From positions 62,001 through 126,000 of the forward strand of contig NZ_AFRW01000118.1 in assembly GCF_000220985.1 (NCBI RefSeq): a DNA stretch of 64,000 nt, written 5' to 3'. The DNA comes from Nesterenkonia sp. F. Lineage in GTDB: Bacteria; Actinomycetota; Actinomycetes; Actinomycetales; Micrococcaceae. Of this stretch, positions 1 to 64,000 are shown piece by piece. Every line of letters starts with the position of its first letter. Position 1 is the first letter of the stretch. The notes below the pieces were generated by a model. The model did no database searches. It saw nothing but the letters and a program-made list of their open reading frames with translations, and was not told the origin of the DNA. The translations under genes and the position numbers were made by a program.

Positions 1-86
1 GGCATCGTGAGGCGCAGCAGGGCGGCACGGCCCGCCGTCGGCATCGCCGGCGTCGTCGGAACCGTCGGCGTCGTCCTCCCGGTCAT
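1..86 (-). CDS. cydC: CydC, thiol reductant ABC exporter subunit, N-terminal fragment (cut by window edge)
   Basis: An ATG on the minus strand at 86 overlaps the TGA of cydD by four bases (ATGA), the usual translational coupling of this operon. The frame stays open to the window edge and begins with a short polar leader followed by RAALLRLTM, which suits the start of the first membrane domain of an ABC half-transporter. In known cyd operons the gene after cydD is cydC. Its product forms a heterodimer with CydD that exports cysteine and glutathione to the periplasmic side and is needed for cytochrome bd assembly. Only about 28 residues are visible, so the call rests on operon order and the overlap rather than on domain evidence. 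Confidence 0.6.
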   Translation of the reverse strand, partial: MTGRTTPTVPTTPAMPTAGRAALLRLTM

Positions 87-1939
87 CGGCGGCCTCCCCT
101 CGTCGCGACGGCGGCGGTCGCCCGGGCCGCAGTCGCCCCGGCCGCCGAGGAGTCCGCACCGGGGACCAGGTCGATCCGCTGGTCGGCGGCCTCGATGACC
201 GCCGAGCGGTGGCTGATGACCAGCACGACCCGGCCGACCGCGGCCTCCGCGCGCAGCGTGGCCAGCAGCCGCTGCTCGGCCTCGGCGTCCAGCGCGGCAC
301 TGGGCTCGTCGAGCAGCAGCACCGGACAGTCGCGCGCCCGGGCACGGTGCAGCGCCCGCGCCAGGGCGACGCGGTGGGCCTGCCCCCCGGAGAGACCGTC
401 GCCCCGGACACCCAGCCGCCGGCGAGGGTCCAGGGCGGCGAGATCGACGGCCGCCAGCGCCGAGCGGACGGAGGAGGCGCCGTCGGCACCGGCGTGCTCG
501 GCCCCCGACGCCGCGGGCTCGCCCAGGGCCACGTTCTCCGCCACAGTGCCGGCGCGCAGCCCATGGTCCTGCCCGGACCAGGCGATCGCCGCCCGAGGCA
601 GCGGCACCTCGCCCTGCGGACCGTGCAGTCGTGCCCCGCCGGCGGCCGGCACCAGTCCGAGCAGCGCGGCGAAGAGCGTGGACTTGCCGACGCCGCTGGG
701 CCCGGTGAGCACCGTCAGCTCGCCGGGGCGGGCGGTCAGCGCCACGCCGTCGAGGACGCGTCGACCGCCGCGGTCGACGCTCAGCCCGGCGACCTCCAGC
801 CGCGCCCCGCGAGCGACCCCCGCGCCGGAATCGGCCGCACCGACGGCGTCGGCCTGATCGCCCGCCGGCCGGGTCGTCGCGCCCTCGCCGCGGGCGATGA
901 TCGCGAAGACCTCCTCGGCCGCGGCCAGTCCGTCGGCGGCGGCGTGATACGTCGCCCCGACCTGGCGCAGCGGGGCGAAGGCCTCGGGGACGATCAGCAG
1001 CGCGGTCAGCCCCACCAGCAGCACCATCTGCCCGTCGACCAGCCGGATCCCGATGGAGACGGCCACCAGCGCAGTGGAGAGGCTCGCGGCGAGCTCCAGC
1101 ACGAAGCCGGAGAGGAAGCTGACCCGCAGCACCGCCATCGTGGAGCGCCGATGCGCCTCGGAGAGCCGGTGCAGGTTCTCCCGCTGGCGGTGCGCCCGAC
1201 CGAAGATGCGCAGCGTGGACAGTCCCTCGACCACGTCCAGATACCGGCGGCCGAGCGTGTCGAGCCGATCGCGCTGCCGACACTGGGCCGACTGGGTCGT
1301 CCAGCCGACCAGCACCATGAACAGCGGGATCAGCGGCATGGTGACCGCGACGATGATCGCAGTGGTCAGGTCCAGCAGCGCCAGCACGATCAGATGCACC
1401 GGCACCGCCAGCACAGTGAGCACCAGCTGCGGCAGATGCCGGGAGAAGTAGGCGTCCAGCGCATCCAGCCCGGGGCCCAGCGTGGTCGCGGCCCGGGCTC
1501 CGCCGGCGACGCCGAGGCCCGCGCCGTCGGCATCGCCGTCGACGTCGCCGTCGACGTCGCCGTCGACGTCGAGACCGGCGTCTCCGGCCCGCGCCAGCGC
1601 CCGGACCGCCGCGGCGCGCAGCTGACTCTTCACCCGGGCCGCCGCCCGCGCGGCGAGCACCTCCTCAGCCCAGGTCAGCACTGCACGCAGGAGCACGACC
1701 CCGGCGAGGGCGGTCAGCAGCAGCACCAGCCGACGCTCGGCGGACATCGCCCCCAGCGCTGCGAGCGGCCAGTCCGACGAGGCTCCGACCAGCTCGGCGC
1801 CGCTGACCACCGCCGCGGCGACCAGCGCGCTGAAGACCAGCACCAGCACCACGCGCAGCAGACCAAGGGCGACCTGCGCGGCCAGGAACCCGCGCGCGGC
1901 GCGGGCATGGCGCAGCAGGCGCGGATCCAGCGGCTTCAC
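83..1939 (-). CDS. cydD: CydD, thiol reductant ABC exporter subunit
   Basis: Fused membrane/ATPase half-transporter of 618 aa, of normal family length. The start MKPLDPRLLRHAR is typical of CydD. Hydrophobic segments fill the first 340 residues. The nucleotide-binding domain carries Walker A GPSGVGKST (about 412-420), signature LSGGQ (about 516), Walker B VLLLDEPSAALD (about 543) and an H-loop ISHRS. With CydC it should export cysteine/glutathione, a condition for haem insertion into cytochrome bd. It lies 68 bp after cydB and overlaps cydC by 4 bp, so the four genes are one operon. Odd point: the cytoplasmic loop after the second membrane helix contains an Asp/Gly/Val repeat (DVDG units, about 122-140) encoded by a 12-bp tandem repeat. 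Confidence 0.95.
   Translation of the reverse strand: MKPLDPRLLRHARAARGFLAAQVALGLLRVVLVLVFSALVAAAVVSGAELVGASSDWPLAALGAMSAERRLVLLLTALAGVVLLRAVLTWAEEVLAARAAARVKSQLRAAAVRALARAGDAGLDVDGDVDGDVDGDADGAGLGVAGGARAATTLGPGLDALDAYFSRHLPQLVLTVLAVPVHLIVLALLDLTTAIIVAVTMPLIPLFMVLVGWTTQSAQCRQRDRLDTLGRRYLDVVEGLSTLRIFGRAHRQRENLHRLSEAHRRSTMAVLRVSFLSGFVLELAASLSTALVAVSIGIRLVDGQMVLLVGLTALLIVPEAFAPLRQVGATYHAAADGLAAAEEVFAIIARGEGATTRPAGDQADAVGAADSGAGVARGARLEVAGLSVDRGGRRVLDGVALTARPGELTVLTGPSGVGKSTLFAALLGLVPAAGGARLHGPQGEVPLPRAAIAWSGQDHGLRAGTVAENVALGEPAASGAEHAGADGASSVRSALAAVDLAALDPRRRLGVRGDGLSGGQAHRVALARALHRARARDCPVLLLDEPSAALDAEAEQRLLATLRAEAAVGRVVLVISHRSAVIEAADQRIDLVPGADSSAAGATAARATAAVATRGGRR
1538..1570 (-). repeat. 12-bp tandem repeat inside cydD
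   Basis: The unit GTCGACGTCGCC occurs twice in full and once in part. It keeps frame and encodes DVDG repeats in a cytoplasmic loop of CydD. Such a short perfect array is prone to copy-number change without breaking the frame. Confidence 0.8.
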
Positions 1940-2007
1940 GGCGTCACCTCGTCACAGTCGGGAGCGGGTCGGGAGCGGCGGGCCGGGGGCGGTGGGCGGC
2001 CACGGCG

Positions 2008-3021
2008 TCAGTGCGCCGCGGAGGCGATGTGTTCGCGGGTCAGCCGCCGGCGGAACACCCAGTAGGTCCAGATCTGATACCCGATCACCAGCGGCGTGGT
2101 GAACGCGGCCACCCAGAGCATCACGCCCAGCGTGTAGTCGGTGGAGCTGGCGTTGTCGATGGTCAGCGTCCCGACGCCGGAGGTCGAGGGCAGCACCGTC
2201 GGGAAGAGCACCAGGAACAGCGTGCTGATCGCCGCGGCCGTCGTCACCGCCAGACCGGTGAAGGCCAGCCCCTCGCGACCGACGAGGTTCGCCGCCAGTC
2301 CGCCGACCAGTGCGAGCGCGGCGAGGACGCCGACCACCAGCGCCGGACCGGCCAGCGCGGCGTCGCGGTGCTCCAGCAGCGTCCAGACGAGCAGTCCGAC
2401 GGCGGCCGCGGCGGCGGGGGCCCCGACGCCGGCGGCGAGCCGACGCGCCCGGGTGCGGATGGCGCCGTCGGTCTTCAGCGCGATGAACACCGCACCGTGG
2501 ACCAGGCAGAGCAGCGTCAGCGTGACACCTCCCAGCACGGTGTAGGGGTTGACGATGTCGGTGAATCCGGCGCGGACGTCATGATCGGCGGTCATCGGCA
2601 GGCCCTGCACCACGCCGGTGAAGATCAGCCCCCAGAGGAAGGCCGGAGCCAGCGAGCCGACGATGATCATCCGGTCGAAGGCCCGCTTCCACCCGGCGTG
2701 CTTGCGCTGGTGGCGGAACTCGAAGCTGACGCCGCGGGCGATCAGCGCCAGCAGGATGAGCAGCAGCGGCAGGTACATGCCGGAGAACAGCGAGGCGTAC
2801 CACTCGGGGAAGGCGGCGAAGAGCACCGCGCCGGCGACGATCACCCAGGTCTCGTTGAGATCCCAGACCGGGCCGATGGTGTTGATCACCACGCGCCGAT
2901 CGGTGTCGTCGCGGCTGAGCAGCGGCAGGGCCATGCCGACGCCGAAGTCGAAGCCGTCGAGGACGAAGTAGCCCACGAAGAAGAAGGCCACGAGGATGAA
3001 CCAGAGCTGGGTGAGTTCCAT
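2008..3021 (-). CDS. cydB: Cytochrome bd ubiquinol oxidase subunit II
   Basis: 337-aa polytopic membrane protein that starts MELTQLWFILVAFFFVGYF, with the conserved early motif LDGFDFGVGM of CydB. Hydrophobic segments continue to the C-terminus. CydB pairs with CydA to form the quinol oxidase that reduces O2 to water with high affinity, helping respiration at low oxygen or under nitric oxide or sulfide stress. It starts 15 bp after the cydA stop and is followed by cydD, so assembly factor and enzyme are co-transcribed. Length is normal for actinobacterial CydB. Confidence 0.97.
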   Translation of the reverse strand: MELTQLWFILVAFFFVGYFVLDGFDFGVGMALPLLSRDDTDRRVVINTIGPVWDLNETWVIVAGAVLFAAFPEWYASLFSGMYLPLLLILLALIARGVSFEFRHQRKHAGWKRAFDRMIIVGSLAPAFLWGLIFTGVVQGLPMTADHDVRAGFTDIVNPYTVLGGVTLTLLCLVHGAVFIALKTDGAIRTRARRLAAGVGAPAAAAAVGLLVWTLLEHRDAALAGPALVVGVLAALALVGGLAANLVGREGLAFTGLAVTTAAAISTLFLVLFPTVLPSTSGVGTLTIDNASSTDYTLGVMLWVAAFTTPLVIGYQIWTYWVFRRRLTREHIASAAH

Positions 3022-3036
3022 GATGCGGCTCCTGCC

Positions 3037-4467
3037 TCAGTAGACCATCGCGAAGTCGGCGTCGTCGGCGCTGCTTCCGCCCTCGCCGTCGTCGTCCTCG
3101 GCGATCTCCGGCGGCCCCTCCTGGGCGGCCTTGAGGATCAGCCGGAACTCGACGACGGCCAGCACCCCGTAGATCAGCGTGAACGCGGCCAGCGAGATCG
3201 CGACCTGCCAGCCGGCGACCGTCGGCGAGACGGCCGCGGCGGTCTTCATCTCGCCGAAGACGATCCACGGCTGCCGGCCCATCTCGGTGAAGACCCAGCC
3301 GACCAGCGAGGCCAGCAGCGGCAGCGGGGCGGTCCAGATCAGCGCCCGCCACTTCAGGTCCTCCGCCCGGGCGCCGAGCGGCCGGGCCTTCTTCCGGGTG
3401 AACCACAGCGCGATCAGCGAGACCAGCGCCGAGCAGGCTCCCAGTCCGATCATCCATCGGAAGGCCCAGTAGGTGATCCAGATGATCGGGGTGTACTCGC
3501 CGGGTCCGAACTGGGCGACGTACTGGTCCTGCAGGTCGTTGATGCCCTCCACCTCGCCGCCGAGGGTGTGGGTGGACAGCAGCGAGAGCAGATGCGGGAT
3601 GCGGATGGAGAACAGCTCCGAGGCACCGTCGGGGGTGCCGAGGGTGAAGATCGAGAAGCTGGCGTTCTTCGTGGTCTCGTAGAGGCCTTCGGCGGCGGCC
3701 ATCTTCATCGGCTGGGCGTCGACCATCGCCAGCGAGAGCTGGTCGCCGGAGAGCCCGACGCCGGCGAAGGCGGCGACGTTGGCCCACAGGCCGGTCTTCA
3801 GCGCCGGGCGCATGGTCTCGACATGCTGGCGACGGCGCAGATGCCAGGCGGCGACGGCGACCATCACCGCCGCGGCGAACATGATCGCCGCGAAGATGGT
3901 GTGCGGGAAGGCGGCCAGGGCGACCGGGTTGGTCAGCACCTCCCAGAGGCTGGTCAGCTCCGCCCGACCGCGCTCGGCGTTCATCGTGTAGCCCACCGGG
4001 TTCTGCATGAACGCGTTGGCGGCGAGGATGAAGTAGGCCGAGAGCGTGCTGGCGATGAAGACCACCCAGATGCAGGCCAGATGGGCCAGCCGCGGGATGC
4101 GGCCCCAGCCGAAGATCCAGAGCCCGATGAAAGTGGCCTCGAAGAAGAAGGCGGCCAGCCCCTCGATGGCCAGCGGGGCGCCGAATACGTCGCCGACGAA
4201 GCGCGAGTACTCCGACCAGTTCATCCCGAACTGGAACTCCTGGACGATGCCGGTGACCACGCCCATGGCGAAGTTGATCAGGAAGATCTTGCCGAACAGT
4301 CGGGTCAGCTTCAGGTAGGTGACCTTGTTCGTCCGCACCCAGGCGGTCTGCATGATCGCCGCCATCAGGGCCATCCCGATGGTCAGCGGCACGAACAGGA
4401 AGTGATAGAGCGTGGTCAGCCCGAACTGCCAGCGTGCCATGGTCAGCGGGTCGAAGATCTGTTCCAT
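3037..4467 (-). CDS. cydA: Cytochrome bd ubiquinol oxidase subunit I
   Basis: 476-aa haem-binding subunit. His22 (in LYHFLFVPL) matches the axial haem ligand near the N-terminus of CydA. A second His lies in FPHTIFAAIMF, and the family motif GRQPW follows a Met at about 395. The quinol-binding loop is short (the stretch containing GEVEGINDLQDQY), so this belongs to the short-Q-loop class rather than the E. coli-like long class. It is the first gene of the cyd operon. The 255 bp upstream hold a candidate promoter and two different dyad elements, which suggests the operon is regulated. Confidence 0.97.
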   Translation of the reverse strand: MEQIFDPLTMARWQFGLTTLYHFLFVPLTIGMALMAAIMQTAWVRTNKVTYLKLTRLFGKIFLINFAMGVVTGIVQEFQFGMNWSEYSRFVGDVFGAPLAIEGLAAFFFEATFIGLWIFGWGRIPRLAHLACIWVVFIASTLSAYFILAANAFMQNPVGYTMNAERGRAELTSLWEVLTNPVALAAFPHTIFAAIMFAAAVMVAVAAWHLRRRQHVETMRPALKTGLWANVAAFAGVGLSGDQLSLAMVDAQPMKMAAAEGLYETTKNASFSIFTLGTPDGASELFSIRIPHLLSLLSTHTLGGEVEGINDLQDQYVAQFGPGEYTPIIWITYWAFRWMIGLGACSALVSLIALWFTRKKARPLGARAEDLKWRALIWTAPLPLLASLVGWVFTEMGRQPWIVFGEMKTAAAVSPTVAGWQVAISLAAFTLIYGVLAVVEFRLILKAAQEGPPEIAEDDDGEGGSSADDADFAMVY

Positions 4468-4546
4468 GAGCGCCCACCTGCGCCTTCTCCGGCTCGAGGG
4501 TCCGCGCCCGACGGTCGGCGTCGCCGGCTGCGGTGATCCACCACGG

Positions 4547-4566
4547 GGATCACGGGCGTGATCCTA
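4547..4566 (-). promoter_or_regulatory. Candidate cydA promoter -10 overlapped by an inverted repeat
   Basis: On the minus strand TAGGAT (4566-4561) resembles a -10 hexamer about 95 bp before cydA. It overlaps one arm of the inverted repeat GGATCAC-N4-GTGATCC (4547-4564). A further GGTGATCC stands at 4532-4539. No convincing -35 is visible. The overlap suggests an operator, but no regulator can be named. Confidence 0.4.
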
Positions 4567-4651
4567 TGCGGCGGAGTGCGCTCCGGCGAGGGTCGACGAG
4601 ACCCGTCGCGGCGGGGAGGCCGGCGTCCGCGCGCCGTCGCCCCGCGAAGAA

Positions 4652-4691
4652 TTCTACGCCGTGTAGAAGAGTTTTTCTACACGGCGTAGAA
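4652..4691. promoter_or_regulatory. Perfect 17-bp inverted repeat made of two smaller dyads upstream of cydA
   Basis: TTCTACGCCGTGTAGAA (4652-4668) is followed after 6 bp by its exact reverse complement (4675-4691). Each arm is itself a dyad, TTCTAC-N5-GTAGAA, so the site can be read as two tandem operators or as one long hairpin. It lies 31 bp after the stop of the sorC-type gene and about 185 bp before cydA, both on the minus strand. No U-tract follows on either strand, so a simple intrinsic terminator is less likely. The AT-rich core stands out against its surroundings. Confidence 0.6.
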
Positions 4692-4722
4692 CAGAGGCGC
4701 CGACCGAGGCGGACCCTCGCCC

Positions 4723-5709
4723 TCAGCGCACGTCGAGCATCTCGGCGAGCTGGTCGGCCAGCTCGGCGGAGATCACCAGATCATCGACGAAGCTCCCGCG
4801 GGCCGCGGCGATCACCGCGGCGGGCTGTCCCACCGCCGGCGCGACGGCGACCACCCGCGAGCGACGCAGCTGGGCGGGGTAGACCCCGACGACCCGATCC
4901 TCCATGACCGACTCGACCACCCCGCCCGACTCGTCCAGCAGGATCCCCGAACACTCGGCCACGACGCCGGCCTCCCGGGCCCGACGATGCTCCTCCTCGC
5001 TGAAGCGCCCCCAGAGCGTGGATCCCCCGGGATGCCAGGCGCCGATCGAGACCACGGCGACGTCCATCTCGTCGGCGGCCTCCAGGGCGGCCCGGACCTC
5101 GTCGGTGCCGCGCAGCGCGGCGGCGACGGCGGCGGAGTCGACGATCAGCGGCGTCGGCAGCGGCCAGACCTGGCCGCCGGCGCGGGCGCCGAGCCGATGG
5201 ACCAGCGTCGAGGAGTCCGCCGTCGAGGACCCCGGGGCGCTGAGCGGGCCGACCAGCTGGACGATGTCCACCTTCGGCATGCCCTCGAGATGCTCGGGCA
5301 GGTGGCTCAGCGTCCGGGACCAGGAGACCCCCAGCCGGGCGCCGTCGTGCAGCCCGAGGGGCAGCAGATGGGCGACCTGACGAGCCAGCGCCGACCGCAT
5401 GGTCTCATCTGAGCGCTGGGCGACCACGGTGACCGAGGAGACGCCCAGCGCGGCCGCCAGGTCGGCATGGTCGGCGCCGGAGTCGGAGGGGTTGACGATG
5501 GTGATGCGCACCACCCCCTCGTCGCGCGCCTGGTCCAGCAGTCGGGCCACCTGGAAGCGCGAGAGGCGATGCCGGCGGGCGATCTCCACCTTCGAGCGAC
5601 CGTCGAGATAGTGCTCGCCGGCCAGCTCGGCCATCAGTGCCAGGGCGCGCCGATCAGGGTGCTGCGCGGCGGCCTCGGCGGGCTCGTCGGGTCGGCGATC
5701 CTGCGGCAT
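4723..5709 (-). CDS. SorC/DeoR-type sugar-binding transcriptional regulator
   Basis: 328 aa from an ATG at 5709 that has GGAGG five bases upstream. A longer frame to 5763 has no better start. The N-terminal helix-turn-helix (about residues 30-65, KVEIARRHRLSRFQVARLL) is followed by a SorC-type sugar-phosphate binding domain (DGARLGVSWSRTL, and VDIVQLVGPLSAPG). Such regulators bind phosphorylated sugars or polyols and control neighbouring uptake genes. It is divergent from the polyol-type ABC importer at 5908, which is its likely target. A dyad TGCTC-N4-GAGCA stands just in front of it. Confidence 0.9.
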   Translation of the reverse strand: MPQDRRPDEPAEAAAQHPDRRALALMAELAGEHYLDGRSKVEIARRHRLSRFQVARLLDQARDEGVVRITIVNPSDSGADHADLAAALGVSSVTVVAQRSDETMRSALARQVAHLLPLGLHDGARLGVSWSRTLSHLPEHLEGMPKVDIVQLVGPLSAPGSSTADSSTLVHRLGARAGGQVWPLPTPLIVDSAAVAAALRGTDEVRAALEAADEMDVAVVSIGAWHPGGSTLWGRFSEEEHRRAREAGVVAECSGILLDESGGVVESVMEDRVVGVYPAQLRRSRVVAVAPAVGQPAAVIAAARGSFVDDLVISAELADQLAEMLDVR

Positions 5710-5725
5710 GTCATCCTCCAATGCT

Positions 5726-5739
5726 TGCTCATCCGAGCA
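5726..5739. promoter_or_regulatory. Candidate SorC operator in the divergent promoter region
   Basis: TGCTC-ATCC-GAGCA is a 5+4+5 dyad 17 bp upstream of the regulator start. It sits next to an AT-rich stretch (CATATATGACTAA) that may hold the divergent promoters. A looser TGAG...CTCA pair follows at 5765-5784. Assignment to the SorC protein is inference from position. Confidence 0.4.
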
Positions 5740-5803
5740 TATATGACTAAGGTCACCTAACAAGTGAGCGATACATCACACTCAAACGAGCACCCTCCCC
5801 GAT

Positions 5804-5863
5804 GATGACTCCGTGGAACGTGCGGGAATACCGACTCTTTCCCACACTTTCCACGGACTCATC
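5804..5863. repeat. 60-bp palindromic hairpin element, copy 1
   Basis: Two 25-nt arms around a 10-nt loop: GATGACTCCGTGG, a variable 7-mer (AACGTGC) and GGGAA, then the inverted arm. Two mismatches and one position that wobbles in a minus-strand transcript are present. It lies between the divergent SorC-type regulator and the importer operon. Two further copies at 14397 and 16618 share the outer 13 bp, the inner 5 bp and the loop length. Confidence 0.85.
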
Positions 5864-5907
5864 GCAGGGCGGGAGGGCTCGGCGGCACAGATGAGGAACC
5901 TCCCACC

Positions 5908-7275
5908 ATGACACCTCCTCCACCCTCCCGACGGACGGTGCTCGGCGCCGGGTTCGGCGCCGGCCTGGGCGCGACGCTGGGGCTGACCTCCTGCGCGCCG
6001 GCGACGTCGTCCGGCGGCCGCGAGACGATCGTCGTCGCCATCGTCTCGAATCCGCAGATGCAGGACGCGATGAGCCTGATCGAGCACTTCCGCGCCGACC
6101 ACCCGCACATCGACGTGCGCTTCGTCCCGCTGCCGGAGAACGAGGCCCGGGCGAAGATCACCGCCTCGGTCGCCTCCGGCGGCGGCGAGTTCGACGTCGT
6201 GATGATCTCCAACTACGAGACCCCGATCTGGGCGGCCGACGGCTGGCTGACCCCGCTGGACGACTACATCGCCGCCACCGACGGCTACCGGCCCGACGAC
6301 TTCATCGGCACCATTCGCGACGCGCTCTCCCACGACGGCGCGCAGTACTCGGTGCCCTTCTACGGCGAGTCCTCCTTCATGGTCTACCGCCGCGACCTCT
6401 TCGAGCAGGCCGGGCTGACCATGCCCGAGCAGCCCACCTGGGAGGAGATCCGCGGCTTCGCCGAGCAGCTGCATTCCCCCGACGACGGGGTCTCGGGCAT
6501 CGCGCTGCGCGGTCTGGCGGGCTGGGGCGAGGTGCTCGCCCCGCTGAACACCGTCATCAACACCTTCGGAGGCCGCTGGTTCGACCCCGACTGGCGCCCC
6601 ATGCTCGACTCCGACGCCGTCCACGAGGCCGTCTCCACCTACGTCGACACGCTGCGCACCTGGGGACAGCCCGGCGCGGCCACCGCCGGCTTCGGCGACT
6701 GCCTGACCCGCTTCGGCCAGGGCGACGCGGCCATGTGGTACGACGCCTCCTCGATGGTCTCCGGCCTCGAGGACCCCGACTCCTCCACCGTCGTGGGGAA
6801 CACCGGCTACGCGCTGGCCCCCGTGGTGGAGACCGACTACTCCGGCTGGCTCTACTCCTGGAGCCTGGCCATCCCGGAGACCAGCCCGCGCAAGCAGGCC
6901 GCCTGGGACTTCATCGCCTGGATGACGCATCCGGACTACTTCCAGCTGGTCGGCGAGGAGCGCGGCTGGGCGGCCCTGCCGCCGGGGTCGCGGAAGTCCA
7001 CCTACGACATCCCGGAGTACGCCGAGATCGCCGAGCACTACGCCGAGCCGACGCTGACCTCGATGGACCACGCCACCCAGGAACACTGCCTGGTCTCCGA
7101 GGTCCCCTACCCGGGCATCCAGTTCGTCGGCATCCCCGAGTTCCAGGACCTCGGCACCCGCGTCGGCCAGCAGATCTCCGCGGCGGTGGCCGGACAGCAG
7201 AGCGTCGCCGACGCGCTGCGCCAGTCGCAGACCTTCGCCGAGTCCGTCGCCCGCACCTACGGATGGGAGGGCTGA
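5908..7275 (+). CDS. Polyol-type ABC transporter substrate-binding lipoprotein
   Basis: 455 aa. The N-terminus has a twin-arginine motif (SRRTVLGAG, Arg8-Arg9) and a lipobox ending at Cys29 (GLTSC), so a Tat-exported lipoprotein is expected. The body is an extracellular solute-binding protein of family 1. The C-terminal stretch GIQFVGIPEFQDLGTRVGQQ resembles mannitol/sorbitol binding proteins (SmoE/MtlE type) as I recall them. It captures substrate for the two permeases downstream (3 bp gap, then a 4-bp overlap). GAGG lies 11 bp before the ATG. Control by the divergent SorC-type regulator is likely. The exact polyol cannot be told. Confidence 0.88.
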   Translation: MTPPPPSRRTVLGAGFGAGLGATLGLTSCAPATSSGGRETIVVAIVSNPQMQDAMSLIEHFRADHPHIDVRFVPLPENEARAKITASVASGGGEFDVVMISNYETPIWAADGWLTPLDDYIAATDGYRPDDFIGTIRDALSHDGAQYSVPFYGESSFMVYRRDLFEQAGLTMPEQPTWEEIRGFAEQLHSPDDGVSGIALRGLAGWGEVLAPLNTVINTFGGRWFDPDWRPMLDSDAVHEAVSTYVDTLRTWGQPGAATAGFGDCLTRFGQGDAAMWYDASSMVSGLEDPDSSTVVGNTGYALAPVVETDYSGWLYSWSLAIPETSPRKQAAWDFIAWMTHPDYFQLVGEERGWAALPPGSRKSTYDIPEYAEIAEHYAEPTLTSMDHATQEHCLVSEVPYPGIQFVGIPEFQDLGTRVGQQISAAVAGQQSVADALRQSQTFAESVARTYGWEG

Positions 7276-7278
7276 GCC

Positions 7279-8232
7279 ATGAGCCCGGCTCCAGAACAGG
7301 CCGGTCGCCGAGACCGGCGCGACGCCGAGACGCTGCGCGCCGATCGCACCGCGGAGAAGGCCGACGCGCGCCGTCGTCGCCTGCCGCTGCTGCCGGCGCT
7401 GATCTTCGTCATCGTCTGCACCCAGATCCCGTTCCTGCTGACCATCTGGTATTCGCTGCGGTCGCGGAACCTGCTGCGCCCGGAGGGCGACCAGTTCGTC
7501 GGACTGCAGAACTTCGTCGACCTCTTCGTCGACTCCACCTTCCGCACCGCGGCGATCAACTCGGTGGGGATCACCCTGGGCTGCGTGCTGATCTCCATGG
7601 TCCTCGGCCTCGGACTGGCGCTGCTGCTGGACCGCAGCTTCCCCGGCCGCGGAGTGGTGCGCACGCTGCTGATCACCCCGTTCCTGATCATGCCGGTGGC
7701 CGGCGCGATGCTCTGGAGCATCTCGATGTTCGACCCCAGCTACGGGCTGGTGAACTGGCTGCTCGAGCTGGTCGGCATCGGGGCGGTGGACTTCACCTCC
7801 CAGCACCCGGTGGCCTCGATCATCGTCGCCCTGGTCTGGCAGTGGACGCCGTTCATGATGCTGCTCCTGCTGGCCGGGCTGCAGTCGCAGACCAAGGACG
7901 TGCTGGAGGCCGCGCAGATCGACGGCGCCGGCCCGGTGAAGACCTTCCTGCTGGTCACCCTGCCGCACCTGCGGTTCTACCTGGAGCTGTCGGTGCTGCT
8001 GGGCGCGATCTACGTGGTCAACACCTTCGACCACATCTACCTGATGACCGCCGGGGGCCCCGGGACGGCGAGCGCGAACCTGCCGTTCTACATCTACCAG
8101 CGCGCCTTCCTCGGCTTCGACATCGGGCAGTCGGCGGCGATGGGCGTGGTGACGGTGATCGCGACGATCATCCTGGCCCTGCTCGCCCTGCGGCTCATCT
8201 TCCGCAGCATCAACGCGAAGGAGCAGTCATGA
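7279..8232 (+). CDS. ABC sugar/polyol transporter permease, MalF-like
   Basis: 317 aa. A basic, hydrophilic N-terminus of about 35 residues is followed by six predicted membrane helices of the binding-protein-dependent permease fold. The EAA loop that contacts the ATPase reads EAAQIDGAGPVKTFLLVTLP. It is the first of two permeases, starts 3 bp after the binding protein and ends in an ATGA overlap with the second. The product should form a heterodimeric channel with the next gene. No ATPase gene is present in the operon. Confidence 0.92.
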   Translation: MSPAPEQAGRRDRRDAETLRADRTAEKADARRRRLPLLPALIFVIVCTQIPFLLTIWYSLRSRNLLRPEGDQFVGLQNFVDLFVDSTFRTAAINSVGITLGCVLISMVLGLGLALLLDRSFPGRGVVRTLLITPFLIMPVAGAMLWSISMFDPSYGLVNWLLELVGIGAVDFTSQHPVASIIVALVWQWTPFMMLLLLAGLQSQTKDVLEAAQIDGAGPVKTFLLVTLPHLRFYLELSVLLGAIYVVNTFDHIYLMTAGGPGTASANLPFYIYQRAFLGFDIGQSAAMGVVTVIATIILALLALRLIFRSINAKEQS

Positions 8233-9125
8233 CCACCACAGCCGAGACCGCCCGGACGCCGCAGGCGAGCCCGACGAAGGCGAGCCCGGCCCGACGGCCG
8301 GCGAGCGCCCGACGTCGTCGTCCGCTCGGCACGCTGCTGACGATCCTGACTTGGCTCATCGCCCTGCTCTTCTTCGCGCCGGTGGCCTGGATGGTGATCA
8401 CCAGCTTCAAGCAGGAGTCCCAGGCGGCCTCCTCTCCGCCGACGTTCTTCTTCACCCCGACGCTGGAGCAGTACGCCGCGATCGTCGACTCGAACGCCGG
8501 GGCCTATTTCCTGAATTCGGCGATCGCCACCGCGGTCTCCACGCTGCTGGTGATCGTCATGGCGGTGCCGGCGGCCTACGCGCTGAGCATCCGCCCGGTG
8601 AAGCGCACCCAGGACGTGCTGTTCTTCTTCATCTCCACCAAGATGCTGCCGATCGTCGCGGTCATCATGCCGATCTACGTGATCGCCGGGCAGATCGGCA
8701 TGCTCGACAACCTGCTCACGCTGATCGTGCTGTACACCGCGATGAACCTGCCGATCGCGGTGTGGATGATGCGCTCGTTCTTCCTGGAGGTCCCCGGCGA
8801 GGTGCTGGAGGCCGCCGCCATGGACGGGGCCTCGCTGCTGGCGACGATGCGCCGGGTGCTGATCCCGATGGTCACCCCCGGCATCGCCGCCACGGCGCTG
8901 ATCTGCGTGATCTTCGCATGGAACGAGTTCTTCTTCGCGCTGAACCTCAGCGCGGCGAACGCCGCCACCGCTCCCCTGTACCTGCTGAGCACGATGACCT
9001 CGGAGGGGCAGTTCCTCGCTCAGCTCTCGGCGGCCTCCGTGCTGGCCTCGCTGCCGGTGGTGCTGGCCGGCTGGTTCGCGCAGAAGCAGCTGGTCCGTGG
9101 GCTGTCCATGGGCGCGGTGAAGTGA
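8229..9125 (+). CDS. ABC sugar/polyol transporter permease, MalG-like
   Basis: 298 aa from the ATG at 8229 that overlaps the previous stop. Six membrane helices follow a basic leader. The EAA loop is EAAAMDGASLLATMRRVLIP. The C-terminal part, NEFFFALNLS and AQKQLVRGLSMGAVK, is very like SmoG/MtlG polyol permeases. It is the last gene of the importer operon. Energy must come from an ATPase encoded elsewhere, as with the shared MsiK-type ATPase of many Actinobacteria. Confidence 0.92.
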   Translation: MTTTAETARTPQASPTKASPARRPASARRRRPLGTLLTILTWLIALLFFAPVAWMVITSFKQESQAASSPPTFFFTPTLEQYAAIVDSNAGAYFLNSAIATAVSTLLVIVMAVPAAYALSIRPVKRTQDVLFFFISTKMLPIVAVIMPIYVIAGQIGMLDNLLTLIVLYTAMNLPIAVWMMRSFFLEVPGEVLEAAAMDGASLLATMRRVLIPMVTPGIAATALICVIFAWNEFFFALNLSAANAATAPLYLLSTMTSEGQFLAQLSAASVLASLPVVLAGWFAQKQLVRGLSMGAVK

Positions 9126-9168
9126 GGCGGAACGGGCGACGGCTCTCGCCCCCGGCACCGGCCGTCGA

Positions 9169-9181
9169 TAGCGTAGGTGCA
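9169..9181 (+). promoter_or_regulatory. -10 hexamer placed for leaderless start of the SDR gene
   Basis: TAGCGT (9169-9174) lies six bases before the ATG at 9181, so transcription would start at or next to the start codon. No Shine-Dalgarno sequence is visible. The same spacing recurs before several genes of this window. Confidence 0.5.
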
Positions 9182-10743
9182 TGGATATGATGGGCGATTC
9201 CCCGCTGCAGCTGGACCTGCCGGACGGCGACGGGCGTCGCGTCCTGGTCACGGGCGCCACCGGATACGTGGGAGGCCGCCTGATCCCGGAGCTGCTGGCG
9301 GCCGGATTCACCGTGCGGGCGATGGCCCGCAACACCGAGGACCTCGCCGACCGCCCCTGGTTCGACGCGGTCGAGACCGTGCAGGCCGATCTGCAGCAGG
9401 TCGACCAGACGGCCGAGGCGATGCGCGACGTGCACACCGTGGTGTTCCTCGTCCACTCCATGGGCGGCGGAGGCGACTTCATCGAACGGGAACGGGTCAT
9501 CGCGGAGACGGCCGTCGAGGCCGCGGGACGATCCGGCGTCGGTCAGATGATCTATCTGGGCGGCCTGCATCCTGACAAGCCCCTGGAGGAGCTGTCGGCG
9601 CACATGCGCTCCCGGGAGCAGGTCACCCAGGTGTTGCTCGACAGCCCGATCCCGACGCTCGCCTTCGAGGCGGGGATCATCATCGGCTCAGGCTCCGTAT
9701 CCTTCGAGATGATCCGTCACCTCTCCGAGCGGCTGCCGGTGATGACCGGCCCCCGCTGGCTGAACAACCGGATCGAACCGATCGCCATCAGGGACGTGCT
9801 CTACTACCTGGCGCAGGCCTGCGCTCTGCAGGACCCGGTCGACCGCACGTTCGACATCGGATGCGGAACGGCCCAGCCGTTCCATTCGATGCTGACCGAC
9901 TACGCGGAGGTAGCCGGCCTGGCGCCCCGACGCGTCTACCCGCTGCCCATCCCGGCCCAGCGACTCTCCGGGTTCTGGATCAGCCTGGTCACGCCGATAC
10001 CCCGGTCGATCGCCATGCCGCTGGCCGCCTCGCTCGCCCACGACGCCGTCTGCGAGGAGTCCGACATCACGGGGCTCATCCCCGAACCGCCCGGCGGCCT
10101 GACCGACTACCGGGAGGCCTGTCGGCGAGCCGTCGACCGGCAGCGGACCGGCACCGTGACCCAGACATGGGACGACGACCTGCGAGCCTCTCCGACCTAT
10201 GACCCGGCCGACCCTCTGCCCTCGGATCCGGACTGGGCCGGCTACACGGTCTTCACCGACTGCCGGGAGCGCGACGGCGACGCGACGCCGGAGGCCGTCT
10301 GGCACGTGGTGCAGTCCATCGGCGGGACCAACGGCTGGTACTCGACGCCGAGGCTGTGGAGGATCCGCGGCCTCATGGACAAGGTCCTGGGCGGGTACGG
10401 GCTGGACCGGGGGCGCCGGGACCCCGAGCGACTCCGGGTCGACGACTATGTGGACTGGTGGCGCGTCGAGGCGGTCGAGGAGGGACGATCGGTCACTCTC
10501 CGCGCCGAGATGCGCTCGGGAGGGCGCGCCTGGCTGCAGTTCGGCGTCGAGGGTCGCGAGGACGGCGGAACCCGCCTGCGACAGCGGGCGATCTTCATCC
10601 CCTCCGGCCTCCTCGGCCGGGCCTACTGGGGAGCCATCAAGCCGTTCCATGCGCTGGTCTTCCCCACGATGGCCGAGAACATCCTCGCGGCGGCCGAGGA
10701 CGAGGATCGAGTCCGGAGCGCCTCCGGCGAGCCGACGCCCTGA
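9181..10743 (+). CDS. SDR-family NAD(P)-binding protein with C-terminal DUF2867-type domain
   Basis: 520 aa. The N-terminal half is an atypical short-chain dehydrogenase fold with the dinucleotide motif TGATGYVGG at about 24-32 and a divergent active-site region. The C-terminal part (about 340-510: WHVVQSIGGTNGWY, DKVLGGYGLDRGRRDP, VDDYVDWWRVE) matches the DUF2867 layout of paired SDR proteins. Substrate is unknown; such proteins are often labelled nucleoside-diphosphate-sugar epimerase-like. It is monocistronic, with the importer operon behind and a convergent exporter ahead. A leaderless start is likely. Confidence 0.85.
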   Translation: MDMMGDSPLQLDLPDGDGRRVLVTGATGYVGGRLIPELLAAGFTVRAMARNTEDLADRPWFDAVETVQADLQQVDQTAEAMRDVHTVVFLVHSMGGGGDFIERERVIAETAVEAAGRSGVGQMIYLGGLHPDKPLEELSAHMRSREQVTQVLLDSPIPTLAFEAGIIIGSGSVSFEMIRHLSERLPVMTGPRWLNNRIEPIAIRDVLYYLAQACALQDPVDRTFDIGCGTAQPFHSMLTDYAEVAGLAPRRVYPLPIPAQRLSGFWISLVTPIPRSIAMPLAASLAHDAVCEESDITGLIPEPPGGLTDYREACRRAVDRQRTGTVTQTWDDDLRASPTYDPADPLPSDPDWAGYTVFTDCRERDGDATPEAVWHVVQSIGGTNGWYSTPRLWRIRGLMDKVLGGYGLDRGRRDPERLRVDDYVDWWRVEAVEEGRSVTLRAEMRSGGRAWLQFGVEGREDGGTRLRQRAIFIPSGLLGRAYWGAIKPFHALVFPTMAENILAAAEDEDRVRSASGEPTP

Positions 10744-10811
10744 GCACGAGCGGTCGTCGCGAGCTCCTCGGTCGAGTCATCGGGAGCCCGCGCCGCCGCG
10801 CCGTCGGACCG

Positions 10812-13511
10812 TCAGCTGCTCAATCCGGCCGCCGGGGCCGTGCGGGACAGCTTCCGCGCCGGGATCGCCGCGGCCAGCACCGCGGCGAGCAGACCCAGCC
10901 CCCAGACGACGCCCAGCTGCCCGATCGGGACGTCCAGCTGCACCGTCAGCACCTCGGAGCTGACCAGCGAGGAGACTCCGGCCCAGCCGAAGAGCACGCC
11001 CAGGCCGGTGCCGAGCACCAGCGCGACGCCGGCCATCAGCAGCGCCTCGACGGAGACCATCGACCCCACGCCGCCGCGGCTCATCCCCAGTGCACGCAGC
11101 AGCGCGGCCTCCCGACGCCGCTCGATCACCGAGAGCGCCAGCGTGTTCGAGACCCCGATCACCGCGACGATCACCGAGGCGGCCAGCAGCACCAGCACGA
11201 CCAGCAGCACGGCCTGGATGGTCTGCATGTTCGACGCGCGCCGGCTCGCGCCGTCCAGCGCGACGCCCGAGGCGTCCGCGGCCTCGGCCTGCTCCTGATG
11301 CTGCGCGCCGGAGGCCGCCTCCAGACTCTGCTCCAGCGCTGAGTTCAGCCGCAGCACGTCGTCGACGCTAGCCTCGTCCTGCACCCGCAGCCACGTCTGC
11401 CCGGCCGACTCTTCCACCGTCCATCCGGCCCGCTCGGCGTCGGCGGCCGAGACCAGCACCGTCGCCGGCGGCAGCCATCCGGCCCGTTCGACGTCGAGAG
11501 AGGCCTCCTGCCCCTCGACGACCGCCTCGGCGGACGCCGCCTCACCGGACATGGACACCGCCGCGAGGACGCCGTCGGGCGCGACGTACGACGACGAGAC
11601 CAGAGCCGTGCCCTCCTGCGGCGCGACGTCGTCGCGCCGGGCGATCTCCTCGATCACGTCCTGCGGGGCGACGACGATCGTCGCCTCCGCCGAGCCGGAC
11701 TCCGTACGCAGCATCCCGTCCGTGCCGGGGACGGTCGCCGCGGCCTCCACCGCCTCGTCGGACTCGGCGGCCCGACGGACCGAGGAGTCCGACGAGACCA
11801 CGGTGCCGTCGACGGGACTGGCCTCGGCCAGGTCGGCGTCGATGGAGCGCTGGGCGGTGGCCGCGCCGACGATCATGGTGACCACCAGGGTGATGCCCAC
11901 CAGCAGCGCCGACGTCGTGGTGGTGGTCCGCCCCGGCACCTGCCGGGCGTTCTGCGCGACCAGCCGCGGCACGGTCGAACCGCCGGTGAGCCGGGAGACC
12001 AGCCGACCCAGCAGCTGCACCGCCGACGGCACCACGGCGCGGGAGGCCATCAGGACTCCGGTGAAGCCGATCAGCGCTCCCCCGACGCCGAGGAACGGCA
12101 GGTCGATCATCGCCGCGGCCACTGTGGCGCCGAGTCCGAGCACGGCGCCGATCAGCCCGACCACGGTGCGCGCCGTCGGGACGCCGCCCTCGGCCGCGGC
12201 CACGTCGACCGGCCGCAGCGCCTCCATCGGCGAGGTGCTCGAGGCGCGGCGCGCCGGTCCGAAGGTCGCCGCGGTCGTGACCACGGTGCCGACGACGACG
12301 CCGGTCACCACCGCCGCCACAGTCGGGGTCGGTGTCACGAAGCTCTCCAGCCACAGCGCCCGGGCGCCGGTGCCCAGACCGACGGCCGCGCCCCAGCCCA
12401 GCAGCACGCCGACCAGCGAGCCGGCCAGCCCCAGCACCGCCCCCTCGGCGATCGTGGCGCGCTTCAGCTGGGCCGCGGAGGCGCCGATCGCGCGCATCAG
12501 CGCCAGCGACTTCGCCCGCGAGGCGATCAGCACCCCGAACGTGGTGGTGATGACCAGTGCGGCCACGAAGACCGCGACCGCGCCGAAGCCCAGGCCGATG
12601 GTCAGCAGGATGCTGCTGTCGCCGGTGCGCTGGGCGACCCAGGCGTCGACGATCTGCTCGTTGGTCATCACCGTCACCTGGTCGACGGCCAGGCCTCCGC
12701 CGTCCATCTGATGGACGGGCACGCCCGCGGCGACGAGCCCGGAGTCGGCGATCGCCTGGGCGACCCGCTCCTGCGCGTCGGTCTGGGCCCCGGGGTCGCC
12801 GTGGGCGTCGCCGGCGAGCACCACCCGGATGCTGTCCGGGCCGGCGATCGGCGCCAGCCGGTCCATCCCGGATTCGGTGAGGAGCATCCGCGCCTGCGCG
12901 GAGCTGCTCGCCTCGGTCACGCCGACGACGGTCCAGCGGACCTCCTCGGACTCGGCGTCGGGACCAGCGTCGGGACCGGCGGCAGGATCGGCCGCAGGAT
13001 CGTCGGCCGCCGGGACCTCCACAGTGACCTCGTCGCCGACGCCGACGTCGTAGGACTCGGCCGTCGAGGACGGCAGCAGCGCCTCGTCCGCGCCCTGCGG
13101 CAGCCGCCCCTCGGCGGTCTCGTGGTCGGCGTGCTCGGGCAGGTCGCCCACGCTGATCATCCCCTCGCGGCCGGCGAAGTCGGCCGCGGCGAAAGCTCCG
13201 CGGATGCTCTGCGCCGAGGCGACGCCGTCGACGTCGGTGATCTGCTCCGCCAGGTCGGCGGCCGCGGTCTCGCCGGCCTGCGGATCGGGGGTCCGCCCGC
13301 CCCCGTCGGCGGACGCGGTGAGCGGCGCCGAGTCGACGACCAGGTCGGCGCCGGCGGCGTCGGCCCGGGCCTGCTCCTCCATCGTGCGGGTGAAGGAGTC
13401 GACCAGGAGCATGCAGGCGACCACGAAGGCCACCGCCACGGCGACGGCGGCACCCGCCGCGAACAGACGGGTGCCGCCGGAGCGGAGATTGGCGCGCAGC
13501 ACGGGATTCAC
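10812..13511 (-). CDS. ABC transporter permease with two FtsX/MacB domains
   Basis: 899 aa. A first membrane helix (about 15-37) is followed by a large extracytoplasmic region and then a three-helix FtsX core at about 300-430. A second extracytoplasmic region and a second core (about 760-890, VIAVIGVSNTLALSVIERRRE) follow. This is the long permease type that works with LolD/MacB-like ATPases in export of lipoproteins, peptides or antibiotics. It overlaps the ATPase gene by 4 bp. Length is normal for actinobacterial members. A response regulator and kinase lie upstream, so control by them is plausible. Confidence 0.93.
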   Translation of the reverse strand: MNPVLRANLRSGGTRLFAAGAAVAVAVAFVVACMLLVDSFTRTMEEQARADAAGADLVVDSAPLTASADGGGRTPDPQAGETAAADLAEQITDVDGVASAQSIRGAFAAADFAGREGMISVGDLPEHADHETAEGRLPQGADEALLPSSTAESYDVGVGDEVTVEVPAADDPAADPAAGPDAGPDAESEEVRWTVVGVTEASSSAQARMLLTESGMDRLAPIAGPDSIRVVLAGDAHGDPGAQTDAQERVAQAIADSGLVAAGVPVHQMDGGGLAVDQVTVMTNEQIVDAWVAQRTGDSSILLTIGLGFGAVAVFVAALVITTTFGVLIASRAKSLALMRAIGASAAQLKRATIAEGAVLGLAGSLVGVLLGWGAAVGLGTGARALWLESFVTPTPTVAAVVTGVVVGTVVTTAATFGPARRASSTSPMEALRPVDVAAAEGGVPTARTVVGLIGAVLGLGATVAAAMIDLPFLGVGGALIGFTGVLMASRAVVPSAVQLLGRLVSRLTGGSTVPRLVAQNARQVPGRTTTTTSALLVGITLVVTMIVGAATAQRSIDADLAEASPVDGTVVSSDSSVRRAAESDEAVEAAATVPGTDGMLRTESGSAEATIVVAPQDVIEEIARRDDVAPQEGTALVSSSYVAPDGVLAAVSMSGEAASAEAVVEGQEASLDVERAGWLPPATVLVSAADAERAGWTVEESAGQTWLRVQDEASVDDVLRLNSALEQSLEAASGAQHQEQAEAADASGVALDGASRRASNMQTIQAVLLVVLVLLAASVIVAVIGVSNTLALSVIERRREAALLRALGMSRGGVGSMVSVEALLMAGVALVLGTGLGVLFGWAGVSSLVSSEVLTVQLDVPIGQLGVVWGLGLLAAVLAAAIPARKLSRTAPAAGLSS

Positions 13512-14275
13512 CGGCCCACCTCCACCAGCGCGGCGGCGAGCGCCTCGGCGGACTGGCCCTCCAGGGCGTCGACGACGCGGCCGTCGTCCAGCAGCACGGT
13601 GCGGTCCGCGACGGCGGCGGCACCCGGGTCGTGGGTGACCATGATGACGGTCTGGTCGAACTCGTCGACGGCGGTGCGCAGCAGCTGCAGCACCTCGTCG
13701 CCGGTGGTGTGGTCCAGGTTGCCGGTGGGCTCGTCGGCGAATATCACCGACGGTCGGGTGACCAGCGCCCGAGCGACGGCGACGCGCTGCTGCTGGCCGC
13801 CGGAGAGCTCGAAGGGCCGGTGGCCCAGCCGGTCGCCCAGCCCGAGCCGGTCGACGACGGCGTCGAGGGTCTCGCGATCGACGCGCGTGCGGCCGAGCCG
13901 CGCCGGCAGCAGGATGTTCTCCTCGGCGGTCATCGCCGGGACCAGGTTGTAGGCCTGGAAGATGAAGCCGATGTGCGCGCGGCGCTGCTCGGTCAGCCGC
14001 TTCTCGTCGAGTCCGGTGAGCTCGACGTCGCCGACGACGACGCGGCCGGCGTCGGGGCTGTCCAGGCCGGCGAGCACATGCATCAGCGTGGACTTGCCGG
14101 AGCCGGAGGGACCCATGATCGCGGTGAACTGCGCCCGGGGGATCTCCAGGCTGAGCTCGCGCAGCGGGCGGACGGCGGCGTCGCCGGTGCCGTAGGTCTT
14201 GGACAGCCGCTCGGCGCGCACCGCGGGCGCGGCCGCCTCGGGACGGGTCACGGTGGTCTCGGGGGAGGTCGTCAT
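13508..14275 (-). CDS. ABC transporter ATP-binding protein, MacB/LolD-like
   Basis: 255 aa with Walker A GPSGSGKST (about 54-62), Q-loop in FIFQAYNLVPAMTAEEN, signature LSGGQQQRVAVARAL, Walker B VIFADEPTGNLD and H-loop VTHDP. It powers the two-domain FtsX permease that follows with an ATGA overlap. On the minus strand TAGGCT (14288-14283) sits seven bases before the ATG, which suggests a leaderless transcript. The hairpin element at 14397-14456 separates it from the response regulator upstream. Confidence 0.95.
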   Translation of the reverse strand: MTTSPETTVTRPEAAAPAVRAERLSKTYGTGDAAVRPLRELSLEIPRAQFTAIMGPSGSGKSTLMHVLAGLDSPDAGRVVVGDVELTGLDEKRLTEQRRAHIGFIFQAYNLVPAMTAEENILLPARLGRTRVDRETLDAVVDRLGLGDRLGHRPFELSGGQQQRVAVARALVTRPSVIFADEPTGNLDHTTGDEVLQLLRTAVDEFDQTVIMVTHDPGAAAVADRTVLLDDGRVVDALEGQSAEALAAALVEVGR

Positions 14276-14396
14276 GGTGACGAGCCTATGGAGCTGGACA
14301 CCGCCTCCACATCGGCCGACAGGACCGTCCTCGTCTCACCCTGCAGGATGAGATCTCAGCATGCCCGCCTCCTCGGCGATGAGTGCGCTCTCGGAC

Positions 14397-14456
14397 GATG
14401 ACTCCGTGGCACGGGCGGGAATACGGGCGCTTTCCCACCCGTGCCACGGAGTCATC
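14397..14456. repeat. 60-bp palindromic hairpin element, copy 2
   Basis: Arms of 25 nt around a 10-nt loop: GATGACTCCGTGG, variable CACGGGC, GGGAA, and the inverted arm. The single mismatch becomes a G-U pair in a minus-strand transcript. It lies 31 bp after the stop of the response regulator and 121 bp before the ABC ATPase, both on the minus strand, so it could end or stabilise the two-component transcript. Confidence 0.9.
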
Positions 14457-14487
14457 GCCCGGCACCGGCGGGCGCCGGCAGGTCGGC

Positions 14488-15201
14488 TCAGCGGTCGACC
14501 AATCCGGAGTCGTAGGCGAAGACCACCGCCTGCACCCGGTCTCGGACGCCGAGCTTGGCGAGCACATGGGCCACGTGCGTCTTCACCGTGGCCTCGGAGA
14601 GGAACATCCGCGCGGCGATCTCGCCGTTCGAGTCCCCGGTGGCCATCTCCCCCAGGATCTCGCGCTCCCGGGCGGTGAGCGTCTCGAGCGTGGCCTGCTG
14701 GGCCGCGTCGGGTTCGCGGCTCCGCGCGCTGCGGGCGTCGTCGAGCAGCGTCTGGTCGAGCAGCCGCCGCGTGGTGGTCGGGGCGATGACCGCGCCGCCG
14801 TCGACGGCGGTGCGGATGGAGTCCAGCAGCACCTCCGGCTGGACGTCCTTCAGCAGGAAGCCCGAGGCTCCGGCGCGCAGCGCCTCGACGGCGTATTCGT
14901 CCGTGTCGAAGGTGGTCAGCACGATCACCGTGGGCGCGTCCGCGGCCCCGCGTCCGTCCGCGCCGCCGTCGTCGGCGTCGCCGAGCAGCCGGCGGGTGGC
15001 CTCCAGGCCGTCGAGCTCGGGCATGCGGATGTCCATCAGCACGACGTCGGGCCGGTGTGCGCGGACGGCCTCCAGCGCCTCGACGCCGGTGCCCGCCTGG
15101 GCGATGACGTGCATGTCCTGCTGCGAGTCGATCACCATGGCGAATCCGGCCCGCAGCAGGGCCTGGTCGTCGGCGAGCAGCACCGAGATCGGCGTCTCCA
15201 T
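14488..15201 (-). CDS. NarL/LuxR-type response regulator
   Basis: 237 aa. The receiver domain has the acidic pair Asp11-Asp12 and phospho-acceptor Asp57 (VVLMDIRMPELDG). A linker leads to a LuxR-type helix-turn-helix (LTAREREILGEMATGDSNGEIAARM). It should be phosphorylated by the sensor kinase encoded 58 bp upstream and may control the adjacent exporter, as is common for such pairs. The receiver carries a short glycine/aspartate-rich insertion after LLGDADDGG. Regulon assignment is inference from position. Confidence 0.95.
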   Translation of the reverse strand: METPISVLLADDQALLRAGFAMVIDSQQDMHVIAQAGTGVEALEAVRAHRPDVVLMDIRMPELDGLEATRRLLGDADDGGADGRGAADAPTVIVLTTFDTDEYAVEALRAGASGFLLKDVQPEVLLDSIRTAVDGGAVIAPTTTRRLLDQTLLDDARSARSREPDAAQQATLETLTAREREILGEMATGDSNGEIAARMFLSEATVKTHVAHVLAKLGVRDRVQAVVFAYDSGLVDR

Positions 15202-15259
15202 CGTCCCTCCCGGGTCGTCGGCATCCAGCGGTCAGCGTGAAGCACCCCGCGTGAAACGG

Positions 15260-16588
15260 TCAGGGTGAAACGGTCAGCGGCAGCCGCAGCACGACGTCGA
15301 AGCCGCCGGGATGCGCCCGCGTGGTGACCGCACCCCCGTAGAGTCTGGCACGCTCGTCCATGCCCAGCAGACCGGAACCGCGCCCGTCGCCGTCGGCGCC
15401 GGAGCCGACGCCGGTGTCGCTGATGCGCACCATCAGCTGGTCGCCGGGCGGCGGCTCCCGGTCCGCACGGCCCTTCTCCGGCCCCTCGACGGCGAGCGCG
15501 ACGTCGGCCTGGGCTCCCCCGCCCCCGTGCTTGAGCGTGTTGGTCAGCGCCTCCTGCACGATCCGGTGGACGGCCAGTCCCGCGCCCTCGGGCAGCGGCG
15601 GAGCGTCCTCGAGCCGCGGATCCTCCGCCGTCCCCCAGCTGCTCCGCAGCGTGACGGGCAGCCCGACGGCGCGCACGTCGTCGACCAGTCGCCGCAGGTC
15701 GGCCAGCCCCGGGCTGGGCGCATAGTCGACGCCCTCGGACTGCTCGCGCAGCACGCCCAGCATCCGGCGCATCTCGGTCAGCGCCTCGCGGCCGGTGCGG
15801 CCGATCGTCTCGAAGGCCCCGGCGGCCGCCTGCGGATCCTGCCCGACCACGTAGCGGCCGCCGTCGGCCTGGGCGATCATCACCGACATCGAATGGCTGA
15901 CGACGTCGTGCATCTCGCGGGCGATGCGCATCCGTTCGGCGTCGGCGGCGAGCCGGGCCTCCTGCTCACGCTCGACCTCGAGCAGCTCGTTGCGCTGGGC
16001 GATCGCGGCGATCTCCCGACGGCGCCGACCGCCGAGGTCGCCGAGCAGCCAGCAGGCCAGCACGACGGCGGCGGCGAAGCCGGTGATCAGCACCACCGGC
16101 AGCATGATCTCGACGAGGCCGGTGCCCCGCGGAGAGGTGAGCAGGTAGCCGACCAGGACGTAGAGGCCCAGCAGGAGCGCGCCGGCCAGCGCGATGATCA
16201 GATACAGGCGCGCACTCCGCCGGGAGCCGAACTTCGCCGCCGAGTACACCGCGATCGGCACGCTGATGCTCGAGAACGCCGGACCGGCGAGCGTGAGCAC
16301 CTGCAGCAGGGCGCCGACGGCGATCAGACCCGCGCAGACGGCCGGGCGCAGACGACGCAGGGCCAGCGGCAGCGTGGTGAGGAGTCCGAACATCAGGACC
16401 AGAGGCCACGCGGCGGGCTCGAGACCGCTGATGAGCAGGGGATTGAACCCTCCGCTCGTCGCGGAGCCGAGGCTGAGCAGGCCCAGCGGACCGGCCAGCA
16501 GCACGGTGTCGGCGATCCAGGGACGCCCCTCCAGGAAGCGCGAGACGCGCACGTGGAACGGCGTCCGAGCGGCGGCGGTGACGGACAT
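15260..16588 (-). CDS. Two-component sensor histidine kinase, NarL-partner type (HisKA_3)
   Basis: About 442 aa from the ATG at 16588; another in-frame ATG stands at 16597. Five to six membrane helices occupy residues 25-185. A coiled region then leads to the dimerisation motif with the phospho-accepting His227 (REMHDVVSHSMSVM). The ATPase domain follows (ISDTGVGSG, GSGLLGMDERARLYGG). It partners the response regulator that follows on the same strand. The signal sensed is unknown, with most sensing capacity in the membrane part. CACAAT lies seven bases before the ATG at 16588, a possible leaderless -10. The hairpin copy 3 lies just upstream. Confidence 0.94.
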   Translation of the reverse strand: MSVTAAARTPFHVRVSRFLEGRPWIADTVLLAGPLGLLSLGSATSGGFNPLLISGLEPAAWPLVLMFGLLTTLPLALRRLRPAVCAGLIAVGALLQVLTLAGPAFSSISVPIAVYSAAKFGSRRSARLYLIIALAGALLLGLYVLVGYLLTSPRGTGLVEIMLPVVLITGFAAAVVLACWLLGDLGGRRRREIAAIAQRNELLEVEREQEARLAADAERMRIAREMHDVVSHSMSVMIAQADGGRYVVGQDPQAAAGAFETIGRTGREALTEMRRMLGVLREQSEGVDYAPSPGLADLRRLVDDVRAVGLPVTLRSSWGTAEDPRLEDAPPLPEGAGLAVHRIVQEALTNTLKHGGGGAQADVALAVEGPEKGRADREPPPGDQLMVRISDTGVGSGADGDGRGSGLLGMDERARLYGGAVTTRAHPGGFDVVLRLPLTVSP

Positions 16589-16617
16589 GTCTCCCATTGT
16601 GCCCTGGACCCCGAGGC

Positions 16618-16677
16618 GATGACTCCGTGGGAGGTGTGGGAATGGACGCGCATTCCCACACCTCCCACGGAGTCATC
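16618..16677. repeat. 60-bp palindromic hairpin element, copy 3 (perfect)
   Basis: Arms of 25 nt with no mismatch around a 10-nt loop: GATGACTCCGTGG, variable GAGGTGT, GGGAA. The outer TGA of one arm (16673-16675 read on the minus strand) supplies the stop codon of the hydrolase gene. It separates that gene from the histidine kinase. Confidence 0.92.
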
Positions 16678-18715
16678 GGACGGCGGCCTCATGGGAAAGG
16701 TCCTCCACCGCGACCCAGTCCTCCCGATCCTCATGGTCCTCCAGCAGGCGACGGCGCACCGCCTCCTCCTCGTCGAGGCCCTCGAGCAGACGAGGGTCGG
16801 CCGCGTCGTAGAGCGGCAGCACCTGCTCGTCCCCGCCGGAGACGATCGCCCGGATGCTCTCCACTGCGTGGGTGTCCTCGTCGAGCACCCCGCTGTGGGC
16901 GGCGAAGGGGCCCGCCGCGGAGACCAGCTGCGGCTCGTCGCCGTCGTCGAGCACCGTGCGATCCGCGGCCCCGGGCTCCAGCTCGATCGCCTCGAGCCCC
17001 TCCATGGGGTCCTGCCAGGGCAGGGCGGCCCGGCCGTGGATGCCCTGCCAGCCGAGCAGCTCGCGGACGGGGTCGACGGCGTCGTCGCGCGCCTCGACCA
17101 TGAACACCTCCGTCGACGGGTCGGCGAGGTCCTCGGACGAGGACACGCCCTTCCCCGGCCCCGAGGGGGCGATGTAGATCAGCGCGTCGGCGGTCAGCCC
17201 ATGGTCCCGGTGGGCGGCGCGGCCCATATAGGCGGTCCCGGCGCTGTGCGCGCTGACCGTCGAGCGCGTCTGCTCGCCGACCTCCAGGTCCAGGGCGTGG
17301 TCGAAGGCCGCGAGGTTCCGCGCCCCGCGCTCGATCTCATCGTCGAGGGCGAAGCTCGGGTCCAGACCGTCGATGTTGTCGATGAGCTGCTGCGGCAGCT
17401 CAGCTCCCTGCCAGGAGACGCTGACGGCGCCCTGCTGTGCGGCGCCGTCCAGCGCCTCCACCCGGTCGATCTGATCGTCCAGGCGACCCGGATCGGCTCC
17501 TGTGCCGGGCACATGGATCAGCGTGCGCTCGGTCTCCGTCGTCGGCGTGCCGTCCATGACGACGATCTCGCCATGCCCGCGGGCGGAGAGGTGGACGACG
17601 GATTTCCCCGCGGCGATCTGCCGCGCAGCCTGGTCGAGTCCCGCACGCAGCGTCCGACGGCGCTCCGCGTCTGCGCCGCTCGCCTCCCGGCCCGTGCTCC
17701 GGCCCAGCCGGTGCCGCATCGCCGCGACCCGCACCGCGTTGGCCCGGGCACGCATCGCCAGCGGAATCCCGTTGAGGTTCCCGAACTCCGTCGGGTAGGC
17801 CACGACCAGCCGGCGCTGCTGCTCGGCCTCCAGACCGAGGAACCCCTCCCGGATCGCCTGCATCCCCGCGTCGGTGCGATGGTCGTGGGTCGCCATGACC
17901 TCGCGCATCCGCCGGGCGGCGCCTCCCGGCAGCGCGAACTGCGCGTCGAGGCGTCGATCGGCGAGCGCCGCGGCCGCGGCGGCGGTCTCCCCGTCGTCGA
18001 GCCGCTCGATGATCGTCTCCGGGTCCTCGCCGGCCAGCTCGTCGACGAGGCCCTCGGCGGCCGCGGCGCCGCCGGATGGCGTGCGCGCCGATCCTCCGGC
18101 CGGCGCCGAGCCGGGACCGAGCGCGGCCTCATCGGCGACGCCCAGGGATCCGCTGCTCTCGGAACCGGCGCCATGGGATCGGGCCCCGTCGGCGCCGACC
18201 GCCCGTTCGACCGCGGCGAGCTGATCGCCGACGTTCTGCTGGGCCTGCTCCCAAGCCTCGCGCAGCTCGACGACGGCGGCGTTGAACTCGGCCACGCGCA
18301 GCCGCTGCCACCACGTCTCGACCCAGGAGTCGCCGGCCTCGATCTCTGCGGCGGCGCGGAGCACCTCGCCCCGGACGGTCCCCAGCTCCTCGGCCCGCGC
18401 CTGCAGCTGCCGCGCCTGCTGCGCGAAGTCCTCCACGACCGACCCGGCCTCGGCCATGGCCGCCGACCAGGATCCGGCCCGCGGAATCAGCGGATCCATC
18501 GCCCGGTGGACGACGGCGTTGGTGGACGACTCGTCGTAGCTCGAGACCAGCCGTGACCAGCTGCCGGCGGCCTCCGCGACCGCCGTCTGCACGAATCCCG
18601 CCGCATCCGCCATGACCGCGGCCTCCGAGCCGAGCGATTCCCAGGCCCCGGTGATCTCCGGCGGCACGGCGACCTCGGTCGTCGACGCGAACACTCCCGG
18701 CAGGCCGATGCTCAT
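16673..18715 (-). CDS. WXG100-like/DUF1023-type alpha/beta hydrolase protein
   Basis: 680 aa. Residues 1-190 are mostly helical and resemble the WXG100/ESX-substrate style (paired helices, coiled segments such as QQARQLQARAEELGTVRGEV), without a strict WXG. A low-complexity linker follows. The C-terminal part is an alpha/beta hydrolase of the DUF1023 type (HVPGTGADPGRLDDQ, nucleophile Ser491 in SAHSAGTAYMG, IYIAPSGPGKG). No signal peptide is seen, which fits export by a type VII-like system, though none is encoded here. It overlaps the small helical gene upstream by 4 bp. Its stop codon lies inside hairpin copy 3. Function is unknown; a secreted esterase-like effector is one inference. Confidence 0.75.
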   Translation of the reverse strand: MSIGLPGVFASTTEVAVPPEITGAWESLGSEAAVMADAAGFVQTAVAEAAGSWSRLVSSYDESSTNAVVHRAMDPLIPRAGSWSAAMAEAGSVVEDFAQQARQLQARAEELGTVRGEVLRAAAEIEAGDSWVETWWQRLRVAEFNAAVVELREAWEQAQQNVGDQLAAVERAVGADGARSHGAGSESSGSLGVADEAALGPGSAPAGGSARTPSGGAAAAEGLVDELAGEDPETIIERLDDGETAAAAAALADRRLDAQFALPGGAARRMREVMATHDHRTDAGMQAIREGFLGLEAEQQRRLVVAYPTEFGNLNGIPLAMRARANAVRVAAMRHRLGRSTGREASGADAERRRTLRAGLDQAARQIAAGKSVVHLSARGHGEIVVMDGTPTTETERTLIHVPGTGADPGRLDDQIDRVEALDGAAQQGAVSVSWQGAELPQQLIDNIDGLDPSFALDDEIERGARNLAAFDHALDLEVGEQTRSTVSAHSAGTAYMGRAAHRDHGLTADALIYIAPSGPGKGVSSSEDLADPSTEVFMVEARDDAVDPVRELLGWQGIHGRAALPWQDPMEGLEAIELEPGAADRTVLDDGDEPQLVSAAGPFAAHSGVLDEDTHAVESIRAIVSGGDEQVLPLYDAADPRLLEGLDEEEAVRRRLLEDHEDREDWVAVEDLSHEAAVR

Positions 18716-19059
18716 GCCGGGCCCCCGCCGAGCACGGGCCCGACCCGCCGAGCCGCCGCATCCGCCGCCTGCTCCGCCGTCGCGGCCATCGCCCCATCAC
18801 CGACGACGACGGCGTCCAGCGCCGCTTCCACGGCAGTTCGGCGCGTCTCCACCTCGGCCAGCACCGCAGCACCCTCCGGCGACACCCGCAGCAGGAAGGC
18901 GATGAAGGCCGAAGCAGCCGTCGTCGCCGTGCCGAAGCATCGAGACGCATCGGCGCCGGCGGCCTCCGCACGCTCCCGTGCTCGCCGTCCGGATTCGGCG
19001 AGACGCCCCACCTCCCCGACAGTGTCATAGGCCGAGATATCCATGTCGTACCGCACCAT
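18712..19059 (-). CDS. Small helical WXG100-like protein
   Basis: 115 aa from an ATG at 19059 preceded by GGGAGGGGG. It has no signal peptide and consists of two long Ala-rich helices with a central break (RCFGTATTAASAFIAFLLRVSPEG), the shape of ESAT-6/WXG100-like or DUF6507-like small proteins. It overlaps the hydrolase gene by ATGA, so the two are translated together and probably form a complex. TAGTCT at 19108-19103 is a candidate -10. Four 18-bp iterons lie about 110 bp upstream. Family assignment is by shape and context rather than by a diagnostic motif. Confidence 0.65.
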   Translation of the reverse strand: MVRYDMDISAYDTVGEVGRLAESGRRARERAEAAGADASRCFGTATTAASAFIAFLLRVSPEGAAVLAEVETRRTAVEAALDAVVVGDGAMAATAEQAADAAARRVGPVLGGGPA

Positions 19060-19170
19060 GGCCGCCCCCTCCCCTGTGGTCTGGTCTGCCTCGATGCGCC
19101 ACAGACTACGCAGGCCCGAGCCGACTCGCAGGAGGATCGACGGTTCTGTGGAGAGAGGAAGGATCAAGCC

Positions 19171-19242
19171 CTGTGCAGGATGACGATCCTGTGCAGGAGA
19201 GCGAGACTGTGCAGGAATCGAGCCCTGTGCAGGACCGCGCCC
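19171..19242. repeat. Four 18-bp iterons, core CTGTGCAGGA
   Basis: CTGTGCAGGA occurs at 19171, 19189, 19207 and 19225, exactly 18 bp apart, each followed by eight unrelated bases. The core CCTGTGCAGG is close to a palindrome. The array sits right after the stop of the GDPD gene and about 110 bp before the WXG-like gene, so it may be a binding array for a regulator of that pair. The plus-strand translation would give a six-residue repeat (PVQDDD type), but no gene start or stop supports coding. Confidence 0.8.
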
Positions 19243-19246
19243 CGCC

Positions 19247-20065
19247 TCACCGCTGCGGCCAGATCGAGCGCACCGCCATGACCTCGGCGAGCACCTCGGC
19301 GTCGTCGGTCATCAGCCCGTCGACGCCCATGTCCAGCAGCCGGTGCATCTGGGTGGGATCGTCGACCACCCACACGTGGACCTGCAGCCCCGCGCGGTGG
19401 CAGCGGCGGACGAAGGAGGGGCTGACCACCCGGATCGGCCCCTGGGAGACCGGCACCTGCACGCAGTCGATGGTGGCCGCCCGCTCCTGCACCCGGTGCA
19501 TCAGCCCCAGCGGACCCAGCAGCACGATCAGCGCGGTGGAGAGCCAGCCGCCCGAGGTCGCCACCGTCCGGGTCAGCCGACGGGCCACGCGGTGCCGGCG
19601 GGCGTCGTTGAAGCTGGCCGCCAGCACCCGGTCATGGGCCTGATGCTCCTCGACCAGCCGGGCGAACTCGTCGACGGCCGCGGCGTCCTTCAGATCCACG
19701 TTGAGATGGACGTCGTCCCAGGCGGCCAGCAGATCCTCGAAGCGCACCAGCGGCTCGCGATCGGGTCCGACGCCGAGCTCGGCCAGCTGCTCCCAGGTGT
19801 GCTCGCTCAGCGCGCCGACGCCGTCGGTGGCCCGCTCCAGGGTCTCGTCGTGGAAGACCACCAGCGTGCCGCAGGCGGCGGTGCGCACGTCGATCTCCAG
19901 GTAGCGATACCCCAGCTCGACGGCGCGGCGGAAGGCGGCCATGGTGTTCTCCCGCCGCGGATCGGCCCCGCGATGGGCGAAGGCCAGCGGCCTGCCGTGC
20001 AGCGGTCCCGGCACGCTGTTCAGCAGATAGGGAACGGGCGGATGCTCAGGCCGACGTCGCGCCAT
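19247..20065 (-). CDS. Glycerophosphodiester phosphodiesterase family protein
   Basis: 272 aa from the ATG at 20065. GDPD signature residues are visible: AFAHRGADPRRENT (His32, Arg33), then EIDVR and VVFHDETLERATDG, and later LNVDLKD. The enzyme hydrolyses glycerophosphodiesters to glycerol 3-phosphate and an alcohol, often in phospholipid or teichoic-acid turnover. No signal peptide is seen, so it is probably cytoplasmic, although one hydrophobic stretch (ALIVLLGPLGLM) could touch the membrane. It overlaps the HAD gene upstream by 20 bp and forms an operon with it and the PfkB kinase. Confidence 0.9.
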   Translation of the reverse strand: MARRRPEHPPVPYLLNSVPGPLHGRPLAFAHRGADPRRENTMAAFRRAVELGYRYLEIDVRTAACGTLVVFHDETLERATDGVGALSEHTWEQLAELGVGPDREPLVRFEDLLAAWDDVHLNVDLKDAAAVDEFARLVEEHQAHDRVLAASFNDARRHRVARRLTRTVATSGGWLSTALIVLLGPLGLMHRVQERAATIDCVQVPVSQGPIRVVSPSFVRRCHRAGLQVHVWVVDDPTQMHRLLDMGVDGLMTDDAEVLAEVMAVRSIWPQR

Positions 20066-21065
20066 GCCTCTGCCGCCTCGTCTCCCCCGCTCCGGTCCGG
20101 TTCTCGCAGTCCTCACGGCAGGCCTCCGTGCAGCCCGCGCCGCCGGCGAGCAGATCCTCGAGCACTTCGGCGACGCCGTCGTCGTCGCAGGTGCCGGCGA
20201 CGTGGCCGGCGGCATCGCGCGCCAGCGGGTGCGCCGAGCCCACCGCCCAGGAGGTTCCGGCCCACTCCAGCATGCCGACGTCGTTGGGCATGTCGCCGAA
20301 GGCGATGACCTCCTCGCGTCCGACGGCGGCCTCGTCGGCCATCCGGCGCAGCGCCGAGGCCTTGTCCACCCCCGGCGCGGAGAGCTCCAGCAGGCTGACG
20401 CCGGGCGCGGAATGGGTGACGGTCACCAGGTGGCCGACATGGTCGCGGACGGTGGAGAGGAAGGCGTCGGGATCCATGGCGGTGGTCCTGACCAGCAGCT
20501 TCACCACGCGGGCGGCGGGCCGTCCGGCGGAGGGGCCTGAGGCGACCCCGACGTCGTGCCGGCCCAGGGTCTCGTCCAGCGGGCCGACGCGCAGCATGTC
20601 GGAGGTGACCCCGGCGGCGCGCATCCGCTCCTCCTCGAAGAACAGCGAATCCCGGGTGAAGCCCTCCTCCAGGTGGAAGGCCTCCAGAGTCTCCGCGGAG
20701 AAGGCGGCCTCGGGGTCGAGCTCCAGCAGCCGGTCCTTGGCCTCGAAGAGCGCCGACGGCGCCAGCGGATCCTGGCGCAGCAGCCGATCCTCGGCGAGGT
20801 CGTAGACCACTGCGCCGTTGGAGCAGATCACCGTGCCGAGATCGCCGAGCGCGTCGGCGACCGGCCGGATCCAGCGCACCGGACGTCCGGTCACCAGCAC
20901 CACGCGGACGCCGGAGGCCGCGGCGGCGCGGAAGGCGCTGACGGTGCGCTCGGTGACGCGCCCGCCCCGGGCGTCGTCGTAGCTGAGGATCGTGCCGTCG
21001 ATGTCGCTGGCGATCAGCCGGGTGCTGTCGAGCCGGCTGCGCGCCGGACGGATCGTCTCGGTCAT
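20046..21065 (-). CDS. HAD-superfamily (Cof-type) hydrolase
   Basis: 339 aa. HAD motif I DIDGTI at about 21-26 gives the nucleophile, motif II VTGRP follows, and the C-terminal motif GDMPNDVGML gives the Mg-binding residues. The cap is of the Cof type. Such enzymes dephosphorylate sugar phosphates or similar small molecules in the cytoplasm. It shares the A of its ATG with the stop of the PfkB kinase (TGATG) and overlaps the GDPD gene. A Cys-rich C-terminal tail (GCTEACREDCENRTG) extends beyond the usual end and is unexplained. Confidence 0.92.
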   Translation of the reverse strand: MTETIRPARSRLDSTRLIASDIDGTILSYDDARGGRVTERTVSAFRAAAASGVRVVLVTGRPVRWIRPVADALGDLGTVICSNGAVVYDLAEDRLLRQDPLAPSALFEAKDRLLELDPEAAFSAETLEAFHLEEGFTRDSLFFEEERMRAAGVTSDMLRVGPLDETLGRHDVGVASGPSAGRPAARVVKLLVRTTAMDPDAFLSTVRDHVGHLVTVTHSAPGVSLLELSAPGVDKASALRRMADEAAVGREEVIAFGDMPNDVGMLEWAGTSWAVGSAHPLARDAAGHVAGTCDDDGVAEVLEDLLAGGAGCTEACREDCENRTGAGETRRQRHGATSA

Positions 21066-22069
21066 CAGTCGGCCCGCTCCGCGGCGACGGCGACGTCGGC
21101 GGCGTCCAGCGCGGCGTCGAGCTCCTCGGCGGTGGGCGGCTGGGCGCCGAAGCGCGAGGAGGTGATCGCGGCGGCCTGGGCGGCGGCGGCCAGGACTTCT
21201 TCGACCTGTCCGCGGGTGATGGCGTGCAGCTCCTCGCGGCGCGCGGCGCCGAGCAGCCCCAGCCGGCGCAGCATCGACAGCGTGGCGGCCATGAAGGAGT
21301 CCCCGGCCCCGACGGTGTCGGCGACCTCGATCGGCACCGCCGGCTGGTCGACGGCGCCGGAGCCGGCCAGCGCCATCGCCCCGGAGGCGCCGCGGGTGAT
21401 GACCACCAGCGCCGGGCCCATCTCGAGCCAGGCGCGCATGGTGTCCTCGTGGCTGCGCTCGGGGTAGAGCAGATCGAGGTCGTCGGTGGAGGCCTGGACG
21501 ACGTCGGCCAGGCCGATGAAGACCTCGGCCTGCTCCCGGGCGGCGTCGCGGTCCGGGATGATCGAGGGTCGGTAGTTGGGGTCGTAGCTGATCGTCGCGT
21601 CCTCGCGGGAGTCGCGGATCAGCTGCTTGACCGTCTCGGCGCCGGGCTGGAGCATCGCGCCGATCGAGCCGGTGTGCAGCAGCTCCACCGGCGGGTGCTC
21701 GCCCGGATGGGCCTGCTCGGCCAGCCGGCGGCAGGCGGCCTCCAGCTCCTCGGCCGAGGGCAGGGACCAGTCGAGGGTGAACTCGTAGCTGGCCTGGCCG
21801 GTGGGGTCGAGGGTCGCCTCGGCCACCGAGGTCGGCTGGGCGTCGGGCTCGAGCACCGAGGTGATCCCCTGGGCGCGCAGACTGCGCGAGATCATCCGGC
21901 CGTGCTCGTCCTCGCCGTGGCGGCCGACGAAGAGCACCTCATGCTCCAGGCGTGCGAGCCCGACGGCGACGTTGAACGGACTGCCCCCGACATGCGCCTT
22001 CGGGGCGGACGTCTCCGACTGGACGACGTCCACCAGACATTCGCCGATGACTGTCAGGTATGCGCTCAC
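21065..22069 (-). CDS. PfkB-family sugar kinase (fructokinase-like)
   Basis: 334 aa with both PfkB signatures: GGSPFNVAVGLARLEHEV near the N-terminus and DTVGAGDSFMAATLS, where the second Asp is the catalytic base. It should phosphorylate a sugar or sugar phosphate with ATP; carbohydrate kinases of this length close to a Cof phosphatase are often fructokinase- or ribokinase-like, and the substrate cannot be fixed here. The start is GTG at 22069. TAGTTT at 22081-22076 lies six bases before it, with GGAGGG filling the gap, so either leaderless or Shine-Dalgarno initiation is possible. Confidence 0.92.
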   Translation of the reverse strand: MSAYLTVIGECLVDVVQSETSAPKAHVGGSPFNVAVGLARLEHEVLFVGRHGEDEHGRMISRSLRAQGITSVLEPDAQPTSVAEATLDPTGQASYEFTLDWSLPSAEELEAACRRLAEQAHPGEHPPVELLHTGSIGAMLQPGAETVKQLIRDSREDATISYDPNYRPSIIPDRDAAREQAEVFIGLADVVQASTDDLDLLYPERSHEDTMRAWLEMGPALVVITRGASGAMALAGSGAVDQPAVPIEVADTVGAGDSFMAATLSMLRRLGLLGAARREELHAITRGQVEEVLAAAAQAAAITSSRFGAQPPTAEELDAALDAADVAVAAERAD

Positions 22070-22135
22070 CCCTCCAAACTACCGCAGTCATGCGCAGAGT
22101 GCGGAGGACCGTCCGCGATCCGGACCCCATGGACC

Positions 22136-24631
<2,496 letters not shown>

Positions 24632-24637
24632 GAGGTC

Positions 24638-26014
24638 TCACCCCTTCTGTGCAGGTGTGGGAGGAACAGGTGTCGGGTCCGGTGACATTCCCGCCGCGGC
24701 GGGCTCGCCGCATGCGCCCGGAACGCCGACGGCATGGTCGTCGGAGGGGTCGCCGGAGGGATCGTCGGGGGTCGCGCGGGTCGGGTCCATCGAGGCCAGC
24801 AGCTGCGCGTCGGCGGCGGAGAGCTCCGCGTCGACGGCGCGTCCCGCATCCGGCGTCGGCGGGCCCACCAGCGCGGCGGCCAGCCGGGCGCCGATCGGCG
24901 CCAGCAGGATGCCGTGGCGGGAGTATCCGGTGGAGACCACGACGCCGGGCTCGTCGTCGAGGAGGCCCAGCAGCGGGATGTCGTCGGGGGTGCCGGGCCG
25001 GGCCCGGGTGGCGATCTCCTCGAGCTCCATGTCCTTGACCGCCGGCAGGATCGCCGCGGCGTCGTCGAGCAGCTCCTGGACCGATCCGGCTCGGGTGCCG
25101 GCCAGTCCGTCCTCGCGGGAGGAGGCGCCGACGACGAGCCCGCCGTCGCCGCGCGGAACCAGGTAGACGCTGCGGCCGCGGACCTTCGCCCGGATCGTCG
25201 CGGTGACCAGGTGCTCCTCGCCGGGAGCCAGTCGGCCGGGGTGGACCCGCAGGCGCAGCACGTCGCCGTGGACCGGGCGCAGCGGCAGCGGGTGCCGCCG
25301 CGGGATGCCCTCGATCCGCCCGTACCCCAGCCCCGGAGCCAGCACGACCCGCTCGTCGACGAGCTCCTCGCCGGAGGCCAGGGTGAGCCGGTACTGCCGC
25401 CGATCGTCGTCCGTGCCGTCGTGGGCGCCGTCGTGGGCGCCGTCGCGCTCCAGTCGGACGACGGTCCCGCGGACCTGTTGCGCGGCCGGGCCGGCCTCGG
25501 GGAAGGCCGCCGGATCCAGCGGGGCCGCCAGCGCCTCGGCGAGCGCGGCGGTGAGCAGCCGCGGGTCCACCTGATGGTCGGAGGGCACGTCCCAGCCCTT
25601 GGAGACGCCCGGCGCCAGCGCGGGCTCGCGGCGACGCAGCCGGGAGGACGTCATCGGCTCGACCTCCATGCCGTGGGCCTGCTGGACGCCGACCAGGTCG
25701 GCGACGGCGTCGCGGTCGGAGCGGTCGGCGGCGAGCAGCACCGTGCCGTTCTCGCGCCAGCCGGTCGGCGCGTCGACGGCGCGGGCCAGCTCGGCGAGGA
25801 GGTCCGGGTACTCGGCGCGGGAGGCGGTCATGATCGGATAGAGCCGGTCCTGGCCGTACTGGACCTCGCTGATCGGGGCCAGCATCCCGGCCGCGGCGTA
25901 GGAGGCGTCGCCGCCGACGTCGGGGGCGACGAGGGTGACGGCATGGCCCTCGCGGCGCAGCCTCCAGGCGGTGAGCAGGCCCACGAGCCCTGCTCCGACG
26001 ACGGTGACGCCCAC
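24638..26014 (-). CDS. thiO: Glycine oxidase ThiO
   Basis: 458 aa from a GTG at 26014, chosen because AGGAGGAG lies just upstream and the FAD motif then starts at once (VTVVGAGLVGLLTAWRL). ThiO oxidises glycine to the imine (dehydroglycine) needed by ThiG. The C-terminal FAD contact VSTGYSRHGILLAPIG is present. A short tandem GAHD repeat (DGAHDGAHDG) and a Pro/Asp-rich tail are unusual additions. It is the first gene after the TPP riboswitch, whose 3' end runs into the ribosome-binding site. The ThiO rather than ThiH route implies oxygen-using thiazole synthesis. Confidence 0.94.
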   Translation of the reverse strand: MGVTVVGAGLVGLLTAWRLRREGHAVTLVAPDVGGDASYAAAGMLAPISEVQYGQDRLYPIMTASRAEYPDLLAELARAVDAPTGWRENGTVLLAADRSDRDAVADLVGVQQAHGMEVEPMTSSRLRRREPALAPGVSKGWDVPSDHQVDPRLLTAALAEALAAPLDPAAFPEAGPAAQQVRGTVVRLERDGAHDGAHDGTDDDRRQYRLTLASGEELVDERVVLAPGLGYGRIEGIPRRHPLPLRPVHGDVLRLRVHPGRLAPGEEHLVTATIRAKVRGRSVYLVPRGDGGLVVGASSREDGLAGTRAGSVQELLDDAAAILPAVKDMELEEIATRARPGTPDDIPLLGLLDDEPGVVVSTGYSRHGILLAPIGARLAAALVGPPTPDAGRAVDAELSAADAQLLASMDPTRATPDDPSGDPSDDHAVGVPGACGEPAAAGMSPDPTPVPPTPAQKG

Positions 26015-26016
26015 TG

Positions 26017-26104
26017 ATCTCCTCCTCACGACGGCATGATCCGCATCGAGTCCGAGTGGTCGGCGGCGTCGCCCTCTCAGCCCGGCCGGCCCGGGCTCCC
26101 ACGG
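26017..26104 (-). promoter_or_regulatory. TPP riboswitch (thi box) controlling thiO-thiS-thiG-moeZ
   Basis: Read on the minus strand the leader has the conserved parts in order: GGGAGCCCGGGC, the hallmark CTGAGA (26080-26075) in CGGGCTGAGAGGGCG, then CCGACC, GATGCGGATCATGCCG and GTGAGGAGGAG. These match the thi-box pyrimidine and pyrophosphate sensor helices. The 3' end overlaps the AGGAGGAG ribosome-binding site of thiO, with the GTG three bases beyond, so ligand binding probably blocks translation initiation rather than acting only by termination. Confidence 0.92.
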
Positions 26105-26153
26105 ATGTCGCCTCCCAGTGTAGTCCTCCGCAGGCCGTTCCCCCACGACTCAG

Positions 26154-26173
26154 TACAGCGAATCGTGTATCGT
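26154..26173 (+). promoter_or_regulatory. Candidate CmtR operator overlapping a leaderless promoter
   Basis: TACA-N8-TGTA (26154-26169) is a dyad whose right half overlaps TATCGT (26168-26173), a -10 hexamer seven bases before the ATG at 26181. Binding there would block transcription of the sensor and the efflux gene, the usual ArsR-family autoregulation. The link is positional. Confidence 0.45.
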
Positions 26174-26180
26174 CGCCGCC

Positions 26181-26591
26181 ATGGAGACTCTGACGACGTC
26201 GGATCCGTCGACGCCGGCGAGCCCGGCCCCCGCGGAGCCTGCAGACGCTGCGGGGTCCGCAGAGACTGCGACACTGACCCACTCGGCCGCCCTGGCCCGC
26301 TTCGGCCACGCTCTCTCCGACCCCACGCGCGCCCGCATCCTGCTGGCGCTGCGCCGCGGGCCGGCCTGCCCCTCGGACCTCGCCGAGACGCTCGGGGTCT
26401 CACGACAGGTGATGTCCAACCAGCTGTCCTGCCTGCGCGGCTGCGGCGTCGTCGCGGCCGCCCCGGAAGGACGGCGGACCTGGTATCGGCTGGCCGACGC
26501 GCGGCTGACCGCCGCGCTGTCCGATCTGCTCGACCTCACCCTGGCCGTCGACCCCGAGTGCTGCTGCGCCGGCGGCGAGTGCACCTGCTGA
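26181..26591 (+). CDS. cmtR: ArsR/SmtB-family metal sensor, CmtR-like
   Basis: 136 aa. The winged helix (SDPTRARILLALRRG, LGVSRQVMSNQLSCLRGCGVV) carries Cys84 and Cys88 in the recognition helix, four apart like Cys57 and Cys61 of Mycobacterium CmtR. A C-terminal Cys cluster (Cys127-129, 134, 136) places a Cys 41 residues after Cys88, the spacing of the third CmtR ligand Cys102. It should repress the operon until Cd(II) or Pb(II) binds. It overlaps the CDF efflux gene (TGATG). The first 35 residues are a Pro/Ala/Thr-rich extension. Transcription looks leaderless. Confidence 0.88.
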   Translation: METLTTSDPSTPASPAPAEPADAAGSAETATLTHSAALARFGHALSDPTRARILLALRRGPACPSDLAETLGVSRQVMSNQLSCLRGCGVVAAAPEGRRTWYRLADARLTAALSDLLDLTLAVDPECCCAGGECTC

Positions 26592-27376
26592 TGAGCGAGA
26601 GCCCGCCGCCCCTCACCCCCCGCACGAACCCGGCCGGCACCGCGCGGAGGACCTCCTCGGCGCCCGCGCCGGCGCGCCGGACCCAGCTGGAGCGCCGACT
26701 GCGCCTCATCGTGGCCGCGACGATCACCTACAACGTCGTCGAGGCGATCATCGCGATCACCGCCGGCCGGCTGGCCTCCTCCGCCGCGCTGATCGGCTTC
26801 GGTCTGGATTCGACGGTGGAGGTCCTCTCCGCCGCCGCGGTGGCCTGGCAGTTCGCCGCCGCCGACCCCCGCCGCCGCGAGCGCACCGCCATGCGACTCA
26901 TCGCCCTGTCGTTCTTCGGGCTGGCGCTCGTCGTCGGCGTCGACGCGGTGCGCACGCTGCTGGGTGCCGCCGATCCGGAGCACTCGACCGTCGGCATCGT
27001 GCTGGCCGCGCTGAGCCTGGCGATCATGCCGCTGCTCTCCTGGCTGGAACGGCGCACCGGCCGCGAGATGGGCTCGGCCTCCGCCGTGGCGGACTCGAAG
27101 CAGACGCTGATCTGCAGCTATCTCTCGGCAGTGCTGCTGGTCGGTCTGGTGCTCAACTCCACGCTGGGATGGAGCTGGGCGGACCCGCTGGCCGCGCTGG
27201 TCATCGCCGTCGTCGCGCTCCGCGAGGGTGTGGAGGCCTGGCGCGGCGACGCCTGCTGCACGCCGCTGGGCGCGATGCTCGAGCACGACGACGGCGCCAA
27301 GGACGACGGCCCGGGCGAGGCCGGCTGCGAGGGCGGCTGCTGCGGGCCGCCGGCGCCCCGGGGTCGACGCGGCTGA
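26591..27376 (+). CDS. CDF-like cation efflux transporter
   Basis: 261 aa with a basic N-terminus, about six membrane helices, and acidic metal-site residues in GFGLDSTVEVLSA (second helix) and AVADSKQTLICSYLSA (fifth helix). It lacks the normal cytosolic CDF domain and instead ends in a Cys-rich tail (DACCTPLG, GCEGGCCGPP), suited to soft metals. Coupled by TGATG to the CmtR-like sensor, it is the probable efflux pump for cadmium, lead or a similar ion. The short form is common in small actinobacterial efflux operons. Confidence 0.88.
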   Translation: MSESPPPLTPRTNPAGTARRTSSAPAPARRTQLERRLRLIVAATITYNVVEAIIAITAGRLASSAALIGFGLDSTVEVLSAAAVAWQFAAADPRRRERTAMRLIALSFFGLALVVGVDAVRTLLGAADPEHSTVGIVLAALSLAIMPLLSWLERRTGREMGSASAVADSKQTLICSYLSAVLLVGLVLNSTLGWSWADPLAALVIAVVALREGVEAWRGDACCTPLGAMLEHDDGAKDDGPGEAGCEGGCCGPPAPRGRRG

Positions 27377-27395
27377 TCCGGCCCGCAGGGGCGAC

Positions 27396-28295
27396 TCAGT
27401 CGCCGTCGGGGTCGAGCAGCGCCGCCGCGGCGCTGCGATGGTGAGCGTCGCCGGTCTGCAGGGCGAACTTCGCATACCCCACCGGCCCGGCGGCCCAGAG
27501 CTCGTGGCAGTGCTCGGACAACCGCGGCCAGACGGCTCCGCCGGCGGCCTCGTAGGCGGCGACGGTCTCGGCGAAGACGTCCTGGCCGGCCAGGGCGAAC
27601 TGGTGCATGAAGTCACGGCCCGGGTCGTCGACGCGGGCGGTGGTCCAGTCGAGCACCCCGGTGACCTCGCCGGAATCGCCCATCAGCGTGTGGGCGGGAT
27701 AGAGCTCGCCGTGGGTCATCACCGAGCGCTGCGGCCAGAGGGAGTCATCGTCGAGCCAGGTGCGCCAGCGGCGCAGCAGGGCCCGATCCACGGAGAACTC
27801 CTCGGCCACGGTCTCGACGTCCTGCCACCAGCGGCGGCGGACCTCGCCGGGGTCGCAGACCTCCACGCCGGCGGCCTCGACCTCCGCGCGCGGGACGGCG
27901 TGCAGTTCGGCGAGCAGCCGGCCCAGCGACCGCGCATAGCTCAGCGACTCCGGGTCCATATGCCACTGCGGCTCACCCTCGATGACGCTGAGCCCGGGGC
28001 GGCCCGGCAGCGCGCGGTAGGCCAGCAGCTCCGGCTCGCGGATCTCCCAGCGCGGCACCTCGGCGGTCAGGTGGTCGCGGACGAGCTCCAGCACCGCGGC
28101 CTCGGCGTCCAGGCCGGCGACGACGTCGTCGCGCCGCGGGATGCGCAGCACCCAGCGCTCCCCGGCGGCGTCGTCGGCCAGCGCGACACGGAAGTCCAGG
28201 CCCGAGTCGATGATCTCGACGCTGTCCTGCTGCAGGGCGAGGCCGTGCCACACGGCCCGCTCGATCACGGCGTCGACAGCTGTGGAATCCATCAC
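27396..28295 (-). CDS. Macrolide 2'-phosphotransferase-like kinase (Mph/APH fold)
   Basis: 299 aa of the APH kinase fold in the Mph layout: WVLRIPRR (ATP lysine region), ELLAYRALPGRPGL, RSVMTHGELYPAHTL and GVLDWTTARVDDPGRDF. Mph enzymes inactivate 14- to 16-membered macrolides by GTP-dependent phosphorylation, and chromosomal Mph-like genes occur in environmental Micrococcales. Odd point: the catalytic loop reads HGE where Mph and APH proteins normally have HGD, while the Mg-binding Asp of LDW is intact. Activity and substrate are therefore uncertain. It is monocistronic and convergent with the CDF gene. Confidence 0.72.
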   Translation of the reverse strand: MMDSTAVDAVIERAVWHGLALQQDSVEIIDSGLDFRVALADDAAGERWVLRIPRRDDVVAGLDAEAAVLELVRDHLTAEVPRWEIREPELLAYRALPGRPGLSVIEGEPQWHMDPESLSYARSLGRLLAELHAVPRAEVEAAGVEVCDPGEVRRRWWQDVETVAEEFSVDRALLRRWRTWLDDDSLWPQRSVMTHGELYPAHTLMGDSGEVTGVLDWTTARVDDPGRDFMHQFALAGQDVFAETVAAYEAAGGAVWPRLSEHCHELWAAGPVGYAKFALQTGDAHHRSAAAALLDPDGD

Positions 28296-28397
28296 TTCAC
28301 GCTATCGACCAGGGCCGATGGTGACAACGGGAAGCGTCGGGCCCGGGCGACGCCGCGCTGGCCGGTGCTGGACGCGGCGACGCGGCGACACGACGAA

Positions 28398-28425
28398 GGC
28401 CCCGCAGCACGATCGCTGCGGGGCC
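28398..28425 (-). terminator. Hairpin terminator after tRNA-Gly
   Basis: Perfect 11-bp inverted repeat GGCCCCGCAGC / GCTGCGGGGCC with a 6-base loop, 13 bases past the tRNA 3' end on the minus strand, followed by TTCGTCG. GC-rich hairpins without a full U-tract are the usual terminators in such genomes. Confidence 0.75.
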
Positions 28426-28437
28426 TCGACTCGATGG

Positions 28438-28508
28438 AGCGGATGACGGGAATCGAACCCGCGTCGTCGGCTTGGGAAGCCGAAGCTTTACCATTAAGCT
28501 ACATCCGC
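28438..28508 (-). tRNA. tRNA-Gly (anticodon CCC)
   Basis: The minus strand folds as a cloverleaf: acceptor GCGGATG/CATCCGC, D-arm GCTTAATGGTAAAGC, anticodon stem TCGGC/GCCGA with loop TTCCCAA (anticodon CCC, preceded by T33), and T-arm CGGGTTCGATTCCCG. It has 71 nt including the discriminator T; CCA is not encoded. It reads GGG codons. A strong hairpin terminator follows. Confidence 0.95.
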
Positions 28509-28738
28509 GCTGAGCCCGGACTCGGAGGTCCGTGGAACTCTGCAGACAGATTATCACTCCTCCCGGCGGGGTCCGCCAATCGCCGCCTCCACCCCGCCCG
28601 ACGGCACCCCGACCTGCGGTGATGCACCTCACTGTTTCAAACTTTCCGGAACACCCCTGCGCCTCGACGCGTTGGCGCAGGACGGACACGGCCGCCGCCC
28701 GGCCGGCCCCACCGGACCCCGATCCCGCAGGAGGACGC

Positions 28739-29371
28739 ATGACGTCGACCAGCACCGAGACTGCCCAGAGCCCCGTGATGGACCGCGAGGCCGTGGACCG
28801 CCTCTTCGCCGAGTCCCGGACCACCAACCACTTCACCGACGAGCCCGTCGACGTCGACGTCGTGCGTCGCGCCTACGAGGACCTCCGCTGGGCGCCGACC
28901 GCGTTCAACAACCAGCCGCTGCGCCTCACCCTGGCCTCCGGCGAGGAGTCCCGCCGCGCCGTCGTCGAGCACCTGATGGGCGGCAACCAGGAGAAGACCC
29001 TGGCCGCGCCGCTGACGATCATCGCCGCCTACGACCCGCGGTGGCACGAGCACATGCCTTTCCTGACCCCGGGCATGCCGGGCCTGAAGGAGAACTTCGC
29101 CGAGCAGGAGGAGGCCCGCCACGGCCTCGCCCGCGACAATGCCTTCATCCAGCTCGGATACCTGCTGCTGGCGCTGCGGGCCCACGGCCTGCAGGTCGGT
29201 CCGATGACCGGCCTGGACCCCGCCGGCGTCGACTCGGCGGTGCACGCGGAGACCGGCTGGAAGACCATCGCAGTGGTCAACGTCGGCCACGCCCCGCACC
29301 CGGAGCACGACGACGCCCAGCGTCCGCGCGGCGGCCGCTTCGAGTTCGAGCAGGCCAGCCAGGTCCTCTGA
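28739..29371 (+). CDS. Nitroreductase-family protein, RutE/HadB-like
   Basis: 210 aa from the ATG at 28739, with AGGAGG seven bases upstream. FMN-binding nitroreductase fold: SRTTNHFTDEPVD near the N-terminus, RWAPTAFNNQPLRLTL, and GLQVGPMTGLDPAGVD. The RutE subgroup reduces malonic semialdehyde to 3-hydroxypropionate in pyrimidine breakdown, but many members have other quinone or nitro substrates, and no rut genes are nearby. A perfect 13-bp hairpin 70 bp after the stop probably ends the transcript. Confidence 0.88.
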   Translation: MTSTSTETAQSPVMDREAVDRLFAESRTTNHFTDEPVDVDVVRRAYEDLRWAPTAFNNQPLRLTLASGEESRRAVVEHLMGGNQEKTLAAPLTIIAAYDPRWHEHMPFLTPGMPGLKENFAEQEEARHGLARDNAFIQLGYLLLALRAHGLQVGPMTGLDPAGVDSAVHAETGWKTIAVVNVGHAPHPEHDDAQRPRGGRFEFEQASQVL

Positions 29372-29441
29372 GCCTCGGCGACTCGGACGCCCGCCCCTCC
29401 GACGACGGCGGCCGACACGGTTCGTCGAGCACGCCGCGCGC

Positions 29442-29473
29442 GGTGCCCCGGCCGCCTTCCCGGCCGGGGCACC
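29442..29473 (+). terminator. GC-rich hairpin terminator after the nitroreductase gene
   Basis: GGTGCCCCGGCCG and CGGCCGGGGCACC form a perfect 13-bp stem with a 6-base loop (CCTTCC) in the 307-bp gap before the BCCT gene. No U-tract follows, so it may be a weak or Rho-assisted end. The rest of the gap holds a candidate promoter and no coding frame I would support. Confidence 0.65.
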
Positions 29474-29484
29474 CTGCCGGGGAC

Positions 29485-29513
29485 GTGACCCGCACGGGCC
29501 GGGGGTGTAGGGT
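29485..29513 (+). promoter_or_regulatory. Candidate promoter of the BCCT transporter gene
   Basis: GTGACC (29485-29490) and TAGGGT (29508-29513) are 17 bp apart. A transcript from here would have a leader of about 158 nt before the ATG at 29679, long enough for leader control. This is a sequence guess only. Confidence 0.35.
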
Positions 29514-29678
29514 AGTGCGGATTCTCGCCATGCTCGCCCCGCCGAGCGGCCGCCCGGTGCCCGTCGGACCGTCCTTCCAGCACCGTGGTGCCCCGGCCGG
29601 CGGCAGTCCGCCGCAGACGTCTCCTCACCTGCGCGCCGACCACGGCGATCCTCCCTCCCCGACGAACGGACCGTCTCC

Positions 29679-31388
29679 ATGCCGCAGGACCACCCTGCTG
29701 GGCCGCACCCACGCGCCGCCGAGCACTCTTCTCCGGACCATCCCGACTCCGACGACCCCGACTCCGCGACCGGCGGAGCCGCCGTCGTCGACCGGCCCCG
29801 CCGCGACACCGCCGAGCGCTTCCCCGCCGAGCCGCAGACCCCCGGCCGGGCTCTCAACGGAGTCTTCTTCACCGCGGTCACCCTGATCGTCGCCCTGCTG
29901 GCCGTCGCCGGCTTCTGGCCGGAGCGGATGAGCACCGCCGCCGACGCGGCGATGAACTGGGTGACCTCCTCGGCCGGCTGGTCGCTGATGCTGATCCCGC
30001 TGGGCCTCATCGGCCTGCTGCTCGTGCTCGCGTGCTCGCGCTTCGGCCGCATCCGGCTCGGCGGCGACGACTCGCGGCCGGAGTACCCCACCTACGCCTG
30101 GATCGCGATGCTGCTGGGCGCAGTGATGGGCATCGGGCTGATCACCTACGGCGTGGCCGAGCCGGTCACCCACCTCTTCGACCCGCCGCACGGCCTCTCC
30201 GAGCCGGGAAGCCAGCAGGCCGTCGTCGACTCGCTGCGCTTCACCTTCCTCGACTGGGGAATCCACGCCTGGGCGGTCTTCGCCACCTTCGGCCTGGCCA
30301 TCGGCTACTCGACCCACCGCCTCGGCAACAAGGGTCTGGTCTCGCCGATCCTGCGCCCGCTGATCGGACGGCACGCCGACGGGCTCGTCGGCAAGGCCGT
30401 CGACGTCCTGGTGATCCTCTCCACGCTCTTCGGCACGACGACGTCGCTGGGCCTGGGCGCCGCCCAGATCAGCCAGGGCCTGAGCCAGGTCACCGGACTC
30501 GAGCTGACCCGCACCGGCGTGCAGGTCTCGGTCATCGCGCTGATCACCGTGCTGTTCACCGCCTCGGCGATGAGCGGCGTGGGCCGCGGCATCCGGATGA
30601 TCAGCCAGACCACCATGGTGCTGGCCGCCGCGCTGCTGGCCTTCGTGCTGGTCACCGGCCCGACGAGCTGGCTGATCAACCTCTTCCTCCGCTCCCTGGG
30701 CAGCTACGCCGGCGGCTTCGTCGAGATCAGCCTGATGCTGCCCGCCGACGGCGACGACCTCGCCTGGATGCAGTGGTGGACCTACTTCATGATGGCCTGG
30801 TGGATCTCCTGGGGCGCCTTCGTCGGGATCTTCCTGGCCCGGATCTCCCGCGGCCGGACGATCCGGCAGTTCGTGCTCGTCGTCCTGGGAGTGCCGTCGC
30901 TGATCTTCTCCGCCTGGTTCACCGTCTTCGGCGGCTCGGCGATGTTCATGGACCTGGAGCGCGGCACCGCCATCGGCGAGGCCGCCGCCGCGGACATCAA
31001 CACCGCCTTCTTCGGCCTGCTCGAGCAGCTGCCGCTGACGATGCTGACCTCGGTGGTCGCCGTCGTGCTGGTGGTGCTGTACTTCATCACCGGCGCCGAC
31101 TCGAACACCTATGTCCTCTCGGTGATCTCCTCCGACGGGCGCATGCACCCATCACGTCCGGTGATGGGCGTCTGGGGCGTGCTCACCGGCGCGACGGCGG
31201 CGGTGCTGCTCTACGCCGGCGGGCTTCAGGCGCTGCAGACGGCGGTGATGCTCTCGGCCGCGCCGTTCATCTTCGTCATCCTCGCCCTGGCGGTCTCGCT
31301 CGTGATGCTGCTGCGCCGGGATCCGCTGATCGCCTCGCCGGGGGCGGGATCGACGTCGACGACGTCGGCCGCGGCCGACGCCCGCTGA
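29679..31388 (+). CDS. BCCT-family betaine/choline/carnitine transporter
   Basis: 569 aa with 12 predicted membrane helices. The BCCT sodium/substrate motif is GAVMGIGLITYGVAEPVTH (compare GMGIG in BetP). The aromatic substrate box WWTYFMMAWWISWGAFVGIF and a later PSLIFSAWFTVFGG are also typical. It imports compatible solutes such as glycine betaine under osmotic stress using Na+ or H+. A Pro/Asp-rich hydrophilic N-terminus of about 55 residues may have a regulatory role. No clear Shine-Dalgarno site precedes the ATG. A dedicated promoter lies upstream. Confidence 0.95.
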   Translation: MPQDHPAGPHPRAAEHSSPDHPDSDDPDSATGGAAVVDRPRRDTAERFPAEPQTPGRALNGVFFTAVTLIVALLAVAGFWPERMSTAADAAMNWVTSSAGWSLMLIPLGLIGLLLVLACSRFGRIRLGGDDSRPEYPTYAWIAMLLGAVMGIGLITYGVAEPVTHLFDPPHGLSEPGSQQAVVDSLRFTFLDWGIHAWAVFATFGLAIGYSTHRLGNKGLVSPILRPLIGRHADGLVGKAVDVLVILSTLFGTTTSLGLGAAQISQGLSQVTGLELTRTGVQVSVIALITVLFTASAMSGVGRGIRMISQTTMVLAAALLAFVLVTGPTSWLINLFLRSLGSYAGGFVEISLMLPADGDDLAWMQWWTYFMMAWWISWGAFVGIFLARISRGRTIRQFVLVVLGVPSLIFSAWFTVFGGSAMFMDLERGTAIGEAAAADINTAFFGLLEQLPLTMLTSVVAVVLVVLYFITGADSNTYVLSVISSDGRMHPSRPVMGVWGVLTGATAAVLLYAGGLQALQTAVMLSAAPFIFVILALAVSLVMLLRRDPLIASPGAGSTSTTSAAADAR

Positions 31389-31445
31389 CGCCGGGGTCGC
31401 GGGATTCGTCGGCGGTCCCTCAGCTGCCCGGAGCTCATTCTTGTC

Positions 31446-31516
31446 GCAGGGTTGCGAGATGTCGCCGGACTATTGCGCTGCGGTATCTCACAGCCCTGCG
31501 ATACGAGATCCCGCAG
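31446..31516. terminator. Overlapping stem-loops between convergent BCCT and tetR genes
   Basis: Stem A pairs GCAGGGTTGCGAGAT (31446-31460) with ATCTCACAGCCCTGC (31485-31499), with one mismatch and one G-U pair. Stem B pairs CTGCGGTATCTC (31478-31489) with GAGATCCCGCAG (31505-31516), with one mismatch. The stems share ATCTC and exclude each other. The TetR stop codon lies inside. A bidirectional terminator is the simplest reading. Confidence 0.55.
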
Positions 31517-32150
31517 CCGTCGACTGAAGCAGTCGGTCCGCCGCCTCCCGCGCCTCGGCCGCCGTCCGGGCGACCGCCCGGGCGTCGCCGACGATCCCGC
31601 CGGTGACCAGGAGACCCTCGGCGAGCAGGTGGATCGCGTCGGCCGTGGCGGTCGAGGCCCCCGCTTCGGCGACCAGGACGCCGAGGTCCCGCCGGAAGGA
31701 CGCCTTGTGCCGCCGGACGGCCTCGGCGACCGGCTCCGACGTGCCGCCGAGCTCGCCGAAGGCGTTGATCCAGGCGCACCCCCGATGGCCCGGACCGACG
31801 AGCCGCTCCTCCAGCCAGTCGTAGACGGCGAGCACTCGGCGGTGAGGGTCCTCGTGTCGGCGCACATGGGTGTCCAGCGCACCTCGCCACCGAGCGTCGC
31901 GGCGGTCGAGCATCGCCACGGCCACCGCCTCCTTCCCGGGGAAGAGTCCGTAGATGCGCTTCAGGGGCACACCCGACGCAGTGCGCAGGCGATCCATGCC
32001 GACCGCCTGGTACCCCTCCTCGTAGAACAGCTCCTCGGCGGCGTCGAGCAGGGCCGCTTCCTGGGACGACGGCGGCATGCGGCGCGCGGAGGCCTGTCCG
32101 GTCGCCGAGCCCTCGACTCTCGTCGGGTCCCTCGCATCGGCTGCGTCCAT
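31488..32150 (-). CDS. TetR/AcrR-family transcriptional regulator
   Basis: 220 aa. The helix-turn-helix lies at about 30-75 (LLDAAEELFYEEGYQAVGMDRL, GVPLKRIYGLFPGKEAV) and the C-terminal ligand domain has GCAWINAFGELGG, seen in the LmrA/YxaF-like subgroup. It is divergent from the HPP-family gene. Two copies of the operator GAGAACG-N2-CGTTCTC lie between them, so it very likely represses itself and the HPP gene. The inducer is unknown. Confidence 0.93.
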   Translation of the reverse strand: MDAADARDPTRVEGSATGQASARRMPPSSQEAALLDAAEELFYEEGYQAVGMDRLRTASGVPLKRIYGLFPGKEAVAVAMLDRRDARWRGALDTHVRRHEDPHRRVLAVYDWLEERLVGPGHRGCAWINAFGELGGTSEPVAEAVRRHKASFRRDLGVLVAEAGASTATADAIHLLAEGLLVTGGIVGDARAVARTAAEAREAADRLLQSTAAGSRIAGL

Positions 32151-32182
32151 GAGTGCACCTCGCTCCTGCCTCGACGGCTCTG

Positions 32183-32211
32183 TTGACTGGAGAACGTTCG
32201 TTCTCTAGTCT
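32183..32211 (+). promoter_or_regulatory. Promoter of the HPP gene with operator 1 in its spacer
   Basis: TTGACT (32183-32188) and TAGTCT (32206-32211) are 17 bp apart, close to consensus. The operator GAGAACGTTCGTTCTC (32190-32205) fills nearly the whole spacer, so bound repressor would exclude RNA polymerase. Confidence 0.75.
32190..32205. promoter_or_regulatory. TetR operator 1
   Basis: GAGAACG-TT-CGTTCTC, a 16-bp dyad with 7-bp arms. Its centre is 35 bp from that of operator 2. Confidence 0.75.
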
Positions 32212-32224
32212 AGTCGACACCGAA

Positions 32225-32240
32225 GAGAACGATCGTTCTC
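32225..32240. promoter_or_regulatory. TetR operator 2
   Basis: GAGAACGATCGTTCTC, a perfect 16-bp palindrome of the same sequence class as operator 1. It lies over the expected early transcribed region of the HPP gene and upstream of tetR. Confidence 0.78.
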
Positions 32241-32262
32241 ATCATCGATGAGAGGACTCCGC

Positions 32263-32787
32263 ATGTCGAGCGCACTGCCTGCCCCCGTGTCGACGGCCTG
32301 GTCGTCGATCCGGGCCGGCCACGCTCCGGCGCGCCCGCCGATCGCCACGATCATCGTCGCCACGCTGGCGTCGACCGGCGCCCTGACAGCCCTGGTGCTG
32401 CTCGGCCTGCTGAGCGGCCACCTGCTGCTCATCCCGCCGATGGCGGCGAGCATGGCTCTGGTGGCCGGCGCCCCGACGCTCCCGCTCTCCCAGCCGCGGC
32501 ACGTGATCGGCGGCCAGGTGATCTCCGCAGTCGTGGGCGTGCTCGTCGGGCTGGCGAGCCACTCCCTCTGGGCGGCGGCGCTGGCCGGCGGACTTGCGCT
32601 GGGGGCGATGCTCGTCACTCGCACGTCTCATTCGCCCGCGGCGGCGACGGCGGTCATCGGCGCCATGACCGTCGACGAGCCGCTGTCCTTCATCGTCTGC
32701 GCCGGGGCGGCCGCCGCAGTCCTCGTGCTCGCCGGTGTGCTGCGCGCCCGGACGGGCGGTGCGGCCTACCCTGCTTATTGGTGGTGA
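32263..32787 (+). CDS. HPP-family integral membrane protein
   Basis: 174 aa from the ATG at 32263, with AGAGGA eight bases upstream; an earlier ATG at 32248 is possible. Four to five membrane helices carry the HPP hallmark: LIPPMAASMALVAGAP followed by SQPRHVIGGQVISAVVG. HPP proteins are little-studied; plant and cyanobacterial members have been linked to nitrite transport. It is under the two operators of the divergent TetR regulator, so it should respond to that regulator's ligand. Confidence 0.85.
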   Translation: MSSALPAPVSTAWSSIRAGHAPARPPIATIIVATLASTGALTALVLLGLLSGHLLLIPPMAASMALVAGAPTLPLSQPRHVIGGQVISAVVGVLVGLASHSLWAAALAGGLALGAMLVTRTSHSPAAATAVIGAMTVDEPLSFIVCAGAAAAVLVLAGVLRARTGGAAYPAYWW

Positions 32788-32871
32788 GGTCGTGGTCCAC
32801 AGAGTCGTACCGGCCTGTCAGCGATGCCAGGAGGGCCCTGTCGCAGGCGCCCCAGGAACGACGAGCCGCCC

Positions 32872-33855
32872 TCACCCCGCCCGGCGACCCCAGAGCGAGG
32901 CCAGCAGCCCGCCGGAGATGTTGTGCCAGACGGAGAAGATCGCCCCGGGCAGCGCGGCCTCTGCGGAGAAGTACTGTCCGCCCAGCCCGGCGGCCAGCCC
33001 GGAGTTCTGCATGCCGACTTCGACGGCGATCGCGCGCCGGGTCGCCGTGGAGGCTCTGGTCAGCGTCCCGGCCAGGTAGCCGATGCCGTACCCGAGCACG
33101 TTGTGCAGCACCACGCCGAGCATCAGCAGTGCGCCGGCGGAGGCGATGACGTCGTGCGAGGTGGCCACCACGGCCACCACCACGAAGGTGATGCCGAGCG
33201 TCGAGACCCAAGGCAGCACCGGCTGGACGCGGGCGACGGCCCGGGGCAGCAGCAGACGCAGCACGATGCCGCCGACCACCGGGATCAGCACGATCTGCAC
33301 GATCGTGGTCGCCATGTCCGTCGCCGCCACCGGCAGGTACTGGCCGGCCAGCCAGAGGGTCAGCACCGGGGTCAGCAGCGGGGCGAGCAGCGTGGAGACC
33401 GCGGTCATCGTCACCGAGAGCGCGACGTCGCCGCGGGCCAGATAGGTGACCACGTTCGACGACGTCCCGCCGGGCACGCAGCCGACCAGCACCATGCCGG
33501 CGGCCAGCGCCGGCGGCAGCTGCAGCAGCGTCGCGATCCCCAGGGCCAGCAGCGGCATGATCGCGAACTGGAAGACCACGCCGAGCAGCACCGGCAGCGG
33601 GCGCTTCAGCACCAGGGCGAAGTCCGGCACGGTCAGCGTCAGCCCCATGCCGAACATGATCACCATCAGCCCCGGGGTGATGCCGGCGCTCAGCGGCTCG
33701 AAGGTCGACGGCATCAGCAGCGCCAGCGCCGCCCCGCCGAGGATGAGCAGCGGGAAGACCGTGACCGCCAGGCGGGCGCCGCGCGAGGCCCGCGCGTCGG
33801 AGGCCGGCGCCGTCGCCCGCCGCGCCTCGGAAGCGGAAGGAGGTGTGTGCGTCAT
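32872..33855 (-). CDS. Bile acid:sodium symporter (BASS) family transporter
   Basis: 327 aa, with about nine to ten membrane helices after a polar N-terminus. BASS features are GMGLTLTVPDFALVL, VLVGCVPGGTSSNVVTYLARGDVALSV and EVGMQNSGLAAGLGG. Bacterial members move organic anions (for example bile acids, pantoate or pyruvate) with Na+. The gene is alone and convergent with the HPP gene, so its substrate cannot be deduced. Its end is 84 bp from the HPP stop. Confidence 0.94.
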   Translation of the reverse strand: MTHTPPSASEARRATAPASDARASRGARLAVTVFPLLILGGAALALLMPSTFEPLSAGITPGLMVIMFGMGLTLTVPDFALVLKRPLPVLLGVVFQFAIMPLLALGIATLLQLPPALAAGMVLVGCVPGGTSSNVVTYLARGDVALSVTMTAVSTLLAPLLTPVLTLWLAGQYLPVAATDMATTIVQIVLIPVVGGIVLRLLLPRAVARVQPVLPWVSTLGITFVVVAVVATSHDVIASAGALLMLGVVLHNVLGYGIGYLAGTLTRASTATRRAIAVEVGMQNSGLAAGLGGQYFSAEAALPGAIFSVWHNISGGLLASLWGRRAG

Positions 33856-33960
33856 GACTGAGAAGACTGCTCCTCACCCGACCCTCGGTCAACGACGCTC
33901 GGGCGGCTCTCACAGTCTGGACCGCCCGATCCCGGCCTCCGCCGTCCTTCGCCGGCCGAC

Positions 33961-34659
33961 TCAGCCCGAGAGGTGCGCCAGCTGCTCGGCCAGCGACGGA
34001 AGATCCGGCGCCCGCAGGTCAGGCGCGGCGAAATGGCCCGGATAGCGGGATCCCTCCCGATCGATCCAGGCGGTGCGCAGACCGGCGCGGTGCGCGCCGT
34101 GGACGTCCCAGGGATGGACCGCCACCAGCATCATCCGTCCGGGATCCGCGCCGCAGCGGGCGACGGCGTGCTCATAGGCCGAGCGCGCCGGCTTCCACGC
34201 CGGAGCATCCTCGACGCTCAGCAGCCGGGAGAACGACTCGCGCAGCCCCGCACGCTCCAGCAGCCGCTCGGCGACGCGCGCGGTCCCGTTGCTGAGGGTG
34301 ACCAGCTCGGCCGACGGCGCCAGGGCCCGGACGCCGGCGACGACGTCGGGATGCACGTCCAGATCCTTGAACGTCCCCATCAGCCGCTCGGCCGCAGTCT
34401 CCGGGGCCTCCAGACGAGCCTGCTCGCCCAGGCGGACCAGCCCATCCCGGGCGATCTCGGCGAAAGGGGCGGCCCCGCCGGCGGCGGTCACGGCGAATCC
34501 GTCGCGCAGCGCCTCGGAGAACCAGGTCCTCGCCACGTGCTCCGGCAGGCCCTCCGCGACGAACGCCCGCCCCATCGGAGCCATGTCGGAGAGCGTCTCG
34601 TTGACGTCGAACACGATCACGTCCGGCGCGGCCACGTCCTGCCCCGTCATCCCATGCAT
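33961..34659 (-). CDS. Haloacid dehalogenase type II (HAD superfamily)
   Basis: 232 aa from the ATG at 34659, six bases after GGGAG; an ATG at 34650 is in frame. The nucleophile is Asp18 in IVFDVNETL, followed by LVTLSNGT and the lysine of AWKPARSAYEHA. The last motif is MMLVAVHPWDVHGAHRAGL. This is the L-2-haloacid dehalogenase layout, with release of halide by an ester intermediate. Related enzymes can act as phosphatases. It is monocistronic and divergent from thiE. Confidence 0.9.
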   Translation of the reverse strand: MHGMTGQDVAAPDVIVFDVNETLSDMAPMGRAFVAEGLPEHVARTWFSEALRDGFAVTAAGGAAPFAEIARDGLVRLGEQARLEAPETAAERLMGTFKDLDVHPDVVAGVRALAPSAELVTLSNGTARVAERLLERAGLRESFSRLLSVEDAPAWKPARSAYEHAVARCGADPGRMMLVAVHPWDVHGAHRAGLRTAWIDREGSRYPGHFAAPDLRAPDLPSLAEQLAHLSG

Positions 34660-34770
34660 CGCTCGTCTCCCGTCGTCCGGTGTCGTCGGGGTCTCCGACG
34701 GCGCCCCTCCATCCTGCCTCCGCTCGCCCGGATCCGCACCCGCACCGCTGGTCCGGCCGCCGTCCGAGGG

Positions 34771-34783
34771 TAGTCTGGAGGCA
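34771..34783 (+). promoter_or_regulatory. -10 hexamer of thiE (leaderless or GGAGG start)
   Basis: TAGTCT (34771-34776) is six bases before the ATG, and the gap reads GGAGGC. The site can be read as a leaderless promoter or as a Shine-Dalgarno sequence; the hexamer position favours the first. Confidence 0.45.
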
Positions 34784-35514
34784 TGAACACTGCGGCGCCC
34801 GACCACGAGCCCTCCCACGGCCAGCACACCATCGGCCAGCTGCGCCGCGGACGCCTGATGGCCTCGCGGCTCTATGCCTGCACCGACCTGCAGCGCTTCA
34901 TCACCGCGCCCGACGCCGGTCCGGTGGACGAGCTGGACTTCGACGCGCTGCAGGCCTTCTTCGAGGCCGCCTACAGCGGCGGCGTCGACATCATCCAGGT
35001 CCGCGACAAGCACGTCGCGGTGCAGACGGAGATCGCCGCGCTGAACCTGCTGCGCCAGGTCGCCGACTCTCACGGCTGCCTCTCCGCGGCCAACGACCGC
35101 GCCGACGTCGCCGCAGTGACCGGCGTCGACGTCTTCCACATCGGCCAGGAGGACCTCACCGCCGATCAGGCCCGGCAGGTCCTCGGCGACGATGTGATCG
35201 TCGGGCTGTCCTGCCGCACCCCGGAGCAGGTCGACGACGCGGCGGCCGATCCGGCGCTGGACTACTTCTGCACCGGCCCGGTCTGGGAGACTCCGACGAA
35301 GCCCGGCCGCGCCGCCGTCGGGCTGGAGCTGCCACGTCATGCCGCGCAGCTGGAGAGCTCGAAGCCGTTCTTCGCCATCGGCGGCATCGACGAGACCACG
35401 ATCGACGAGGTCAGCGCTTCGGGCGCCTACCGCGTGGTGGTCGTCCGCGCCGTGACCCAGGCCGAGGACCCCCACCGGGCCGCGGCCGCCCTCCGCGAGC
35501 GCCTGCCGGCGTAG
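34783..35514 (+). CDS. thiE: Thiamine phosphate synthase ThiE
   Basis: 243 aa. TIM-barrel enzyme that joins hydroxymethylpyrimidine diphosphate and thiazole phosphate to give thiamine phosphate. Diagnostic parts are DIIQVRDKHV (with the catalytic Arg/Lys), SAANDRADVAAVTG, HIGQEDLTADQAR, GLSCRTPEQV and the phosphate site FFAIGGIDETT. It stands about 8.8 kb from the riboswitch-controlled thiazole operon and shows no riboswitch of its own. Its last 104 bp overlap the 3' end of the convergent LysR-like gene. Confidence 0.95.
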   Translation: MNTAAPDHEPSHGQHTIGQLRRGRLMASRLYACTDLQRFITAPDAGPVDELDFDALQAFFEAAYSGGVDIIQVRDKHVAVQTEIAALNLLRQVADSHGCLSAANDRADVAAVTGVDVFHIGQEDLTADQARQVLGDDVIVGLSCRTPEQVDDAAADPALDYFCTGPVWETPTKPGRAAVGLELPRHAAQLESSKPFFAIGGIDETTIDEVSASGAYRVVVVRAVTQAEDPHRAAAALRERLPA

Positions 35515-36274
35515 CCCGGCCCGAGCGCCCGGAGGAGCCGGAGCCCCCGGACTTCTGAGACTTCTGAGACTTCTCAGCCTTCGCGGACTTCGCGCTCCGG
35601 CCCGAGGACTCGGAGATGCCGGCCGAGCGCACCGATCCGGCACGTCGTCCGCGGGCGACGCCGATCAACTCCTGGACCGCCTCGTCGTCGGCGCTGCGCA
35701 GCCAGCACAGCCCGACCGCATAGCCCGGCCGGTCCTCGAGCCGGCGGATGACCACGTCCTTGCGGGAGAGCATGCGGGCCACCGAGTTCGGCAGGACCAG
35801 CAGTCCGGCTCCGGAGGCGACGACCTCCATCGCCAGCCGCTCGGCGCGGGCCAGCTCGACGCCGGCGCGCGGGGCGTGGACGTCGAGGCTCGCGGGATCG
35901 ACCATGCCCGCCGGGTCCAGCAGCGATTCCTCGGCGATGTCCTCGGCGGTCACCGACTCCTCGGCCGCTGCGATCCAGTGGTCGCGCGAGGCGCAGACCA
36001 CCGGCTCCTCGCGGTAGAGCAGCACGCGGTGGAAGGTCTCGGGATCGTCGACGAGGGCATCGAGATCCTCGCCCTCGGGCAGCCGCAGATAGCCGACGTC
36101 GACGGTGCCGGCACGCAGCCGCTTCAACTGGCCGGCGTCGTCGAAGTACTCGACCTGCAGCCGGACCTCCGGGAAGCGGGCATGCCAGCGGGCGGCCCAT
36201 TTGTCCGGAGTGGCCCCGGGGATCGCGCCGAGGCGGAGCACCTCGCGCGGCGGGCCGGCGGCGTCGTCAGTCAC
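35411..36274 (-). CDS. LysR-type ligand-binding domain protein without DNA-binding domain
   Basis: 287 aa from a GTG at 36274 with TAGGCT six bases upstream. Residues 1-200 form a LysR effector domain (LRLGAIPGATPDKWAARWH, VDVGYLRLPEGEDLD, SGAGLLVLPNSVARML), but the winged helix that normally precedes it is absent. A Ser/Lys-rich and then Arg/Gly/Pro-rich basic tail of about 75 residues follows (KAEKSQKSQKS, RPRPGGGPRPGSRRGR). Similar tailed proteins occur in other Micrococcales as far as I recall. The tail is encoded opposite the end of thiE. It could bind nucleic acid through the tail or act as a partner protein; function unknown. Confidence 0.75.
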   Translation of the reverse strand: MTDDAAGPPREVLRLGAIPGATPDKWAARWHARFPEVRLQVEYFDDAGQLKRLRAGTVDVGYLRLPEGEDLDALVDDPETFHRVLLYREEPVVCASRDHWIAAAEESVTAEDIAEESLLDPAGMVDPASLDVHAPRAGVELARAERLAMEVVASGAGLLVLPNSVARMLSRKDVVIRRLEDRPGYAVGLCWLRSADDEAVQELIGVARGRRAGSVRSAGISESSGRSAKSAKAEKSQKSQKSGGSGSSGRSGRATPAGARGGRPRPGGGPRPGSRRGRPPRGRRPKR

Positions 36275-36331
36275 GCCCCCAGCCTATCTCTCCTCACCGC
36301 GCCCGGAGCAGGGCGCCCTCGTGGACGCTGA

Positions 36332-37612
36332 TCACTGCAGAGCGGTCTCCATCTCGCCCACCATGGTCTCGGCCGCCTCGGACGGATCCTGCCGGTCGAA
36401 GGCCACCTCGTCCTGAGCACGGATCACGATGTTCATGAACTGGCCGAAGCCGGACGGCGGCACCGGCACTCCGGAGGTCACCTGCTCCTCGACCTCGGAG
36501 ATGAACTCCGCGGCCTTCTGCTCCGGGCCGTCGGCATCCTCCAGGACCGCTTCGCGAACCTCGAGGTTGGCGGGCAGACCGCGCTCCATGCCGTTGATCT
36601 CGCCGGCCTCCTGGGAATTGGCGAAGAACTCGATGAACTGCTTCGCCTCCTCCGGGTGATCGGTGTCAGCACTGGCCGAGAGGAACATGGCTCCCTTGAT
36701 CCAGGAACCGTTCTCCGCGGCGCCTCCCGCACTGCTGGGCATGTGCAGCGGTTCCAGGGCCGCCCCGGAGGCGCCGCTCAGCGCGGAGAGTTGGGTGGCC
36801 CACCACGTCTGCATCGCCGATTCGCCGGCGCCCATCGGACCGTCCTCCGGGCCCAGTCCGCGGGTCTCCGAGATGAAGTCGGACGAGGGGAACCCCTCGC
36901 CCTCCACGAGCCCCTGGGTGAACTCCAGATATTCGGCCGCCTGGTCCACGGTCAGCGCAAGCTCGCCGCCCTCGGTGAACAGCTCCGCTCCCTGCTGACG
37001 CAGCCAGAGCTGCAGCCCCATCGGCTCGCCGAGGTTCGTGGCGCCATAGACGCCGTCCTCCGTCCCTTCACCGAGCTCGGCGGCGGCCTCCTGGTAGTCC
37101 TCCCAGGTCCAGGTGCTGTCGTCGGGCAGGTCCACGCCGGCCTCGTCGTAGAGGTCGGTGTTGGCCACCATGGAGAAGGCGACCACGCCGAGGCTGACCG
37201 CCATCAGACCGTCCTCGGTCTGTCCGCCCTCGACCGCCGCATCCTGGAACTCGGAGGTGTCGACGTCGGAGAGATCCAGCAGCGCGCCGCGCTCGGCGTA
37301 CTCCCGGATGTACTGCTCGTCCATCTGCATGATGTCCGGGGCGTCGCCGCCGGCCGACTGGGTGGCCAGCCTGTCCCAGTAGCCCGACCAGTCGCCGTAC
37401 TCGGCCTCCACCGTGATGCCGGGGTTCTCCTCCTCGAAGACCTCGATGATCTCCTCGGTGTTCTCGTGGCGGGTGTCGGATCCCCACCAGGTGAAACGCA
37501 GGGTGACGTCACCGTCGCCCTCGCCACCGCCGCCTCCGCCGCAGGCGGTCAGCGCCACAGCGCCGACCGAGAGCAGCGCGGCAGAGCGGATGCCTCGTGA
37601 ACTCCACGTCAT
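36332..37612 (-). CDS. Orphan ABC transporter sugar-binding lipoprotein
   Basis: 426 aa. A Sec-type signal ends in the lipobox LTAC with Cys24, followed by a Gly run. The body is a family 1 solute-binding protein (LRFTWWGSDTRHENTEEI, PDIMQMDEQYIREYAERG, TWTWEDYQEAAAEL, and a C-terminal GFGQFMNIVIRAQDE). It would deliver an oligosaccharide or sugar to a membrane permease, but none is encoded beside it. A dyad GAGTGA-N4-TCACTC 19 bp upstream of the start and a possible TTGACA -35 on the minus strand at 37754-37749 suggest regulated expression. Confidence 0.88.
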   Translation of the reverse strand: MTWSSRGIRSAALLSVGAVALTACGGGGGGEGDGDVTLRFTWWGSDTRHENTEEIIEVFEEENPGITVEAEYGDWSGYWDRLATQSAGGDAPDIMQMDEQYIREYAERGALLDLSDVDTSEFQDAAVEGGQTEDGLMAVSLGVVAFSMVANTDLYDEAGVDLPDDSTWTWEDYQEAAAELGEGTEDGVYGATNLGEPMGLQLWLRQQGAELFTEGGELALTVDQAAEYLEFTQGLVEGEGFPSSDFISETRGLGPEDGPMGAGESAMQTWWATQLSALSGASGAALEPLHMPSSAGGAAENGSWIKGAMFLSASADTDHPEEAKQFIEFFANSQEAGEINGMERGLPANLEVREAVLEDADGPEQKAAEFISEVEEQVTSGVPVPPSGFGQFMNIVIRAQDEVAFDRQDPSEAAETMVGEMETALQ

Positions 37613-37631
37613 GGTGTTCCTCCCTCATGTC

Positions 37632-37647
37632 GAGTGACCGTTCACTC
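37632..37647. promoter_or_regulatory. Dyad upstream of the orphan binding-protein gene
   Basis: GAGTGA-CCGT-TCACTC, 6-bp arms, 19 bp before the ATG at 37612. The position within the leader or over the promoter fits a repressor operator. The regulator is unknown and not adjacent. Confidence 0.45.
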
Positions 37648-37888
37648 ATCGCGCCGTGCGCCTTTCCGTCGATCGATGCGAGAGACCGGGAGAGGCGCCG
37701 GGGCGGCGAGGAACCGTACAGCCCCAGCATCGCGTGATTGCACTCACATGTCAACAGGCGCGATCACGAATCAACACCGTCTCGGGCTCGAGCCGCGACG
37801 ACCGCGCGGACCGGCCCACATCCTGCACAGGGCCGGCCCGGCGCGCCGTCGCGGCGAACACCAGGCGTCAGCAGGCGTCAGGCCGCCC

Positions 37889-38587
37889 TCAGGCCACCTT
37901 CGCCGTCAGGAAGTCCACTGCGCGACCCCAGGCCAGCGCGGCCTTCTCGGCGTCGTAGGTGCCGATCAGGTTCTCGTCGTTGTGGAAGGCGTGGCCGGCG
38001 TCGTAATAGTGGAACTCCACCTGCGCGCCTGACTCGTCGCGGATCTGCTGCTCCTGCTCACGGGCCTTCTCCACCGGGTACATCGCGTCCTGCTCGGCAT
38101 AGTGGCCCTGCACTGCGGCGGTCAGTCCGGTGTAGGCCTCCGGCACGGCCTGGCCGACGCCGTAGAACGGGACGGCCGCCGAGACCTTCTCGCCCTGCTG
38201 GGCGGCCAGGGCCAGCACGAAGCCGCCGCCCATGCAGAAGCCGATCGCCCCGACGGTCTTCGAGGTGACGGACTCATGGCCGAGCAGGAAGTCGGTGGCG
38301 CCGGCGAGCTGGCGCGCGCCCTCCTCGGCGGGCAGCTTGGACATCATCTCGCCGGCCTCCTCGCCGTCGTGGGTGATCCACCCGCCGTAGAGGTCCGGGG
38401 CCAGCGCCACGAAGCCCGCGGAGGCCAGCCGGTCGGCGACGTCCTTGATGTGGTCGGTCAGCCCCCACCACTCCTGGATGACGACCACCGCCGGCCCGGA
38501 GCCCGACGCCGGCAGCGCCAGATAGCCGTGGGCGGTGCCGCCCTCGATGTCGAAGGTGACGTTCTGGTGCGGAGTCTTCTCTGCCAT
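37889..38587 (-). CDS. Dienelactone hydrolase family protein
   Basis: 232 aa from the ATG at 38587 with AGGAGG five bases upstream. Alpha/beta hydrolase with the DLH features: VVVIQEWWGLTDHI (Glu that gates the nucleophile), nucleophile Cys118 in IGFCMGGGFVLALA, Asp in YAEQDAMYPV and His in YDAGHAFHND. In chlorocatechol breakdown DLH opens dienelactones to maleylacetate, but most family members have unknown ester or lactone substrates. It is monocistronic and divergent from gdhA. Confidence 0.92.
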   Translation of the reverse strand: MAEKTPHQNVTFDIEGGTAHGYLALPASGSGPAVVVIQEWWGLTDHIKDVADRLASAGFVALAPDLYGGWITHDGEEAGEMMSKLPAEEGARQLAGATDFLLGHESVTSKTVGAIGFCMGGGFVLALAAQQGEKVSAAVPFYGVGQAVPEAYTGLTAAVQGHYAEQDAMYPVEKAREQEQQIRDESGAQVEFHYYDAGHAFHNDENLIGTYDAEKAALAWGRAVDFLTAKVA

Positions 38588-38605
38588 GGATCCTCCTGGG
38601 GATGA

Positions 38606-40126
<1,521 letters not shown>

Positions 40127-40169
40127 GCGGCGCCGCCGCCGGCTCGGGATGCGGGCGGAGGCGGCGGGG

Positions 40170-40721
40170 TCAGCGCACCATGCGGAGCTCACGGGGGCCG
40201 AAGCTCTCGTCGAGCTCCGCCCCGCCGTCGAGGGCGAATCCGTGCCGACGATAGAAGCCCAGCGCCCGCGTGTTCCCCTCGGCCACCCAGAGCTGCGCCG
40301 GCCGGCCGCCGAGCACCGCCTCCAGCAGGGCGCCTCCGAGACCCCGCCCCTGGTGGGCGGCGAGGACGTAAAGGATGAACAGCTGCTCGTCACGAGCGGC
40401 GTGCGCCTCCGTGCACGGCCCGGAGAGCGCGACGCCGACCGGCGCGCCGTCGACGGCGGCCACGCGGGCGATCCGCCGCCCCTCGGCGAGCTCCGAGGAC
40501 GCCAGCAGCCCCTCCCACATGCCCCGACGGCGCTCCCGAGCGGCCTCGTCGTAGAAGCTCTCCGGCACTCGACCGGCGTAGGTCTCGGCCCAGGCGGTGT
40601 TCTGCACGCCGGCGATCGCGTCGGCCTCGCCGGGCAGCGGCTCGCGGATGCTGAGCGCGGCTCCGGCGGCGGGTCCGACGGCGGGTCCGGCGGCGGGTCC
40701 GGCGGCGGAAGGATGCTCCAT
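40170..40721 (-). CDS. GNAT-family N-acetyltransferase
   Basis: 183 aa. After an Ala/Gly/Pro repeat leader (AAGPAAGPAVGPAAG, encoded by 12-bp direct repeats) the GNAT fold follows, with the acetyl-CoA motif LYVLAAHQGRGLGGALLEA and the closing LGFYRRHGFALDG. Substrate is unknown. The repeated leader may not be part of the native fold, and a later start at the first Ile-Arg-Glu-Pro strand would remove it, but no clear internal start is present. Confidence 0.88.
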   Translation of the reverse strand: MEHPSAAGPAAGPAVGPAAGAALSIREPLPGEADAIAGVQNTAWAETYAGRVPESFYDEAARERRRGMWEGLLASSELAEGRRIARVAAVDGAPVGVALSGPCTEAHAARDEQLFILYVLAAHQGRGLGGALLEAVLGGRPAQLWVAEGNTRALGFYRRHGFALDGGAELDESFGPRELRMVR

Positions 40722-40760
40722 GCGCCCAGCGTAGGGGGCCGGCCGGGCCCGAGAGACGAA

Positions 40761-40827
40761 CGGCGTCCCGCTCCTGGATGCATCTCCGGCGCATGACGCG
40801 CGAGATACGTCCAGAAACGGGACGCCG
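40761..40827 (-). repeat. 67-bp hairpin element downstream of yceI
   Basis: Two 26-nt arms (40761-40786 and 40802-40827) around a 15-nt loop, beginning CGGCGTCCCG and inverted at the end. The four non-identical positions are all transitions, and three of them become G-U pairs when read as minus-strand RNA. This points to an RNA hairpin in the yceI transcript, about 64 nt after its stop. It is unrelated in sequence to the 60-bp family. Confidence 0.75.
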
Positions 40828-40890
40828 ATGCCGGCCAGCTGCGAAGCCGGCCGCCGGGTCAGCCTTGGAGCAGGTCGAGGCTTCGGCCGA

Positions 40891-41430
40891 TCACTCGCCC
40901 TGGTCGAGGACGAAGGCGACCTCCAGATCGATGGCGACCTTGTCGCCGACGAGCACGCCGCCGGCCTCCAGCGGAGCGTTCCAGGTCAGACCGAAGTCCT
41001 TGCGGGAGATCGCCGCGGAGGCGGAGAAGCCGGCGCGGGTGGCGCCGAACGGGTCCACCGCCTGGCCGCCGAACTCGGCTTCGAAGGTGACCTTCCGGGT
41101 CTCGCCGCGGATGGTCAGCTCGCCGGCGACCTCGAACTCCTCGCCCGAGGCCTTCACATCGGTCGCGCGGAAGGTCAGCTCCGGGTGGTTCTCGGCGTCC
41201 AGGAAGTCGCCGCCGCGGACGTGGGCGTCACGGTCGGCGCTCTTGGAGTCGAAGGAGGACGCACGGACGGTCGCCTCGACCGAGGCGGTGCCGTCCTCGC
41301 CGACGGTCAGCGTGCCGTCGGCCTCGCCGAAGGTGGCGCGCACCTTGGAGATGCCGGCGTGACGCACGGTCATGCCGATCTCCGAGTGGTGGGTGTCGAG
41401 CTTCCAGGTTCCGGGGGTCAGCTGAGCCAT
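40891..41430 (-). CDS. YceI-family lipocalin-like protein
   Basis: 179 aa without signal peptide. The YceI fold is clear: WKLDTHHSEIGMTVRHAGISKVRATF, VRASSFDSKSADRDAHVRG, DFLDAENHPELTF and ISRKDFGLTWN. These beta-barrel proteins bind polyisoprenoid-like amphiphiles and are often stress- or base-induced. AGGAG precedes the ATG. An AT-rich MarR-like dyad lies 106-124 bp upstream. Cytoplasmic location is expected because the leader is absent. Confidence 0.93.
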   Translation of the reverse strand: MAQLTPGTWKLDTHHSEIGMTVRHAGISKVRATFGEADGTLTVGEDGTASVEATVRASSFDSKSADRDAHVRGGDFLDAENHPELTFRATDVKASGEEFEVAGELTIRGETRKVTFEAEFGGQAVDPFGATRAGFSASAAISRKDFGLTWNAPLEAGGVLVGDKVAIDLEVAFVLDQGE

Positions 41431-41535
41431 GGGGTGGTCTCCTCACATCGTGGATGGGGCCGCAGACCGGGTCGGCCGGTCGACGGTCGGCCGGTCGGGC
41501 CGATCTGTCCGTGCACAACCGCGGTCGCCTCGCGT

Positions 41536-41554
41536 TTATTTCAAATCTGAATAA
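41536..41554. promoter_or_regulatory. AT-rich MarR-like dyad between yceI and fhaA
   Basis: TTATTTCA-AATC-TGAATAA is a near-symmetrical site in the 472-bp divergent gap 41431-41902 and is markedly AT-rich against its surroundings. MarR-family operators have this form and often stand before yceI genes. The rest of the gap shows a possible -10 TAGACT at 41827 for fhaA and no gene or tRNA that I can support. Confidence 0.5.
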
Positions 41555-41902
41555 CAATCCGGCCACGAGTTCCCGTGGCATCTCTCACAGTACCGCCCGC
41601 GGCGCGGCGCGCACCGCCCCCGAGACCCGCGACCGCCGGATCGGCTCCTCGCCGGGGCCCTGCCGCCGATCCCGTCCCCGGCCGACGGTGGTCGGGCCCC
41701 GAACCTCGGTGGGTGCGTCCCGGACGCCGCCCGGACGCTCCCTGGACGATGCCCCGGAGAGAGCCCCGGGAGGGTCCGATCCCGTTCGCGGACGCGGAGA
41801 GAAGCCTGCAGAATGGGCTGAGCCAGTAGACTCTTCGAAGACGCCCTGATGAGAACCCTCGACGACGGCGCCGCCGTCGCACAGGAGATGAAGGAGGTGC
41901 CG

Positions 41903-42745
41903 GTGGGCCTGCTCGACACGTTGGAGCGTGGCATCGAGAAAGCCGTCCGCGGCGCCTTCTCCGGACGCGGAGGGAGCCTCGGCCCCGTGGAGATCGCCAC
42001 AGCTGTCAGACGGCACATGGACCGCGAGTCCTTCACCATGAGCCAGGGACGCAGCTTCGTCCCGAACATCTACCGGATCCGCCTCTCCGCCGAGGACTTC
42101 GCCGAGGCGCGCCGCTACGGCGTCGCCCTCGCCGAGGAGCTCTGCGAGGAGATCATCCGGCACGCCGACTCGCAGGGATACACCCTGCTGGGACCGGTCA
42201 AGGCCACCTTCGTGAAGAACCTCGACCTCAAGCGCGGCCAGCTGGGCATCGAGTCGCAGACCGACCAGGACGCCGACGACGCCGGCCAGGAGTCCGACGC
42301 CGGCTCCGTCGGCGGCTCGCGGCCCGCTCCCCCGGCACCGGCCCCGGCCGCGCCCCAGCCGTCCCAGCCGGCGGCCCGACCGGCGCCGTCTCCCCAGGAC
42401 GACCTGGCGCCGACGATGGCCCAGCCCGCCGTGGGCGCGCCCGCCGTGGTCGGCGTCCTCGAGCTCGACGGCCGCCAGCACCGGCTGACGGCGGACAGCA
42501 CGGTGATCGGCCGCTCCTCCGGCGCCGACATCACCGTCGAGGACACCGGCGTCTCCCGTCGCCACGCCGAAGTCGTGGTCGAGGGCCGGCGCCACGTGGT
42601 CCGCGACCTCGGCTCGACCAACGGCACCTACGTCGACGGCACCCTGCTGCAGGGCGCCGGCAGCAGCGCCGAGCTGGCCGACGGCGCGCTGGTCTCGCTG
42701 GGCGGCGCGCGACTGCGCTTCCGCCTGACGCCGGGGGCCCGCTGA
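41903..42745 (+). CDS. fhaA: FhaA, FHA-domain protein of the wall-growth cluster
   Basis: 280 aa from a GTG at 41903, five bases after AAGGAGG; the product then starts MGLLDTLERGIEKAV like other FhaA proteins. Residues 1-120 are the DUF3662 domain and about 190-280 an FHA domain (IGRSSGADITVEDTGVSRRHAEV, LGSTNGTYVDG) that binds phosphothreonine. In mycobacteria FhaA binds phosphorylated MviN and links kinase signalling to lipid II flow. It is the first gene of the operon that runs to pknB. A Pro/Ala linker joins the domains. Confidence 0.95.
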   Translation: MGLLDTLERGIEKAVRGAFSGRGGSLGPVEIATAVRRHMDRESFTMSQGRSFVPNIYRIRLSAEDFAEARRYGVALAEELCEEIIRHADSQGYTLLGPVKATFVKNLDLKRGQLGIESQTDQDADDAGQESDAGSVGGSRPAPPAPAPAAPQPSQPAARPAPSPQDDLAPTMAQPAVGAPAVVGVLELDGRQHRLTADSTVIGRSSGADITVEDTGVSRRHAEVVVEGRRHVVRDLGSTNGTYVDGTLLQGAGSSAELADGALVSLGGARLRFRLTPGAR

Positions 42746-42746
42746 G

Positions 42747-43250
42747 ATGAGCGAACTCGCCGTCACCGTCCTGCAGTTCGGGCTGCTCCTGCTGCTCTGG
42801 ATCCTGATCCTGTCGATCGTCGGAGCCCAGGGCCGCGACCTCATGGTCTCCAAGAAGTCCCGCGCCTCCACCGCCGCGGCACGCTCTGCGCGGGCCTCCT
42901 CCGCCCCCGCCGAGGAGCGCGGCTCCACCAGCACGCCGCACGCCGGGGTCCAGCGACCGCGCCCCCGCACGCTGGCGGTCACCGACGGCCCGCTCGCCGG
43001 CACCACCCTGGAACTGGGGTCGGCGCCGATCATGATGGGCCGCGCCCAGGAGTGCACGCTGGTGCTCGACGACGACTACGCCTCCGGCAAGCACGCCCGG
43101 CTCTTCCCGCAGGGCTCGCGCTGGTTCCTGGAGGATCTGGGCTCGACCAACGGCACCTGGCTGGCCGAGGAGCAGCTCACCCGCGCCTCCACCGTCGAGC
43201 CGGGCGACCCGATCCGCATCGGCAAGACCGTCCTGGAGCTGAGGACGTAG
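42747..43250 (+). CDS. fhaB: FhaB/FipA, membrane-bound FHA-domain protein
   Basis: 167 aa. One membrane helix near the N-terminus (LLLLLWILILSIVG) tethers a cytoplasmic FHA domain at about 80-165 (MMGRAQECTLVLDDDYASGKHARL, LGSTNGTWLA). In mycobacteria the homologue FipA is phosphorylated by PknA and helps FtsZ-FtsQ contact under stress. It starts one base after the fhaA stop and is followed by the phosphatase gene. Confidence 0.95.
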   Translation: MSELAVTVLQFGLLLLLWILILSIVGAQGRDLMVSKKSRASTAAARSARASSAPAEERGSTSTPHAGVQRPRPRTLAVTDGPLAGTTLELGSAPIMMGRAQECTLVLDDDYASGKHARLFPQGSRWFLEDLGSTNGTWLAEEQLTRASTVEPGDPIRIGKTVLELRT

Positions 43251-43254
43251 CCCC

Positions 43255-45312
43255 GTGTCCCTGGTCTTCCGCTTCGCCGCCCGGTCCGACGCCGGCGCCG
43301 TGCGCCCCAAGAACGACGACTCCGGCTATGCGGGCCGGTACTTCGCCGTGGTCGCCGACGGGATGGGCGGCCATGCCGGAGGCGACGTCGCCAGCGCCTC
43401 GACGGTGCTGGACCTCGCCCATCTGGACACCCACGGCTTCGCCGACCCGGACACCGTGCTGCCCGACGAGATCCAGACCGCCAACGCGTTCCTCTCCAAG
43501 CTCGTCGGGGAGAACCCGAAGCTCGCCGGGATGGGCACCACGATCACCTCGCTGCTGGTCACCGGGGACCGGCTGCAGTTCGCCCACATCGGCGATTCAC
43601 GGGCCTACCGGCTGAAGAAGGGCCGGTTCCGCCAGGTCAGCAAGGACCACACCTTCGTCCAGCGGCTCGTCGACGAGGGGCGGCTGAACCCCGACGAGGC
43701 CGAGTTCCATCCGCACAAGAACGTGCTGATGCGCGTGCTCGGCGACGTCGACGCCTCGCCGGAGCTGGACATCACCAGCTTCCCGCTGGAGGCCGGCGAG
43801 CGCTGGCTGCTCTGCTCCGACGGGCTCAACGCCGTGGTCTCCGACCGGCTGATCGAGCAGAAGCTGCGCTCTCCGCAGTCGCTGGAGTCGATCGTCGAGG
43901 AGCTGGTCGACCTCACCATCGAGGGCGGCGCCCCGGACAACGTCACCGTCCTCTGCGTGGAGGTCGTCGAGGCCGGCGAGGGCGACCTGACGCCCAGCCG
44001 CGGCCTGCCGCTGAGCCGCCGCGCCGTCGCCGCGGCCGGACGCGCCCCGGGCGAGGAGGAGGCCGACGTCGGCCTGGCGAGCTCCGGGCTCGACGACATG
44101 GACGATGCGCACGACGCGGACGATGTGGACGACGACGCCGCACGCCCCGCCGCGGAGTCGACGGCGGCAGGCGGCGACGAGGCCGGCGGCGAGGCCGGCA
44201 GCGAGACCATGGAGCTGGTTCCGGTGGTCAACGCCGGAGCCCTGGCCGGCCACGCCCCCGACGCCGACGACGAGCTCTCCCCGCTCTCGGCGGCGATGCT
44301 CGACCAGTCGCACCGAGCCCGACCGCACCTGCTGGTCGGTGCGGCCGCCCAGGCCACCGAGACCGGCATGATCCCGGTGGTCCCGCGCAACGTCGACGAG
44401 CACCCGATGGCGGTGCTGCTCAACGGACAGCCGCTGATCCCGGTGCGCCACACCTATTCCGAGATGCTCGACGAGCACCGCACCGGGGCGGGATCCCGGG
44501 CCGCGGCCGAGGGCGGGTCCGGCGCAGGTGCCGGCGCAGGTGCCGGCGCAGAGTCAGACGCAGGGTCCGACGACGACGGCGACGTCGCCTCCGACGCGTC
44601 CTCGGACGACTCCGACGGCGCCTCGGTGGGAGCGGCCGCACCGGCCCGGGAGTCCTCGCCCGACGCGGGGGAGACGACCGGCGCCGACGAGCGCAGTGCG
44701 GAGCGCCGGCCCGACGACGCCGACCGGATCGATGACCTCGACGACCTCGACGAGGAGGAGATGGCGCTGGCCGCCGGAGCGACGACCCAGCGCCGGCGCC
44801 GGGCCTGGTTCCTGCCCACCTTCGTGACCCTTCTCACCCTGCTGCTGGCGGCGGTGCTCTTCCTGGGGTACGTCTGGACCCAGACGCAGTACTACGTCGG
44901 CGAGGAGGACGGCGAGGTGGCCGTGTTCAACGGCGTCTCGCAGTCGCTGGGACCGATCCGCCTCTCGGAGGCCGACGAGCACGTCGACATCGCCGTCGAC
45001 GACCTCAGCCCATACCACCAGGAGCGCGTCCGCCGCGGCATCCCGGCCGACGACCGGCGCCACGCCGAGAGCATCGTCACGCAGCTGCGCGGCACCCTCC
45101 CGGAGGACGCGCCCGGCGCCGACGATCCCGACCGGCGGCAGGACGGGGACCGGGACGCCGGGGAGTCGGACTCGGGCGGTGCGGACGGCTCGGACAGTCC
45201 GCAGCCCTCGGAGGAGAGCACCCGAGGCGCCTCGGGCAGCACGTCGGATTCGCAGGACGGACGGACATCGGCACAGGGCGCGGACTCGCGCGACGGAGGT
45301 GATCAGGGATGA
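43255..45312 (+). CDS. pstP: PstP, PP2C-family Ser/Thr phosphatase
   Basis: 685 aa from a GTG at 43255. Residues 1-240 are the PP2C domain with metal-binding Asp residues in RPKNDDSGYAG, VVADGMGGHAGGDV and GAPDNVTVL. A single membrane helix lies at about 519-542 (LPTFVTLLTLLLAAVLFLGYVW). The juxtamembrane part between them (about 245-515) is extremely rich in Asp, Ala and Gly and much longer than in Mycobacterium PstP (about 514 aa in total), and a further acidic extracytoplasmic tail follows. It reverses PknA/PknB phosphorylation. It overlaps rodA by ATGA. Confidence 0.95.
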   Translation: MSLVFRFAARSDAGAVRPKNDDSGYAGRYFAVVADGMGGHAGGDVASASTVLDLAHLDTHGFADPDTVLPDEIQTANAFLSKLVGENPKLAGMGTTITSLLVTGDRLQFAHIGDSRAYRLKKGRFRQVSKDHTFVQRLVDEGRLNPDEAEFHPHKNVLMRVLGDVDASPELDITSFPLEAGERWLLCSDGLNAVVSDRLIEQKLRSPQSLESIVEELVDLTIEGGAPDNVTVLCVEVVEAGEGDLTPSRGLPLSRRAVAAAGRAPGEEEADVGLASSGLDDMDDAHDADDVDDDAARPAAESTAAGGDEAGGEAGSETMELVPVVNAGALAGHAPDADDELSPLSAAMLDQSHRARPHLLVGAAAQATETGMIPVVPRNVDEHPMAVLLNGQPLIPVRHTYSEMLDEHRTGAGSRAAAEGGSGAGAGAGAGAESDAGSDDDGDVASDASSDDSDGASVGAAAPARESSPDAGETTGADERSAERRPDDADRIDDLDDLDEEEMALAAGATTQRRRRAWFLPTFVTLLTLLLAAVLFLGYVWTQTQYYVGEEDGEVAVFNGVSQSLGPIRLSEADEHVDIAVDDLSPYHQERVRRGIPADDRRHAESIVTQLRGTLPEDAPGADDPDRRQDGDRDAGESDSGGADGSDSPQPSEESTRGASGSTSDSQDGRTSAQGADSRDGGDQG

Positions 45313-46769
45313 CGCAGGTGGACCAGGTGGACACCGCTCCGCGGCCGCGCCGCGGCGTCGAGCTGGTGCTCCTGCTGCTCGCCCTGATCATCGGCGTCGG
45401 GGCCAAGTTCATGGTCGCGGTGACCATGGAGGAGCCGATCACGCCGGCGTACTACGTGGCCACCGGCGTCTTCGCCGCCGTGGCGCTGGCCTTCCACGTG
45501 GTGCTGCGACTGCGGGCGAAGTACGCCGACCCCTTCGTGCTGCCGATCGTCGTCACCCTCAACGGCCTGGGGATCGCGATGATCCACCGCCTGGACCTCT
45601 CCTCCGGCGGGGACCCGGTCGAACCCCGGCAGCTGCTCTGGACGGTGGTCTCGGCGGTCGCGGCCATGGTGCTGCTGTGGCTGCTCCGCGACCACCGCCG
45701 GCTGCGCCAGCTGACCTACATCTCGCTGGTGGTCAGCCTGATCCTGCTGGTGCTGCCGCTGATCCCCGGGCTGGGGATGAGCGTCAACGGAGCCCGCATC
45801 TGGGTCAACCTCGGCTTCGCCTCCTTCCAGCCGGCCGAGATCGGCAAGATCACCCTGGCGGTCTTCTTCGCCGGCTTCCTGGCCAACAGCCGGGATCTGA
45901 TCCTGCTGGCCGGCCGGAGGATCGGCCCGATGCAGCTGCCCCGCGCCCGCGACCTCGGACCGCTGTTCATCGCCTGGATCCTGGCCATCGGCGTGCTGGT
46001 GGTGCAGAACGACCTGGGCAACTCGATCATGTTCTTCGGGCTGTTCATGGCCACGCTCTATGTGGCGACCTCCCGGCTCTCCTGGATCCTCATCGGGCTG
46101 GCGCTGGTCGCCGTGGGCGGCGTGCTCGCCGTGGTGACCGTCCCGCATGTCGGCCAGCGCGTCGACGTCTGGCTGCACGCCTTCGACCCCGAGATCTACA
46201 ACCGCGAGTTCGGCGGTTCGCTGCAGATCGTCCAGGGGCTCTTCGGCCTGGCCAACGGCGGACTGGCCGGCACCGGCCTCGGCGGCGGCATGCCGGACCG
46301 CGTGCCGCTGGCCAACTCGGACATGATCTTCGCGTCCTTCGGCGAGGAGCTGGGAATGGTCGGGCTCGGAGCGATCCTGATGCTCTATCTGCTGCTCTTC
46401 TCCCGGTTCATGCGGGCCGGCCTCGGCACCCGCGACGCCTTCGGCAAGCTGCTGGCGGTCGGCTTCGCGATGGTGCTGGTGCTGCAGGTCTTCGTGGTCC
46501 TCGGCGGCATCACCCGGGTGATCCCGATGACCGGCCTGGCCACGCCGTTCCTCGCCGCCGGCGGGTCGGCGCTGCTGGCCAACTGGCTGATCGTCGCGCT
46601 GGTGCTGCTGGTCTCCCACGCGGCCCGCCGGCCGATCGTCGTCGGCCCGATGGTCAACGCCACCGGCGAGTCCGCCGCCGGCACGGAGAGTCCGGCCCGC
46701 CAGGCGCCCACGCACACCGCGCCCCGCCCGACCGCCCCGACCGACGACGCCGCAGGAGGTGCCCGGTGA
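45309..46769 (+). CDS. rodA: RodA, SEDS-family peptidoglycan glycosyltransferase
   Basis: 486 aa with ten or more membrane helices. SEDS features are NGARIWVNLGFASFQPAEIGK, QNDLGNSIMFFGLFMATLY and the late GGITRVIPMTGLATPFLAAGGS. It polymerises lipid II glycan strands and pairs with the transpeptidase PbpA encoded next (GTGA overlap). A Pro/Thr/Ala tail of about 45 residues is cytoplasmic. The position inside the fha-pkn operon marks it as the RodA rather than the FtsW copy. Confidence 0.95.
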   Translation: MTQVDQVDTAPRPRRGVELVLLLLALIIGVGAKFMVAVTMEEPITPAYYVATGVFAAVALAFHVVLRLRAKYADPFVLPIVVTLNGLGIAMIHRLDLSSGGDPVEPRQLLWTVVSAVAAMVLLWLLRDHRRLRQLTYISLVVSLILLVLPLIPGLGMSVNGARIWVNLGFASFQPAEIGKITLAVFFAGFLANSRDLILLAGRRIGPMQLPRARDLGPLFIAWILAIGVLVVQNDLGNSIMFFGLFMATLYVATSRLSWILIGLALVAVGGVLAVVTVPHVGQRVDVWLHAFDPEIYNREFGGSLQIVQGLFGLANGGLAGTGLGGGMPDRVPLANSDMIFASFGEELGMVGLGAILMLYLLLFSRFMRAGLGTRDAFGKLLAVGFAMVLVLQVFVVLGGITRVIPMTGLATPFLAAGGSALLANWLIVALVLLVSHAARRPIVVGPMVNATGESAAGTESPARQAPTHTAPRPTAPTDDAAGGAR

Positions 46770-48226
46770 ACAACGCCATCCGCCATACCTGGGTGTTCTC
46801 GGTGGGCCTGTTCCTGGTCCTCTTCGCGGCGCTGAGCGTCATCCAGGTCGGAGTGACCGACCAGCTCGAGGCGCATCCGCAGAACGTGCGCGAGCTCTAC
46901 CAGGACCGCGGGGCCTCCCGCGGAGCGATCACCGTCGACGGCACGGCCATCGCCGACTCGGTGCCCTCCCCCGACACTCCGTTCGACTACCAGCGCGTCT
47001 ACCGCGACTCCGAGCTGTACTCCGGACTGACCGGCTTCTACTCGATCGTCGAGCAGCCCACCGGGCTGGAGAGCGCGATGAACGAGTACCTCTCCGGCAA
47101 ATCGGACAGCCAGTTCTTCGACCGCATCACGTCGCTCTTCACCGGCGACACGACCGAGGGCGCCCAGGTCGAGCTGACCGTCGACCCGGAGCTGCAGCGA
47201 CTGGCCCACGACACCATCGCCGACGGCACCCAGGGCTCGATCGTGGTCACCGACGTCGAGACCGGCGAGGTGAAGGCGATGACCTCGAAGCCGAGCTTCG
47301 ACGCGAACCAGCTGGCCACGCACTCGAGCTCGCAGTTCGTCTCGACCAAGGAGGAGCTGCAGAACCAGGGCGCGCCCATCTACGGCGATCCCGCGATCAA
47401 GGACCGGTTCTTCCCGGGCTCGACCTTCAAGCTCATCGACACCGCCGCCATGCTGGAGTCCGGCGACTACGCGGCCGACGAGGAGCTCGAGGTCCCCGAT
47501 GAGCTCGACCTGCCGAACTCGAACACGCCGATCAGCAACTTCGGCGGCGGCATCTGCGCGCAGCGCGACGAGGCGGAGCTCTCCTGGATCTTCGCCCAGT
47601 CCTGCAACACGCCCTTCGCCGCCGCCGCCATGGACCTCGGCGAGGACGAGATCCGCAGCACCGCGGAGGCCTTCGGCTTCAACGAGGGGCTGCAGATTCC
47701 GATGACGGTCACCGAGTCGGTCTTCCCCGAGGACCTCACACAGGCCAGCCTGGCCCAGTCGGCCATCGGCGGGTTCGAGGTCCAGGCCACTCCGCTGCAG
47801 ATGAACATGGTCGCCGCGGCCATCGCCAACGACGGCACCATGATGAAGCCGAACCTCGTCGAGTCGGTGCGCGGCCCCGATCTGCAGGTCCTCGAGCAGC
47901 CCGAGCCGGAGGAGCTCGGCGAGCCGATCTCCTCGTCGACGGCCGAGGAGCTCTCCGAGCTGATGAAGGGCCCGATCGAGTCGGGCACCGCCATCGGCGC
48001 GCAGAGCGACGTCGTCGACATCCACGCCAAGACCGGGACGGCGGACTTCGGCGAGACGAACGAGAACGGCGACCCGATCGTGAACTCCTGGATCACCGGC
48101 TTCGCCGACGTCGGCGACTCCACCTATGCGGTGACGGTGGCCTATCAGGACATTCCCTATGAGGACGGCCACGCCCTCACCGTGTCGAACCTCAAGACCA
48201 TGTTCGAGGGGGCGGTGGACCAGTGA
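46766..48226 (+). CDS. pbpA: PbpA, class B penicillin-binding protein
   Basis: 486 aa from a GTG at 46766 that overlaps the rodA stop, with AGGAGG seven bases upstream. An N-terminal membrane anchor ([20 protein letters not shown]) is followed by a dimerisation domain and the transpeptidase domain: S219TFK motif in [13 protein letters not shown] at 279-281 and KTGTAD near 418. It cross-links peptidoglycan made by RodA. It is coupled by GTGA to pknA, which phosphorylates or is controlled with it in mycobacteria. Confidence 0.96.
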
Positions 48227-50256
48227 GACCGACTGTCGGCATCCTGATGGGCGACCGGTACAAGCTGACCGAGCGTCTGGCGATCGGCGGAATGGGGGAG
48301 GTCTGGAAGGCCCATGACGAGGTCCTCGGCCGCACGGTGGCCATCAAGATCCTCAAGGAGGAGTACACCGGCGACGAGGCCTTCCTGCGCCGTTTCCGAG
48401 CCGAGGCGCGTCACACTGCGCTGCTGAATCACCCCGGCATCGCCGACATCTACGACTACGGCGAGCAGGCCGGCTCCGGCTACCTGGTCATGGAGCTGGT
48501 CCCGGGACGACCGCTGTCGGTGCTCCTCGAGCGCGACCGCACGCTCTCCTGGGAGAAGACGCTGTCGATCATCGCCCAGACCGCCCGCGCGCTGCAGGTC
48601 GCCCACGACCAGGGGCTGGTCCATCGCGATGTGAAGCCCGGGAACCTGCTGATCACCCCCACCCGCCGGGTGAAGATCACCGACTTCGGCATCGCCCGAC
48701 TCGCCGATCAGGTGCCGTTGACCGCCACCGGCCAGGTGATGGGCACCGTGCAGTACCTGTCCCCGGAACAGGCCACCGGTCAGAACGCCACCGGATCCTC
48801 CGATCTCTACGCGCTGGGCGTCATCGGCTTCGAGGCGCTAGCCGGGCACCGTCCGTTCACCGGCGAGTCGCAGATCGCGATCGCGCTGAAGCAGGTCAAC
48901 GAACGGCCGCCCGGGCTGCCCGACTCGGTCCCCGAGCCGGTGCGGGCGCTGATCATGTCCCTGCTCGCCAAGGACCCGGGCGACCGGCCGATGAACGCCA
49001 CCAAGCTCGCCGAGGCCGCCGACGCGCTGCTGCGCCACGACCTCGACTCCGCCGTCGAGGCCGTCCCGTCCCTGCTGAACCACATGGATCGTCCGGACGG
49101 GGGAGACGAACAGACCACGGAGGAGGTGCCGACGGCCACCCGGCCGACGGCGGCTGTGCCGCGCCCCACGACCGACGGCGCCGCAGGTGCCGCAGGTGCC
49201 GCAGGTGCCGCAGGTGCCGCAGGTGCCGCAGGTGCGGCCGGAGCCGCGGCCGCGCCGACGGCGCGCACCCCCGAGCAGCCGGCCGACGAACCGCTGAGCG
49301 GACAGGCGGCCTCGGCCGCCGGCGTCGGGCCGCTGGCCAGCTCCGCGACCCCGGCGGAGTCCGTCGGACGCCGGGAAACGGCCGGCGGATCCGGCCGGTC
49401 CTCCTCGTCCGCCTCCGACGGCGACCGCCGACTGCGCTGGGTGCTGATCGGGCTGATCATCGTGCTCGCGCTGGCGCTGGCCGCCGCCCTGCTGGTGCCG
49501 ATGGTCACCTCCGACGACGAGTCGGAGCCCTCCTCGCAGCCCACGGTCACCCGCACCGAGACCACGGAGGCCGAGACCGTCGGCGTCCTGGAGTCGGAGT
49601 TCGTCGGTCTCACGGTCGATGCCGCCGTCGCCGAGCTGGAGGCTCTCGGGCTGGAGGCCCTCACCGACGAGGTCGCCTCCGACAGCCCGGCCGGCACCGT
49701 GGTCGCGCTGCACCCCACCGGGCAGCTCGCCCCCGGCACCGCGGTGACGCTGCAGGTCTCGGCCGGTCCGACGACCCGGCCCGACGACGGCGGCGACGCC
49801 TCCGCCGACGAGCCCTCCGGCCGCCCCGACGAGGACGCGGAGGAGACCCCGTCGTCCGAGCAGCCCTCGCGGTCCGGGGAACCGAGCTCCGAGGACACCT
49901 CCGCCGACTCCGCAGACCCCGGCGACGAGCCGACGAGCGACCCCGGCGACTCCTCCTCGCCGACCGAGGGGGCCACCGGCGACGCCGACGACACCGCCTC
50001 GGAGTCGACGTCGAGTCCCGACGGCGAGTCCGAGCAGACCACGCCGGAGAGCTCCCCCACCACGAGCTCCGAGGCCCGTGACGGGCGGTCGACGACGCCC
50101 TCCGACGATGCCGCCGACGGCGGCGCGGAGTCAGGCTCCGCCGACGACGACGCCACCACGGAGCCCGACGCCGCCCCGACGTCGTCAGCCGGCTCGACGA
50201 CCCGACTCGCGATCGCCGCGGCCGCACTGGCCGCAGGAACGGGGATGACACGATGA
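48223..50256 (+). CDS. pknA: PknA-like transmembrane Ser/Thr kinase with one PASTA domain
   Basis: 677 aa from a GTG at 48223. The kinase domain (about 12-275) has GGMGEVWKA, the ATP lysine in [17 protein letters not shown] and DFGIARL. A juxtamembrane linker holds an Ala-Gly-Ala repeat. One membrane helix lies at about 406-428. Outside is a single PASTA domain (about 449-513) and then a long Ser/Asp/Glu/Pro-rich tail of some 140 residues that ends in a weak hydrophobic stretch. Mycobacterial PknA has no PASTA domain, so this one-PASTA form with a long tail differs. It is coupled to pbpA and pknB by 4-bp overlaps. Confidence 0.92.
49183..49236 (+). repeat. 9-bp tandem repeat in pknA
   Basis: GCAGGTGCC is repeated five times perfectly, then once as GCAGGTGCG. 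It encodes Ala-Gly-Ala units in the cytoplasmic linker between kinase domain and membrane helix. A related GGCGCAGGTGCC pair lies in pstP (44521-44544). Copy number can vary without a frameshift. Confidence 0.85.
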
Positions 50257-52565
50257 CCGAGACCCCCCGCCTGGTGCTCAACGGGCGCTACCGGATCGAA
50301 TCGCTGATCGGACGCGGCGGCATGGCCGACGTGTATCTGGGCCATGATCTCTCGCTGGACCGTCAGGTCGCGGTGAAGATGCTGCGCCCGGATCTGGCCC
50401 GCGACCCGCAGTTCCAGGGGCGCTTCCGGCGCGAGGCCCAATCCTCGGCGTCGCTGAACCATCCCAACATCGTCGGCGTCTTCGACACCGGCCGGGCCGA
50501 CGTCGAGGACTCCCAGCACGATTCAGTGCACAGTCCCTACATCGTCATGGAGTATGTCGAGGGGGTGACGCTGCGGCATCTGATGCACGGCACCCCGAAG
50601 CAGACCACCGGCCAGAACGAGGCGACCGACGCCGAGGACGCCCGCACCGAAGTGCGCCCGTCCGCCGACGACGAGGCGACCGCCGTCCACGATCCCGCGT
50701 CCGAGGAGGACTCCCAGGGACACGACGTGCTGGACCTGGGCGACGAGTCCCCGCAAGCCGACGCCGGCTCCCCCGAGGACCTCGACGAGCCGCTGCGCCG
50801 GCGCATCGACGAGGCCCTGGGACGTCCCATCGACGAGCAGGAGGCCGCCGACTACCTCTCCGGGGTGCTCGGGGCGCTGAGCTACAGCCACACCAAGGGC
50901 ATCGTCCACCGCGACATCAAACCCTCCAACGTGATGGTCGGCCAGAACGGCGAGATCAAGGTGATGGACTTCGGCATCGCCCGGGCGCTGGCGGACTCGG
51001 CCTCGACGATGACCCAGACGTCCTCGGTGGTGGGCACCGCCCAGTACCTCTCGCCCGAGCAGGCCCGAGGCGAGGTCGTCGATCACCGCTCGGACCTGTA
51101 CTCGGCCGGCTGCGTGCTCTTCGAGCTGCTGGCCAATCGTCCGCCGTTCCAGGGCGAGTCCCCGGTCTCGGTGGCCTATCAGCACGTCCGCGAGGAGCCG
51201 CCGCGGCTCTCCGATCTGAACCCGAAGGTCTCCCCGGCCATGGAGTCGGTGGTCGCCAAGTCTCTGGCCAAGGACGCCTCCGCCCGCTTCCAGACGGCCG
51301 AGGAGTTCGACCAGGCCATCACCGAGGCGCTGCGCGGTGTGCCGGTGGAGGACGCCACTGCGGCGCTGCCCGCCGTCGGCGCCGCCGGGACCCGCGGCTT
51401 CGACGACGTCGTCGCCCCCGCCGCGGCGACCACCGGCGGCCCGCTCTCGGCACGGACGCCGGAGGACCCGGTGCAGCACGCCGCACCGGCCGAGCCGCCG
51501 CGGCGTCGGCGCCGCGGCCTCGCCTGGCTGTGGGTGGTGATCCTGGTGGTGCTCGTCGCCGGAGGCTCCTGGGCCCTGGTGCGCGCACTGGACACCGCGC
51601 AGACCGAGATCCCCGCCGTGGCCGAGATGCCGCGCGAGGAGGCGGTCTCCACGCTGGAGGACGCCGACCTGGAGGCCGCGGTCGAGGAAGTCCCCCACGG
51701 GGAGATCTCCGCCGACCATGCGGTGCGCACTGATCCCGCCGCGGGCGAGCGCATCCGCCAGGGCGAGGAGATCACGCTCTACATCTCCACCGGGCCGGAG
51801 GAGCTGACCATCCCCGAGGATCTGCAGGGTCGCGAGCAGGACGAGGTGGTCCGGCAGCTGGAAGAGCTGGGGCTGACCGTCGGCGAGGTCGAGGAGGTCC
51901 CCCACCCCTCGGTGGAGGAGGGCTCCGTGGTCGCCACCGACCCGGGAGCCGGCGAGCAGGTCTCCGGCGGCGACGAGGTCGATCTGCAGGTCTCGAACGG
52001 CATGGTCGAAGTGCCCGACGTCGGGCTGATGGACGAGGGCGAGGCCACTCGGCTGCTCGAGTCCGACCAGCACGGGCTGAGCGTCGGGTCAGCGCTGCCG
52101 TGGAGCGACAGCGGATACTCCGCCGGCACCGTCGGAGCAGTCTTCTACCAGGGCGAACAGCTCTCGCCCGGCGCCACCGTGCCCCAGGACGCGACGGTCC
52201 GGCTGTCGGTCGCCACAGGATCACCGGACAGTTCCGAGGACTCCGACGACTCCGAGGACTCCGAGAACTCCGAAAACTCCGAGGGATCCGGCGGCTCCGA
52301 CGAATCGGACGCCGAGGAGTCCGGGGACGGCGAGAACTCCGGCTCGCCCGACGAGGGGGAGGACTCCACCTCGCCCGATGACGAGGAATCTCCCTCCGAC
52401 ACCGCCTCCCCGGACGAGGGCTCCGAGTCCCCGACGGATGACGCCTCGGACTCCCCCGACGACCAGGGCTCCGCGACGGAGTCCCAGGGCGACGGCGGCG
52501 ACTCCAGCCCGACCTCCGAGGCCTCCCCGACCGGGGACGCCTCGACGCCGACGCAGGACTCCTGA
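50253..52565 (+). CDS. pknB: PknB-like PASTA-domain Ser/Thr kinase with an acidic insert in the kinase domain
   Basis: 770 aa. Kinase parts are [11 protein letters not shown], Lys42 in [17 protein letters not shown] at 219-226 and DFGIARA. Between [11 protein letters not shown] (hinge and helix D) and the helix before HRD there is an insert of about 80 residues (112-190) rich in Asp, Glu and Ser, where PknB normally has only a few residues. One membrane helix lies at about 425-443, with three PASTA domains outside (about 450-655) that sense muropeptides or lipid II, then an acidic Ser/Asp/Glu tail of about 110 residues. It ends the operon and controls wall growth through FhaA, CwlM- or MviN-type targets in relatives. 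Confidence 0.94.
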
Positions 52566-52644
52566 GCGCGGGACGGCCGGCTGCCGCACACTCGCCGGAG
52601 GAGGCCGCGCCGGGCCCGTCGACGGATCGGCTCGGCGGGTCAGT

Positions 52645-53325
52645 TCAGCGGATCGGGTGCAGGCGCGCTCCGCGCTCGGCGGCGCCGCCCTGTCCCAGCA
52701 TCTCCAGCCAGTTGCCCAGCACCCGATAGCCGCCCTCGGTGAGCACCGACTCCGGGTGGTACTGCACCGCCCACAACGGCGCACGCCGGTGGACGAGCGC
52801 CATCACCACGCCGTCGTCGGTGGTGGCGGTGACCTCCAGGTCCTCCGGCACGGACTCCGGGCTGACCACCAGCGAGTGGTAGCGGGTGGCGGTGAAGGTC
52901 TCCGGCAGCCCCGCGAAGAGGGCATGGCCGGTGTGGGTGATGCGGCTGGTCTTGCCGTGCATCAGCTGCTCGGCGTGGCCGACGGTGCCGCCGAACGCCT
53001 CGCCCAGGCCCTGCAGGCCCAGGCAGACCCCCAGCATCGGGGTGGAGGACTCGACGCACCAGCGGGTCAACGGCACCGAGACGCCGGCTCCCCGCGGGGT
53101 GCCGGGACCCGGGGAGATGAGCACCCCGTCGTGGGCGGCGGCCAGCTCCTGCGCCTCGGCCAGCGTGAGGTCGTCGTTGCGCACCACGGTGGTCTCGGCG
53201 CCGAGCTCGCGCAGATAGCCGACCAGCGTGTAGACGAAGCTGTCGTAGTTGTCGACCACCAGGATCCGGGCATGCTCGACGGGGGCGTCGTCGGCATCCG
53301 CGGGGCGGGTCGGGGTCTCAGTCAT
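52645..53325 (-). CDS. Class I glutamine amidotransferase (anthranilate/aminodeoxychorismate synthase component II)
   Basis: 226 aa from the ATG at 53325; a GTG two codons earlier is also possible. ILVVDNYDSFVYTLVGYL, SPGPGTPR, the nucleophile Cys in MLGVCLGLQGLG, and YHPES with the His/Glu pair are complete. It supplies ammonia from glutamine to a chorismate-using partner subunit. The partner is not in the window, so TrpG or PabA cannot be separated; this gene is usual beside pknB in Actinobacteria. It is convergent with pknB. Confidence 0.93.
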   Translation of the reverse strand: MTETPTRPADADDAPVEHARILVVDNYDSFVYTLVGYLRELGAETTVVRNDDLTLAEAQELAAAHDGVLISPGPGTPRGAGVSVPLTRWCVESSTPMLGVCLGLQGLGEAFGGTVGHAEQLMHGKTSRITHTGHALFAGLPETFTATRYHSLVVSPESVPEDLEVTATTDDGVVMALVHRRAPLWAVQYHPESVLTEGGYRVLGNWLEMLGQGGAAERGARLHPIR

Positions 53326-53383
53326 GGTCACCGTCCGGATCGCATCGTGGCTGTCACGTCTGTCCTGCGCGGAGCCGGCGAGG

Positions 53384-53581
53384 TCATCCGGCCCCGTCGG
53401 GCGTCGGTCCGCCCGCTGCGCCGGCGTCTCCGATGGTCGAGTCGTTGAGCAGGTTGAACTGGTCGACCCAGGGGAAGACCACCTCCATCAGCAGCAGCAC
53501 GACGGCGGCCAGCAGCCCCAGGGCGATCAGGATGCGGACCCACAGCGGGCCCGGCAGACTGCGGAATATCCAGGCATACAT
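53384..53581 (-). CDS. Small single-pass membrane protein beside the class E sortase
   Basis: 65 aa: a short N-terminus (MYAWIFRSLPGPLW), one strong membrane helix (VRILIALGLLAAVVLLLMEVVF) and a polar Gly/Asp-rich tail. It starts one base after the sortase stop, so it is co-transcribed with it. Small proteins of this shape occupy the same place in related Micrococcales. Its role is unknown; a partner or assembly factor of the sortase is an inference from the spacing. Confidence 0.8.
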   Translation of the reverse strand: MYAWIFRSLPGPLWVRILIALGLLAAVVLLLMEVVFPWVDQFNLLNDSTIGDAGAAGGPTPDGAG

Positions 53582-53582
53582 C

Positions 53583-54557
53583 CTAGCGCCCCTCCTCTCG
53601 ATCGGTCTCGGCGTCGCCGGAGGCGAAGGGACTCGTCCCGTCGGCGCGGGCGAGCTCGTCGACCTGGTCGGCGATCGCCTCCGGAGCGCCCGCCTCGAGG
53701 CTCCGGTGGTCGACCAGCTCGGCGTGGGTGACCATCCGCTGCAGCGTCGTGTACGGCGGATGGCAGGTGGTCAGCGTGAGCCAGGAGGTGTCATCGTTGG
53801 TCTCCTCCGGCGATCCCGGCACCTCGGCCAGCACCTCGGAGTCGCCGGGATCGACGATCTCGGTGCTCCGGACCGCGTAGGTGTAGAAGCCGTCCGGGCT
53901 CTGCACGTAGATCCGGTCGTCGGCCTGCAGCTCGTCCTGGTCCCAGAGCACGTGGCCATAGGTCTGGCGATGACCGGCCATCGCGAAGTTGCCGGGCTCG
54001 CCGGGCAGCTGGGTGCTGGGGTAGTGCCCGAGCCCGGTGGTGTTCAGCTGGGCGTCCCCGATGCCTTCACGGACCGGTGCGGCCCAGTCTGACCCCAGGC
54101 GCGGACTGTAGACCATCGCCATGACCTGACCGTCCTCGATGAAGCGGCGCATGTTCTCCGGCTCCGGGACGACGGAGCCGTCGCCGTCTCCCCCGCCGTC
54201 GCCGGAGTCGCCGTCGGAGTCATCGTCGGATCCTGCAGAATCCCCGGAGTCTCCCAGGGTCACGCCGGTGCCCTCTCCCGGAGCGTGCGGCTCGATCTGC
54301 TCCAGATTCGAGAAGAGCTCGTCGGTCGCGTCGTCGCGGTCGCGCTCGGCGTCGAGTCCGGTCCACCACAGCTCCCAGGCCAGGAAGAGCAGGCCCAGCA
54401 CGCCGACGGTGATCAGCAGTTCGCCGGCCACGGAGACGATGCGCGCGAGCATCGATGGACGCGGTCGGACAGGCTCCGCGGCGGCGACGCCGCCGCGGGC
54501 GCGGCGCGGGCGGGGCCTCCTCGCGGACGGAGGGCGGGCTGACGAGCGGGACGACAT
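53583..54557 (-). CDS. srtE: Class E sortase
   Basis: 324 aa from the ATG at 54557. An Arg/Pro-rich cytoplasmic head precedes one membrane helix (MLARIVSVAGELLITVGVLG). An acidic linker (about 110-140) with runs of Asp, Gly and Ser leads to the sortase barrel: catalytic His in AMAGHRQTYG (about 193), Cys in TLTTCHPPYTT (about 263), and Arg in LQRMVTHAEL. Class E enzymes prefer LAXTG signals and attach proteins to peptidoglycan. A protein ending in LADTG is encoded 6.3 kb away. It is followed by the small membrane protein. Confidence 0.93.
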   Translation of the reverse strand: MSSRSSARPPSARRPRPRRARGGVAAAEPVRPRPSMLARIVSVAGELLITVGVLGLLFLAWELWWTGLDAERDRDDATDELFSNLEQIEPHAPGEGTGVTLGDSGDSAGSDDDSDGDSGDGGGDGDGSVVPEPENMRRFIEDGQVMAMVYSPRLGSDWAAPVREGIGDAQLNTTGLGHYPSTQLPGEPGNFAMAGHRQTYGHVLWDQDELQADDRIYVQSPDGFYTYAVRSTEIVDPGDSEVLAEVPGSPEETNDDTSWLTLTTCHPPYTTLQRMVTHAELVDHRSLEAGAPEAIADQVDELARADGTSPFASGDAETDREEGR

Positions 54558-54763
54558 CGAGCGGGACCCAGTCCTTCCTGACGCGGGGCGACGATCGGCC
54601 GCGACCCCCGGTCGCGGTCGAGCCGTTAGAATGGCGCGCAGACACTGTGTCCGCCGATCTTCGGCGGAGACGCGTTCAGGATACCGAAGTCGACCCGAGT
54701 GCGCGTCGACGAGGCCGTCGGGCCCGTCGAGCACGCGGCCACCGAAGTGAGGAACAGCTCGCC

Positions 54764-55102
54764 GTGCCAGAGTCAAAGCGTCGCAAGAACCGCGGAGCCG
54801 TCAAGCGCAGCCGGACGAACCGCGGCGGTCTGCCCCAGGCCGAAGAGTCCATGCTGTCGAAGGCCAGCCCGCTGGACGATTCGGACCCGATCACCGAGGG
54901 CTTCGACGACCTCGAGGAGGAGACCCTGCCCCTGTGGTATCGGGTCACCATGTTCGGGCTGATGATCCTGGGCCTGCTGTGGCTGGTCGTCTGGTACATC
55001 TCCGGCACCATGCTGCCGATCGAGGCCATCGGCGGCTGGAACATCGCCGTCGGCTTCGGCATCGCCATGGTCGGCTTCTTCATGACGATGCGCTGGAAGT
55101 GA
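54764..55102 (+). CDS. crgA: CrgA, cell division regulator
   Basis: 112 aa from a GTG at 54764 that gives the usual start PESKRRKNR, with GAGGA 11 bases upstream. The basic, charged N-terminus is followed by two membrane helices (VTMFGLMILGLLWLVVWYISG and IAVGFGIAMVGFFMTM). CrgA binds FtsZ, FtsQ, FtsI and CwsA in mycobacteria and tempers septation in Streptomyces. The ORF is slightly longer than the 80-93 residues of other members. A bidirectional hairpin terminator separates it from the convergent gene. Confidence 0.95.
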   Translation: MPESKRRKNRGAVKRSRTNRGGLPQAEESMLSKASPLDDSDPITEGFDDLEEETLPLWYRVTMFGLMILGLLWLVVWYISGTMLPIEAIGGWNIAVGFGIAMVGFFMTMRWK

Positions 55103-55170
55103 GCCGGCGACGTCGCCGACGCGCGACGTCCTGCACACACAGCACAGCCCACCACAGCCCCCGGACACGC

Positions 55171-55199
55171 GAAGGCCCCGACCGTCGGTCGGGGCCTTC
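55171..55199. terminator. Bidirectional hairpin terminator
   Basis: GAAGGCCCCGACC and GGTCGGGGCCTTC form a perfect 13-bp stem with a 3-base loop between convergent crgA and the DUF gene. The stem ends in TTC/TTCTG on both strands, enough for a short U-rich release in either direction. Confidence 0.88.
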
Positions 55200-55219
55200 T
55201 GTCGTGCCGAGAGTGCGAC

Positions 55220-56098
55220 TCAGGTGGCGGGCTTGGGCTGCGGGACCGCCGCCCCGTCGGATCCGCCCTCCTGCGAGTCGTCGGCGGAGGAGCTCGTCTC
55301 CTGCGCCGGCTGCTTCTGCGCGGTCACCGGCGTCTCGGCCTTCGCATCCCCGGAGGTGGTCGGCCCGGCCGGCTTCACCACCTGCGAGGCGGAGGAGCGC
55401 GGCGTGACGGGCTCCGGCTTCTTCCACGGATCCTGCACCGGCTGCGAGGCGCGCCAGGCGGCCACGCCGGCCGCCGCACCGGCGGCGACGAGGCCGAAGA
55501 CCAGCAGGCCCTTCTTCAGGCCCGAGCGCTGTGCCTTCTTCGCCGCCTTCTCCGCGGCCTTCTGCTGCTTCTTCAGCGTCTCGGAGGCCTGCTTGGCGTA
55601 CTGCTCGGAGCCCTTGCGGAGCTTCTTGACGATCTTCTCGTCCCCGGTGGCCCGGATCAGCGCCTTCTCCACACGCGGGTCCACCTCGGCCCGGTGGATC
55701 AGCTTCGCCGTCTTGTCCGCGTAGCCGCTGAGCTTGGCCGAGGCGGCGGGCACGTAGTTCTGCTGCACGGTGGTCTTGGTGTCCTGGTACTTCGCCAGGA
55801 CCTTGTCCACCTCGGACTGTGCCTCGGCGGGCAGCCGCCCGTACTGCGCGGCCAGGCCGTCGGAGGCCCGCGCCGACAGGTCCCGGGCGCGTCGACCGAG
55901 GTCCGCGGCGCCGCTGCCGGCCGTCTGCAGGGCGCGGGTGGAAGCGGCCTGGACCTTCGGAGCCTTCTCGCGGTAGATCTCCTCCGCCCGGTCGGCGGCG
56001 GAGCCGAGCTTCGGAGCGGACCAGTCGCGGGCCGTGTCCAGCCCGGCGAGCACCGTGCGCTCCCAGCTGCGGCTCGGTTTCTTCTTCTTCCCGAACAT
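55220..56098 (-). CDS. Conserved single-pass membrane protein with coiled coil (DUF5324-like)
   Basis: 292 aa from the ATG at 56098 with GGAGG seven bases upstream. The basic start MFGKKKKPSRSWERT is followed by about 180 residues of charged amphipathic helix, one membrane helix at about 195-215 (KKGLLVFGLVAAGAAAGVAAW) and a Pro/Ser/Thr/Ala-rich tail. The Streptomyces DUF5324 family next to crgA has the same shape, so it may belong with the division genes. No enzymatic motif is visible. Function unknown. TAAGCT at 56139-56134 is a possible -10. Confidence 0.8.
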   Translation of the reverse strand: MFGKKKKPSRSWERTVLAGLDTARDWSAPKLGSAADRAEEIYREKAPKVQAASTRALQTAGSGAADLGRRARDLSARASDGLAAQYGRLPAEAQSEVDKVLAKYQDTKTTVQQNYVPAASAKLSGYADKTAKLIHRAEVDPRVEKALIRATGDEKIVKKLRKGSEQYAKQASETLKKQQKAAEKAAKKAQRSGLKKGLLVFGLVAAGAAAGVAAWRASQPVQDPWKKPEPVTPRSSASQVVKPAGPTTSGDAKAETPVTAQKQPAQETSSSADDSQEGGSDGAAVPQPKPAT

Positions 56099-56324
56099 GC
56101 GTGTCCTCCGATTCAGGCTCGTGTGCTCTCCACAGCTTACGACCTTCACCCCTCCGCCTGCCATGATGCGCCGCGACCTGATCAGCCCCGAGGACCGACG
56201 ACGGCGACGACCCCGGTTCCGCCGTCGGCTCCGACGCCGACCGGGACCTTCCCGGACGGGCCGGGATTCCGCCGTGAGCGTGCCCGCCTGACGTCGAGCA
56301 CCTCCCCGGGGGACAATGGGAGGC

Positions 56325-56858
<534 letters not shown>

Positions 56859-56900
56859 GCGGCTCGTGAACGGCCCGACGATCGCCCGGGAGCCCGCCTC

Positions 56901-57334
56901 GTGACCGACGAGTCGTCCCGCTCCACCGCCGGCCGGCCTGTCCCCGCCTGCGCACGGCACCCGGACAGGCCGGCCGCGGCCGGCTGCCGCGGCTGCGGCC
57001 GACCGGTCTGCGCCGCCTGCCTCTCCGCGGGCGACGCGGCGCCCCTCTCTGCCCGGACTGCACCGGCGCCGCGCCGGGATCTGCGCTGGGATCTGCGCCG
57101 GGACCCGCCTCGAGCCCCGGCCCGGCCCCGCACTCCGCGCCGCCCGGCGCCTCGCCCGGCGGCTCCCCGGGGGCCGTATCGGGCGCCGCCTACGGCGCCC
57201 GATACGGCGCCTTCCGCGCGCCCGGCGCTTCATCCGGCTCCCCCACCGGCTCCCCCACCGGCTCCCCGCCCGACTCTCCGGGTCGCCCCGTCGCGGCCCC
57301 CGCCGTCCGCCGGCGCCGCGGACCGCGCCGACCG
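56901..57334 (+). pseudogene. Zinc-finger N-terminus of the rhomboid gene, out of frame
   Basis: A GTG at 56901 starts a frame with the B-box-like finger of rhomboid proteins: CARHPDRPAAAGCRGCGR and VCAACLSAGD. At CTCTCT (57045-57050) the frame leaves the family pattern, while the -1 frame continues it at once with LCPDCTGAAPG and then runs open through a Gly/Ser/Pro linker into the rhomboid domain. Removing one CT, or a -1 shift, would join the parts. It may be a sequencing error, a true mutation, or recoding. Read as one gene the locus is 56901-57994, about 364 aa. Confidence 0.75.
57173..57208. repeat. Perfect 15-bp hairpin within the rhomboid linker
   Basis: GCCGTATCGGGCGCC and its exact inverse flank a 6-base loop, about 125 bp downstream of the CT repeat where the frame changes. 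It lies inside the linker coding region, where a terminator is not expected. It could affect translation or transcription between the finger and the catalytic domain. Confidence 0.7.
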
Positions 57335-57994
57335 GTGGTCACCATCGGCTTCATCGCACTGTGCGTGCTGATGTACCTCGCCCAGCTGGGCCTGCCGAGG
57401 CTGGCCGGCGTCGACCTCACCTCCGCACTGGGCTATGCCCCGCTGCACACCTCGCCGTGGATCCTCGAGCCGTGGCGGATGCTGACCTCGGCGGTGCTGC
57501 ACTCCCCCTCCAGCGTCATGCACATCGCCTTCAACATGATGGCGCTGTGGGTCGTCGGCCGGACCATCGAGCCCGCCGTCGGGACATGGCGATACCTGAG
57601 CCTGCTCGTCCTCTCGGCCTTCGGCGCCTCCGTGGCGGTGCTCTTCCTCTCCGAACCCGGCACGCTGACCGTCGGGGCCTCCGGCGCCGTCTTCGGCCTC
57701 TTCGGGGCGCTCTTCGTGCTGCTGCGCTCCACCGGCGCGCAGACCGGAGGCATCATCGCCCTGGTGGGGATCAATATGGCCGTCAGCTTCCTGGTGCCCG
57801 GCATCTCCTGGCAGGGGCACCTGGGCGGACTGGTCACCGGGCTGCTGACGGCGCTGATCATCGCCCGGGCGCCACGGGGTCCGCGCGGCGCGCCGCGTGA
57901 TCTGTGGCAGATCCTCGGATTGATCGGACTGGCCGCGCTGCTGGTGGTGCTCACGCTGGGGGGCATGACTCTGGTCAGCCTTCCGGGCTCCTAG
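57335..57994 (+). CDS. Rhomboid-family intramembrane serine protease (catalytic domain)
   Basis: At least 219 aa from a GTG at 57335; the frame is open well upstream, and the intact gene probably began at 56901. Six membrane helices carry the rhomboid motifs: WRMLTSAVLHS, HIAFNMMALW, the catalytic serine in GASGAVFGLFGAL and the catalytic His in WQGHLGGLVTGLL. It cuts single-pass membrane proteins within the bilayer. The zinc-finger part that related proteins carry is present in the DNA but in another frame. A cluster of DnaA-box-like sites begins at the stop codon. Confidence 0.9.
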   Translation: MVTIGFIALCVLMYLAQLGLPRLAGVDLTSALGYAPLHTSPWILEPWRMLTSAVLHSPSSVMHIAFNMMALWVVGRTIEPAVGTWRYLSLLVLSAFGASVAVLFLSEPGTLTVGASGAVFGLFGALFVLLRSTGAQTGGIIALVGINMAVSFLVPGISWQGHLGGLVTGLLTALIIARAPRGPRGAPRDLWQILGLIGLAALLVVLTLGGMTLVSLPGS

Positions 57995-58122
57995 TCCACA
58001 GCCGCCATCCACAGTGTGGATAAACGACAGTGTTGTATTTCCCCAGGTCAGGACGATTTCCACAGGAACCTGTGAAGTGTGGGGAAAACATGGTCCACTT
58101 CTTCACAGCCCTGTCCTCCACA
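57992..58122. other. Cluster of DnaA-box-like sites
   Basis: A perfect TTATCCACA stands on the minus strand at 58023-58015. Sites with one mismatch to TTNTCCACA are at 57992 (TAGTCCACA), 58056 (ATTTCCACA), 58086-58078 on the minus strand (TTCCCCACA), 58099 (TTCTTCACA) and 58114 (TCCTCCACA); CCATCCACA at 58005 has two. Seven sites fall in about 130 bp of relatively AT-rich, non-coding DNA between the rhomboid and phzF genes. dnaA and dnaN are not in the window, so this may be a secondary DnaA-binding locus or part of an origin. Confidence 0.6.
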
Positions 58123-58205
58123 GGGTGCGCAGCTGTATGGACACCGCCGCCTCACAGGAGACGAGCCCGGGCGCCGACCGGCCGCAGCGGCGTACGCTGG
58201 AGACT

Positions 58206-59108
58206 ATGGACATCGGGCCGAGGAGCACCACCAGCACCCCCTTCCGCCAGGTCGACGTCTTCGGCGAAGTCCCCTTCTCCGGGAATCCGGTGGCCGTCGT
58301 CGGCGGCTCGCAGGAGCTGACCACCGAGCAGATGCAGGCCATCTCGCGGTGGACGAACCTCTCCGAGTGCACCTTCCTGCTGCCGCCGCAGGACGACGGC
58401 ACCGATGCGGTCGCCGACTACCGGGTGCGGATCTTCTCGCTCGACGAGGAGCTGTCCTTCGCCGGTCATCCCACGCTGGGCACTGCCCGCGCCTGGCTGG
58501 ACATGGGCGGCGTGCCGGCCCGGGAGGACGTCATCATCCAGGAGTGCGGCGTCGGGATGGTGGAGATCCGCCGTGACGGCGACGACGGCGAGCGGCTGGC
58601 CTTCGCCGCTCCGGACCTGCTGCGCTCGGGCGCGGTCGACGACGCGCAGCTCGAGCAGATCCTCGCCGCCCTCGGCATCTCCCGCGACGTCGTCGTCGGG
58701 GCCGCCTGGGCGGACAACGGTCCGGGCTGGGTCGGGCTGCTGCTCGACTCACCGGAGACGGTGCTGTCCCTGCGTCCCAACTACGGCCGCACGCCGGAGC
58801 TGTCCACGCCGTACATCGGTGTCGCCGCCGTGCGCGAAGACGGCTCCGCGACCGATCTGGAGGTCCGCGCCTTCTTCCCCGACGACGCCGGCGCAGTCCG
58901 CGAGGATCCGGTCACCGGCAGCCTCAACGCCTCGCTGGGCCAGTGGCTGACCGACGCGGGGCATCTCACCACGCCCTACACCGCCGCCCAGGGCACTGTG
59001 CTCGACCGCCGCGGACGGGTGCACCTCACCGTGGCGGACGGCCGACTCTGGGTCGGCGGGAGCACCCACGTCGCCGTCGCGGGCGGCATCGACCTCGGTC
59101 TGGACTGA
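58206..59108 (+). CDS. PhzF-family isomerase/epimerase-like protein
   Basis: 300 aa. PhzF fold with FRQVDVFGEVPFSGNPVAVV, the catalytic Glu in NLSECTFLL, the LSFAGHPTLGTARAW motif and the pseudo-repeat REDPVTGSLNASLGQWL. The family includes phenazine enzyme PhzF and diaminopimelate-epimerase-like proteins; no phenazine genes are nearby, so the substrate is unknown. TACGCT lies seven bases before the ATG at 58206, so a leaderless transcript is likely. It starts just after the DnaA-box cluster. Confidence 0.92.
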   Translation: MDIGPRSTTSTPFRQVDVFGEVPFSGNPVAVVGGSQELTTEQMQAISRWTNLSECTFLLPPQDDGTDAVADYRVRIFSLDEELSFAGHPTLGTARAWLDMGGVPAREDVIIQECGVGMVEIRRDGDDGERLAFAAPDLLRSGAVDDAQLEQILAALGISRDVVVGAAWADNGPGWVGLLLDSPETVLSLRPNYGRTPELSTPYIGVAAVREDGSATDLEVRAFFPDDAGAVREDPVTGSLNASLGQWLTDAGHLTTPYTAAQGTVLDRRGRVHLTVADGRLWVGGSTHVAVAGGIDLGLD

Positions 59109-59153
59109 ACGGTTCGCCGCAGGATCCTCGTGCGGCCGGCGTGAAGAGGCTTC

Positions 59154-60710
59154 TCAGGAGTCCTCGCCGGCGTCTCCCGTGCTCTCAGCCTCGTCCAGGT
59201 CGATGTCCTCGCGGTAGGGCGAGTCGGTCGGCACCCCGTTGACGTCCTGCCGACCCTCGGGCGCGTCGGGCCGCTGGGCGGTGAAGTCTCGGGGGACGAG
59301 GTCGAAGCCCTGCCAATGCATCTCCATCGGAGACTGCTCCTCGTCCCGAGGGACGTGGTGGAAGCCGACGGCGACCCAGGAGACGACGTCCTCCAGGGGC
59401 TCTCCGGCGGCGTCCTCCACATACTCCGGGACGCCGGAGCCGCAGTCGCCCTCGCGGTTCTGGGTCGCGAACTTCTCGCAGTCGTCGTGCGGCGTGAAGG
59501 CGACGTCGTAGCCCAGGTCTCCATGCTCGTGGTCATGACCGTTGTCGCCGTCGTCGCCGTCGCCGTCCTCGGACTCCTCCCGGGCGGCCTGCTGGTCGTG
59601 GACGAAGGTGAAGCTGTCGGTCGCGCCCAGGGAGATCTCGTAGGAGATCGGATGGTCGTCGGCGTTGGTCAGCTCCGGGGCCATCACGCGCCACCAGCGC
59701 CGGTCCTCGGCGCGGGCGAGCGTCGGTTCGTCGATGGTCGTGGTTCCGCCGTCGAGCACAGGTGATTCCTCGCCCCACTCGCCGGTGGGCTCGGCGTCGT
59801 ACTGCTCGACCTGCATCGGCTCGTCCTCTCCCAGCCCCCAGCGGATCCTCCACACCGCGTTGTGGGAGTGGCTGGCGGCGTAGTCGGCCTCTCCCTCGCC
59901 GATCGGCCAGCCGTGGGCCTCGTCGGTGAAGTCCACCGGCGAGAGGTCGCCGGTGGCTCCCAGGGCGGGCCGGATGCTTCCGTCGGATCCGAAGGTGTAC
60001 CGGCTGATGTACTCGTACCAGCCGACCTTGGAGACGGTGGACAGCGACCACTGCTCGCCGCGGTCGCTGTAGACCTCGCCGCGCTCTCGCAGTCGGTAGG
60101 CCGGACCGGAGTCCTCGCCGGCGGAGCAGAGGACCTCGCGGTCGCGGGTCTCTCCGTGGGTGCCGTCGCCGATGTCGGGCACCGGGTGGCTGATCAGCGC
60201 GCCGGCGCACTCCTGGGAGGTCAGCGTGTGCATCTTGGTGCCGCCGAAGCCGGAGCGGGTGATGTCCGAGGTCAGCCGCTCGCCGGAATCGTAGGGGACC
60301 TCGAGCTGGGAGACGGCCATCGAGCGGATCAGCCGCACCGGCTCCTCGCCGGGGGCGGCGAAGTGCACGTCGTGCAGCACCATGCCCATCTCGGGGTCGA
60401 CGGCGAAGCACATCGACCATTCAGCACCGTTGTCCATCGCATGGGAGAGCGGCTGCTGGCCGTCGGCGCAGTCCAGGGACGCCGCGGCCCGCTCGCCGGT
60501 GTCGGCGGCGTGCAGCGCGGCAGGTGACTCGTCCGCATCCGCCGTCTGCTGCGCGTCCTGGCCGTCGCCGCAGCCGCTGAGCACCAGAGCGCTCAGCCCC
60601 AGCATCCCGACCGCGCCGCGCAGCAGGCCGCCCAGCATCCTGCGCCCTCCTCCCCGGCCGGCGGAGGTGGCGGTGCGGCGGTGCGTCTCGGCGGGAGGGA
60701 GCTTCGGCAT
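59154..60710 (-). CDS. Copper amine oxidase-like lipoprotein
   Basis: 518 aa. A signal with lipobox Cys47 (LVLSGC) predicts a lipid-anchored exported protein; a start at 60638 with GGAGGG would give a standard short signal. The rest aligns with the copper amine oxidase catalytic domain: VLHDVHF, VPYDSGE, base Asp149 (DITRSGFG), cofactor Tyr232 (GWYEY), Cu ligands His281 and His283 (SHSHN) and His452 (HHVPRDEE). Spacings 83, 49 and 169 are close to 84, 49 and 159 in the Arthrobacter enzyme. The N-terminal domains are missing. The Asn before the cofactor Tyr is Trp. A His/Asp-rich loop (DNGHDHEHGD) may bind metal. Confidence 0.8.
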   Translation of the reverse strand: MPKLPPAETHRRTATSAGRGGGRRMLGGLLRGAVGMLGLSALVLSGCGDGQDAQQTADADESPAALHAADTGERAAASLDCADGQQPLSHAMDNGAEWSMCFAVDPEMGMVLHDVHFAAPGEEPVRLIRSMAVSQLEVPYDSGERLTSDITRSGFGGTKMHTLTSQECAGALISHPVPDIGDGTHGETRDREVLCSAGEDSGPAYRLRERGEVYSDRGEQWSLSTVSKVGWYEYISRYTFGSDGSIRPALGATGDLSPVDFTDEAHGWPIGEGEADYAASHSHNAVWRIRWGLGEDEPMQVEQYDAEPTGEWGEESPVLDGGTTTIDEPTLARAEDRRWWRVMAPELTNADDHPISYEISLGATDSFTFVHDQQAAREESEDGDGDDGDNGHDHEHGDLGYDVAFTPHDDCEKFATQNREGDCGSGVPEYVEDAAGEPLEDVVSWVAVGFHHVPRDEEQSPMEMHWQGFDLVPRDFTAQRPDAPEGRQDVNGVPTDSPYREDIDLDEAESTGDAGEDS

Positions 60711-60891
60711 GGGGACAGTCCTGTCGATCCGGGGCGGCCGGGGTCGGAGAAGGGGGACGTTCGGGTCAGCGGACGTCTGTGATCATCTCAGTCATCGTGC
60801 GTATCCGGGGGCGGACACGACGGCGGCCGCCCGGTCCCGGAGGACCGGACGGCCACCTGCGTCATGCGACGCCGGGATCACTCAGCGGTGA

Positions 60892-63800
60892 TCATGCGGC
60901 GTTCCGGCGGTGCCGGACGAACGCCACGGCGCCTGCACCGGCGATCAGGGCCAACGAGGCCAGGACCGCCAGGGCGATGACACCGTTCGCACCGGTGTCG
61001 GCGAGGTCGCCGGTGTCACCGGAGGCGTCGGACGAATCCGAGTCGCCGGAGCCGGAGTCACCGGAACCGGAGGTGCCGGAACCGGAGGTGCCGAACCCGA
61101 TCGTGCCCGAGCCGTCCTCACCGGAGCCGGACTCGTCGGAGCCGCTGCCGGAGGTGACGACCTCGAAGCCGACCGACTGATCCTCATACCCCTCGGCGGA
61201 GGTGGAGAAGGTGTGGTCGGCGACCTCGGCCTCGGCCGGGATCTCCCACTCGAAGGTCACGGTGCCCTCGTCGTCGGCGGTCTGCGTGCCGAGCTCGAGG
61301 CTGGGCGTGCTGTTCATGAAGCCCGAGACCTCTTCACCCGGCTCGTAGCCGGAGGCGTGACCGACCTGAGTCTCACCGTGGGTGATGACCTCGTGCTCGA
61401 TGGAGATCGACAGCTCCGAGGATGCCTCCTCGACGCAGAGCACGCTCGTGGCCGAGTTGCCCTCGCTGTCGGTGGCCGTCAGGACCACGACGTCGCAGGC
61501 GCTCGGGTCGATGCCCTCCGGCACCTCCCACTCGTGGGTGAACGTGCCGTCGTCGCCGACCTGCACGTCCTCGATGGTGTCGAGAACGTTGCCGTCGATG
61601 TCCTCGACGTCGACGGTGACGGTCGTGCCCGGAGCGAACTGCTCGCCGTCGATGGTCACGGTGTCACCGGGAGCCGCCTGGTTCGGGTCGACCGTGAGGA
61701 TCGGGTCCTCCGTCTCGGTCGACTGACCCGGGGGAACAGACACCGCCGTGCGACTGCTGATGTTCGGGTCGGACTCGTCGGTCGCAGTGATGAACAGCGC
61801 CGACGGCTGCACGCCCTCGACCGTCCAGGTGACCTCGAATGTGCCGTCCTCCGACACGTCGACGCCCTCGAGGGTCTCGTAGACCTCGTCCTGGCTCTCC
61901 GGAGCGGCGAACTCGACCTTCACCGTGGAGCCCGGCACGTAGCCCTCGCCCATCACGGTCACGTCCTCACCGTTCGGGACGGACTGCGGCTCGGCCGACA
62001 GCGACGGAGCGAACTCGACGACAACCAGCGGAGCCTCGGCCGACTCATCGGTCTCGTCGTCGGTGACGACGACGGTGTAGTCGCCCGGCTCAGTGCCCTC
62101 CGGCACCGGCAGCTCCTCGGTGAAGTTGCCGTTCTCGTCCGTCGGCGCCTCGATCGACTCGCCCACCGGGTTGCCCTCGTCGTCGACGAGCTCGATGGTC
62201 ACCGTGTTGTCCGGGGTGTAGTCCGATCCCTCGACCGTGGTCGAGTCGCCCGGAGTCACCTCAGTCGGGTCGACGGTCACCGAAGGATCGGTCTCTGCAC
62301 CGTCCTCACCGTCACCCTCGGTCACCGTCAGCGACGTCTGAGCCGACTCGTCCGTGGTGTCGTCGGTGACCACGATCGTGTAGTCGCCCGGAGTCGCATC
62401 GGCCGGAACCGGCAGCTCCTCCGTCAGGGCGCCCTCGGGATCGGTGGCCACGCCCTCGATCGGGTCGCCCACCGGGTTGCCGTCGGCATCCTGCAGCTGG
62501 ATCGTGGCCGTGCTGTCCGGGGTGTAGCCGGTGCCGTCGACCGTGGTCGAGTCACCAGCCGGCACCTCGGCCGGGTCGGCCGTGACGGCCGGGTCGATGG
62601 TCGCGTCCGGCTCAGTGACCGTCAGCGCCGTGTTCGACGACTCGCCGGTCTCGTCGTCAGTGACGACGACGGTGTAGTCACCCGGGGTGGTGCCCTCCGG
62701 CACCGGCAGCTCCTGGGTGAAGTTGCCGTCGGCGTCAGTGGCCACACCCTCAATCGGGTCGCCCACCGCGTTGCCGTCGGCGTCCTGCAGCTGGATCGTG
62801 GCCGTGCTGTCCGGGGTGTAGCCGGTGCCGTCGACCGTGGTCGAGTCACCAGCCGGCACCTCAGCCGGGTCCACCGTCACCGCCGGGTCGATCGCGGAGA
62901 ACTCCCCGCAGGCATCGATGCGCGCACCGGCGGAGCCGATGTTCAGCCGCGCACCGTCGACCGCGGAGGCCAGGCCCAGGCTGAGCGCCGAGACCTCCAG
63001 GCTGCCGGTGGTCTCGGTGCCGTCCGGCAGCGTGCACTGCGTGGTCTCCTGGTGGTTCAGCTGCAGCGAGACCACGTTGGTCAGCGCCTCGATGAACGGC
63101 TCCAGCGCCTCACGGATCGGGACCGTGATGCTGTCGGTCTTGATGTCGCCGATGGCCGTGTCGAAGAGCTGCTGCCCGGCGTCACCGATCAGGAAGTCGC
63201 GCACCGGAGCCAGCACGCCGTCGATCAGCGGGCTCAGCGTGGAGTACGCAGTCTGCAGCGTCGCACAGGCGACCTCCCCGTCGACACCTTCAGCGGTGCA
63301 CTCGAAGGGCTGGACCTCTTCATCCATGAGGTTCACGGCCCACGAAGCAGTCGCCGAGCCGCCCAGCGGGCTGTCGGCGGTGGCCTCGAAGTTCACCGTG
63401 ATGCTGCCCAGCGCACCCTCGACCGCTCCGATCGCGATGTTGGTGACTTCCTCCATGAGGTCGTGCACCGTCTCGGCGATCATCGGGTAGAGCTCGTCAT
63501 CGATGAGCTCGGTGTTCGGGTTCTGGTTGTTCATCCCCGTCGGCTGGTCCGGACGGAGCTCGCCGGAGAGCAGCTGGTCCAGGTGCACCTGGGCCTGACC
63601 GGTGGAGAAGTCCACCGTCAGCACCTCGTTGTTCGTGGTGATCGGCTCAGCCACGATCGCCTGGAAGATCTCCTCCTGCATGTTGGAGTCGATCGTCACG
63701 TCCAGAGAGGTGTCGCCGGGCAGGGCATCGGTCAGCGCGCTGATGTCGAGCTGGTCGTTGACGATGCTCTCAGCCGTGGCATCCAGCTCGCCGACGGTGT

Positions 63801-64000
63801 CATAGATCATGTCGGCGGCCTCGGAGACCTGGGGAGACGTCACCAGGGCCGTGGCCTCGCCGACGCGGTACTGGCCCGCGCCGCCGACGCCGTCCTGGTC
63901 GAGGAACTGGCCGTCCTCGGCGATGACCTCGGCGCCGCCGGCACCGAGGCGCAGCGTGGCCTCGCTGATCAGGTCCTCGGTCACCGAGTCCACACCTGCT
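60892..64000 (-). CDS. LADTG-anchored repeat surface protein (choice-of-anchor G type), N-terminus outside window
   Basis: At least 1035 aa, open at the right edge, so the signal peptide is not seen. The N-terminal 400 residues resemble choice-of-anchor G proteins (VNFEATADSPLGGSATASWAV, LNHQETTQCTLPDGTETTGS). About six Ig-like repeats of 85-100 residues follow (PGDSTTVDGTGYTPDSTATI type), then a Gly/Ser/Asp spacer and a sorting signal: LADTGANG, a membrane helix and RHRRNAA. LAXTG is the class E sortase signal, and srtE lies 6.3 kb away. The product is probably wall-attached and acidic. Adhesion or a structural coat role is inference. Two neighbouring repeats are nearly identical in DNA over about 115 bp, 294 bp apart. 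Confidence 0.88.
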   Translation of the reverse strand, partial: AGVDSVTEDLISEATLRLGAGGAEVIAEDGQFLDQDGVGGAGQYRVGEATALVTSPQVSEAADMIYDTVGELDATAESIVNDQLDISALTDALPGDTSLDVTIDSNMQEEIFQAIVAEPITTNNEVLTVDFSTGQAQVHLDQLLSGELRPDQPTGMNNQNPNTELIDDELYPMIAETVHDLMEEVTNIAIGAVEGALGSITVNFEATADSPLGGSATASWAVNLMDEEVQPFECTAEGVDGEVACATLQTAYSTLSPLIDGVLAPVRDFLIGDAGQQLFDTAIGDIKTDSITVPIREALEPFIEALTNVVSLQLNHQETTQCTLPDGTETTGSLEVSALSLGLASAVDGARLNIGSAGARIDACGEFSAIDPAVTVDPAEVPAGDSTTVDGTGYTPDSTATIQLQDADGNAVGDPIEGVATDADGNFTQELPVPEGTTPGDYTVVVTDDETGESSNTALTVTEPDATIDPAVTADPAEVPAGDSTTVDGTGYTPDSTATIQLQDADGNPVGDPIEGVATDPEGALTEELPVPADATPGDYTIVVTDDTTDESAQTSLTVTEGDGEDGAETDPSVTVDPTEVTPGDSTTVEGSDYTPDNTVTIELVDDEGNPVGESIEAPTDENGNFTEELPVPEGTEPGDYTVVVTDDETDESAEAPLVVVEFAPSLSAEPQSVPNGEDVTVMGEGYVPGSTVKVEFAAPESQDEVYETLEGVDVSEDGTFEVTWTVEGVQPSALFITATDESDPNISSRTAVSVPPGQSTETEDPILTVDPNQAAPGDTVTIDGEQFAPGTTVTVDVEDIDGNVLDTIEDVQVGDDGTFTHEWEVPEGIDPSACDVVVLTATDSEGNSATSVLCVEEASSELSISIEHEVITHGETQVGHASGYEPGEEVSGFMNSTPSLELGTQTADDEGTVTFEWEIPAEAEVADHTFSTSAEGYEDQSVGFEVVTSGSGSDESGSGEDGSGTIGFGTSGSGTSGSGDSGSGDSDSSDASGDTGDLADTGANGVIALAVLASLALIAGAGAVAFVRHRRNAA

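Follow-up and report, generated by a model that had tools for sequence, protein, structure and literature searches.

A genus-specific, predicted disordered insert in the catalytic domain of Nesterenkonia PknB as a candidate recruitment arm

What is the role of the long insertion that interrupts the catalytic domain of PknB in Nesterenkonia? In Actinobacteria, growth of the cell wall is under the control of PknB, a kinase whose catalytic domain is commonly described as highly conserved. We analysed a window of 64,000 nucleotides from Nesterenkonia sp. F, in which pknB occupies positions 50253..52565 of the forward strand, the strand that carries every feature described here. The reading frame is open throughout, free of internal stops, and encodes 770 residues with Pfam matches to Pkinase (PF00069, 2.1e-48) and PASTA (PF03793, 9.1e-28). 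The catalytic motifs, including DFG, are present in the translation on both sides of the insertion, as the preliminary description of this locus had reported, and by sequence they mark the protein as a PASTA-type Ser/Thr kinase; the top Foldseek matches of its AlphaFold model (6i2p, 3oro, and 1o6y) are all M. tuberculosis PknB. We propose that the insert serves PknB as a disordered regulatory arm, peculiar to the genus, that may be phosphorylated on Thr and may dock a partner, a reading to which we give roughly even chances.

The gene closes the usual actinobacterial run fhaA-fhaB-pstP-rodA-pbpA-pknA-pknB (ORFs 41849-52565), in which the names rodA, pbpA, and pstP are our assumption from position and sequence. 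The first two genes of the run, fhaA-like (41849..42745; FHA match G000:C21:104500-104703) and fhaB-like (42747..43250; FHA match G000:C21:105032-105223), encode candidate phospho-Thr readers, and two of the three FHA domains that score above the cut-off in the host genome are thus encoded upstream of pknB within its own run. They are followed by what we take to be a pstP-like phosphatase gene (43255..45312), whose product has a long acidic low-complexity stretch between the phosphatase part and the membrane segment. Directly before pknB, an ORF with a Pfam kinase match encodes a pknA-like sister kinase (48223..50256); its translation shows no insert at the corresponding place. C-terminal to its kinase domain, this PknA carries a Gly-Ala-Ala tandem repeat of eight units (49177-49248 of the window).

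The distance between the GxTL and H..GIVHRDIK motifs is 104 residues in the window PknB, as against 27-28 in relatives found by pattern search. The net insertion is therefore 77 residues (about residues 113-189; about 50589..50819), in keeping with the approximately 80 residues proposed at first. In the AlphaFold model, helix D spans residues 107-112 and helix E residues 195-214, with the insert between them. Residues 116-172 have pLDDT values below 50, as do residues 116-165 in the model of a second species, and are thus predicted to be disordered; in both models a helix follows the disordered part (179-188 in the window protein, where the pLDDT block means are 62 for residues 171-180 and 82 for residues 181-190). 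The interval 112-190, which does equal 50586-50822, had been described as an acidic insertion; it takes in both the disordered part and this conserved predicted helix leading into helix E. The kinase fold itself is predicted to be left intact. Across the genus the motif spacing ranges from 79 to 125 residues, corresponding to a net insert of 52-98 residues, and the body of the insert measures 51-97 residues in 29 sequences. Most of the sequence varies freely, and most of it is unalignable in an alignment of 25 sequences. A proline run found in 21 of the 29 inserts is absent from the window species. The acidity that first drew attention to the insert holds for the window species, whose 30% Asp plus Glu is the highest of the 29, but it is not a conserved feature of the genus: the content ranges from 17 to 30%, and we rejected plain acidity as the conserved trait. 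Nor did we find support for the suggestion that the insert lies close to the dimer contacts. The back-to-back PknB dimer forms through the N-lobe around Leu33 (L33 mutant entries are among the structure matches), away from the D-E loop.

How widely is the insert distributed, and how did it arise? With an E-value threshold of 1e-60, 28 of 30 Nesterenkonia genomes have a PknB match, and the insert is intact in 27 of these 28. In the remaining one (G009) a frameshift falls inside the insert, and the conserved motif and helix described below are still readable beyond it. The two genomes that have no match at this threshold (G006 and G008) are incomplete, at 79% and 65%, and the lack of a match in them may reflect either loss or missing sequence. 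Our set of 29 insert sequences comprises one from each of the 27 genomes, a further one from the second copy in G018, and that of N. natronophila (L040). Beyond the insert the gene is incomplete in three of the 27: a contig end interrupts it in G018 and G025, and the match in G017 stops early. In Nesterenkonia sp. E16_10 two pknB copies (L042 and L043) both break off at a contig edge, at almost identical points within the gene, the result of either duplication or an assembly effect. A sequencing or assembly error, or a mistake in gene calling, had been considered as a source of the insert, and the frameshift of G009 might be taken in its favor. However, the insert is in frame in 27 genomes, including the single-contig assembly G003, and in named records; the probability of error is thus negligible, and we reject it.

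The insert was not seen in 123 PknBs from other genera of the Micrococcaceae with near-full-domain alignments, in which the largest excess is 18 residues; the two PknBs with this excess have normal D-E spacing. These 123 come from 129 other-genus genomes with a match, after leaving out G081 and G164, whose matches are partial, G063 and G115, for which the listed kinase is a lower-scoring one, and G092 and G106, which are not among the matches listed. Of 70 other named loci (L044-L113), the pattern caught 54, all with a spacing of 27-28 residues, and missed 16; the match spans of all 70 are 804-876 nt, leaving no room for the insert, with the exception of L090, where a span of 1661 nt contains two kinase genes. 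One of these named loci, L069 (WNZI01000003.1), is titled Vibrio cholerae and holds an Arthrobacter-like PknB in a 186-kb contig; it is probably mislabelled or contaminated. In a sample of the class, PknB was matched in 126 of 128 genomes, and among the class matches listed, whose spans we judged by eye (the longest is 843 nt), a break at the insert site occurs only in the window's own genome. The possibility that the insert is found throughout actinobacterial PknBs is thus not borne out in the other genera of the family or in the listed matches of the class. In a tree calculated without the insert columns, a branch with SH-aLRT 100 sets all 29 sequences apart, and a single gain is enough to explain them; on this phylogeny the insert was gained once on the Nesterenkonia stem and has been kept since. 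When we searched the 30 genus genomes with a 61-residue probe from one insert, no copy outside pknB scored better than E 0.0017, although the probe also missed some pknB inserts of the other clade (G005, G014, and G015 were unmatched), and diverged copies would escape it.

Within this variable insert, three elements recur in every sequence. One is a short motif, DVLDLGD in the window species (residues 158-164; 50724..50744), whose genus form [DN][VI]Lx[LVI]x[DE] is present in 29 of 29 inserts; its core pattern occurs on average in only 0.22 of 29 shuffled inserts. The motif Leu is invariant and is encoded by CTG in 16 and CTC in 13 sequences. Likewise, the Asp is found in 28 of 29 (GAC 13, GAT 15; one Asn) and the Val in 28 of 29 (GTC 15, GTG 11, GTT 2; one Ile). 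This synonymous codon variation points to selection on the protein. The motif is short and hydrophobic, of the docking type, and could serve in docking. Neither AlphaFold model places it confidently on the kinase; the blocks that contain it have pLDDT values of about 26-32 in both species.

The second element is a Thr in an acidic context. In the window protein there are two candidate phospho-acceptors: Thr132 (EDARTEVRP; 50646..50648), in an acidic-Thr-hydrophobic context, and Thr143 (DDEATAVHD; 50679..50681), the counterpart of DDEATR or DDEQTR in relatives. In 29 of 29 inserts a Thr has two or more acidic residues in the five positions before it and Val, Ile, or Leu at position +2 or +3 (shuffle mean 12.0; 0 of 1000 shuffles reach 29), and so it does in 11 of 11 representatives less than 60% identical (shuffle mean 4.35). 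These counts come from related, not independent, sequences and from a definition made post hoc and loosened after narrower patterns. The narrower patterns matched 19, 19, and 24 of the 29, with shuffle means of 5.2, 0.8, and 4.8, which are still far exceeded. Ser is not enriched in the same context (4 of 29 inserts; shuffle mean 9.3). The hydrophobic residue is at +3 in one clade and mostly at +2 in the other: Val or Ile occupies +3 in the TQVV, TQAV, and TQAI sequences and +2 in the TRIA and TRVA sequences. FHA domains favor phospho-Thr ligands with a hydrophobic residue at +3. The Thr site is also mobile. In the basal row and one large group it lies N-terminal to the DVL motif, and a clade of 13 has it on the C-terminal side. 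In G014, which belongs to this clade, it again stands before the motif, and the later site has no Thr. Thus, the site switches side at least twice on the tree; the tree program counts three state changes, one of which is N. natronophila with matches on both sides, leaving two changes of side. A site that moves and yet is never lost behaves as would be expected of a short phospho-motif.

Comparison with published PknA/PknB site preferences shows no significant enrichment. The PknA logo, as given in the available text of PMC7164672, has acidic residues at −1 and from −3 to −6 and a hydrophobic residue at +3, among other preferences, and the PknB logo there is without significance. A score built from this PknA logo text is not significant on the inserts, with z 0.8 for all sequences (248 of 1000 shuffles reach it) and z 1.6 for the representatives (77 of 1000). 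Similarly, [DE]xxT, which resembles the Glu-x-x-Thr(P) motif that the accessible part of PMC5845002 connects with PknA/PknB inhibition, is not enriched (21 of 29 inserts; shuffle mean 22.6). Three roles had been suggested at first, namely a regulatory tether, a phospho-acceptor segment, and a docking arm for FhaA or FhaB. A phospho-acceptor segment combined with a docking arm gives the best fit by virtue of the Thr context and the short motif, each in 29 of 29 inserts, and receives no help from the logo score or from [DE]xxT. In the 24 proteins whose C-terminal tails could be compared, 1 of 118 Thr residues in the tail has the context, as against 30 of 149 in the insert; we did not use this comparison as evidence because the tail is poor in hydrophobic residues.

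Two further Thr-containing segments should be mentioned. In another genus of the family, L169 (G164:C1:142900-144300) has a distinct acidic PknB insertion, which its sequence places between beta4 and beta5 and which contains ADPDATAPMPKV, a sequence similar to the ADPDATQVVPHV found in a number of Nesterenkonia inserts; an independent gain of a similar Thr motif is possible. The juxtamembrane segments of 12 Nesterenkonia PknBs (L001, L002, L003, L005, L006, L010, L014-L017, L022, and L024) all contain SARTPED (LSARTPEDP in 9 of 12), preceded in 11 of 12 by F[DN][DQN][VL][VL]. By its recurrence in these segments, SARTPED is a second genus-typical motif with Thr.

The third element is the amphipathic helix at the C-terminal end of the insert (residues 177-189; 50781..50819), which leads into helix E. 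Its pattern [VIL]..[PQ]L...I..AL, with a hydrophobic residue at every fourth place, is found in 29 of 29 inserts, and both AlphaFold models predict it to be helical. The surrounding kinase domain also bears marks of the genus. Thirteen kinase positions distinguish 11 Nesterenkonia sequences from 49 others, and four of these (105, 109, 112, and 113) fall within helix D or next to it, immediately ahead of the insert; others are at positions 225 (catalytic loop), 257 (activation loop), 275, 278, and 295. The changes around helix D are consistent with local co-adaptation of the kinase with the insert.

How could these elements work together? We envisage that either PknB itself or PknA would phosphorylate the Thr in its acidic context, that a reader of phospho-Thr, an FHA protein or some other, would then recognise the modified residue, and that [DN][VI]Lx[LVI]x[DE] would dock a partner or the kinase itself. 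The C-terminal amphipathic helix, which is predicted, may anchor the arm to the C-lobe beside helix E. The arm would then be a second, lineage-specific recruitment platform alongside the juxtamembrane segment, a design like that of the receptor tyrosine kinase insert domain that would have been reached independently. In support of phospho-Thr recruitment, the available text of PMC12077195, citing Roumestand 2011, reports that in M. tuberculosis the juxtamembrane segment of PknB, when phosphorylated, binds FhaA, and that of PMC6180346 describes binding of the FhaA FHA domain to phospho-Thr peptides of CwlM. These two interactions and the three FHA domains of the host genome are the reasons why we favor a phospho-Thr recruitment arm. 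The more specific form of this proposal, in which a disordered arm in the catalytic domain combines an autophosphorylated Thr with a separate docking motif and lets an envelope-sensing kinase recruit a partner of the genus's own through its kinase domain as well as through its juxtamembrane segment, is put forward tentatively. The preliminary description had suggested FhaA or FhaB as the docked protein; the FHA domains are present, and nothing identifies either protein as the partner.

Could the insert instead act within the kinase, or not act at all? The motif and the helix might fold onto the kinase at the helix D-E region or the substrate groove and gate its activity or its choice of substrate, with Thr phosphorylation releasing the arm, so that an outside partner would be unnecessary. 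The alteration of helix D throughout the genus sample, the further genus-specific positions in the catalytic and activation loops and beyond, and the predicted helix that adjoins helix E in sequence all fit such intramolecular control, but the low pLDDT of the motif blocks in both species suggests no cis-docked state, and we consider this explanation unlikely. We likewise regard it as improbable that the insert is an expansion that is simply tolerated: a linker of low complexity, rich in acidic residues, which slippage would have produced in a genus whose tails are acid-rich, and which has no role beyond sparing the fold. Its body does vary from 51 to 97 residues with most of the sequence free to change, and high acidity extends to the C-terminal tails of these proteins (24 shown). 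Against this reading stand the conserved motif and helix with their synonymous codon change, the presence of the insert in every PknB of the genus seen, and the enrichment of the context for Thr and not for Ser.

A further explanation, which we hold to be very unlikely, is that the insert derives from, or has converged on, the juxtamembrane segment of related PknBs. These segments carry acidic-Thr motifs together with D[VIL]L or [LVI]x[LVI]G near the membrane: in the last 45 residues of the juxtamembranes of other genera each pattern occurs in 10 of 47, where the shuffle means are 1.3 and 1.9 and 0 of 500 shuffles reach the count. The 12 Nesterenkonia juxtamembranes have no D[VIL]L, and their sole form of [LVI]x[LVI]G is an IGIG close to the kinase end in two. 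Set side by side, ALALGNRGEVDD from the juxtamembrane of L073 resembles VLALGDTGRVHD from a Nesterenkonia insert. This likeness was found by looking and was not predicted, and none of the 47 other-genus juxtamembranes contains the full core [DN][VI]Lx[LVI]. Moreover, a Thr profile built from the 47 representatives of other genera is weak on the inserts (z 2.2 for all, 1.5 for the representatives), and among the segments listed those of Yaniella and Auritidibacter lack the motif. Phospho-Thr recruitment by a genus-specific arm remains the explanation that we prefer.

Finally, the Nesterenkonia insert can be placed beside known systems. The window PknB shares its fold, PASTA repeats, and gene run with M. 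tuberculosis PknB and the actinobacterial PASTA kinases, and it differs from the Micrococcales relatives measured in the spacing given above. We found no published description of the insert, no paper that names Nesterenkonia together with PknB, and no use of the term "kinase insert domain" for a bacterial serine threonine kinase in a literature search that left most subscription papers outside. The juxtamembrane segment of PknB and StkP, with several phospho-Thr residues and a proposed role as an FHA docking site (PMC12077195, in the part available), lies between kinase and membrane, whereas the Nesterenkonia insert lies inside the kinase domain. The ActPs2 actinobacterial pseudokinases are kinase-fold proteins whose long disordered insertions are of unclear function, but according to the accessible text of PMC12599244 these insertions occupy the activation loop and the stretch from beta3 to helix C, unlike the D-E insert of Nesterenkonia. 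The closest parallel is the kinase insert domain (KID) of class III and VEGF receptor tyrosine kinases such as KIT, which likewise interrupts the kinase domain beside helix E; its exact place is between helices D and E. As described in the available portions of PMC7096506 and PMC8307779, long KIDs have 62-97 residues, are disordered with short helices, recruit adaptors through their phospho-sites, and show little sequence homology between families. The Nesterenkonia insert has the same D-E place, a length of tens of residues, predicted disorder, and poor conservation. Unlike the KID it offers Thr rather than Tyr, with Tyr in only 1 of 29 bodies, and we claim no homology; because it has no conserved Tyr, the insert is, by this comparison, an analogue of the KID in place, size, and design and not a member of the family. 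Gained once, retained, and built of separable motifs, it can be seen as a natural experiment in the rewiring of a bacterial kinase. If the insert does recruit a partner, then Nesterenkonia PknB would be a convergent bacterial version of a design central to animal receptor signalling.
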